From positions 3,009 to 35,470 of the forward strand of contig CALMOM010000148.1 of NCBI GenBank assembly GCA_937873305.1: a stretch of DNA of 32,462 nucleotides, read 5' to 3'. Source of the DNA: an uncultured Terriglobus sp. GTDB lineage: Bacteria; Acidobacteriota; Terriglobia; Terriglobales; Acidobacteriaceae. Position 1 is the first letter of the stretch. Every line of letters starts with the position of its first letter. Both the position numbers and the translations under genes were made by a program. The notes below the pieces were generated by a model. It saw nothing but the letters and a program-made list of their open reading frames with translations, searched no databases and had not been told where the DNA came from. Below are positions 1-32,462 of this stretch, one piece after another.

Positions 1-1756
1 TCTTCGTCGCGTTGAAGTTCGAGGGCTTGAACAGGAGACCGTACAGATCCGTCTTGCCGTCGCGCGCCTTGACCTTGATGTTGACCGGCGGCTGCCATCC
101 GGTGGCCTTCAAGCGCGTGATGTCCGCAGTGGCCAGCGTCATCAGCGCCTTGCCGTCGGCGTTGCGCAGCACGGCCACGGGCGGGGTTTGCGGTGTGCTG
201 TACAGGTCGACCAGGTACCGGCCGTTTTCGCTCAGTGTGGCGGCATGGTTGCTGTTTTCAGGGGTCAGCAGCTTTAGGCCATCGTTGGCCGCTTTGCCGT
301 CCAGCCTGGCGCGGTATGTGGCGGAGTAGTACGGGTCCCAGCCCCCCTCGCGTCCAACGCCCTCAAATACGATTTCGCCGGTCTTCTCATCGGCCTGCAA
401 CAGCTGTGTCACGTTCCAGTCGCCCGCAGTGACCGGGTGCTTCAGCGCGCCCGTGCCAGCGTCATAGAGGTACAAGTGTCCCCAGTTGCTGCGCTCGCTG
501 AACCACAGGATCTCGTTGCGCTTCGACAGGTAGCGCCAGTTCACACGGCCGTTACCGCTCTCGAAAAAGGTGGACACCGTCTCGTTCATCACTGGCCGCA
601 CCGCACCGGTGCTCACGTCAGCCATGAACAGGTCTTCGCGCTTGTGGTCGCGGCTGGTGGAAACAAAGGCCAGCGTTTTGCCGTCGGCAGCCCATTGGAC
701 GTCGTCCCAGCCGCCGCCCCGGCAGCTGATGTCGTCGCACAAGCTGCTCCGGTGCTGATCTGGCGGCGACTTCAGCCGCGTCACCTTGCCCGCGTCCGTG
801 TCAATGACGACCCGTTCGATCATGGTCACGTCTTTATCGCCGGGCAGTGGGTACGGCCATGCATCCAGCGTGGGATGGCCCACGTTGGTGCTCACCAGGT
901 ACATCATGCCGGTCTTGCGCTGGTCCTGCTGAAAGGTTGCGACCATCTTCGAGTCCGGTGACCAGACGGCGACCGCGCGATTGCTGTGCGTCCAGCCTGC
1001 ATTGTCCGTGGCGTAGCCGTAATTGGTGACGCCATTGGTGGTCAGGGGCTTTTCCTCGCCCGTGGTTACGTTGCGCACCCACAGGTTCCAGTCGCGAAGA
1101 AACACGGCGCGCTTACCGTCAGGCGAGACCACTGCCTCTTCCCGGCCCGGGCGCAACGGCGCGGCAGCGACAGGGTTGGTGCTCATGCCTGCATTGCCGC
1201 CGGTGGCTGTAGCGCTCACGCCGCCCTCCGGCTGGCCGTTCGCTTTGGTCTGCTGGTGGGCGGGCGGCACGGGCTGCTTGCTGCAGGTGTAAGCGGGCAG
1301 GGCGCACCGGTAGCGTTCGCCGCGCACCGTTACAATCAGCGTTGCATCCCGGTCGGCAAACTCCAGGTCGGTCACCGGCAGCGTGCCTGCTGCGGCATTG
1401 CGAATGCCTGCTGCCTGCAGTGCAGTGGCCATCTTTGCGTGGTCAAAGGCGGGTGCCTTGCTCTGTTTTTCCGCGTCCACCAGCATAAAGGTGCTCACAC
1501 CATTGGCGGTGTCCTTGTACCAGAAGCGATCACCTGTCACCGGTGTGGGATCGGTCTTGAGCCAAGTCACACGATCCACCGCGTGGTCCACCAGCGGTGC
1601 CGTTTTGTAGCCCATGCGGCTCTCCGCCCGCTGGTAATCGGCTGTGGTCAGCGCTGGCGGCTGCTGAGCCGCAAGCGACGTGGAACCGAACGACACAGTT
1701 GCAACCACGCACGCAGCCACGCGGAGCGCGCTTATCCAGGAATCTGAACCTTGCAT
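1..1756 (-). CDS. S9 family peptidase, DPP-IV type (C-terminus beyond window)
   Basis: The minus frame stays open from an ATG at 1756 to the window edge, about 585 codons, so the gene is cut by the boundary and not necessarily broken. The N-terminus (MQGSDSWISALRVAACVVAT, then an Ala-rich stretch ending in SLAAQQ) is a Sec signal peptide, so the enzyme should be periplasmic or secreted. The body has the repeated beta-strand look of the DPP-IV N-terminal propeller, with stretches such as VVSPDGKRAVFLRDWNLWV, SPDSKMVATFQQD and QWAADGKTLAFVSTSRDHK. Near the edge it reaches ARDGKTDLYGLLFKPSNF, the strand that normally leads into the alpha/beta-hydrolase domain; the catalytic Ser-Asp-His lies outside the window. 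Family members are usually 700-800 residues, so roughly a quarter is missing. Known family role: removal of N-terminal dipeptides from proline-containing peptides. The exact substrate is unknown. No strong Shine-Dalgarno precedes the ATG. Confidence 0.85.
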   Translation of the reverse strand, partial: MQGSDSWISALRVAACVVATVSFGSTSLAAQQPPALTTADYQRAESRMGYKTAPLVDHAVDRVTWLKTDPTPVTGDRFWYKDTANGVSTFMLVDAEKQSKAPAFDHAKMATALQAAGIRNAAAGTLPVTDLEFADRDATLIVTVRGERYRCALPAYTCSKQPVPPAHQQTKANGQPEGGVSATATGGNAGMSTNPVAAAPLRPGREEAVVSPDGKRAVFLRDWNLWVRNVTTGEEKPLTTNGVTNYGYATDNAGWTHSNRAVAVWSPDSKMVATFQQDQRKTGMMYLVSTNVGHPTLDAWPYPLPGDKDVTMIERVVIDTDAGKVTRLKSPPDQHRSSLCDDISCRGGGWDDVQWAADGKTLAFVSTSRDHKREDLFMADVSTGAVRPVMNETVSTFFESGNGRVNWRYLSKRNEILWFSERSNWGHLYLYDAGTGALKHPVTAGDWNVTQLLQADEKTGEIVFEGVGREGGWDPYYSATYRARLDGKAANDGLKLLTPENSNHAATLSENGRYLVDLYSTPQTPPVAVLRNADGKALMTLATADITRLKATGWQPPVNIKVKARDGKTDLYGLLFKPSNFNATK

Positions 1757-1797
1757 AAGCGGAGTCTACTACCAGGCCCCGGCCGTTACCTGTTTAG

Positions 1798-2193
1798 TCA
1801 GCGCCGATATTGTTCGTCGCTGACCTCCTCCATCCACACGACTGCCTGGCCGTCGAGCCGCTCCTGAATGGCAATGTGGGTCATGGCGGTTGTGGGCGCG
1901 GCACCATGCCAGTGCTTCTTACCTGGGGAGAGCCAGAGGACGTCGCCTGGGCGAATCTCCTCGACAGGCCCACCTTCCCGCTGTGCCCATCCGCAGCCTG
2001 CCGTGACGATAAGAGTCTGGCCCAGGGGATGCGTGTGCCACGCGGTGCGTGCGCTCGGTTCAAAGGGCACGCTGGCACCCGCCACGCGCGCCGGCTCAGG
2101 TGCTTGAAACAGAGGATCGATGCGAACGGTTCCGGTGAACCACTCTGCCGGTCCCGTTGCGGAGGGCTGTGAGCCGACGCGTCGTATCTCCAT
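1798..2193 (-). CDS. Small cupin, candidate Mn-dependent (R)-selective hydroxynitrile lyase
   Basis: A 131-residue single-domain cupin. An in-frame TTG lies two codons upstream, but the ATG at 2193 gives MEIRRVGSQ, the beginning I remember for the Granulicella tundricola enzyme GtHNL. The metal ligands fall at the same numbers as in that enzyme: His53, His55 and Gln59 in WHTHPLGQT, and His94 in KKHWHG. The active-site residues Ala40, Val42, His106 and Gln110 are also present. GtHNL-type cupins bind manganese and cleave or form cyanohydrins such as mandelonitrile with R preference; the physiological role is unclear. There is no signal peptide, so it should be cytoplasmic. It lies 9 bp downstream of the TrmJ-like gene on the same strand and is probably cotranscribed with it. 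The alternative is a generic cupin of the same fold, but the match across the metal site and second shell makes the lyase call strong. Confidence 0.85.
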
Positions 2194-2202
2194 GGACAAA
2201 GT

Positions 2203-2973
2203 CTACTGATTCGGGTTCGGGTTCGCTGGGCTGTCCGGTGCCTCTGGACCACGTATCTTCCACAGCACTTGCCGCAGCATACCTAGCCATATGTCCACGT
2301 CGTCGCCTGGCAGCGTTAGGTGCCGCACCAGCCGATGCAGGGCATCGTCGCCCACGTTGCCGGGAAAGCGGCGGTCATACTCACTCGCATGCAAGACCTC
2401 CCGCAGCAGCGATTCGAATCGCTGGAGTTCTTCGCCGCTGCCCTGCCGCACTGGCGGCGGCAACGTGCGCTGCGGCGGAGCCTCTCGCGCCAATTCATAC
2501 AGGCACACTGCCACGGCCTGACCAAGGTTCATGCTGATGCCGCCTTCCCGCATGGGCACGGTCAGCAGACTGTGGCAGTAGCTCATTTCCGCCGCGGAAA
2601 GACCCGTCTTTTCAGACCCGAACAGGAGGGCGACCCGTCCGCCCGCGGCTGCTGCGGCGTGCATCGGCATGGCGGCGTCGCGTAGCACGTCTACCGGATG
2701 CAGCAGCCTGCGTTCGCCCATGGCCGTGGTCCCGACCACCAGCGTGCAGTCCGCCACTGCTTCCGCCACACTGCTGAACTGCTGCGCTGCGTGCAGCACG
2801 GGCGCGGCGTCCACGGCACTGCGCGCCTCCTGGAAAGGCACGTCGTAGTCGTTCACCACGCGCAGGTCTGAAAACCCAAAATTGCCCATAGCTCGGGCCG
2901 CCGCGCCAATGTTCAGTGGGTTGCGTGCGCGCACAAGCACCACGGTAACTCGGTTCTGAAACTCAGCGGGCAT
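2203..2973 (-). CDS. TrmH/SpoU family RNA 2'-O-methyltransferase, TrmJ-like
   Basis: A 256-residue protein starting at ATG 2973 (MPAEFQNRVTVVLVRARNP), with GAAAG just upstream; a TTG start nine codons earlier is possible but has no support. It has the three SPOUT trefoil-knot motifs: NIGAAARAMGNFG at residues 21-33, FGSEKTGLS at 118-126 and SMNLGQAV at 147-154. This spacing and the total length fit TrmJ, which methylates the 2'-hydroxyl of nucleotide 32 in the tRNA anticodon loop using S-adenosylmethionine. The C-terminal region after residue 170 is the extension expected for dimeric TrmJ. It is divergent from the metallo-hydrolase gene, with only about 59 bp between the two start codons, so the promoters must share that gap. 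A related LasT/TrmH-type methyltransferase with another RNA target cannot be excluded. Confidence 0.8.
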   Translation of the reverse strand: MPAEFQNRVTVVLVRARNPLNIGAAARAMGNFGFSDLRVVNDYDVPFQEARSAVDAAPVLHAAQQFSSVAEAVADCTLVVGTTAMGERRLLHPVDVLRDAAMPMHAAAAAGGRVALLFGSEKTGLSAAEMSYCHSLLTVPMREGGISMNLGQAVAVCLYELAREAPPQRTLPPPVRQGSGEELQRFESLLREVLHASEYDRRFPGNVGDDALHRLVRHLTLPGDDVDIWLGMLRQVLWKIRGPEAPDSPANPNPNQ

Positions 2974-3032
2974 GCTTTCGATTGTACGAAGTGCATCCAA
3001 CGGCTACAGAACGCACCGGAGCATGCAACCGT

Positions 3033-3728
3033 ATGAAGATCACACGCCTGAGCGACAACTTCACCCAGATCACCTTCCTGGGCATACTCAATTGCTATCT
3101 CCTGCGCGAGAGTGACGGCTTCACGCTGATCGACACCACCATCAAGAACCGGCACAAGCAGATCCTGGCGGCTGCGCGGACGGTAGGCGCCGACATCAAG
3201 CGCATCCTGCTGACGCACGCGCACGGTGACCACATGGGCTCTCTCGACGGCCTCTTTGACGCGCTGGGCGGCACGACGGACGTGGCCATCTCTGAGCGCG
3301 ACGCGCCGCTCCTGCGCAAAGACCTGAGTCTGCGCCCGGGTGAGCCGCAGCAGAAGCCCAAGGGCAGCCTGCCCGGCGCGAAGACACGGCCTACGCACCT
3401 CTTGGAAGATGGCGAACTCTACGGTTCGCTGCGCTGCTACTACACCAAGGGCCACACGCCCGGCCATATGAGCTTTCTGGACGAGCGTGACGGCACTCTG
3501 ATTGCCGGAGACGCGCTGATCTCTATGGGCGAACTGCGGCCGCCGAGCAAGCCCGTCTGGTGGTTTCCATTGCCGAAAGTCGCCACGTGGGATAAGCCCA
3601 TGGCGCTGGACGCTGCACGCAAGCTGGCAGCGCTGCCCGTCACCGGCATCGCTACCGGGCACGGCAAATTCGTGCGGGGTGGACCGGAGGCGATTACTCG
3701 CGCTGTAGCAAAGGCTGAGAGGCGCTAG
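3033..3728 (+). CDS. Metallo-beta-lactamase fold hydrolase
   Basis: A 231-residue protein. The ATG at 3033 follows an ACCGGAG sequence at fair distance and gives MKITRLSDNFTQITF, a typical first strand for the fold; an in-frame TTG at 2982 would add an unconvincing leader. The zinc site is complete: THAHGDHMG places His62, His64, Asp66 and His67, followed by GHTPGHMS (third His), the AGDAL aspartate and a C-terminal GHGK histidine. There is no signal peptide, so it is probably a cytoplasmic dinuclear metal hydrolase of the glyoxalase II-like or quorum-lactonase-like branch. Nothing in the sequence fixes the substrate. It is followed after 33 bp by the cyclophilin gene on the same strand and could be cotranscribed with it. 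Confidence 0.8.
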   Translation: MKITRLSDNFTQITFLGILNCYLLRESDGFTLIDTTIKNRHKQILAAARTVGADIKRILLTHAHGDHMGSLDGLFDALGGTTDVAISERDAPLLRKDLSLRPGEPQQKPKGSLPGAKTRPTHLLEDGELYGSLRCYYTKGHTPGHMSFLDERDGTLIAGDALISMGELRPPSKPVWWFPLPKVATWDKPMALDAARKLAALPVTGIATGHGKFVRGGPEAITRAVAKAERR

Positions 3729-3761
3729 TGCACTACGCCGAATTTGCGGCACAGTAGAAGC

Positions 3762-4985
3762 ATGACGCGCTTTACCTTCCTCGCCTGCCTACTGCTAAGT
3801 ATGAGCACCCTGGCCTGTGTTGCACAAAAGCGTTCCGCTGCGACGCGGACAGCAGAACCGACCGGCCCGCTGGCCGTCTTCGACACCACGGCGGGCCGCA
3901 TTACCTGCCGCCTGTACGCAAAGCAGGCACCAAAGACAGCGGCAAACTTCATCGCGCTGGCGCAGGGCACCAAAGACTGGCACGACGCACTGAACACGAC
4001 CGACGTGCACGGCAAGCCGTTCTATGACGGCACTGCGCTGGCGGGCATCACGGACGGCATTCGCGGCGGCGATCGTCTGGGCGGTGGCGAGGGTCCAGCG
4101 GGGCCGCCCATCGCGCGCGAAACTATCCCCGGCCTGACCTTTGACCGACCCGGCAGGTTGGCCATGGCCACGCATCAGGGTGAGATCAGCAGCTCGTTCT
4201 TCCTCATCACGCTGCATGCCGATGACGAGTTCGACAAGAACAAACGCGGCGCTATCTTCGGCCAGTGCGACGATGCCGGCGTCGCACTGGCCGCCAATAT
4301 TTCGCACACGCTGATGCAGGTGGGCAACCGAACCACGCATGCCATCGCCATCAACAAATTGCGCATCGTGCAGCCCGGTGAACCGCTGCCACCCGTTGCT
4401 GAAGACATTGCTTTGTCCAGCATTGTGCCGCAGCCCGTTCCACCCGCAACCGCCACGTTGCCATCACCAGACCCGACCGGGCCCACTGCGGTCATCGACA
4501 CCACCATGGGTTCGCTCACCTGCAAGCTGTTCAGCCGTGAAGCGCCGGTTGCCACCACGACCTTCATCGAACTGGCTGAAGGCAAGCGTGCCTGGACCAA
4601 CCCGGCTACCCACGTGACCACGCAAAGGCCCTTTTACAACGGCCTGCACATCAATCGCGTCTTGCCCGACTTCATGGTGCAGCAGCAGGATTACCCCGGC
4701 AACGCACCCGATGCAGGCTTTGCCTACAGCATCGAAACGGTGCCCGGCCTGGAGTTCGACCGGCCCGGTCGCCTGGCCATGGCGAACGACGGTCCCGACA
4801 AGAATGACAGCTCGTTCTTCATCACAGACGCGCCCGCCCACACGCTGGACAACCGCTTCACCATCTTCGGCCAGTGCGATGCGGCCTCCACAAAGCTTGC
4901 CGGAGAGATGGCCCGTGTACCGCGCAATGCCCACAATCGCCCGGTCATTCCTATTACCATCCGCGATGTCACTATTCAGCGTTAG
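3762..4985 (+). CDS. Exported tandem cyclophilin-type peptidyl-prolyl isomerase
   Basis: A 407-residue protein from ATG 3762; the earlier in-frame TTG adds only six residues. MTRFTFLACLLLSMSTLACV is a signal peptide; a Cys is present, but the lipobox is imperfect (Thr at -3), so lipidation is doubtful. Two cyclophilin domains follow, at about residues 37-205 and 242-405, joined by a Pro-rich linker. The second keeps NRVLPDFMVQ with Arg299, Phe304 and Gln307 plus SSFFIT and the IFGQCD strand, so it looks active. The first has ALAGITDGIRGGD where the HRVxPxFMIQGGD block should be, losing the catalytic Arg, Phe and Gln while keeping the structural FDRPGRLAMA and IFGQCDD segments. Known role of active members: catalysis of proline isomerisation in periplasmic protein folding. 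Its end overlaps the convergent EthD-like gene by four bases. Confidence 0.85.
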   Translation: MTRFTFLACLLLSMSTLACVAQKRSAATRTAEPTGPLAVFDTTAGRITCRLYAKQAPKTAANFIALAQGTKDWHDALNTTDVHGKPFYDGTALAGITDGIRGGDRLGGGEGPAGPPIARETIPGLTFDRPGRLAMATHQGEISSSFFLITLHADDEFDKNKRGAIFGQCDDAGVALAANISHTLMQVGNRTTHAIAINKLRIVQPGEPLPPVAEDIALSSIVPQPVPPATATLPSPDPTGPTAVIDTTMGSLTCKLFSREAPVATTTFIELAEGKRAWTNPATHVTTQRPFYNGLHINRVLPDFMVQQQDYPGNAPDAGFAYSIETVPGLEFDRPGRLAMANDGPDKNDSSFFITDAPAHTLDNRFTIFGQCDAASTKLAGEMARVPRNAHNRPVIPITIRDVTIQR

Positions 4986-5293
4986 GCTGCGGCCTCGCCC
5001 AGCTGCATCACTGGTTCGCCATCGGTAAAGTTCGGTATGTCGCCCAACACTTCGTTGCCGTGCTCTGTGAGAGCCTGCTGCAGGTGATTGTCTGACGTGA
5101 AATACAGCGTCGTAAGCATGGCAAACGCGGGCGCGCCGCCATCCATGGAGGCTGTGCCGCGCACCATCTCCACCCGCTCCAGGCCCAGCGGCGTCCAGCG
5201 CTCTTTCACCAGCGGAATGTGCGTCTGCAGGTAGTAGCCATAGTCGAAGCGCGAGTCGTGGGTCTGCGGGTAGAGCACGGAAACAATCGTCAT
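4982..5293 (-). CDS. EthD-like family protein
   Basis: A 103-residue protein beginning MTIVSVLYPQTHDSRFDYGYYLQTHIPLV. The pattern of a first strand, then an F-x-Y-Y-x-x-H-I-P-L helix, then GLERVEMVRG and a second strand/helix with FTSDNHLQQAL is the dimeric ferredoxin-like fold of EthD. EthD was first noted in an ether-degradation operon with a cytochrome P450; most homologues have no defined reaction and some serve as accessory or cyclase-like proteins. It lies 36 bp downstream of the Rieske oxygenase on the same strand, suggesting that they are expressed together. It has no signal peptide. Its stop overlaps the stop of the convergent cyclophilin gene by four bases. Confidence 0.75.
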   Translation of the reverse strand: MTIVSVLYPQTHDSRFDYGYYLQTHIPLVKERWTPLGLERVEMVRGTASMDGGAPAFAMLTTLYFTSDNHLQQALTEHGNEVLGDIPNFTDGEPVMQLGEAAA

Positions 5294-5329
5294 AGCTGCG
5301 ATGCTACGCCGAAGGTGTTGTGGTCAGCG

Positions 5330-6433
5330 CTAGCTGCGCCAGTGCAGTTCCACTGGCCCTGGCAGGGGGTGCTCACCCTTGCCGGTAAGCCGTCTCTGCT
5401 TCAGCGCAAAGTACCACTTGGCGGGCTTGTCCGCATCATCAATCAGCATCATGGCCGGGCGGTAGCGCAAACCCGCGGCCTGCTCGACCATCGTTTCCTG
5501 GTCCTGCCGCACAAACTTCGCGCCAAAGTAGCGGGCCAGCGCAGGCACCAGCGGCACGCTGTAGAACACGTTCCAGCAGGCCACCACGTCAATGCGACAG
5601 CTGGACGGTGTGACGGGTGTGACGGTGGTTAAGGAGGCGAACCACTTGCTGCCTGCGCGAATCGTTTCATACCGCCGGTTGGGCAGGGTAAAGTCGATGG
5701 TCGTCGTAATTGCCTCGCCATAGACACCCAGCAGTTTGTACGGTGCGGAGTTGGCGCTGGGCGCGTGTGAACTCATGCGAAAGCCGTCCGGCAGCGGTTC
5801 AAAGTGCTTCGTCTTCTCGTGAATCGAGGCAGCCGATCGCCACCACCACGACTGGTGCACAAACGGGCCGTGCGCCGGGTCCATCAGGCCGATGATGCCG
5901 TGGTCCACATTGCAGGGTAGGTCTGCCTGAAGGTGCGCGGTGCGAAACTTTGCCGAGAACTTTGGCACCTCTGGCACCCGCGGCAAGTTGGTCTCGTCAT
6001 GGAGACGTCCTACGCCCGGCTCTGGCAAAAACACCCACGCATAGCCGTCCGCTTCGCGGCAGGGGTACGCGGCCGCGTAGATTTTTGTCGGCTGCAGCGT
6101 ATCCAACTGCGTCAACGACGGGATCTCGACGCACTGGCCGCCGCACGGCTCAAATTTCCAGCCATGGTACTTGCACTGCACCGTCTCGCCATCAAACCAC
6201 CCTGCCGACAGCGGAATGCCACGGTGTGGGCACAGGTCACGCAGGGCAAACAGGCTGCCATCGTTCTTGCGGCCTACCAGCAGTGGCACGCCCAGCAACA
6301 GCGCCGTGGTCGACTTGCCGCGGCCAACCCCCTCTGTGCGCAGGGCAGGGTACCACTCGCCAAAGATGAGCTCGGTGGCAGGTTGAGCGGCAGGGTCCAG
6401 CGCATGTGGAGGTTGGGTCTGGCGCAGCGGCAT
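5330..6433 (-). CDS. Rieske [2Fe-2S] non-heme iron oxygenase, alpha-subunit-like
   Basis: A 367-residue protein from ATG 6433; a TTG three codons upstream is possible and neither has a clear Shine-Dalgarno. The Rieske domain (about residues 20-135) carries CPHRG (Cys68, His70) and CKYHGW (Cys87, His90), the ligands of the 2Fe-2S cluster. The catalytic domain carries DPAHGPFVH, with Asp185, His188 and His193 matching the D-x2-H-x4-H facial triad of the mononuclear iron. Length and the single-subunit architecture suit VanA- or pheophorbide-a-oxygenase-like monooxygenases or demethylases, which take electrons from a separate reductase; no reductase or ferredoxin gene is visible here. Substrate unknown. 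The adjacent EthD-like gene is the only context clue. It is divergent from yceI across a gap holding several CAGGT boxes. Confidence 0.85.
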   Translation of the reverse strand: MPLRQTQPPHALDPAAQPATELIFGEWYPALRTEGVGRGKSTTALLLGVPLLVGRKNDGSLFALRDLCPHRGIPLSAGWFDGETVQCKYHGWKFEPCGGQCVEIPSLTQLDTLQPTKIYAAAYPCREADGYAWVFLPEPGVGRLHDETNLPRVPEVPKFSAKFRTAHLQADLPCNVDHGIIGLMDPAHGPFVHQSWWWRSAASIHEKTKHFEPLPDGFRMSSHAPSANSAPYKLLGVYGEAITTTIDFTLPNRRYETIRAGSKWFASLTTVTPVTPSSCRIDVVACWNVFYSVPLVPALARYFGAKFVRQDQETMVEQAAGLRYRPAMMLIDDADKPAKWYFALKQRRLTGKGEHPLPGPVELHWRS

Positions 6434-6458
6434 TCCATTCAAAAGGCTACACCTCGCT

Positions 6459-6520
6459 CACCTGATCGCTTTGCATCGCTTCGGGTTTGAGTGGAACAGG
6501 TGGTACAACCTCAAACAGGT
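6459..6520. promoter_or_regulatory. Candidate operator between Rieske gene and yceI
   Basis: The divergent spacer between the two start codons holds CACCTG at 6459-6464 and two direct copies of AACAGGT at 6495-6501 and 6514-6520. The same stretch has an inverted repeat, GTTTGAG at 6485-6491 and CTCAAAC at 6510-6516. Repeated and palindromic boxes in a divergent promoter region suggest a regulator binding site, but the regulator is not identifiable and chance cannot be ruled out. Confidence 0.25.
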
Positions 6521-6588
6521 GCGTGCCGTAGGGTCAAGCTGTCCCGTGCGAAACGCGTCTGCTTCACCCCGAAAGGATGTTTCAACCC

Positions 6589-7164
6589 ATGCGCTTTGCG
6601 GCACTTACCCTAGCGACGGCCTTCGTGTTTGCGCCGTTCCTCTCTGCACAGACCGCCACCTGGACTCCTGACAAGGCGCACAGTGGTGTCGACTTTTCCA
6701 TCACGCATCTCAGCATTTCCAAAGTGCGCGGCCACTTCGGCGTGACGGGTGGCGAGATCCTGTGGAACGAAGCGGACATCACCAAGTCCAAGGTCACCAT
6801 CACGATCGACCTGAACACTGTGGACACCAACAACGCCCGGCGCGACGGAGACCTGAAGAGCGACGGTTGGTTCGACACTGCCAAGTTCCCGACAGGGACC
6901 TTCACCAGCACTGCCATCACCAAAGAGGCGGGTGGCTTGCGGCTGGCGGGCAACCTCTCCATCCACGGCATCACCAAGCCCGTGGTGCTCACGGTAGAAG
7001 GGCCACAGGGACCGGTGACGGGCATGGACAAGAAGCCTCACATGGGTTTCTCCGCAATGGCCACGGTGAACCGCGGCGACTTTGCCGTGGGGGCCAAGTA
7101 TCCGGAAGCAGTGGTGGGTAACGAAGTGAAGCTGACCATTGATCTAGACCTGGCAAAACAGTAG
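6589..7164 (+). CDS. YceI-family periplasmic lipid-binding protein
   Basis: A 191-residue protein. An ATG at 6577 is in frame, but it lies directly against the purine run AAAGGA at 6572-6577; the ATG at 6589 sits about 11 bases after that run and gives a cleaner signal peptide (MRFAALTLATAFVFAPFLSA, cut before QTATW), so it is preferred. The mature protein begins TWTPDKAHSGVDFSITHL and contains KVRGHFG, IDLNTVDTNNARRDGDLKS, FPTGTFTST and the LTVEGPQGP strand, the standard YceI lipocalin-like order. YceI proteins form an eight-stranded barrel that holds a polyprenyl chain; the usual length is about 190 residues, as here. Biological role in this organism is unknown. A hairpin lies about 40 bp after the stop. 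Confidence 0.9.
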   Translation: MRFAALTLATAFVFAPFLSAQTATWTPDKAHSGVDFSITHLSISKVRGHFGVTGGEILWNEADITKSKVTITIDLNTVDTNNARRDGDLKSDGWFDTAKFPTGTFTSTAITKEAGGLRLAGNLSIHGITKPVVLTVEGPQGPVTGMDKKPHMGFSAMATVNRGDFAVGAKYPEAVVGNEVKLTIDLDLAKQ

Positions 7165-7206
7165 ACACCTGGTGTCTCTCCCTTGATGTCGGGCAATTCA
7201 GGCAAG

Positions 7207-7235
7207 GCGGCCATTCTGAAGTGAAGAACGGCCGC
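7207..7235 (+). terminator. Hairpin after yceI, terminator-like without U tract
   Basis: The arms GCGGCCATTCT (7207-7217) and AGAACGGCCGC (7225-7235) pair over 11 positions with one mismatch around a 7-base loop. No T run follows, so intrinsic termination is uncertain; it may instead protect the transcript end. Confidence 0.45.
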
Positions 7236-7328
7236 TACATGCTTGCACACTTAATTTAGGTGCGCTCGAACGCAGCACGCGATGCAAGCTCCTCCCACGG
7301 TCTTGAGAAGACCAAACGTCCCATCACG

Positions 7329-7363
7329 TATAAAGGAGCTTCAGAGGTCTTGACCTCTTGGAG
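7329..7363 (+). promoter_or_regulatory. -10 box and leader hairpin just before the S41 peptidase start
   Basis: TATAAA at 7329-7334 is a good -10 candidate, though no convincing -35 is seen at the right distance. It is followed by the perfect palindrome AGAGGTCTTGACCTCT at 7343-7358. As RNA this makes a 6-bp stem closed by a CUUG tetraloop, positioned only one base before the GGAG ribosome-binding site at 7360-7363. It may stabilise the leader, affect translation, or act as a DNA operator. Confidence 0.4.
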
Positions 7364-7371
7364 AGCTCACC

Positions 7372-8358
7372 TTGGGTGTAACTAAGTGGATGGCGGCGCT
7401 AGTGTTCGTAGGAGCGACACTTGGAACCGCAGGTGGAGCCCAAGCAGTGCCAAGTGTCAGTGGGCTGCCTGATGCTGAAATCACGGCCATTACGACTTCG
7501 TTAAGTCAGGCGTTGGAGGAGCGGTACCCCTTTCCCGAGGTCTCGGCCGCCTGGGCAAAAATGCTGAACAAAAACGCTCGCTCGGGTGTTTACAAGGGCA
7601 TGTCAGCATGCGCGCTGGACAAAAAATTGACGCAGGACCTGCAGCAGGTGCACAAAGACGTGCATCTGCGCGTCATTTGCAAGGATGAGTTGGACCGGCG
7701 AGAAAAGCGGCAGCACCGGTCCGACGGCAAGCAGAAAGACTTTGGCTTCGAGAAGGTAGAACTCGATGCAGACACCGAGACAGCCTACATCCAGAGCAAA
7801 GGCGGCTGGTCTGACGCGCCGGAGACATACGAAGCAGCCATCGCCTCCATGAACCTGGCGGCACACTCCAAAAACATCATCCTCGACCTGCGCGATAACG
7901 GGGGCGGCACAGGAACGGTGGGCCGTTTGCTCGCCTCGTATTTCTATCCCGTGGGCCAGGAAGAGTATTACCTGTACGGGTTTGAGAAGGATCGAGCGCA
8001 GAGCCAACAGGAGTGGACCTACGCGTACACGCCGGGCCCACACATGCCAGACGCCAAGGTGTACATCCTGGTCAATCACGGAACGGCCTCCGCCACTGAA
8101 GGGTTCGCGTACGCGATGCAGCGGCTGAAGCGGGCAAAAATCGTCGGGGAGACCACGGTAGGCGCTGGCATCGCGGGCGGTTTCGCGAAACTCGGTTCTG
8201 GAACGGAGTCGGCCTTCATTCCCTCAAAGATGATCGTGGCACCGCACACAGAAACCGGTTGGGAGGGCACCGGCGTGGTACCCGATGTGGTCAGCGCGCC
8301 GGGACAGGAACGCGCAAAGGCCATGGAACTGATCGAGGCGGAGCGGCCAAAGGGGTAG
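7372..8358 (+). CDS. S41 family peptidase, IRBP-like, exported
   Basis: A 328-residue protein. TTG at 7372 is chosen over the ATG at 7390 because GGAG lies 8 bases upstream of it and because it supplies the lysine needed for the signal-peptide n-region (MGVTKWMAALVFVGATLG, cleaved after AQA). Residues about 35-105 resemble the helical N-terminal domain of interphotoreceptor-retinoid-binding-protein-like S41 proteins (LEERYPFPEVSAAWAKML, LTQDLQQVHKDVHLRV). The protease core follows, with NIILDLRDNGGGTGTV and then NHGTASATEGFAYAMQ, where Ser240 is the predicted nucleophile. There is no PDZ domain, unlike carboxy-terminal processing proteases. Family members hydrolyse peptides near hydrophobic C-termini; the target here is unknown. 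A single-gene unit with its own leader seems likely. Confidence 0.85.
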   Translation: MGVTKWMAALVFVGATLGTAGGAQAVPSVSGLPDAEITAITTSLSQALEERYPFPEVSAAWAKMLNKNARSGVYKGMSACALDKKLTQDLQQVHKDVHLRVICKDELDRREKRQHRSDGKQKDFGFEKVELDADTETAYIQSKGGWSDAPETYEAAIASMNLAAHSKNIILDLRDNGGGTGTVGRLLASYFYPVGQEEYYLYGFEKDRAQSQQEWTYAYTPGPHMPDAKVYILVNHGTASATEGFAYAMQRLKRAKIVGETTVGAGIAGGFAKLGSGTESAFIPSKMIVAPHTETGWEGTGVVPDVVSAPGQERAKAMELIEAERPKG

Positions 8359-8447
8359 TTCTAACACCTATCCTGAGGGACCTGGAGACGCCGTGAAGCT
8401 CATCTACTCGGTCCAGGTCGCCAGCACTGCTGCATAGGGATCATCTG

Positions 8448-8471
8448 GTGCGTGATCACACTGTCACGCAC
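8448..8471. repeat. Inverted repeat in the spacer before the DUF4126 gene
   Basis: GTGCGTGA at 8448-8455 is mirrored by TCACGCAC at 8464-8471 around an 8-base loop. A second, looser pair in the same 186-bp spacer is GACCTGGA at 8379-8386 with TCCAGGTC at 8412-8419. Either could end the peptidase transcript or bind a regulator; there is no U tract. Confidence 0.35.
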
Positions 8472-8544
8472 TTGCGTTGAAGCAGCGGCAACAAGCCAGA
8501 CAAGCTTTGCCGCGGGGCGGATTTCGGGACGGCATACTAACGTT

Positions 8545-9054
8545 ATGGGTTTATTGCTGGTTTTTCTGCTGGGCGCATGCACCGGGCTGCGCACCATGAC
8601 GCCAATTGCCGTGCTGTGCTGGTTTGCGTACCGCAACGCGCTGCACTTGGTCGGCTGGCGATCGTTCACTGCGAACATCATTGCCGTCATCGTCTTCACG
8701 CTGATGGCTCTGGGTGAATACGTCGGTGACAAGTTGCCGAACACGCCAAGTCGCACCGCGCCCATTGGCCTGCTGGGCCGGTCGGCCTTTGGCGCGCTTG
8801 TGGGATTGCTGCTGGCACAACCGCTGCTGCTCAGCCCGGTCGCCGCCATTGCCCTCGGCATTGTGGGCGCGCTGATTGGTACCTATGCTGGCTGGTTCCT
8901 GCGCACCCGCTGTGTCCTCGGTCTAAAGTGCCCGGACTGGCCGGTGGCAGTAGCGGAGGACTGCCTCACCATCCTGTTCAGCATCCTGTTGCTCAATGCG
9001 GTGGTCGCCCGTAGCGCGCTGTTTCTGGGCAACGAAGGTGGTTTGCTGCGTTGA
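8545..9054 (+). CDS. DUF4126 family integral membrane protein
   Basis: A 169-residue hydrophobic protein. The ATG at 8545 is preferred over a GTG 31 codons upstream because the extra leader is polar and unlike the family, whereas MGLLLVFLLGACTGLRTMTP is the usual DUF4126 beginning (a first helix ending in GLR-S/T-M-T). Four or five membrane helices are visible, including NIIAVIVFTLMALGEYVGD, FGALVGLLLAQPLLLSPVAA and CLTILFSILLLNAVVA, with KLPNTPSRTAPIGLLGR in the first loop. No enzymatic motif is present and the family's function is not known to me. No clear ribosome-binding site is seen, so the start is less certain than the frame. Confidence 0.75.
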   Translation: MGLLLVFLLGACTGLRTMTPIAVLCWFAYRNALHLVGWRSFTANIIAVIVFTLMALGEYVGDKLPNTPSRTAPIGLLGRSAFGALVGLLLAQPLLLSPVAAIALGIVGALIGTYAGWFLRTRCVLGLKCPDWPVAVAEDCLTILFSILLLNAVVARSALFLGNEGGLLR

Positions 9055-9119
9055 TGCCCTTTGGTAATTCGGCGCTTTAGAGACGGTATACTCGCGCTGC
9101 CAGCACCAGGAGTTTCCTG

Positions 9120-9635
9120 TTGAGATTGTTTCCCCCGACCTTTGCTTTAGCCGTTGCGTGCGCGGCAACATGCCACGCCCAGTTGGCTGTCTATGGCGGC
9201 TTTTCCACCGCCACGTTGAAGACGGCCAATACCCCGCGGCTAAACGGCGGCACGGTGGGGCTGTACTACGACGGCAGTCGCCATATTCTGCTGAACTTCG
9301 GCATCGATGTGCGTGGCACCTTTTTGCCCGGGGCGAACTCCACCAGCATCACCGTTGTCACGGCGGGGCCGCGCGTCGCGGTCCACCTGCCGGCAGTGCC
9401 ACTGCGGCTCTTTGGCGAGGCGCTGGTGGGCGGCGCACATGCGAAAACGGGGCAGGGGTCCGCGTACCAGGACCGCACCAGCTTTGCGGGTGGTGTGGCC
9501 GTGGGTGCCGACCTGAAGGTGCTGCCGTTCATTGACTGGCGCGTGCTGGAGTACAGCTACACACGCGTGCAGGCAGTACCCACAACCCAGCAGACGCTGA
9601 CCACCGGCATCGTCTTCCGCATTCCATTTTCATAA
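9120..9635 (+). CDS. Small outer-membrane beta-barrel protein
   Basis: A 171-residue protein starting at TTG 9120, supported by AGGAG eight bases upstream. MRLFPPTFALAVACAATCHA is a signal peptide, probably cleaved before QLAVYGGF. The rest alternates polar and hydrophobic residues in short strands (TVGLYYDGSRHILLNFGIDV, TAGPRVAVHLPAVPLRLFGE, FAGGVAVGADLKVLPFIDWR) and ends in a phenylalanine-serine (RIPFS), all consistent with an OMP-type eight-stranded barrel. No ligand or partner can be named. Similar small barrels are common orphan genes in acidobacteria. Its stop lies about four bases from the 3' end of the oppositely oriented RNase P RNA gene. Confidence 0.7.
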   Translation: MRLFPPTFALAVACAATCHAQLAVYGGFSTATLKTANTPRLNGGTVGLYYDGSRHILLNFGIDVRGTFLPGANSTSITVVTAGPRVAVHLPAVPLRLFGEALVGGAHAKTGQGSAYQDRTSFAGGVAVGADLKVLPFIDWRVLEYSYTRVQAVPTTQQTLTTGIVFRIPFS

Positions 9636-9639
9636 AGTT

Positions 9640-10071
9640 GCAGGCGGACCTGTAAGCCGGATTCTGTCTCACGCCGCCCGGCCACGCTGTGACCAGGCTT
9701 CGGCGCTGAACGATCATTCCTCTAGGCCCGGCATCGCTGCCGGGCTCCAGCAACCTACCCGCGAGTCTGGCGCACCGGGCCGGCACGCTCACACGCCGTG
9801 AGGCGCGATCTTCCCGCCTATTTGGTCTTGCTCCGTGTGGGGTTTACCATGCCGCCTGCATTGCTGCCGGCGCGGTGCGCTCTTACCGCACCTTTTAACC
9901 CTTAACAGCCACTTGCGCGGATGGCGGTATCGTCTCTGTGGCACTGGCCGTCCCTGTGCCTTGACGCACAGGTCCCGGGCGTTACCCGGCACACTGCCCT
10001 GCGGAGTCCGGACTTTCCTCCCCCGCTATTGCCTTGCGGCACTGCGGCAGCGATCGTTCGGTCCGCCTGCC
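9640..10071 (-). ncRNA. rnpB: RNase P RNA (bacterial class A)
   Basis: Read on the minus strand, this region contains the conserved core of RNase P RNA. The hallmark GAGGAAAGTCCGGACTCC is complementary to 10003-10020. A conserved stem segment, GGTGCGGTAAGAGCGCACC, lies near 9870-9890. The stretch GGTAAACCCCAC and then GCAAGACCAAATAGG lies near 9815-9850, and ACAGAATCCGGCTTACA near 9651-9667 is the conserved 3' element. The two ends pair as helix P1: GCAGGCGGACC at the 5' end with GGTCCGCCTGC at the 3' end. The resulting length, about 430 nt, is normal. The RNA is the catalytic subunit that matures the 5' ends of tRNAs. Ends are placed from the P1 pairing and are good to a few bases. Confidence 0.95.
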
Positions 10072-10076
10072 CCTTG

Positions 10077-10082
10077 AGTATA
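10077..10082 (-). promoter_or_regulatory. -10 box of rnpB
   Basis: On the minus strand this reads TATACT, 4-6 bases upstream of the RNA's predicted 5' end, the expected distance for a sigma-70 type -10. A matching -35 is weak. The agreement with the independently placed P1 helix supports both. Confidence 0.6.
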
Positions 10083-10130
10083 GCTGCAGCAAACCAACAC
10101 ACCTTTTTGGAATGTGGGTCCCAGGATGTG

Positions 10131-10496
10131 CTACTTCTCCAGAACCACCGTGATCGGAATCTCGCGGTCCAACGTGTGGTCGAACTTGCCGACGCCATAG
10201 GTCTTGGATCGGTTGCCGCGGAAGCTAGCCCATAACGTGTAGTCGCAGTCGGAGCGCAGGTTGCGGAAGTGGTACGTGCCGGTCTCGTTCGTCTCGTAGC
10301 TCTGGATCGCAAGCGTGTCCGCAGCCTCAATCTGCACCACGGCACCGCGGATCGGCTCCCGTCCGGCATCCGTCACGGTACCTGTGATGGTGCGTAACGG
10401 CGCACGTGTGTACTGCCCCGCAAAGGGTCCGGCCGGGAGCACCAGCAGCGCCAGTAACGCTGCCCGCTTCGCTGTGTCGCTCAGTTTTCTCTCCAT
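10131..10496 (-). CDS. Exported carboxypeptidase-regulatory-like domain protein
   Basis: A 121-residue protein from ATG 10496, preceded by GGGGA; the frame is open further upstream, but that part is Pro/Arg-rich and lies over the divergent permease gene, so it is dismissed. MERKLSDTAKRAALLALLVL plus PAGPFAG forms a signal peptide. The mature part, RTITGTVTDAGREPIRGAVV then SYETNETGTYHFRNL and DYTLWASFRG, is a single Ig-like CarboxypepD_reg domain of the type used as plug-proximal or adhesion modules in acidobacterial and Bacteroidetes surface proteins. Here it stands alone, without a TonB-dependent barrel. It is probably periplasmic or surface-exposed; partner unknown. It lies 147 bp from the divergent permease start. 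Confidence 0.75.
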   Translation of the reverse strand: MERKLSDTAKRAALLALLVLPAGPFAGQYTRAPLRTITGTVTDAGREPIRGAVVQIEAADTLAIQSYETNETGTYHFRNLRSDCDYTLWASFRGNRSKTYGVGKFDHTLDREIPITVVLEK

Positions 10497-10642
10497 GTGT
10501 CCCCGGCCACGCCTTCTCCTGTGCAGATGAGTGCTCTTAAACATACGACGCGGCCTCGCGTCATCCGACGCAACTTTGGCGGCATTCAGCACAGGATCCT
10601 GGCTCCAGGTGCTCTGGAATACGGCAACTGCATCCCACACCC

Positions 10643-12511
10643 ATGCAGTTGCTGGACCTACTTCTTGGCCGCCCCCTTGCGTCAGAGGAGGACTCGGAAC
10701 AGCGCGTGGGCGTGGCCGCGGGCGTGCCGACCTTTGGGCTGGACGCACTCGGTTCGGCGGCCTACGGGCCGGAGGCGGCACTGACACTGCTGATTCCGCT
10801 GGGTGCCGCGGGGCTGGCATACGTCATGCCCATCAGCCTCATCATCATCGTGCTGCTGACGGTGGTGTATTTCTCCTATCGGCAGACGATCGACGCCTAC
10901 CCGCGTGGCGGCGGATCGTACACGGTGGCCAGCGAGAACCTGGGCCGCGGCCTCGGCCTGCTGGCGGCTGCAGCTCTCATGCTGGACTACCTGCTAGACG
11001 TCGGTGTGGGCATCTCGACCGGCGTGGGCGCGCTGGTTTCAGCGGCGCCCAGCCTCCATGCGCACATGCTTGGCATCTGCCTGCTCATCCTCTTTCTCCT
11101 CACAGTCATCAATCTGCGCGGCGTGCGCGAAAGCGGTGTGCTGTTTATGGCGCCCACCTGGATTTTCTGCGCCTGCATGCTGGGCATGCTGGGCTGGGGC
11201 ATTGCAAAGCAGATGCTCTCCGGCGGCCACGCGCAGCCAGTCGTGGCACCCCCCATGCCCGCGACCAAGACCGTGGCCGCGGTCAGCGCATGGCTGCTAA
11301 TCCGGGCCTTTGCCAGCGGCTGCACCGCGCTTACAGGCGTGGAGGCCGTCAGCAACGGCGTGATGGCTTTTAAGGAGCCGACCGCCCAAAACGCTCGCCG
11401 CACGCTTGCTGTCATCGTCGCGCTGCTGGGCGTGTTTTTGGCAGGCATTGCCCACCTGACCAAGCTGTATGGCATCCAGGCCACCGATCCCAACTCGCCC
11501 AACTACCAGAGCCTGCTGTCGATGCTGACTGCCGCGGTCGCGGGCCGGGGCGCGTTCTACTACGTCACTATCGGGTCCATTCTGGTGGTGCTGTCACTTT
11601 CTGCAAACACTGCATTTGCGGATTTTCCGCGTCTGTGTCGCGTGGTGGCCGAGGATGGCTACCTGCCGCGCTTCTTTGCCATTCGCGGGCGGCGGCTGGT
11701 CTATGCCGAGGGCATTGTGGTGCTCGCCATTCTTTCGGCGCTGGTGCTGATCGCGTTTGGCGGCGTGACGGACCGGCTGATCCCGCTCTTCGCCATCGGT
11801 GCCTTCCTGGCGTTCACGCTGTCGCAAGCGGGCATGGTGATGCATTGGCGGCGCGATGGCGGACCGCGCTCGACGTTGTACATGGCCATTAATGGCCTGG
11901 GCGCGGCGGCTACGGGCTGCACCGTAGTCATCGTGCTCCTGGCCAAGTTCCTGGAGGGTGCCTGGATCACCGTCATCATGGTGCCGCTGCTCATCCTGCT
12001 GATGTACGGCGTGCACCGGTATTACCAACGCTCCAACCGCCTCATGAAAATCGATACCCTGCAGCTGCGGAAGCAGGAGACGCCACTGGCCGTGGTGCCG
12101 GTCTCGGTGTGGAATCGCGCCTCGCAGGAGGCGTTGCAATTTGCCTGCAGCCTAACGTCGCGCGTGGAGGTGCTGCACGTCGAATGCCCGGATGAGGCAG
12201 GCGAGCATGCCTCAGACCACTGGCAGGAGCAGCTGGACGGTGCCGCGCGCTCCGCGGGCATGGTGCCTCCGCGCATGGTGAGCGTGCCGTCGCCCTTTCG
12301 CTTTATTACCAGCCCCATCGTGCGTTACGTGCTAGACGCGGAAAAGCGCGAGAGCGGCGGCAAAGTGATGGTGGTAGTGCCAGAGATGGTGGTCAAGCGC
12401 TGGTGGCAATACCTCCTGCACAACCACCGGTCCACTACGCTCAAGGCGTTGCTGCTGCTGCAGGGCAATCGCCGCATCGTGGTGGTCAACGTACCGTGGT
12501 ACCTGCGGTAG
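10643..12511 (+). CDS. APC-superfamily permease with C-terminal cytoplasmic domain
   Basis: A 622-residue protein beginning MQLLDLLLGRPLASEEDSEQ, followed by FGLDALGSAAYGPEAAL, the characteristic first unwound helix of the amino acid-polyamine-organocation superfamily (here in its S-x-A/S-Y-G/A form). About twelve membrane helices run to residue ~470, including PISLIIIVLLTVVYFSYRQT, YPRGGGSYTVASENLGRGLG and SANTAFADFPRLCRVVAEDG. The remaining ~150 residues are soluble, with VVPVSVWNRASQEALQFAC and HRSTTLKALLLLQGNRRIVV, a universal-stress-like alpha/beta domain typical of this acidobacterial/actinobacterial permease type. Substrate (an amino acid or cation) cannot be read from the sequence. 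No clear Shine-Dalgarno precedes the ATG. Confidence 0.85.
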   Translation: MQLLDLLLGRPLASEEDSEQRVGVAAGVPTFGLDALGSAAYGPEAALTLLIPLGAAGLAYVMPISLIIIVLLTVVYFSYRQTIDAYPRGGGSYTVASENLGRGLGLLAAAALMLDYLLDVGVGISTGVGALVSAAPSLHAHMLGICLLILFLLTVINLRGVRESGVLFMAPTWIFCACMLGMLGWGIAKQMLSGGHAQPVVAPPMPATKTVAAVSAWLLIRAFASGCTALTGVEAVSNGVMAFKEPTAQNARRTLAVIVALLGVFLAGIAHLTKLYGIQATDPNSPNYQSLLSMLTAAVAGRGAFYYVTIGSILVVLSLSANTAFADFPRLCRVVAEDGYLPRFFAIRGRRLVYAEGIVVLAILSALVLIAFGGVTDRLIPLFAIGAFLAFTLSQAGMVMHWRRDGGPRSTLYMAINGLGAAATGCTVVIVLLAKFLEGAWITVIMVPLLILLMYGVHRYYQRSNRLMKIDTLQLRKQETPLAVVPVSVWNRASQEALQFACSLTSRVEVLHVECPDEAGEHASDHWQEQLDGAARSAGMVPPRMVSVPSPFRFITSPIVRYVLDAEKRESGGKVMVVVPEMVVKRWWQYLLHNHRSTTLKALLLLQGNRRIVVVNVPWYLR

Positions 12512-12671
12512 CCGGTTACACCGTGAACGCAGGGCGACGTGGTGAATAAACATCTCGATTGCGCAGTGCGAGACAACACAATGTCATGCCTTGTTTATGA
12601 CAATGAGCTACCGTGCACAGACAGGATTTCCCTGCGGTGTCGATACACCAAGCCATTCTCCGGAGCTCACG

Positions 12672-13193
12672 ATGCGTTTACGTTCTATCTTCACGGCCCT
12701 GTTCGCACTGTCGCTGGGTGTTGCAGCCCACGCAGACACGTTCAACTACGTTCTAAACGGGGGCGCCAGCGGCTTTTCCGGCACGAGCACGCTGACAGCC
12801 AATTCCACTGGTACCAACGGCGCATACCTGGTCACAGCCATCACCGGCACGGGCGTCACCGGTCTGATTGCGCCGGGTGGCTACAACAACGGCTTGGCGC
12901 CCAGCAGCACCAATGACAACCTGTTGTTTCCCTCTGCAAGTGCGCTTTTCGACATAAGGGGTCTGGCCTTCACCGACCAGAACTCCACGGGCGTGTACCA
13001 GATCGACCTGTACAGCATGGGCGGCAACTACTACGCCAATGTGACGAACAGCGGCACATCGAACACAGTACCGGTGCAGTTCGCAGCCACACCCGTCTCG
13101 GTCACGCCCGAGCCGTCCGGCCTGGCATTGCTGGGCACGGGCATCGTTGCCGTGGCGGGTCTCGCACGCCGCCGGGACCTCTTCGCTCGCTAA
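12672..13193 (+). CDS. PEP-CTERM sorting domain protein
   Basis: A 173-residue protein. The ATG at 12672 has GGAG six bases upstream and begins a clean signal peptide (MRLRSIFTALFALSLGVAAHA, cleaved before DTFNYV); an in-frame ATG 27 codons earlier is not supported. The middle is rich in Gly, Ser, Thr and Asn. The C-terminus has the tripartite PEP-CTERM signal: TPEPSGLALLGTG, a short hydrophobic helix (IVAVAGLA) and an RRR basic tail, the substrate of exosortase. Such proteins are sorted to the cell surface, usually in organisms producing exopolysaccharide. No exosortase gene is in the window. A terminator-like hairpin follows the stop. Confidence 0.85.
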   Translation: MRLRSIFTALFALSLGVAAHADTFNYVLNGGASGFSGTSTLTANSTGTNGAYLVTAITGTGVTGLIAPGGYNNGLAPSSTNDNLLFPSASALFDIRGLAFTDQNSTGVYQIDLYSMGGNYYANVTNSGTSNTVPVQFAATPVSVTPEPSGLALLGTGIVAVAGLARRRDLFAR

Positions 13194-13210
13194 GCCGCAG
13201 GCATTACAGA

Positions 13211-13248
13211 GGAGGCGGTCCTGCAACCGGGCCGCCCTCCGCACTTTG
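13211..13248 (+). terminator. Hairpin after the PEP-CTERM gene
   Basis: GGAGGCGGTCC (13211-13221) pairs with GGGCCGCCCTCC (13229-13240) through a 7-base loop, with one bulged base and one G-T pair. A short T run (CACTTTG) follows, so it is a plausible intrinsic terminator. Confidence 0.55.
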
Positions 13249-13391
13249 TAACGCCAAACGGCGCAACGGTGCCCACAGCTGCCGGCGTCGGCTATTCGCA
13301 CACCTGATGTGCTGCACAACTCATGGTGCATGGTGCTGAGGTTGGCACTCTGCCCCGGCTGTTCCTGACGATGTTGCTCTCCCCCTTCCCC

Positions 13392-13397
13392 TATAAT
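13392..13397 (+). promoter_or_regulatory. Perfect -10 box in the bamA upstream region
   Basis: The spacer 13194-13540 (347 bp) holds the terminator-like hairpin just after the PEP-CTERM gene and this TATAAT hexamer, about 145 bp before bamA. No good -35 lies at 16-18 bp; TTGCTC at 13374-13379 is too close. If it is used, the bamA leader would be about 135 nt. I see no gene in this spacer. Confidence 0.4.
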
Positions 13398-13540
13398 CGT
13401 CTCGTAAGAACACATCTGCGGTTTGCCTGGAAGTCTGGCATGCGCAGGGGTGTGTACGGGCGAGTTCCTGCAGTGAGGGTGTTGTTATCAAAACCGTAGA
13501 ACGGGGTGGCGTAGTTCCTCCCCAACCAAAGCACAGCACT

Positions 13541-16495
13541 GTGCGGTCCCTCACTTCGCGCCGGTCTCCCGGACTCCGTGGCATCCTCCCCGGCGGCCTG
13601 CTTTCCGCCGTCGCCCTTGGCAGCGTCATGGTTGCACAGCCGGTCCCGCTTGCCGCGCAGGCGACTTCCGCACAAACGGCGCTGCCCGCGGCCACGGCAG
13701 GCACGGGCGAGCAGGTGCTGTGCGCGCCGCAGGTCATCGGCAACCGGCGCTACCCCAAGGAGTCCATCCTGGCGCGCCTGTTCTCGCGACAGGGGAATGC
13801 GTACGACCCAATCGTGGTAGAGCGCGACTTCAATTCCCTGTGGAACTCCGGCTACTTCGAAGACGTGCGCATCGAAAAGGCGGAGGGTGCCGGCTGCGTT
13901 CAACTCATCGTGTACGTCCGCGAAAAACCCACCATCGGTGAGATCAACTACAAGGGCCTGAACGCCGTCACCGTATCCGATGTGCTGGAGCGTGACAAGA
14001 AAGCCAAGGTGGGCGTCACGGTGGAGAGCCAGTACGATCCCACCCGCATCAAGCGCAAGGAAGTGGTACTGAAGCAACTCTTGGCCGAGCACGGCCACCA
14101 GTTCGCCACGGTCCGCACAGAAGTCAAGACCATTCCGCCAGCGCGTGTTGCTGTCACGTTTGTGGTCAAGGAAGGCCCCACGGTCAAGGTCGGCAAAATC
14201 GGCTTTGAGGGCAACAACCGCATCAACAGCCGCACCCTGCGCGCGGCCATGAAGAACAGCAAGCCCATTGGCATTCCGCACAGCATCGTGCTGGAAAACC
14301 TGTTCGCGCGGACCTTCGACGCAACCAAGCTGGACGAAGACGTGGAGCGCGTGCGCGCTGCCTACCGCGACCGTGGCTACTTCAAGATGCAGCCCGGTGA
14401 AGCGGTTACGAAGATCCGCAATTCAGGCGGTTTCAACATCTTCACGTTGCGCCCCAGCAATGGCAAAAGCATCGACATCGAGATCCCGGTGGACGAGGGC
14501 AAGCGCTACAAGCTGGGCGGCATCACCTTCTCCGGCTACGACAAGGGCCAGATCAGTACTACCGCCCTCCGTGCCCAGTTCGCTCAAAAAGACGGCGAGT
14601 ATTTCAATGCCACCCTGTTCGGCAAAGGCATCGATAACCTGCGCAAGGCCTTCGGTTCACTGGGCTACATCAACTTTGTCGGTTCACCCACGCCTAGTTT
14701 CGATGAAGCGAAAGACACCATCAGCCTGAACATCGACATCGATCAGGGCAAGCAGTTCTCGGTTTCGCGGATCGAGTTCAGCGGTAACACCATCACGCGC
14801 GACCGCGTCATTCGCCGCGAGCTCTTGCTGGAAGAAGGGCAACGCTACAACAACCAGGCGTGGGAAAACTCCATCCTGCGGCTGAACCAACTGAACTATT
14901 TCGATACCCTCAAGGCCGACCAGGACAGCGAAGTCCGCACCAATAATGACGAAGGCACCGTCGACCTGTTGCTGAAGCTGAAAGAAAAGGGCAAGAACAG
15001 CATCGGCCTCAACGGCGGCCTGTCCGGCCTGTCTGGCTCGTTCGTCGGTCTCAATTACGAGACCAACAACTTCCTGGGCCTGGGCGAAACACTCTCCGTC
15101 GTGGCCAACATTGGCAACCTGTCGCGCAACCTGACCTTCGGCTTTACGGAGCCGTACCTGCGCAACAAGCCCATCAGCCTGGGCCTGCAGGTGTTTGCCA
15201 CCAAGTACGATTACAACCCGGCCAAGAGCTACGGCACGGCGGGCGCGGGCAATACCAACCTTTCCAATGCGCAGCAGTCGCTGCTGACGAACTATAACCA
15301 GTCCAGCACCGGTCTGACGCTGAGCGCCAGTACACCGCTGCGTCATCTGTTCCGGCACTCAGCGGGTGTGACCCGCGCGGGTATCTCCTACGCGCTCACC
15401 CGGTCCAATATTTCCACCTTCAACGACAACACCCGCAACGTCTTTGAGACATTGAACTTCCGCAGCGGCATTGCGCAGAACAACGCGTTGGACGGTATTA
15501 TTTCGTCGACTGTCACGCCCTCGTTTACCTACTCCTCGGTAGACCGCCTGGCTGGCCCGCACAGCGGCCGCGATTTCAACCTAGCCATCGCGGTGGCGGG
15601 CGCGGGCGGTAACGTCAAATACGTGCAGCCCGTAGCTGCGTTCCGGCAGTTCTATCCCATGAAGGGTTTGCGCATTAACCGCGAGGGCCACAACGTGCTG
15701 GCCATGCGCCTCCAACTGGCTCACGTAGAGGGCTTTGGCGGCGAGGTCGCCCCGCCGTTCAACCGCCTGTACAGCGGCGGCGAGCAGGAACTGCGCGGCT
15801 TTGACATCCGGTCCGGCACGCCGTACACGTTTATACCCACGCGCGTGAACTTCAACCTGACCAACCCGGACGGCAGCACCGTGCCGCGCGACCCCACCAA
15901 CAACCTCCTGGGCAACATCCAGATCCCGCTGCCCATTTACCGGCTGGTTACGGTCGGTGGCGACACCTCGTTCACGGGCAATCTCGAGTACCGGATACCG
16001 ATCGTCAACCAGGTGACCTTTGCACTTTTCACAGACTTCAACACCACATTCGACTCTCGGCCGTCTCAGCTTGAGCAGAGTGCACTGGGTTCGTCGTCCC
16101 TTTCCAGCCCACTGTACGGCTGCCCAGTCTTTGCCAATGGTGCCTGTTCCGGCGGCACGCAGATTAGCTTCCCCAGGCAGTTGAGCACGGCACCCGGCAC
16201 CAACTTTGTGCCGCGTATGTCGAATGGCGCGTATATAAGCGTGCTGCTGCCCATTGTGAATGCACCATTCCAGATCTTCTACGCGTACAACCCCTTGCGC
16301 TTGTATGAGGACATACCGCAGAAGTTGGCCATTCCAAACGATGGTCCAGCGGGAACCGCTACGTTCAGGAGCCTGTTCCCTAATTCTGCGGCTGGACGGT
16401 ATACCTACGCACAGGCCCTGCAACTATACGGAGCGGACTACATCCTGCGTGAGCCGCGCAAGACCATCCGGCTTTCCGTCAGCACCACCTTCTAA
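13541..16495 (+). CDS. bamA: BamA/Omp85 outer-membrane assembly factor
   Basis: A 984-residue protein. GTG at 13541 is the only reasonable start: no in-frame ATG, GTG or TTG was found in the ~90 bases upstream, and it yields a signal peptide (RSLTSRRSPGLRGILPGGLL, then a hydrophobic stretch ending PLAAQA). About residues 60-480 hold successive POTRA domains, seen as repeated units such as GNRRYPKESILARLFSRQGN, GEINYKGLNAVTVSDVLERD, GKIGFEGNNRINSRTLRAAM and SRIEFSGNTITRDRVIRREL. The C-terminal half is the 16-stranded barrel, with GLNYETNNFLGLGETLSVVA, FTEPYLRNKPISLGLQVF and SGGEQELRGFDIRSGTPYTF (the conserved RGF motif of strand loop L6). It ends in KTIRLSVSTTF, an outer-membrane signature with terminal Phe. 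BamA inserts beta-barrel proteins into the outer membrane. A strong terminator follows. Confidence 0.95.
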   Translation: MRSLTSRRSPGLRGILPGGLLSAVALGSVMVAQPVPLAAQATSAQTALPAATAGTGEQVLCAPQVIGNRRYPKESILARLFSRQGNAYDPIVVERDFNSLWNSGYFEDVRIEKAEGAGCVQLIVYVREKPTIGEINYKGLNAVTVSDVLERDKKAKVGVTVESQYDPTRIKRKEVVLKQLLAEHGHQFATVRTEVKTIPPARVAVTFVVKEGPTVKVGKIGFEGNNRINSRTLRAAMKNSKPIGIPHSIVLENLFARTFDATKLDEDVERVRAAYRDRGYFKMQPGEAVTKIRNSGGFNIFTLRPSNGKSIDIEIPVDEGKRYKLGGITFSGYDKGQISTTALRAQFAQKDGEYFNATLFGKGIDNLRKAFGSLGYINFVGSPTPSFDEAKDTISLNIDIDQGKQFSVSRIEFSGNTITRDRVIRRELLLEEGQRYNNQAWENSILRLNQLNYFDTLKADQDSEVRTNNDEGTVDLLLKLKEKGKNSIGLNGGLSGLSGSFVGLNYETNNFLGLGETLSVVANIGNLSRNLTFGFTEPYLRNKPISLGLQVFATKYDYNPAKSYGTAGAGNTNLSNAQQSLLTNYNQSSTGLTLSASTPLRHLFRHSAGVTRAGISYALTRSNISTFNDNTRNVFETLNFRSGIAQNNALDGIISSTVTPSFTYSSVDRLAGPHSGRDFNLAIAVAGAGGNVKYVQPVAAFRQFYPMKGLRINREGHNVLAMRLQLAHVEGFGGEVAPPFNRLYSGGEQELRGFDIRSGTPYTFIPTRVNFNLTNPDGSTVPRDPTNNLLGNIQIPLPIYRLVTVGGDTSFTGNLEYRIPIVNQVTFALFTDFNTTFDSRPSQLEQSALGSSSLSSPLYGCPVFANGACSGGTQISFPRQLSTAPGTNFVPRMSNGAYISVLLPIVNAPFQIFYAYNPLRLYEDIPQKLAIPNDGPAGTATFRSLFPNSAAGRYTYAQALQLYGADYILREPRKTIRLSVSTTF

Positions 16496-16505
16496 CGAGC
16501 ACCCA

Positions 16506-16545
16506 GCACAAAGGCCCGGCATGAGCCGGGCCTTTGTGCGTTTGC
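16506..16545. terminator. Strong terminator between bamA and the RDD gene
   Basis: A perfect 15-bp stem: GCACAAAGGCCCGGC (16506-16520), loop ATGA, GCCGGGCCTTTGTGC (16525-16539), then GTTTG. It sits between two convergent genes and, being symmetric with A-rich and T-rich arms, may stop transcription from both sides. Confidence 0.85.
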
Positions 16546-16559
16546 GAACCGTCCGGCGC

Positions 16560-17732
16560 TTAGTACTCGCGCGGGTACATACGCGAAATGCGGTCATGCC
16601 AGCCCAGGCCGTCCTCGTCCAGCGTGGCCCACAAGAGTCCCATGCCCAGCGGCAGGGCTGCCAGCAGGATGGCCAGGAGGCGACGGCGCATGCTGCTGCG
16701 GCTAGGATTTTCATCGGAAAAGGTGCACAGCCCGATGCGGGCGTAGCGCATGCCGGGGGTGGCTTCGTTCAGCGTGAAGAACAGCATGTAGTACAGCAGG
16801 GCAAAGACAAGCAGCGCACCTGTGAGGGCGACAGCAGCCGCCATGCCGCCGGGCAGCTCTGGCGAGGCGTACGACGCCACCACGGCTGACAGGAGCAGGG
16901 CACTCACGATGCAGCACGCATCCACCGTAAATGCCATCACGCGTAGTCCGGCGGGTGCGGTATAGACCGGCAGTCCCAGTGAGGGCTGAGCGACAGCACG
17001 GGTTGCCGTGTCAGAGTCCAGGCGAATGGTATGCCACTCGGGCAGCAGGCTTTCCGCGGCAGGCTCCGGCGAAAGCGTGGCTGCTTCCACCTCAAAGATG
17101 CGCAGCTGGGCACGCGCCGGTGCGGTATCCGCGTCCTCTCGCAGTGGGCCCTCCGCCAGTCGCGGCCGTGCCTTACGGGCCGCCACCAGCTGACGGGGAA
17201 ACTCGAGCAGGTTGGCGGGTAGCGGAACGGCAGGCTCCATCGGCTCGGAAGCAGCGTGCTGCCAAAGCTCCGCGGTGTTCTCCGCGGCCACCATTGCGGT
17301 GTAGGCGGTCGCTGTGTTCGCCAGTGAGGGCTGCGGCAAAGCGGGTAGGCCGATCGCGCTTTCCGGGGCAGCGGACCAGCGGTCCAGTTCGGTGAGCAGG
17401 TCCGTCTGTACAGCGGCCACGGCCTCGGCGGTGCGGCGCGCCACATCTGCGGCGGCTTCTGCCCGTTGGACGGCGATGGCTGCCTCCGCTTCCAGGAAGT
17501 CGCGGTAGCTGGTGCTGGTGGCAAAACGAGCCGCCACGGAGTCTGCGACGCGCCGGCGCGCCGGTGTCTGCAGGCCGGCGATGGGCAGCGTTGGCTGCTG
17601 GTCGGCAGTGTGGGTTCTGCGCGAACGGTGCTGGTGCAGGCGGCTGCTTACCTCCTGCCGCAGCGATGGCGGCATGGGCGGCAGGGGCGGCGCGGGGAGC
17701 GGGCTTGCTGTGCTCAACGTCGTCGGTCTCAC
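16560..17732 (-). CDS. RDD-family membrane protein with long Ala/Pro-rich N-terminus
   Basis: About 390 residues if it starts at GTG 17732; TTG 17717 and ATG 17675 are alternatives and none has a clear ribosome-binding site. The first ~265 residues are soluble, rich in Ala, Pro, Arg and Glu, with a helical segment (YRDFLEAEAAIAVQRAEAAA) that could form a coiled coil. The last ~130 are an RDD domain: GLRVMAFTVDACCIVSALLL holds the Arg and Asp of the name, followed by two more membrane helices (AVALTGALLVFALLYYMLFF, LLAILLAALPLGMGLLWATL) and DEDGLGWHDRISRMYPREY, the conserved D-G-x-x-W-H-D-x-x-S end. RDD proteins are poorly characterised; a few are transporters. The position between bamA and lptD suggests, but does not prove, an envelope role. 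Confidence 0.75.
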   Translation of the reverse strand: MRPTTLSTASPLPAPPLPPMPPSLRQEVSSRLHQHRSRRTHTADQQPTLPIAGLQTPARRRVADSVAARFATSTSYRDFLEAEAAIAVQRAEAAADVARRTAEAVAAVQTDLLTELDRWSAAPESAIGLPALPQPSLANTATAYTAMVAAENTAELWQHAASEPMEPAVPLPANLLEFPRQLVAARKARPRLAEGPLREDADTAPARAQLRIFEVEAATLSPEPAAESLLPEWHTIRLDSDTATRAVAQPSLGLPVYTAPAGLRVMAFTVDACCIVSALLLSAVVASYASPELPGGMAAAVALTGALLVFALLYYMLFFTLNEATPGMRYARIGLCTFSDENPSRSSMRRRLLAILLAALPLGMGLLWATLDEDGLGWHDRISRMYPREY

Positions 17733-17741
17733 TTTCGTAGA

Positions 17742-20417
17742 ATGGAGCTGGCTGTGACAGTTGCACAACACCACGAGGTTGTATCTATCGCGCGGCGTCG
17801 GCGTGTGCCGGGGCCGGTCATCACATCTCTTGTGTGGTGTATCACGTTGCTCGCGCTGTCCACCGGCGCGATCTCCGCACAAAGGGTAACCACCAAGGCA
17901 CCTGCAGGTGCAACCCGGAACACGCTAGATGCGGGAGCAGCAGCCAAGCCTGCGCCGCCGAGTGCACCAGCAGCCCAGCCAAGTCCGCCCACGGTAGCCG
18001 ACCTGCCGGAGGCCCCGCTCGCAGAGGCCCTGCCCATCGCCGTTCCGGTGCCGCTGAAGACCGGGAGCAAGGTCGTCCTGGAAAGTCAGCGCCAAAGCCG
18101 CGACGGCGACGTCCTGGTGTTGGAAGGTGACGTCCACATTCAGTACGGCACCTACAGCGTGGAGGCGGATCGCGTTCAGTACAACGACAATACCGGCGAT
18201 GTGGTGGCAGCCGGGCACCTGCACGTCTACAGCTCGGCCGACAGCGAAGCCATGCGCGCGAGCCATGCGGAGTTCAATATTCGCACTGAGACCGGCACCT
18301 TTTACGATGTGGACGGCTCCATCGGCGTACAGCGCTCCGGGCGCAATACCATTTACACCAACGGTAACCCATTCCTATTTACCGGCAAGCGCGTGGAGAA
18401 GCGTGGGCCTGGGCAGTTCGACTTGTACGACGGTACCGTTACCAGTTGCCAGCTACCCCGGCCAGACTGGCAGCTGGTCTCGCACCACTTCGCCATCAGC
18501 GATGGCAAGGCGACCGCCACCCGCACCACGTTCCGGTTGTTCAACCTGCCCCTGGTTTTTCTGCCGTATGTTACGCATCCCACGCGCGAGGGTGAGCGGC
18601 AGGCAGGCTTCCTGATTCCTATTGTCGGCAACTCGTCAAAAAAGGGCTTTGTGCTGGGCGAGGAGATTTACATGCCGTTGGGCCGCTCCGCCGACCTGAC
18701 CGTGGGCGCGCAATACTTTTCCAGCCGCGGCTGGCAGCAGGCCGCAAGCTTTCACTTCCGCGGCAACGGCCAGGATTTTGTGAACGCACGCTACTCTGGC
18801 TTGCTGGACCGCGGCTATTATCAGTCGACGCCTACCGCTTCGAACCCGGCAGCGACCACCTACGTCAACCAGGGTGGCGAGGACGTGCTGGTCAACGGCC
18901 GCCGCGACTTTGGCCCGCACACTCGCGTCGCGGCCAACGCGGAATACCTGAGCAGTTATGTCTATCGCGAAGCCTTTACCGACAACTTTAACCAGGCCGT
19001 CTCGTCCGACATCACGTCCTATGCCTACGGCCAGCACGCAGGGAACGGCTATGTGGCCGCGGCGGAGTTCGATCGCTACCAGGGGCTCAAAATTGTCAGT
19101 ACCGGCGACCAGATCCGCATCTTCCACGCGCCACTGTTCTCGGGTGAGGTGTTGGAGCGGCGGCTGGGTAATACGCCCTTTGTGTGGAGCGCCACCTCCC
19201 AGTACACCGCCCTCAAGCGTACGCAGGGCACACCCGCGGCACAGACGGGCTTTGCCTCGGATTTTGTGAGTCGCGTGGATGTGCATCCGCGCCTGTCGCT
19301 GCCGTTTGCGTTGGGCGGCTTCCATTTTCGCCCGTCCGTGGGCCTGCGCGACACATGGTACCAGCACTCGCGCACCGCCACCAACCTGCCTGGGCCGCCA
19401 CCGACCGAACGTGCTGCCAGCCTGAACAGGCTGCTGACCGAGGCTGAGTTCGAACTGCGCGCACCGGTGCTGGAGCGCACCTTCGACACGGGCGTCCTCT
19501 CGAAGTTCGTGGGCCGGGAGGCGAAGCACACCATTGAACCGATCCTCAACTACCGCTATACCACCGGCGTCAATGACTTTAACCGCACCCTGCGGTTTGA
19601 CGAAACGGACGTGGTCAGCAATAAAAACGAGTTGGAGTACGGCTTTGTGCAACGGCTGTTCCTGCGTCCCACTCAAACGCGCGACTGCTCACCCGACGAG
19701 ACACCCAGCGAAACCGACGGCACCTGCGGCGGCGCACGGGAGACCCTCCGATGGAAGCTGGTGCAGCGCGCCTATTTCGACCCAAGTTTCGGCGGCGTCA
19801 TCGTGAATGGTCGCGGCAACGTGCTGGATACCACGCTGGACCTGAGCGGCGTCGCCTTCCTAACAGACAGCCGGGCCGCCTCACCCATCGTGTCAGAGAT
19901 GAAGCTGAGCGCCACCGATCATATCGAGTTGGAGTGGGACATGAACTACGACACCCACGCGGGCAAGTTCACCCAGAGCAACACCTTTCTGGATTACCAC
20001 CGGGGCAACTACTTTGGCGGTGTGAGCCATGCCCGGCTCAACGCGCCGGGCCGCTTCAACACGGGCACCGGCACCGGCCTGGCCACCATCACCTCCCGCA
20101 CGTCTGACTTTTCGCAGCTACGCCTCTTGCTGGGCTATGGCACGCCCACCAAGCCCGGCCTGAGCATCGCCACCAACGTGGGGCTGGACCTGAGCGCGGT
20201 CCAACCGCAGTCCACCACGGCGCACGTGGTGCGCGCTCCACAAATCCAGTACGGTGCCGCACAGGTGGCCTACAACTGGAACTGCTGCGGCTTTGCCGTG
20301 GAGTACCGCAAGTACGAGCTCGGTAGCGTCCGCAACGAGAACAGCTACCGCTTCAACTTCACGCTAGCCAACATCGGCACGGCAGGCAACATCCGTCGCG
20401 CGGAACGGCTGTTCTAG
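17742..20417 (+). CDS. lptD: LptD/OstA LPS-assembly outer-membrane protein
   Basis: An 891-residue protein from ATG 17742. GTG at 17754 is a strong rival because GGAG lies six bases before it, while the ATG has no such site. After the basic n-region IARRRRVPG comes the hydrophobic helix VITSLVWCITLLALSTGAIS, cleaved near SAQ. A Pro/Ala-rich stretch precedes the OstA N-domain (LVLEGDVHIQYGTYSVEADR, QYNDNTGDVVAAGHLHVYS), the jellyroll that joins the LPS bridge. The barrel domain has the conserved LPLVFLPYVTHPTREGERQA and GFLIPIVGNSSKKGFVLGEE segments and ends AERLF. LptD with LptE places lipopolysaccharide in the outer leaflet. Cysteines are few (CQLPRP early, CSPDE and CGGA mid-barrel, NCCGF late), so a disulfide arrangement like that of E. 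coli cannot be assumed. Its start almost touches the divergent RDD gene. Confidence 0.93.
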   Translation: MELAVTVAQHHEVVSIARRRRVPGPVITSLVWCITLLALSTGAISAQRVTTKAPAGATRNTLDAGAAAKPAPPSAPAAQPSPPTVADLPEAPLAEALPIAVPVPLKTGSKVVLESQRQSRDGDVLVLEGDVHIQYGTYSVEADRVQYNDNTGDVVAAGHLHVYSSADSEAMRASHAEFNIRTETGTFYDVDGSIGVQRSGRNTIYTNGNPFLFTGKRVEKRGPGQFDLYDGTVTSCQLPRPDWQLVSHHFAISDGKATATRTTFRLFNLPLVFLPYVTHPTREGERQAGFLIPIVGNSSKKGFVLGEEIYMPLGRSADLTVGAQYFSSRGWQQAASFHFRGNGQDFVNARYSGLLDRGYYQSTPTASNPAATTYVNQGGEDVLVNGRRDFGPHTRVAANAEYLSSYVYREAFTDNFNQAVSSDITSYAYGQHAGNGYVAAAEFDRYQGLKIVSTGDQIRIFHAPLFSGEVLERRLGNTPFVWSATSQYTALKRTQGTPAAQTGFASDFVSRVDVHPRLSLPFALGGFHFRPSVGLRDTWYQHSRTATNLPGPPPTERAASLNRLLTEAEFELRAPVLERTFDTGVLSKFVGREAKHTIEPILNYRYTTGVNDFNRTLRFDETDVVSNKNELEYGFVQRLFLRPTQTRDCSPDETPSETDGTCGGARETLRWKLVQRAYFDPSFGGVIVNGRGNVLDTTLDLSGVAFLTDSRAASPIVSEMKLSATDHIELEWDMNYDTHAGKFTQSNTFLDYHRGNYFGGVSHARLNAPGRFNTGTGTGLATITSRTSDFSQLRLLLGYGTPTKPGLSIATNVGLDLSAVQPQSTTAHVVRAPQIQYGAAQVAYNWNCCGFAVEYRKYELGSVRNENSYRFNFTLANIGTAGNIRRAERLF

Positions 20418-20460
20418 CTCCGCCAGCGCACGCTATTGGGACGACTTAGAAGGTGTCGCC

Positions 20461-20498
20461 TTGTAGCACATTGCATTATGCGATAAACTTATTGCAAT
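20461..20498 (+). promoter_or_regulatory. Promoter and palindrome upstream of the XRE-flotillin-PspA operon
   Basis: TTGTAG (20461-20466) and TAAACT (20484-20489) are separated by 17 bp and make a fair sigma-70 promoter about 25 bp before the XRE start codon. An inverted repeat, ATTGCA at 20470-20475 and TGCAAT at 20493-20498, brackets the -10, a good place for an autoregulating repressor. The stretch is clearly AT-richer than its surroundings. Confidence 0.5.
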
Positions 20499-20511
20499 CG
20501 GTAATACATCC

Positions 20512-21078
20512 ATGAAGCTGTGCGACAAGTTGAAGTACCTACGTGAAATTGAGGGTAGCCTGCGCGGCATGCAGCGGGCGATGACACAGCAGGAACTCAC
20601 ACGGGCGATCGCCGCCGAACTGGGCGAATCCATCAGCCAGAGCTACCTTTCGCAGATCGAATCAGGCAAGCGGCCTCATCTCACCAATACGACCCGTCTG
20701 CTGCTGGCTAAGTTCTTCAAAGTGCATCCCGGCTACCTGGTAGAGGATCCGGAGGGTTACAACGCGGAGTTGATGTCCGATTTACGCACCCAGGAGGACA
20801 GTCTCGATCTTTGGCTGGTCGCAGGGTCGGACCGCTTCGATCGCGACCCGGAACTGTGCCATGCGCTACGAGCCATAGCGCAGCACGACGATTCGCGGCG
20901 CTGCCTGCTCTTGTTGCAGTCGATACTGGAGACCCCTGCGCTGGTACAGCGAATGCTCGCAATCCTTCGCCCCACGACCGACACTGCCCATCCTGCGCCC
21001 GGCACAACCCCTGGACGGCGCCCTTCGTCCACGGGAGCTGCCTCGCCCTCACCAAAGGTACCCGGGAGGAAGCGGTGA
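20512..21078 (+). CDS. XRE-family helix-turn-helix regulator of the flotillin/PspA operon
   Basis: A 188-residue protein from ATG 20512. Residues ~20-75 form an XRE/Cro-type HTH: AMTQQELTRAI then the recognition helix region ISQSYLSQIESGKRPHLTN and LLLAKFFKVHPGYLVEDPEG. The Gln-Ser-Tyr-Leu-Ser-Gln-Ile-Glu-Ser-Gly signature is very typical. The middle part (SLDLWLVAGSDRFDRDPELC through LLLLQSILETPALVQRML) is helical and may dimerise or sense a signal; the last ~35 residues are Pro/Ser/Thr/Arg-rich and probably disordered. Its stop codon overlaps the GTG of the NfeD-like gene (GTGA), so the two are translationally coupled. It most likely controls its own operon through the palindrome upstream. 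In actinobacteria the XRE protein ClgR regulates pspA, a known precedent for the pairing. Confidence 0.85.
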   Translation: MKLCDKLKYLREIEGSLRGMQRAMTQQELTRAIAAELGESISQSYLSQIESGKRPHLTNTTRLLLAKFFKVHPGYLVEDPEGYNAELMSDLRTQEDSLDLWLVAGSDRFDRDPELCHALRAIAQHDDSRRCLLLLQSILETPALVQRMLAILRPTTDTAHPAPGTTPGRRPSSTGAASPSPKVPGRKR

Positions 21079-21653
21079 CCTGGAGCCTGTTCTACCTGTG
21101 CTGTTTCTGCGTTGGCCTTGTACTGTGTGTCGTGTTGGCGGTGTCGGGTGGTGGACACGGTCCGTTCCACACGCATAGTCCTTTGCGTTTCCACGTGCCG
21201 GGCATGCGGCCGGCGGTCGGTCACCAGCATGCGGCCAGCACGTCCGTGTTCAATGGATTTACGCTCACCGCGTTTCTGTGCTGGTTTGGTGGTGCCGGTT
21301 ACCTGCTGCAACGGCACCCGGGCATGGTCACCTGGGTCACGTTGCTGCTGGCTTTGCTGAGTGGTGTTGTAGGAGCAAACCTGATCTTCTGGTTCCTGTC
21401 GAAGTTCCTCCTGTCCCACGAGCGCGCCCTGACGGCTGAAGAGACGGCGATCCCTGGCGTCATTGGCCGGGTCTCAGGCCCGCTTAGCAACGGGCGAACC
21501 GGTGAGATTCTCTACACTCAGCTCGGTGTTCGCCGTTCTTGCCCGGCCCGCTCCGCCGATGGAACCAGTATCGATCGTGACGCGGAAGTGCTTGTTCTGC
21601 GCTACGACAAAGGCATCGCCTACGTGCGGCTCTGGCACGAATTTGAGATGTAA
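21075..21653 (+). CDS. NfeD-like membrane protein with OB-fold tail
   Basis: A 192-residue protein starting at GTG 21075, which has GGAGG five bases upstream and overlaps the preceding stop. Three membrane helices are visible: LFYLCCFCVGLVLCVVLAVS, then FNGFTLTAFLCWFGGAGYLL, then MVTWVTLLLALLSGVVGANL continuing to FWFLSKFLL. The cytoplasmic C-terminus (IPGVIGRVSGPLSNGRTGEI, LYTQLGVRRSCPARS, then DAEVLVLRYDKGIAYVRLW) is the small five-stranded OB-fold of NfeD proteins and of YqiJ. A His-rich loop (GPFHTHSPLRFHVPGM, GHQHAAS) lies between helices 1 and 2. NfeD-type proteins are encoded next to flotillins across bacteria and are thought to act with them in membrane microdomains, which is exactly the arrangement here. 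The N-terminal protease domain of long NfeD proteins is absent. Confidence 0.75.
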   Translation: MTWSLFYLCCFCVGLVLCVVLAVSGGGHGPFHTHSPLRFHVPGMRPAVGHQHAASTSVFNGFTLTAFLCWFGGAGYLLQRHPGMVTWVTLLLALLSGVVGANLIFWFLSKFLLSHERALTAEETAIPGVIGRVSGPLSNGRTGEILYTQLGVRRSCPARSADGTSIDRDAEVLVLRYDKGIAYVRLWHEFEM

Positions 21654-21713
21654 CGGTCGCAAACGCCGTACAGGAACTCGCTGCACCCATGTTCATCTAC
21701 GAAAGCAGACACT

Positions 21714-23132
21714 ATGCCAAATCCCGCAGTGATCGTCGTCGGTCTCGTTGTGCTGGTGACCGTTGTGTTGTTATCCGTGCTTGCCCGCATGTTCCGGAAA
21801 GCCGGGCCCAATGAAGCACTCATCGTCTTTGGCTTTCGAGGGCCGCGCGTCATCAAAGGCCACGGCACCGTCATCTTTCCTGTGGTCGAGCATGCACGCG
21901 AACTCTCGCTGGAACTCATGAGCTTCGACGTCGCGCCGCAGCAGGACCTGTACACCCGGCAGGGAGTCGCTGTCACCGTGGAAGCCGTGGCACAGATCAA
22001 GGTGCGCTCCGACCAGGAGTCGATCCTGACCGCGGCAGAGCAGTTCCTGACCAAGTCGCCGGACCAGCGCGAAGGGCTCATCCGCCTAGTGATGGAAGGT
22101 CACCTGCGCGGCATCATCGGCCAGCTTACGGTCGAACAAATTGTGAAAGAGCCGGAGATGGTGGCAGAGCGGATGCGGTCTACCTGCGCGGGTGACATGA
22201 GCAAAATGGGGCTGGAGGTGGTGAGCTTCACCATTCGCGAGGTGCGCGACAAGAACGAGTACATCACCAATATGGGACGGCCGGACGTGGCCCGCATCAA
22301 GCGCGATGCAGAGATCGCATCCGCCGAGGCGGAGCGCGACACGGCCATTCGGCGCGCCAACGCGCTGCGTGAGGCTGCGGTGGCAAAGGCCGCCTCCGAC
22401 CAGGACCGCGTCATCGCAGAAACGGCGTCGCTCGCCAAGCAGGCAGAAGCGCAGCGCGACCTGGACATTCAGAAAGCGCAGTTTACAGAGCAGTCGCGCA
22501 GGCAGGAAGCGCAGGCTGACAAGGCATACGAACTGCAAACCAATGTCATGCAGCAAAAGGTCATTGCAGAGCACGTGCGTGTGCAGCAGATTGAGAAAGA
22601 AGGCCAGGTCAAGGTGCAGGAAGCCGAGATCATGCGTAACGAGAAGGAGTTGATCGCCACGGTCCTCAAGCGGTCTGAAATTGACAAGCAACGCATCGAA
22701 AATATGGCCGGTGCTGAGCGGGCACGGCTCATCGCAGAAGCGGAAGGCCGTGCTTCGGCCATTCGCGTCCAGGGCGAGGCGGAAGCCGCCATCATCTTCC
22801 AAAAGGGTGAGGCAGAAGCCAAGGCGATGAACGTCAAAGCCGAGGCATACCAGGAGTGGTCGCAGGCTGCCGTTGTCGACAAACTCATCACAAACATGGC
22901 AGAGGTGGTGCGCGCCATGAGTGAGCCGTTGAGCAAGGTCGACAAGATCACCATTGTGTCCACGGGCAGCGAAGGCAACATCGGCGCGCACAAACTCACG
23001 GGCGAAATGACCGAAATTGCTGCGCAGGTGCCCGCACTGTTCGAAGCCTTGAGCGGCATGAAGATGTCGGACCTCATGTCGAATGTTAAGAGTATGGCCG
23101 TCCGTAACGGCGATAGCGGGACGTCACACTAG
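21714..23132 (+). CDS. Flotillin-like SPFH protein
   Basis: A 472-residue protein from ATG 21714 (weak GAAAG upstream). One N-terminal membrane segment (VIVVGLVVLVTVVLLSVLA) is followed by the SPFH/band-7 domain, about residues 30-200: RKAGPNEALIVFGFRGPRV, LELMSFDVAPQQDLYTRQGV and VEAVAQIKVRSDQESILTAA. From ~200 to ~390 there is a long charged coiled coil with the Glu-Ala repeats of flotillins (AEAERDTAIRRANALREAAV, ERARLIAEAEGRASAIRVQG, KGEAEAKAMNVKAEAYQEW). The C-terminus (ITIVSTGSEGNIGAHKLTGE) resembles the flotillin domain that mediates oligomerisation. Flotillins scaffold ordered membrane domains. The length matches YqiK/FloT-type proteins, not the shorter FloA. It is 60 bp after the NfeD-like gene and 72 bp before pspA. 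Confidence 0.9.
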   Translation: MPNPAVIVVGLVVLVTVVLLSVLARMFRKAGPNEALIVFGFRGPRVIKGHGTVIFPVVEHARELSLELMSFDVAPQQDLYTRQGVAVTVEAVAQIKVRSDQESILTAAEQFLTKSPDQREGLIRLVMEGHLRGIIGQLTVEQIVKEPEMVAERMRSTCAGDMSKMGLEVVSFTIREVRDKNEYITNMGRPDVARIKRDAEIASAEAERDTAIRRANALREAAVAKAASDQDRVIAETASLAKQAEAQRDLDIQKAQFTEQSRRQEAQADKAYELQTNVMQQKVIAEHVRVQQIEKEGQVKVQEAEIMRNEKELIATVLKRSEIDKQRIENMAGAERARLIAEAEGRASAIRVQGEAEAAIIFQKGEAEAKAMNVKAEAYQEWSQAAVVDKLITNMAEVVRAMSEPLSKVDKITIVSTGSEGNIGAHKLTGEMTEIAAQVPALFEALSGMKMSDLMSNVKSMAVRNGDSGTSH

Positions 23133-23204
23133 TCAGTAACAGTGGCCTGCGTCTCAGCAAAGACGCAGCCATTCGAGTCGAACGGGTCAGCGAAGGAGAT
23201 GGGC

Positions 23205-23858
23205 ATGGCACTTCTGGAACGAGTTACAACACTGTTGCGGGCAAACCTGAACGATCTGATCGATCGTGCGCAGGATCCTGAGAAGATGCTGAAACAGCTC
23301 ATCCTCGACATGGAAAACCAGCTGCTCCAGGTAAAAACGCAGGTTGCCATCGCGATGGCAGACCAGCATGTGCTGGAGAAGAAACGGGAAGCGCACCAGC
23401 AGCAGGCACAGGACTGGAACAAGAAGGCGGCGCTCGCCGTGTCCCGCGACCGGGATGACATGGCAAGGCAGGCGCTTTCCCGGTCCCTGACAGAGACCCG
23501 TTCCTTAAACGCGTTCACACAGCAGCTGGACGATCAACGCGCGCAAACCGAAACCCTTCGCGCCAGTTACCTGAAGCTTCAGCAGAAACTGGCAGAAACC
23601 AGGAACCGGTGCGAGGTACTGCGCGCCATGAGTCGCCGAGCGCACGTCGTAGGCAGGGCGCAACGCGCCACAACTCCGCTTTCCAGCGGCGCACTGGAAC
23701 GCTACGGGGAGCACGTGCAGCAGCAAGCAGCAGCCAACCACGCTCGTACCGTGCTGGACAGTCCTGATCTCAGCGAAACGTTTGCGGAGATGGAACGAGA
23801 GGAGCAGGTGAACCTCTTGCTGGACCAACTCAAGAGTCAACTCGCATTGAACGCATAG
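23205..23858 (+). CDS. pspA: PspA/IM30 family membrane-stress protein
   Basis: A 217-residue protein. ATG 23205 is chosen because AAGGAG ends six bases upstream; an ATG two codons earlier overlaps that site. MALLERVTTLLRANLNDLID is the amphipathic helix of PspA/Vipp1 proteins, followed by RAQDPEKMLKQLILDMENQL, the conserved start of the long alpha-helical hairpin. The remainder is nearly all charged helix with many Gln, Ala, Arg and Glu and no membrane segment. PspA-family proteins form ESCRT-III-like rods or rings that protect and repair the inner membrane and maintain the proton-motive force. No PspF, PspB or PspC is encoded nearby; regulation presumably runs through the XRE gene at the front of the operon. 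Confidence 0.9.
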   Translation: MALLERVTTLLRANLNDLIDRAQDPEKMLKQLILDMENQLLQVKTQVAIAMADQHVLEKKREAHQQQAQDWNKKAALAVSRDRDDMARQALSRSLTETRSLNAFTQQLDDQRAQTETLRASYLKLQQKLAETRNRCEVLRAMSRRAHVVGRAQRATTPLSSGALERYGEHVQQQAAANHARTVLDSPDLSETFAEMEREEQVNLLLDQLKSQLALNA

Positions 23859-23902
23859 CCTTATCAGGGCCCAACCCTACGTGAGTGCCCTAAGGTACAG
23901 AG

Positions 23903-23944
23903 CTGCGCCACTGCTGCGCAGGACTGTGGCAGCCAAGTGGCTGC
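23903..23944. terminator. Two small hairpins between convergent pspA and glyA
   Basis: CTGCGC (23903-23908) pairs with GCGCAG (23916-23921), and GCAGCC (23929-23934) pairs with GGCTGC (23939-23944) through a 4-base loop. They sit in the short convergent gap and may end both transcripts, although no T run is present on either side. Confidence 0.4.
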
Positions 23945-23946
23945 AG

Positions 23947-25242
23947 TCAGTCGGCCAGCACCATTTCGCGCTCGTCCACTGGCTGCCGCAGCCAGCCGTA
24001 TAGCGGGAACTCCTCAGCCAGCGCGCTTACCTGCTTGTGGATGGCGCGCAGGCATGTGTCGTCGGCGCGGTGCGTGAGTGCCTCGGCGATCCAGCCTGCG
24101 ATGCGGCGCATTTCGCCCTCGCGCATGCCGCGGGTGGTGAGCGCGGGCGTGCCGAAGCGCACACCGCTCGGCTTCAGCGGCGGATTGGTGTCGTACGGAA
24201 TGGCATTTTTGTTGACCGTGATGCCGGCCTTGCCCAGCGCCGCCTCGGCCTCGCTGCCCAGCATGCCCTTGGCGAAGACGTCCACCAGCAGCAGGTGCGT
24301 GTCCGTGCCGCCAGAGACGATGCGGTAGCCCTCGCCCCGCAGCGCCTCGGCCAGCGCCCGCGCGTTGTTGACGGTTTGCTGCGAGTAGGTGTGGAACTCC
24401 GGCTGCAGCGCTTCTTGAAAGGCCACCGCTTTCGCGGCCACCACATGCATCAGCGGCCCGCCCTGCTGACCGGGGAACACGCTGCGGTCCAGCCCCTGCG
24501 CGAACTCCGCCTTGCACATGGCCATGCCGCTGCGTGGCCCACGCAGCGTCTTGTGCGTGGTGGTGGTCACCATGTGCGCGTGCGGCACCGGCGAAGGGTG
24601 CACGCCGCCCGCGACCAGACCGGCAAAGTGCGCCATATCGACCATCAGGTACGCGCCCACGGCATCAGCAATGCTGCGCATGCGCTCGAAGTCCCACACG
24701 CGCGGGTAGGCCGAACCGCCGCCCACGATGACCTTGGGGTTTTCGCGGCGGGCAATGGCTTCCAACTCATCGTAGTTGATGCGCTCCGTCTCGCGGCTCA
24801 CCTGGTAGGGCACAATGCGATACAGCTTGCCGCTGAAGTTGAGCTTGTGGCCGTGCGTCAGGTGGCCGCCGTGCGCCAGGTCCAGCCCCAGGATAGTGTC
24901 GCCCGTCTGGATCAGCGTCATGTATGCCGCGGCGTTGGCCTGTGAGCCCGAATGCGGCTGTACGTTGACGTGGTCCGCGCCAAAGATGCGCCTGGCCCGG
25001 TCCCGCGCGATATTCTCGATCACGTCGGCAAACTCGCAGCCGCCGTAGTAGCGCTTGCCCGGGTAGCCCTCGGCGTACTTGTTGGTGAAGACGGTGCCAG
25101 TCGCTTCCAGCACGGCGCGCGACACGAAGTTTTCCGACGCAATCATCTCCAGCCCGTCGTGCTGGCGCTCCGCCTCAAAGGCGATCTGCGCGGCAATTTC
25201 CGGGTCGGCAAGGGAGAGGGGAGCCTGGAGGTCAATGGGCAT
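23947..25242 (-). CDS. glyA: Serine hydroxymethyltransferase
   Basis: A 431-residue protein from ATG 25242, which has a GAGG eight bases upstream; a longer open frame to 25302 is not supported. It shows the full SHMT signature set: [58 protein letters not shown] and [28 protein letters not shown] contains Lys231, the lysine that binds pyridoxal phosphate. The length is as usual. The enzyme interconverts serine and glycine while charging tetrahydrofolate with a one-carbon unit; it is cytoplasmic. It appears to be a single-gene unit divergent from the small ORF at 25429. I looked for a glycine or folate riboswitch in the 186-bp upstream gap and did not recognise one. Confidence 0.97.
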
Positions 25243-25428
25243 GGCGGAAACCTCATCTTTCTGCGGTGGCGTTGTCTGCCACAGGTGGAGATGCACCTTC
25301 AAGTTTACAGACCGAGTATGTCACCTGTCCTGAATTGGGACGTCTCGCCTTCTGAAAATCGGCCTCGCCAACGCGACTGATGGTCAGGGAAGTGTGTTCG
25401 ATAGAGGCAAAGAGGTACTGTTGCAACC

Positions 25429-25530
25429 ATGTCGTACTTACTCTGGTCCGGACTCATCCTGGCAACTGTGGTCTTGCCGTGCGCCATTGTGTATGGCATC
25501 CTGCCGCAAAACGATGGCCGTGCCATCTAG
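25429..25530 (+). CDS. Possible 33-residue single-span membrane protein
   Basis: ATG at 25429 opens a short frame: MSYLLWSGLILATVVLPCAI then VYGILPQNDGRAI and TAG. One hydrophobic helix (residues 3-24) is flanked by a polar tail, as in many real small membrane proteins. A GAGG lies about 13 bases upstream, slightly far. Its stop shares the palindrome CTAG with the stop of the convergent glycosyltransferase gene, so the two end within a 4-bp overlap. There is otherwise no explanation for the ~280 bp between glyA and that gene. I do not recognise a family; it could also be a chance frame. Confidence 0.4.
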   Translation: MSYLLWSGLILATVVLPCAIVYGILPQNDGRAI

Positions 25531-26744
25531 CTGCGGGCAATTCGCTCCATGGCACCGCGCCGCAGCCGGAAGCGCTCCCCGCGCCACACGGCATCGTTCC
25601 CGGCATAGCTCCAGGCCCACAGCAGCAGGCTGGTGAAGTCTCGCACCGGGAGCAGCCAAAGGTCACGCAACACCTGGCCGTCGCGCAGGATGCCTACGCC
25701 CACGTTCAGCAGCACAGCCACCCGCAGCAGTACCACCAGCGAGAGCAGTGAAATGCTGGGCAGCGCAAATCCGCACGCCACCACGTTTAGCGCGGCCCAC
25801 GGCAGGGCATAGCTCACCACCATGCCAAAGAAGCTCCAGGGGCGGGCATCGCGCACCGTGCGCCACCAGCGGATCTGGTGCTGCCAGAAGCTCCTCGCAC
25901 TGTAGTTGGGCACAGAGGTCTGCACCGGCTCCGCAACCATGAGTACGCGAAATCCGGCGCGGCTGACGCGCTCGCCCAACTCGTAGTCGTCGGCAATGCG
26001 GCCCAGCAGTGGTGCCATGCCGCCGATCTGTTCCAGCGTTGCGGCCCGCAGGGCAAGTGTGCTGCCCAGGCCGAACTTCATGCCCCGGTCCAGCATCCGC
26101 GCCGTGAATACGCCGGGCAGGAGGTCGCCCGCGATGCCTAGCGCCTCCAGCCGCGCCCATACCGTTGGGTTCGGCAGGGTACGACCCAGGTACGGCGCGG
26201 TCACAAAGCCTACCCCCGGCTGCTGGAGGGCGGCTGCCACGGAAGTAAGGTAGCCCGGCCCGGCCAGGATGTCCGCATCGTTGATGACCAGTACCTCGCC
26301 CAGGGCGTGCGGCACCAGTTGCAGCAGCGTGCTCACCTTGCCGTTGGTGCCCAGCCGCTCTGGGCACGGCAGGGCGCGTATCGGCACCTCTGGGAACTCG
26401 GCCTGCAGCCGTGCGACGTCGGCCAGCAGCTGCGGGTCATCCGGCTCGGCCATCCCCAGCAGCAGCTCGAACCGGCCCGGGTACTGCTGCAGGCACATGC
26501 TGCGGAAGGCTTCGAAGCGGTGCGGATCGGTACCCTTCACCGGCTTCAGAACGGAGATAGTTGGCCATGCTGCGGGTGCGGGGAGAGGTAGCTCGCGCCG
26601 GAAGCCTCGCGCAGCGAACAGGGCCAGCAGTAGGAAGACCAGACCGGCCAGGGTGATGAGCGTGGTGGCAAGCGCGACAAGCTGCGGCAGAATGAGAAGG
26701 AAACCGGGCGGCACAGGTCCAGTGTACGGAGCCTCTCCTGCCAA
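25527..26744 (-). CDS. hpnI: HpnI/ceramide-glucosyltransferase-like membrane glycosyltransferase
   Basis: About 405 residues from TTG 26744; GTG 26714 is an alternative and neither has well-spaced ribosome-binding purines. One N-terminal helix (LVALATTLITLAGLVFLLLA) is followed by a GT-A domain: ISVLKPVKGTD, NDADIL with the metal-binding Asp-Ala-Asp at 156-158, GRIADDYELG with Asp252, and HQIRWWRT at 289-296 in the position of the (Q/R)xxRW signature. Two or three further helices close the protein. This D1-D2-D3-RW set defines GT21-like enzymes, including HpnI, which adds N-acetylglucosamine to bacteriohopanetetrol, and ceramide glucosyltransferase. The hopanoid assignment rests on overall similarity; no other hpn gene is in the window, so a different lipid acceptor is possible. 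Confidence 0.75.
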   Translation of the reverse strand: MAGEAPYTGPVPPGFLLILPQLVALATTLITLAGLVFLLLALFAARGFRRELPLPAPAAWPTISVLKPVKGTDPHRFEAFRSMCLQQYPGRFELLLGMAEPDDPQLLADVARLQAEFPEVPIRALPCPERLGTNGKVSTLLQLVPHALGEVLVINDADILAGPGYLTSVAAALQQPGVGFVTAPYLGRTLPNPTVWARLEALGIAGDLLPGVFTARMLDRGMKFGLGSTLALRAATLEQIGGMAPLLGRIADDYELGERVSRAGFRVLMVAEPVQTSVPNYSARSFWQHQIRWWRTVRDARPWSFFGMVVSYALPWAALNVVACGFALPSISLLSLVVLLRVAVLLNVGVGILRDGQVLRDLWLLPVRDFTSLLLWAWSYAGNDAVWRGERFRLRRGAMERIARS

Positions 26745-26948
26745 AATCGTGGTGCAGAGCGTCTTTCGGCGCGAACATTACAAAGGGTGCCGATTAGCGT
26801 GCAGAAAGCGCGTTCTACGTGCGCAAATGGTGCGTCGCGACGTGCGGTTTCGCTCCGATCTTGCTGTTGCAATACCTGTTTTGTGCGCTTGTGAGCCGCT
26901 TTTAGTGGCGTATGTGCGCGATGTTGCACGTTACACGGCGCGATGCAC

Positions 26949-28019
26949 TCAGTCGCTCGGAATCGCCGTTAGTTTGGCGCTTCTAGACGACGATGTGCCC
27001 GAGGTCTGGTCCATGTACCTTCGCCACCAGAGGGTATTGCGCGGCTCGCCGGTGAACTCCGTTGGCTCACCCGGCTCCGGCACCCACAGGGGCAAGCCTG
27101 CCTCGGCAGCCATCTCTGTCAGGCGCTCCGGCGGCTGAAACCAGTCGTGAAAGGCCAGGTTGAAGGTGCCCCAGTGAATGGGCATCAGCACCTTTGCCCG
27201 GAGGGCCTGTGCGGCCAGAACGGCGTTGTCCGGACCCATGTGGATGTCGGCCCACAGCGGGTCAAAGGCGCCGATTTCAAGGGTCGCCAGGTCGAATGGC
27301 CCGAACTGCTCGCCGATCTCACGAAAACCTGCATACAGTCCAGAGTCGGCCCCGTGGTAGACGTTATGCCCCCCGGTCCGGAGGACGAACGACGACCACA
27401 GCGTGGTGTACCGCTTCAGGCTCCTGCCCGAGAAGTGCCGCGCCGGCAAGGCTGTTAGCGTTAGCGGCGTCGGGCTGCTGGAAGGCACGGTTAACGTGTC
27501 CATCCAGTTCATCTCCTTAACCTTCGCCGCCGGAACGCCCCACCGTTGCAGGTGGCGGCCGACGCCTTCCGAGCAGATAAATAGCGGCGTCCGCTCCTGC
27601 AGCTGCGGGATAGCCGCGGCGTCCAGGTGGTCGTAGTGGTCGTGCGATAGCAGCACTGCGTCCAGCGGCGGCAGTTCGGCAATTGACAGCGGCGCAGGAA
27701 AGAAGCGAGCAGGACCAAAGCGCTGCGAAAACGACGCGCGCTTAGAGAAGACCGGGTCTATCAGCAGCGTGGTGCCGTCCATCTCCACCAGCAGCGAAGA
27801 ATGTCCGATGAGGGTAACGCGTAGGCCGCTTGCGGCTGGTGTCAGGAAGGCTCCGAGATCCGTGCGGAATGGCCCCAGTTGCCGGCGCGGCACACGCTCC
27901 TCTTTGCCGAATAGTAGCCTGCGAAAGATCGTAAGAAGGTGCTTGGTTGCACCCACCTCGGTGGGCACCGGGTTTTGGTACCGGCCGGTTTCATAGCGCG
28001 CGGGGCGCAGCAGTGACAT
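26949..28019 (-). CDS. Metallo-beta-lactamase fold hydrolase, NAPE-PLD/UlaG-like
   Basis: About 356 residues from ATG 28019 (MSLLRPARYETGRYQNPVPT); a longer frame to 28076 begins with TTG and is less likely. The N-terminal NPVPTE segment, IGHSSLLVEMDGTTLLIDPV and the metal motif SHDHYDHLD (His126, His128, Asp130, His131) are arranged as in N-acylphosphatidylethanolamine phospholipase D and UlaG-type lactonases. Later ligands are in YHGADSGLY and MPIHWGTFNLAFHDW. There is no signal peptide. Bacterial members are mostly uncharacterised; a phosphodiesterase or lipid-modifying role is a reasonable guess. It is 204 bp upstream of the glycosyltransferase on the same strand; that gap holds no gene I can support. 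Confidence 0.75.
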   Translation of the reverse strand: MSLLRPARYETGRYQNPVPTEVGATKHLLTIFRRLLFGKEERVPRRQLGPFRTDLGAFLTPAASGLRVTLIGHSSLLVEMDGTTLLIDPVFSKRASFSQRFGPARFFPAPLSIAELPPLDAVLLSHDHYDHLDAAAIPQLQERTPLFICSEGVGRHLQRWGVPAAKVKEMNWMDTLTVPSSSPTPLTLTALPARHFSGRSLKRYTTLWSSFVLRTGGHNVYHGADSGLYAGFREIGEQFGPFDLATLEIGAFDPLWADIHMGPDNAVLAAQALRAKVLMPIHWGTFNLAFHDWFQPPERLTEMAAEAGLPLWVPEPGEPTEFTGEPRNTLWWRRYMDQTSGTSSSRSAKLTAIPSD

Positions 28020-28082
28020 AGCCCGGTTTGGATGCGCGTCGACCGGGCGGAGTCGCGTTCTGTTCGTCACCTCCAACGCAGT

Positions 28083-28138
28083 GAAGGACCTGCTCTTGCC
28101 CCGGCAGCGGTGCTGCCCGACAGAAAAGCAGGTCCTTC
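28083..28138. repeat. Nested long palindrome of the GGTCCTTCG...CTCAGGATGACG extragenic type
   Basis: GAAGGACCTGCT (28083-28094) is the exact inverse of AGCAGGTCCTTC (28127-28138), and inside it GGCAGC (28103-28108) pairs with GCTGCC (28112-28117). The right arm runs into TCTCCGCTGTGCTCAGCTCAG and GATGACGATG (to ~28171), which I remember as a widely dispersed intergenic sequence in acidobacteria and some other phyla. The spacer 28020-28353 holds this and the smaller palindromes listed separately, and no gene that I can support. Confidence 0.7.
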
Positions 28139-28239
28139 GTCTCCGCTGTGCTCAGCTCAGGATGACGATGTGAATGGCAACTACTCAAGCCAAGTTTGAG
28201 ATGGCTTCAGCTGTTGACGTACGCTTAAGGCTGACCTCA

Positions 28240-28253
28240 GCGGCTAAAGCCGC
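28240..28253. repeat. Palindrome GCGGCTAAAGCCGC
   Basis: A 6-bp inverted repeat around AA, followed by GTCCTTA. It has the xGGCTAAAGCCx core of common acidobacterial spacer repeats. Confidence 0.6.
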
Positions 28254-28273
28254 GTCCTTACTCATTTGAATGT

Positions 28274-28293
28274 GGCACAGCTCAAGCTGTGCC
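28274..28293. repeat. Palindrome GGCACAGCTCAAGCTGTGCC
   Basis: A perfect 9-bp inverted repeat around CA, followed by CTTCCAAA. Its right part, CTCAAGCTGTGCCCT (28281-28295), recurs exactly at 28322-28336. Confidence 0.7.
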
Positions 28294-28321
28294 CTTCCAA
28301 ATTCCCAGACCACATCCGTAT

Positions 28322-28336
28322 CTCAAGCTGTGCCCT
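28322..28336. repeat. Half copy of the preceding palindrome
   Basis: CTCAAGCTGTGCCCT repeats 28281-28295 exactly, but its left arm (GGCACAG) is missing, so this is a decayed or partial unit 41 bp from the full one. Confidence 0.6.
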
Positions 28337-28343
28337 ATCGGAG

Positions 28344-28362
28344 CGGCCATTGTCTAAGGCCG
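28344..28362. repeat. Palindrome overlapping the lipoprotein gene end
   Basis: CGGCC (28344-28348) and GGCCG (28358-28362) bracket ATTGTCTAA. The right arm lies inside the last codons of the minus-strand lipoprotein gene, so the repeat supplies its stop codon and could serve as its terminator. Confidence 0.5.
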
Positions 28363-28962
28363 TGTCCGCGTGGGCACCTTCCAGCCGTCGTTGGTCAGTA
28401 CCAGCGTGGTCTGCGCGCTGTTGGTGGCCGCCAGAGCCGAGCTGAGCTGCGGAAAGGCGTTCTGCGTCTCCTGCGCCTGCGCCCAGTCCTTTACGTCGCC
28501 CAGCGTGTAGGTGTAGTTCACCGTAGTGGTCGCGCCCACATTGGTGCCCGCAGGTGTGTTGCTCACGATGTCCTTGACCTTGCGGTGCGCGAAGCAGAAG
28601 TTGCCGTAGCCCGGTTGGGTGGTGTCCGCGGTCCAGTTGCCGCGGCCCTTGTCCGAGAGGTCGTAGCTGTTGGCCTCTTTCTTTACGAGACCGAGCAGCT
28701 TCGATTTCTCGATCGGCGTGCGGGTCAGCAAGCCCTGGTCGACCAGGGCATCGAAGGGCTGCACCTTCTCTGCGTCGTCCTTGTCGTGCTGCTGCGGCAT
28801 CTGGATGGGCTGCTTGTACAGGCACTCTGGAAACTGGTCATAGTAGCTGTTGATGGCCGTTTTCAGGTTGCCGGTGTCATCCTTCTTCTTGTTGCAGCCG
28901 GTGGCTACCAGGGCCAGGGCGGCCACGGCTACGGTTCCAGTACGTAGTGCAGATGTCATCAT
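28354..28962 (-). CDS. Lipoprotein of unknown function
   Basis: A 202-residue protein from ATG 28962, preceded by GGAGAG at 9 bases; the next codon is also ATG. MMTSALRTGTVAVAALALVA followed by TGC-NKKK is a lipoprotein signal with the cysteine near residue 23, so it is probably anchored to a membrane facing the periplasm. The mature part contains INSYYDQFPECLYKQPIQMP, EKVQPFDALVDQGLLTRTPI and a Gly/Trp/Tyr-rich central part (KGRGNWTADTTQPGYGNFCF) with a second and third cysteine that might bond. The end (TTTVNYTYTLGDVKDWAQAQ, TLVLTNDGWKVPT) looks like the beta-sheet and helix of an NTF2-like or Ig-like fold. I do not recognise a named family. Its stop lies within a palindromic repeat. Confidence 0.7.
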   Translation of the reverse strand: MMTSALRTGTVAVAALALVATGCNKKKDDTGNLKTAINSYYDQFPECLYKQPIQMPQQHDKDDAEKVQPFDALVDQGLLTRTPIEKSKLLGLVKKEANSYDLSDKGRGNWTADTTQPGYGNFCFAHRKVKDIVSNTPAGTNVGATTTVNYTYTLGDVKDWAQAQETQNAFPQLSSALAATNSAQTTLVLTNDGWKVPTRTRP

Positions 28963-29086
28963 GTGCGCGGTCTCTCCATCGCGGCAGCAGGCTGCTCGCT
29001 GCGTGGTGAGATGCAGCGCCATGGCATATGCCGCCTATGCGACATTGATGAGTCCGCAGCACGATCTTGTTTGTTTGCAGGTGCAG

Positions 29087-29431
29087 CTACTTGCTGCAGG
29101 GCTTGCCGCCGTTGGCGCGGTCGCCCTCGGCCTTGGCTGCGTCCTCTGTCATGTATTTGCCGGCCTTGGTCTTGCCGTAGTAGGCGGTGCCTGGGCAGTG
29201 GTACACCTTGCTGCTGGTGTTGACCCATACCTGGCCGGGGCCGCCACCGGGTGCGGCGGCAACCTCTTTAAGTGACTTGCGCGCCGCCGCAGGTACCTTG
29301 GCCGACGGTGCGGGTGCGGCTGGAGCAGGAGCAGCGGGGCTGGCGGGTGCAGTTTGCGGGCTCTGCGCGTGCAGAGGCAGCAAACTGAACAGTGCAGCCA
29401 ACAGGAGAGCCGCGGGGGTGCGGAGCTTCAT
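29087..29431 (-). CDS. Small exported protein with VYHCPG...KPC domain
   Basis: A 114-residue protein from ATG 29431, with GAGGTC about 8 bases upstream. [20 protein letters not shown] then HAQ is a signal peptide. A low-complexity Ala/Pro linker (residues ~25-50) leads to a compact C-terminal domain: [40 protein letters not shown] and NGGKPCSK. The two cysteines and the histidine next to the first could bind a metal or form a disulfide. I recall similar short Ala/Pro-tethered domains (V-W-V-N-T-x-S-x-V-Y-H-x-P/C) in acidobacterial and proteobacterial proteins, without a known function. It lies 124 bp upstream of the lipoprotein gene on the same strand. Confidence 0.7.
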
Positions 29432-29578
29432 AGTGGTTTGACCTCAGACGAAGAGACAAAATGTTACCGCCATGACTATACGCAAAGTGCGCTGTTGCGT
29501 GCTGCTACTGAGCCGATGCAACGAAAACAGTCGCTACCAGGACGCCCTACTCCTATCTATGGCACGGAGGCCCTCGAT

Positions 29579-29797
29579 ATGACGAATCTGCAGTTGCTGC
29601 AGTCCATCGGCATTCCATCCGTGCTGATCGTTCTTGGCTGGCTTTCTCAAAGCCAGCGTCTCACGGCTCTCCGCGAGAGCGTGCGTGGGGATATAAACGG
29701 TCTCCGCGACGAGATGAAAGACCTGCGCGGCGAAATGATTTCGCTTCGCGACCAGATGCACGCAGACATGGTGGTGCTGCACGACGCGTCGCCGTGA
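29579..29797 (+). CDS. Small membrane protein with coiled coil
   Basis: A 72-residue protein from ATG 29579, with CGGAGG eight bases upstream; the same frame is open further upstream, but that part lies antisense to the neighbour's start and lacks a start site of its own. Residues ~6-24 (LLQSIGIPSVLIVLGWLSQS) form one membrane helix. The remainder is heptad-like and charged: LRESVRGDINGLRDEMKDLR, then GEMISLRDQMHADMVVLHD, with hydrophobic residues every third or fourth position, a clear coiled coil. It presumably sits in the inner membrane with the coiled coil in the cytoplasm or periplasm. Similar short proteins are common in acidobacteria and have no assigned role that I know. Confidence 0.65.
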   Translation: MTNLQLLQSIGIPSVLIVLGWLSQSQRLTALRESVRGDINGLRDEMKDLRGEMISLRDQMHADMVVLHDASP

Positions 29798-30106
29798 TTG
29801 AGGGCAAGCGCACCTAGGCGCATCGTCCATACAAGCTGGCCAGAGTTTCGAGGGGCGTTCAGGACGTTTCGGAGCGCATGAGTTTAGCCATCTTGACCAG
29901 AGCCTCTTGAAAATTACGGCTCAAGGCCACTGTCCGAAACGAACGACACAATAGTGCTGAAGCTGGGCCATCCAAAATCGGCTGGCTGCTGTACCGTCAT
30001 TACGCATACTCTGCGACCTGACCACCTCGAACGGGACTGGTTGCGCGTGCGATAGGCTGATGCGAGGGATGCTGCGCGCCTTTTCGCAGATTCCAGAGGA
30101 GACGGT
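29798..30106. other. 309-bp spacer before the GH92 gene
   Basis: No gene is supported. It contains a 9-bp inverted repeat, CGTTTCGGA (29865-29873) and TCCGAAACG (29933-29941), 59 bp apart, which may be chance or the arms of a longer element. A TTGACC at 29893-29898 has no matching -10. The ribosome-binding site for the downstream gene (AGAGGAG) is at its right end. Confidence 0.4.
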
Positions 30107-32353
30107 GTGGACGAGAAAGACGTTCTGCGAATGGATCGGCGTGCCTTTTTGCGCAACTCAGGTTTGGCTGCAGCTGCAGTCGTGGCTACGGCAGAGGGTG
30201 CTACCGCAGCTGCTGAGTCCCCTGCGACGTTTGCCGCAAAGGACGCTGCAACAGGCAATACCGCTGATCTCACCACGTTCGTCAACCTTCTGCAGGGCAC
30301 CAACTCCGAGTACGAGTTTTCGCGCGGCAACACCCTGCCCATTGCCGCGATGCCGTTCGGCATGGCGCACTGGACGCTGCAGTCGCGCCCGCGAGACGGC
30401 TGGATGTTCCAGCCCAACGAGCGCCGCCTGCAGGGCTTCCGCCTTACGCACCAGCTTTCGCCGTGGCTGGGCGACTACGGCAACGCCACATTCATGCCGA
30501 CGTGCGGTACCGTGCGGCCAGACCCGGCGGCGCGCGGCAGCTCATTCCGGCCAGAGGAGTCAAAGCTATTGCCGCACAGCATGCAGGTGGAGCTGCTGCG
30601 CTACGGCATTGACGCGGAGCTGATTCCGACCGAGCGTGGCTGCGTCATCACGGCGAAGTTCCGTAAGGCGGGCGACCGCGCGTTCTACTTCGACATTCCC
30701 GGTGAGAAGAACGCGCCAGAGATGCAGCAGGACGCGGCGACGCGCACGCTGCGCTTTACCAGCAGCCACAACAATGGCGGTGTTGCACCCGGATTCGCCA
30801 CGTACTACGTGCTGCGGTTCGCGCAGCCGTGGACCGGTTTTGAACTGCGCACCGTTAAGGACCACCACACCGGCATCGTCTCGCTCCCGCCGGACACGCA
30901 GTCGATGGAAGTGCGCATCGCCACATCGTTCATTTCGTTCGAGCAAGCGCAAATGAACCTAGACCGCGAGATCGGCACCAAGTCTGTCGACGCGCTGCGC
31001 GATGAGGGCAAGGCGGTGTGGAACAAGCACCTGGGCCGCATCGAGATCGGCGGCGCAACGCCGGTGCAGCAGCGCACGTTTTACAGCTGCCTGTACCGCA
31101 CGCTGCTGTTTCCGCGCATGTGGCACGAGCCGGCGGCGGATGGCAGCATGCACCACCGCAGCGCGTTCAACGGCAAGGTCGAGCCGGGCGTGATGTACGC
31201 CGACCACGGCTACTGGGACGTATATCGCGCGTGGTATCCGATGATGACGATCCTGTTCCCGGAGCGGCTTGGCGAGATACTGCAAGCCTGGGTGAACGCG
31301 AGTAAGGAAGGCGGCTGGCTGCCGCAGTTCCCATGCCCTGGGTACCGCGCCTGCATGACGGGCAGCCTCATCGACTCTGTCTTTGGGGACGCGGCGGCAA
31401 AGGGCATCCAGGGCTACGACGTGCAGGCGGCTTACGCCGGCCTAAAGAAGCACGCCACGCAGCCCGGCGATCCTGACGCAGGCTGGGGACGGCGCGGCAT
31501 TACCGAGTACCTGAAGTACGGCTACGCGCCCGCGGGCTTGGTGGACCAGGCTGCCGCCGAGACAGTGGATCAGGCCTACGGCGACTTCTGCATTGCGCAG
31601 GTAGCCAAGGCGGCTGGCCATGCGGATGACGCGGCCATGTTTATGAAGCGGTCGGAGAACTGGAAGCACATCTTCGACACCGGCACCGGCTTTATTCGAG
31701 GCAAGAAGGCGGATGGTACTTGGCTGACGCCGTTCGACCCCATTCAGTGGGGTAATCCGTACGTGGAGGGTGGCCCATGGCAGCATCGCTGGGATGCGCC
31801 GCATGACGAGGACACGCTCATCACCCTGCTGGGCGGCAAGGAAAAGGCGGTCGCCACGCTGGAAGAGATGCTCACCATGGCGCCGGACTTCAACACGGGC
31901 GCGTACGACCAGGAGATCCACGAGATGTCGGAGATGGCTGCCGTCCACTTTGGCCAGTACGCGCACTCAAACCAGCCGGTGCACCACGTGTTGTATGTGT
32001 TTACCGCCGCGGGTCGCCGCGACCGCACCGCGTACTGGGCGCGACGCGTGATGGACGAGCTGTACACGCCGGACACGTTTGCGGGCGACGAGGACACCGG
32101 CAGCATGGCCGCGTGGTACGTGCTCAGCGCGCTGGGCTTTTACCCGCTGTGCCCCGGCAAACCGGAGTATGTGCTGGGTGGCCCGCTGTTCCCACGTGCC
32201 ACGGTGCACATGCCCAACGGCAAGGAACTCGTCGTCGAGCGGGCGGCCAAGGGCAAGGAGGACGGGCCGGTTCGACTAAGTGGTAAGACGCTCACCGCAA
32301 CCATCACCCACGAGGAAGTGCTGGCGGGCGGCAGGCTCAGCTTTCCGGCGTAA
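30107..32353 (+). CDS. Glycoside hydrolase family 92, alpha-mannosidase-like, Tat-exported
   Basis: A 748-residue protein starting at GTG 30107 with AGAGGAG about 5 bases upstream; ATG 30131 is the next choice. The N-terminus MDEKDVLRMDRRAFLRNSGL then AAAAVVATAEGATAAA carries an R-R-x-F-L twin-arginine motif, so export folded by Tat is expected. The GH92 catalytic module follows: EYEFSRGNTLPIAAMPFGMA, LTHQLSPWLGDYGNATFMPT, YADHGYWDVYRAWYPMMTIL and EIHEMSEMAAVHFGQYAHSN. GDEDTGSMAAWYVLSALGFY and PEYVLGGPLFPRATVHMPNG are the acidic catalytic region and the C-terminal sandwich. Known members are calcium-dependent exo-acting alpha-mannosidases that trim mannans and N-glycans, usually 1,2-linked. 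The linkage used here cannot be told. A terminator-like hairpin follows at once. Confidence 0.92.
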   Translation: MDEKDVLRMDRRAFLRNSGLAAAAVVATAEGATAAAESPATFAAKDAATGNTADLTTFVNLLQGTNSEYEFSRGNTLPIAAMPFGMAHWTLQSRPRDGWMFQPNERRLQGFRLTHQLSPWLGDYGNATFMPTCGTVRPDPAARGSSFRPEESKLLPHSMQVELLRYGIDAELIPTERGCVITAKFRKAGDRAFYFDIPGEKNAPEMQQDAATRTLRFTSSHNNGGVAPGFATYYVLRFAQPWTGFELRTVKDHHTGIVSLPPDTQSMEVRIATSFISFEQAQMNLDREIGTKSVDALRDEGKAVWNKHLGRIEIGGATPVQQRTFYSCLYRTLLFPRMWHEPAADGSMHHRSAFNGKVEPGVMYADHGYWDVYRAWYPMMTILFPERLGEILQAWVNASKEGGWLPQFPCPGYRACMTGSLIDSVFGDAAAKGIQGYDVQAAYAGLKKHATQPGDPDAGWGRRGITEYLKYGYAPAGLVDQAAAETVDQAYGDFCIAQVAKAAGHADDAAMFMKRSENWKHIFDTGTGFIRGKKADGTWLTPFDPIQWGNPYVEGGPWQHRWDAPHDEDTLITLLGGKEKAVATLEEMLTMAPDFNTGAYDQEIHEMSEMAAVHFGQYAHSNQPVHHVLYVFTAAGRRDRTAYWARRVMDELYTPDTFAGDEDTGSMAAWYVLSALGFYPLCPGKPEYVLGGPLFPRATVHMPNGKELVVERAAKGKEDGPVRLSGKTLTATITHEEVLAGGRLSFPA

Positions 32354-32359
32354 CGTGAA

Positions 32360-32384
32360 AGGGACCGGCGGTAAGCCGGTCCCT
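32360..32384. terminator. Hairpin between GH92 and the gene at the right edge
   Basis: A perfect 10-bp stem, AGGGACCGGC (32360-32369) and GCCGGTCCCT (32375-32384), around GGTAA. No T run follows, but the position just after the stop and between convergent genes supports a terminator role. Confidence 0.65.
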
Positions 32385-32406
32385 GCTTGCGCTAGGACTG
32401 TGTGTG

Positions 32407-32462
32407 TTAGCGAGGCGTGGTTGAACCGCTGCCGCTCGTTCCCGCACCGTTGCCGCCTGCAC
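32407..32462 (-). CDS. C-terminus of a gene entering from the right edge
   Basis: On the minus strand the last 18 codons read GGNGAGTSGSGSTTPR before TAA at 32407-32409, after two unassigned codons at the edge. The Gly/Ser/Thr-rich tail resembles the disordered end of an exported or cell-surface protein. Too short to identify; the frame is inferred mainly from the stop following the convergent terminator. Confidence 0.45.
   Translation of the reverse strand, partial: AGGNGAGTSGSGSTTPR

Follow-up and report, generated by a model that had tools for sequence, protein, structure and literature searches.

Several short palindromes crowd into one intergenic gap in the genome of an uncultured Terriglobus sp., which raises the question of whether they are separate repeats that came together or parts of a single structure. 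The window, by which we mean the whole stretch of 32,462 nucleotides that was analyzed, lies on contig C148 of a draft genome (G000) of 3.64 Mb in 223 contigs, estimated to be 93.8% complete. Flanking the cluster are a lipoprotein-like gene with no Pfam or NCBIfam match (28354-29022, minus strand) and a metallo-beta-lactamase-fold gene (26949-28076, minus strand). The window also encodes a small, secreted-looking protein at 29087-29431 (minus strand) with a weak match to the 'sunset' domain (23 bits, below the cut-off of 27). In a first-pass annotation, the cluster was described as five different palindromic units of REP type that attract one another. Our analysis indicates that the site is very probably an old insertion of an approximately 150-bp nonautonomous element of the RAYT (REP-associated Y1 tyrosine transposase) kind, whose left end has been lost in the window, next to a CGTC-like REP dimer of separate identity.

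Four of the five units are present as they had been described: a nested 56-bp inverted repeat with arms at 28083-28097 and 28124-28138 (93% complementary), the palindrome GCGGCTAAAGCCGC at 28240-28253 (hairpin A, plus strand), the 20-bp palindrome GGCACAGCTCAAGCTGTGCC at 28274-28293 (hairpin B, plus strand), and a half copy of the latter, with 15 identical bases at 28281-28295 and 28322-28336. The fifth, CGGCC-N9-GGCCG at 28344-28362 (no strand assigned), spans the stop codon of the lipoprotein gene and exists in its letters only. It has no counterpart at that place in G209, the genome nearest to G000, despite identical residues at the protein end (stop codon TAG in the window, TAA in G209), and this sister locus thus rules it out as a REP. 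A further piece, a decayed hairpin A' with a core at about 28200-28234, had been overlooked. The units were also said to share an AAGC(Y)G core followed by CCTT. This holds after hairpin B, where CCTTCC is the conserved end of the element, and fails after hairpin A, where CCTT is part of a variable linker and is missing in other complete copies.

Uniqueness in the genome, which would have spoken against a repeat family, was excluded by genome-wide counts. Hairpin A has nine exact sites in G000, and hairpin B, at up to three mismatches, has 19 forward and 20 reverse matches; the reversed-pattern control gave zero in both cases. At the same tolerance, B occurs once within the window against 0.02 expected. 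When one mismatch and a free center are allowed, the A palindrome gives 95 matches in G000 versus 82 for the control, which is barely above background, so the palindrome alone is weak evidence and its context counts. The 101-bp segment that holds the nested element (28075-28175) gives 25 BLAST matches in G000.

The REP-type character of these multicopy palindromes was borne out by a search for a RAYT gene, which found one in G000 with the same palindromes at both ends. This gene (C99:37706-38152) is the single Y1 transposase match in the genome and scores 117.1 bits against NF047646, the curated REP-associated tyrosine transposase model (cut-off, 80), and 20.8 bits against the IS200 model (cut-off, 55). 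Its product matches TnpArep 4er8 (E value, 2.8e-13) and keeps the HUH motif and the catalytic tyrosine, with H57, H59, Y115, and N119 invariant in an alignment of 28 sequences. The gene is flanked by inverted units that recur in the genome, B' then A' upstream and A then B downstream, such that hairpin A borders it on both sides with B-type hairpins outside, and the RAYT stop codon TAA lies inside hairpin A. RAYT relatives were detected at an E value of ≤0.001 in 174 of 200 genomes of the family. Among the matches listed from named records, the nearest come from MAGs of an Acidobacteriales member and of an uncultured Terriglobus, and the host was accordingly regarded as an acidobacterium.

Hairpins A and B had been regarded as different units; they are two hairpins of one unit, in fixed order and at fixed spacing. 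Thirty RAYT loci were read, comprising that of G000 and 29 relatives, the best matches of the family search, and their flanks mostly carry the same hairpin pair with differing stems. By the rule applied, an A-B unit is present in 40 of the 60 flanks, with loop centers 34 to 42 nt apart (mostly 35 to 39 nt). The spacing is 37 nt in the window and about 37 nt beside the RAYT genes of relatives. For RAYT loci on the minus strand, the upstream and downstream flank labels follow contig orientation, which is immaterial for units of inverted symmetry. A covariance model, R1, was built from 37 units taken from RAYT flanks of other species only. To arrive at this set from 40 units, two units of G000 were left out on purpose, together with one L075 unit whose second hairpin is another B. 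In G000, R1 finds 51 places at an E value of ≤1 and 46 at ≤0.01. The complete A-B unit of the window (28234-28301, minus strand), which consists of the foot CCTCA, hairpin A, a linker, hairpin B, and the end CCCTTCC, reaches 63.9 bits (E value, 8e-20 genome-wide and 7.2e-22 in the window).

Across the units, loops, feet, and spacing are conserved, and the stems vary with compensation. Paired cells make up 96% in the units versus 81% in shuffles, with nine pairs changed on both sides, although this count is partly circular because the units had been picked by pairing. A second comparison, designed to avoid such a choice, was based on the motif CTTNAG. Within 200 bp of a RAYT match, 83 of 108 CTTNAG places pair at four or more of the five flanking positions, compared to 7 of 84 places located more than 600 bp away, and the pairing places comprise 28 distinct arms. 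Of the 37 units, 26 have NNAG and 11 have NNGG as the four bases that precede B. The tetranucleotide GT[AG]G precedes B in 3 of the 37 units of relatives and was not found 5' of the hairpin in the window or in the units of the G000 RAYT gene, where GGAAG or GGAGG stands before B'. Fixed spacing, model matches, and the inverted pairs described below all contradict a set of five independent REP families.

The 46 R1 units of G000 fall into 15 inverted pairs and 16 singles. In 11 of the 15 pairs the units enclose a core of 14 to 16 bp, and 10 of these 11 are 148 to 153 bp long. Complete copies read B'-A'-core-A-B, four hairpins in inverted symmetry over about 150 bp, and agree in their ends, TTCGGAAGG...CCTTCCGA, as well as in a core close to GAGGTCNGCTT..AAGCNGACCTC. 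One complete copy folds as a single long hairpin (-56.8 kcal/mol; z score, -10.3). This layout equals that of the RAYT element with a short core in place of the gene, which marks the complete copies as a miniature, nonautonomous derivative.

At the site in the window, the right half of the element is the complete A-B unit. In the left half, B' is missing, and a decayed A' hairpin with its foot (28200-28219, plus strand) is followed by the core TACGCTTAAGGCTGA (28220-28234, plus strand). R1 gives only a subthreshold match to this half (28169-28220; E value, 0.27), and its identity is therefore taken from the alignment with the sister genome. G209 holds a complete element at the orthologous site, with R1 units at L123:1047-1112 (plus strand) and L123:1126-1191 (minus strand), an intact A', and TACGCTCAAAGCTGA as the core. 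The place of the absent B' is filled in the window by the right half of the dimer that includes the nested element.

Beyond B, G209 carries a tandem array of 13.4 copies of a 17-bp unit (L123:836-1065), in each of which the 3' arm of B is joined to the end of the element; this array is possibly a VNTR born from a REP end. The window keeps one half unit. The half B with element end at 28322-28341 (plus strand), recognized as a 15-nt direct repeat, is the remnant of such an array, which would have arisen later, perhaps when two AAGCT sequences, one in B and one immediately beyond the end of the element, allowed slippage. The copy in the window is most likely a relic that no longer moves, in the intergenic space downstream of the lipoprotein gene and upstream of the metallo-beta-lactamase-fold gene, and at present it most likely serves no specific function.

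The nested 56-bp element belongs to a different family, designated C, and is the central part of a dimer of inverted REPs that reads CGTCATCCTGAGC...AAGGACCTGC-core-GCAGGTCCTT...GCTCAGGATGACG. In the window, the left REP (28065-28095, minus strand, with its arm at 28083-28097) was delineated by comparison with other copies; it reads GCAGGTCCTTCACTGCG...GACG and is decayed at its outer end. The center (28096-28123, no strand assigned) has a small inverted repeat of its own, seen in the fold and at the same place in other copies. The right REP, GCAGGTCCTT...CTCAGGATGACGA (28124-28168, plus strand), is delineated by BLAST matches and by the sister alignment, in which it occupies the place of B' in G209. 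The segment 28067-28170 folds with a z score of -3.2, and 1 of 200 shuffles was as good. Of the 25 BLAST rows, 18 were compared, the others being overlapping rows of the opposite strand. By eye, most copies contain CGTCAT; the tail is CTGC, without CCA, and the stem is imperfect.

CGTC REPs are described as having a CGTC tag, AT at the start of the stem, a stem of 8 to 9 bp, and a CCA tail, and as lacking a dedicated transposase (PMC3733652). Family C resembles the CGTC-tagged dimers of that account in CGTC plus AT, in the inverted dimers, and in the absence of a transposase seen beside them, and it differs in the CTGC tail and the imperfect stem. Because the CCA tail is missing, we call it CGTC-like only. 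Section 6 of PMC3733652 does not mention Acidobacteria as carriers of this class. No RAYT for family C was found in G000, the sole RAYT there being of the A/B kind. Judged by its letters, the nested element would be a CGTC-like REP dimer separate from the A/B element.

To follow the element beyond G000, units and RAYT genes were counted in 19 genomes of the genus. All of them hold at least one unit, with numbers ranging from 1 to at least 150, and a RAYT match is present in 15 and above the cut-off in 13. Unit number does not strictly track RAYT: G210, with no RAYT match, holds 79 units, G095 has 20, G180 has 28, and G209 has 57 with a broken RAYT, and in G205 and G194 a RAYT is accompanied by one unit each. 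As a pattern of sequence occurrence, this distribution fits gain, spread, and loss. The G209 RAYT locus, located at two contig ends (one, L262, being the end of G209 contig C186), appears orthologous to that on C99 in G000. The 5' half of the gene has been replaced by other sequence, and the remainder has a one-base deletion, leaving the 3' part of the gene and one unit. Since 57 units persist, G209 represents a case of RAYT decay with units remaining.

Site by site, the elements at C132, C119, and C12 are common to G000 and G209. At C114 a complete element in G000 corresponds to a fragment with C-type units in G209, at C73 a decayed A/B element in G000 corresponds to a C-type dimer in G209, and at C25 a C dimer in G209 is absent from G000. 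One case of presence and absence was encountered near C119, where G209 has a further complete element that is absent from G000, with rearranged flanks. The remaining sites compared show an element common to both, C-type units instead, or unrelated sequence differences. Neither a clean empty site nor excision was seen, the search for empty sites having covered approximately 1.1 Mb of G209 (100 stretches); like the loose match between unit number and RAYT presence, this counts against the insertion reading.

A scan of named genomes yielded at least 464 confirmed RAYT relatives, and 80 of these loci were examined for R1 units within about 260 bp. Of the 56 acidobacterial loci, 37 have units on both sides, 8 on a single side, and 11 on neither, compared to both sides in 2 of the 24 loci labelled other than acidobacterial; this specificity is partly an effect of relatedness because the acidobacterial loci are the closer relatives. 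On a contig of a Rhodanobacteraceae MAG (L343:1074-1694), a RAYT gene has acidobacterial-type two-hairpin units on both sides, which reflects either a misbinned contig or a transfer.

It is unlikely that several independent REP families with mutual affinity gathered in one intergenic gap, as the proposed attraction would have it. For A and B, attraction is contradicted by their fixed order and spacing and by their joint presence at RAYT genes. Between the A/B element and family C, it is weak. C stands beside an A/B element at two places in G000, 59 bp from the A-B unit in the window (C148) and next to the element at C114, and the exchange at C73 points in the same direction. In a sample of G209, 3 of 17 A/B elements lie within 100 bp of a C cluster versus the 0.65 expected if elements were placed at random between genes (p = 0.026; at a distance of 600 bp, p = 0.056), but this enrichment is small and its sample partly selected, 23 of the 59 loci having been chosen for an earlier match on the contig. 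These 59 were taken from the 60 loci, out of 81 of G209, in which the two units at the orthologous site had been sought with R1. Intergenic crowding could explain it; 16 of the 17 elements are intergenic, and intergenic DNA makes up 17% of the sample by a crude ORF rule.

A low probability also attaches to capture alone, in which the RAYT gene would have acquired palindromes of a family already present and would not move them. The loose relation between unit number and RAYT presence in the 19 genomes would suit such a capture, but inverted units with different stems stand at both RAYT ends across acidobacterial genera, and the complete copies have the layout of the RAYT element minus its gene. 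It is very improbable that the hairpins are maintained by selection as a terminator of transcription or a regulatory RNA structure for the lipoprotein gene, even though they lie just 3' of this gene and fold better than shuffles (z score, -3.05). No terminator-like site coincides with the A-B unit (one was found in the region, versus 0.7 in shuffles), and no Rfam family comes near its gathering score; a terminator or known RNA was rejected on these grounds, as nothing rose above chance or the gathering score. Moreover, dozens of copies occur at unrelated loci, and the left half is decayed.

An inserted RAYT-kind element, the reading preferred here, is of a known kind (REPIN or acidobacterial TIRtron), and its two hairpins per end set it apart as a variant. 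REPINs and REPtrons are known with GTAG REPs (Bertels and Rainey 2011, PMC3116915; Nunvar et al. 2010, PMC2817692). As described in these papers, the A/B family forms inverted doublets that contain a conserved spacer and fold into a single hairpin, shows compensatory stem changes, and borders a RAYT with the same repeats; the window copy alone is incomplete. Unlike the REPINs described there, it has A plus B per end instead of one REP, and GT[AG]G occurs at the foot in just the 3 units mentioned above.

The TIRtron of Acidobacteria, whose transposase is termed TIRYT in PMC3733652 and PMC6006769, is portrayed as a Y1 transposase bordered by inverted repeats not of the GTAG type (PMC3733652). 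Some of these repeats are self-complementary and repeated in the genome, and T. saanensis, G. mallensis, K. versatilis, and A. capsulatum are named; for K. versatilis, a repeated TIR family is reported for one of three genes only (PMC3733652; Di Nocera et al. 2013). An acidobacterial RAYT of the TIRYT group with inverted, non-GTAG, two-hairpin ends is what we find here, matched to the TIRtron by description and not by the letters of the TIRs. In contrast to the TIRtron text of PMC3733652, the units here occur in large numbers throughout a genus and build miniature elements of four hairpins, and some of what is described here may already be present among the TIR sequences published there. A cluster of 'different' palindromes resolves into one defined mobile unit, and REPIN-like elements whose ends each carry two hairpins prove abundant beyond the well-studied gammaproteobacteria, in another phylum.

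By analogy with its family, the RAYT would bind single-stranded hairpins through foot and loop, cut beside them, and join the ends, from which it follows that the short element could have spread in trans. The guide sequence would be formed by the bases that adjoin B on its outer side, as in other REPtrons, in which the CT site to be cut is chosen under the guidance of the tetranucleotide that precedes the hairpin on its 5' side; with a CT substrate, selection in one group-3 system acted chiefly on the last two bases of this tetranucleotide (PMC8266576). Given this rule and the NNAG or NNGG before B, cleavage at CT close to the ends of the element can fairly be predicted. We propose more tentatively, as a possibility short of even odds, that acidobacterial RAYTs share a paired-hairpin end code, with an outer REP and an inner hairpin at a fixed spacing of about 37 nt, feet of NNAG or similar and TGAGG, and stems that may vary provided that pairing is kept. 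In that case, the transposase would read only the feet, the CTTNAG centers, and the spacing. If true, this would be a family-wide four-hairpin REPIN system, in contrast to the GTAG systems examined to date, which have single hairpins. Since the stems differ freely and feet, loop, and spacing stay the same, the family offers a natural experiment on recognition by a domesticated Y1 transposase.

In another genome, G128, three RAYT loci (L161, L175, and L185) share the RAYT segment at 82 to 89% identity, and the segment common to L161 and L175 runs roughly from one unit to the other. An adjoining segment of about 1.28 kb is 92 to 99.5% identical among the three loci, indicating that something else was recently copied beside them.
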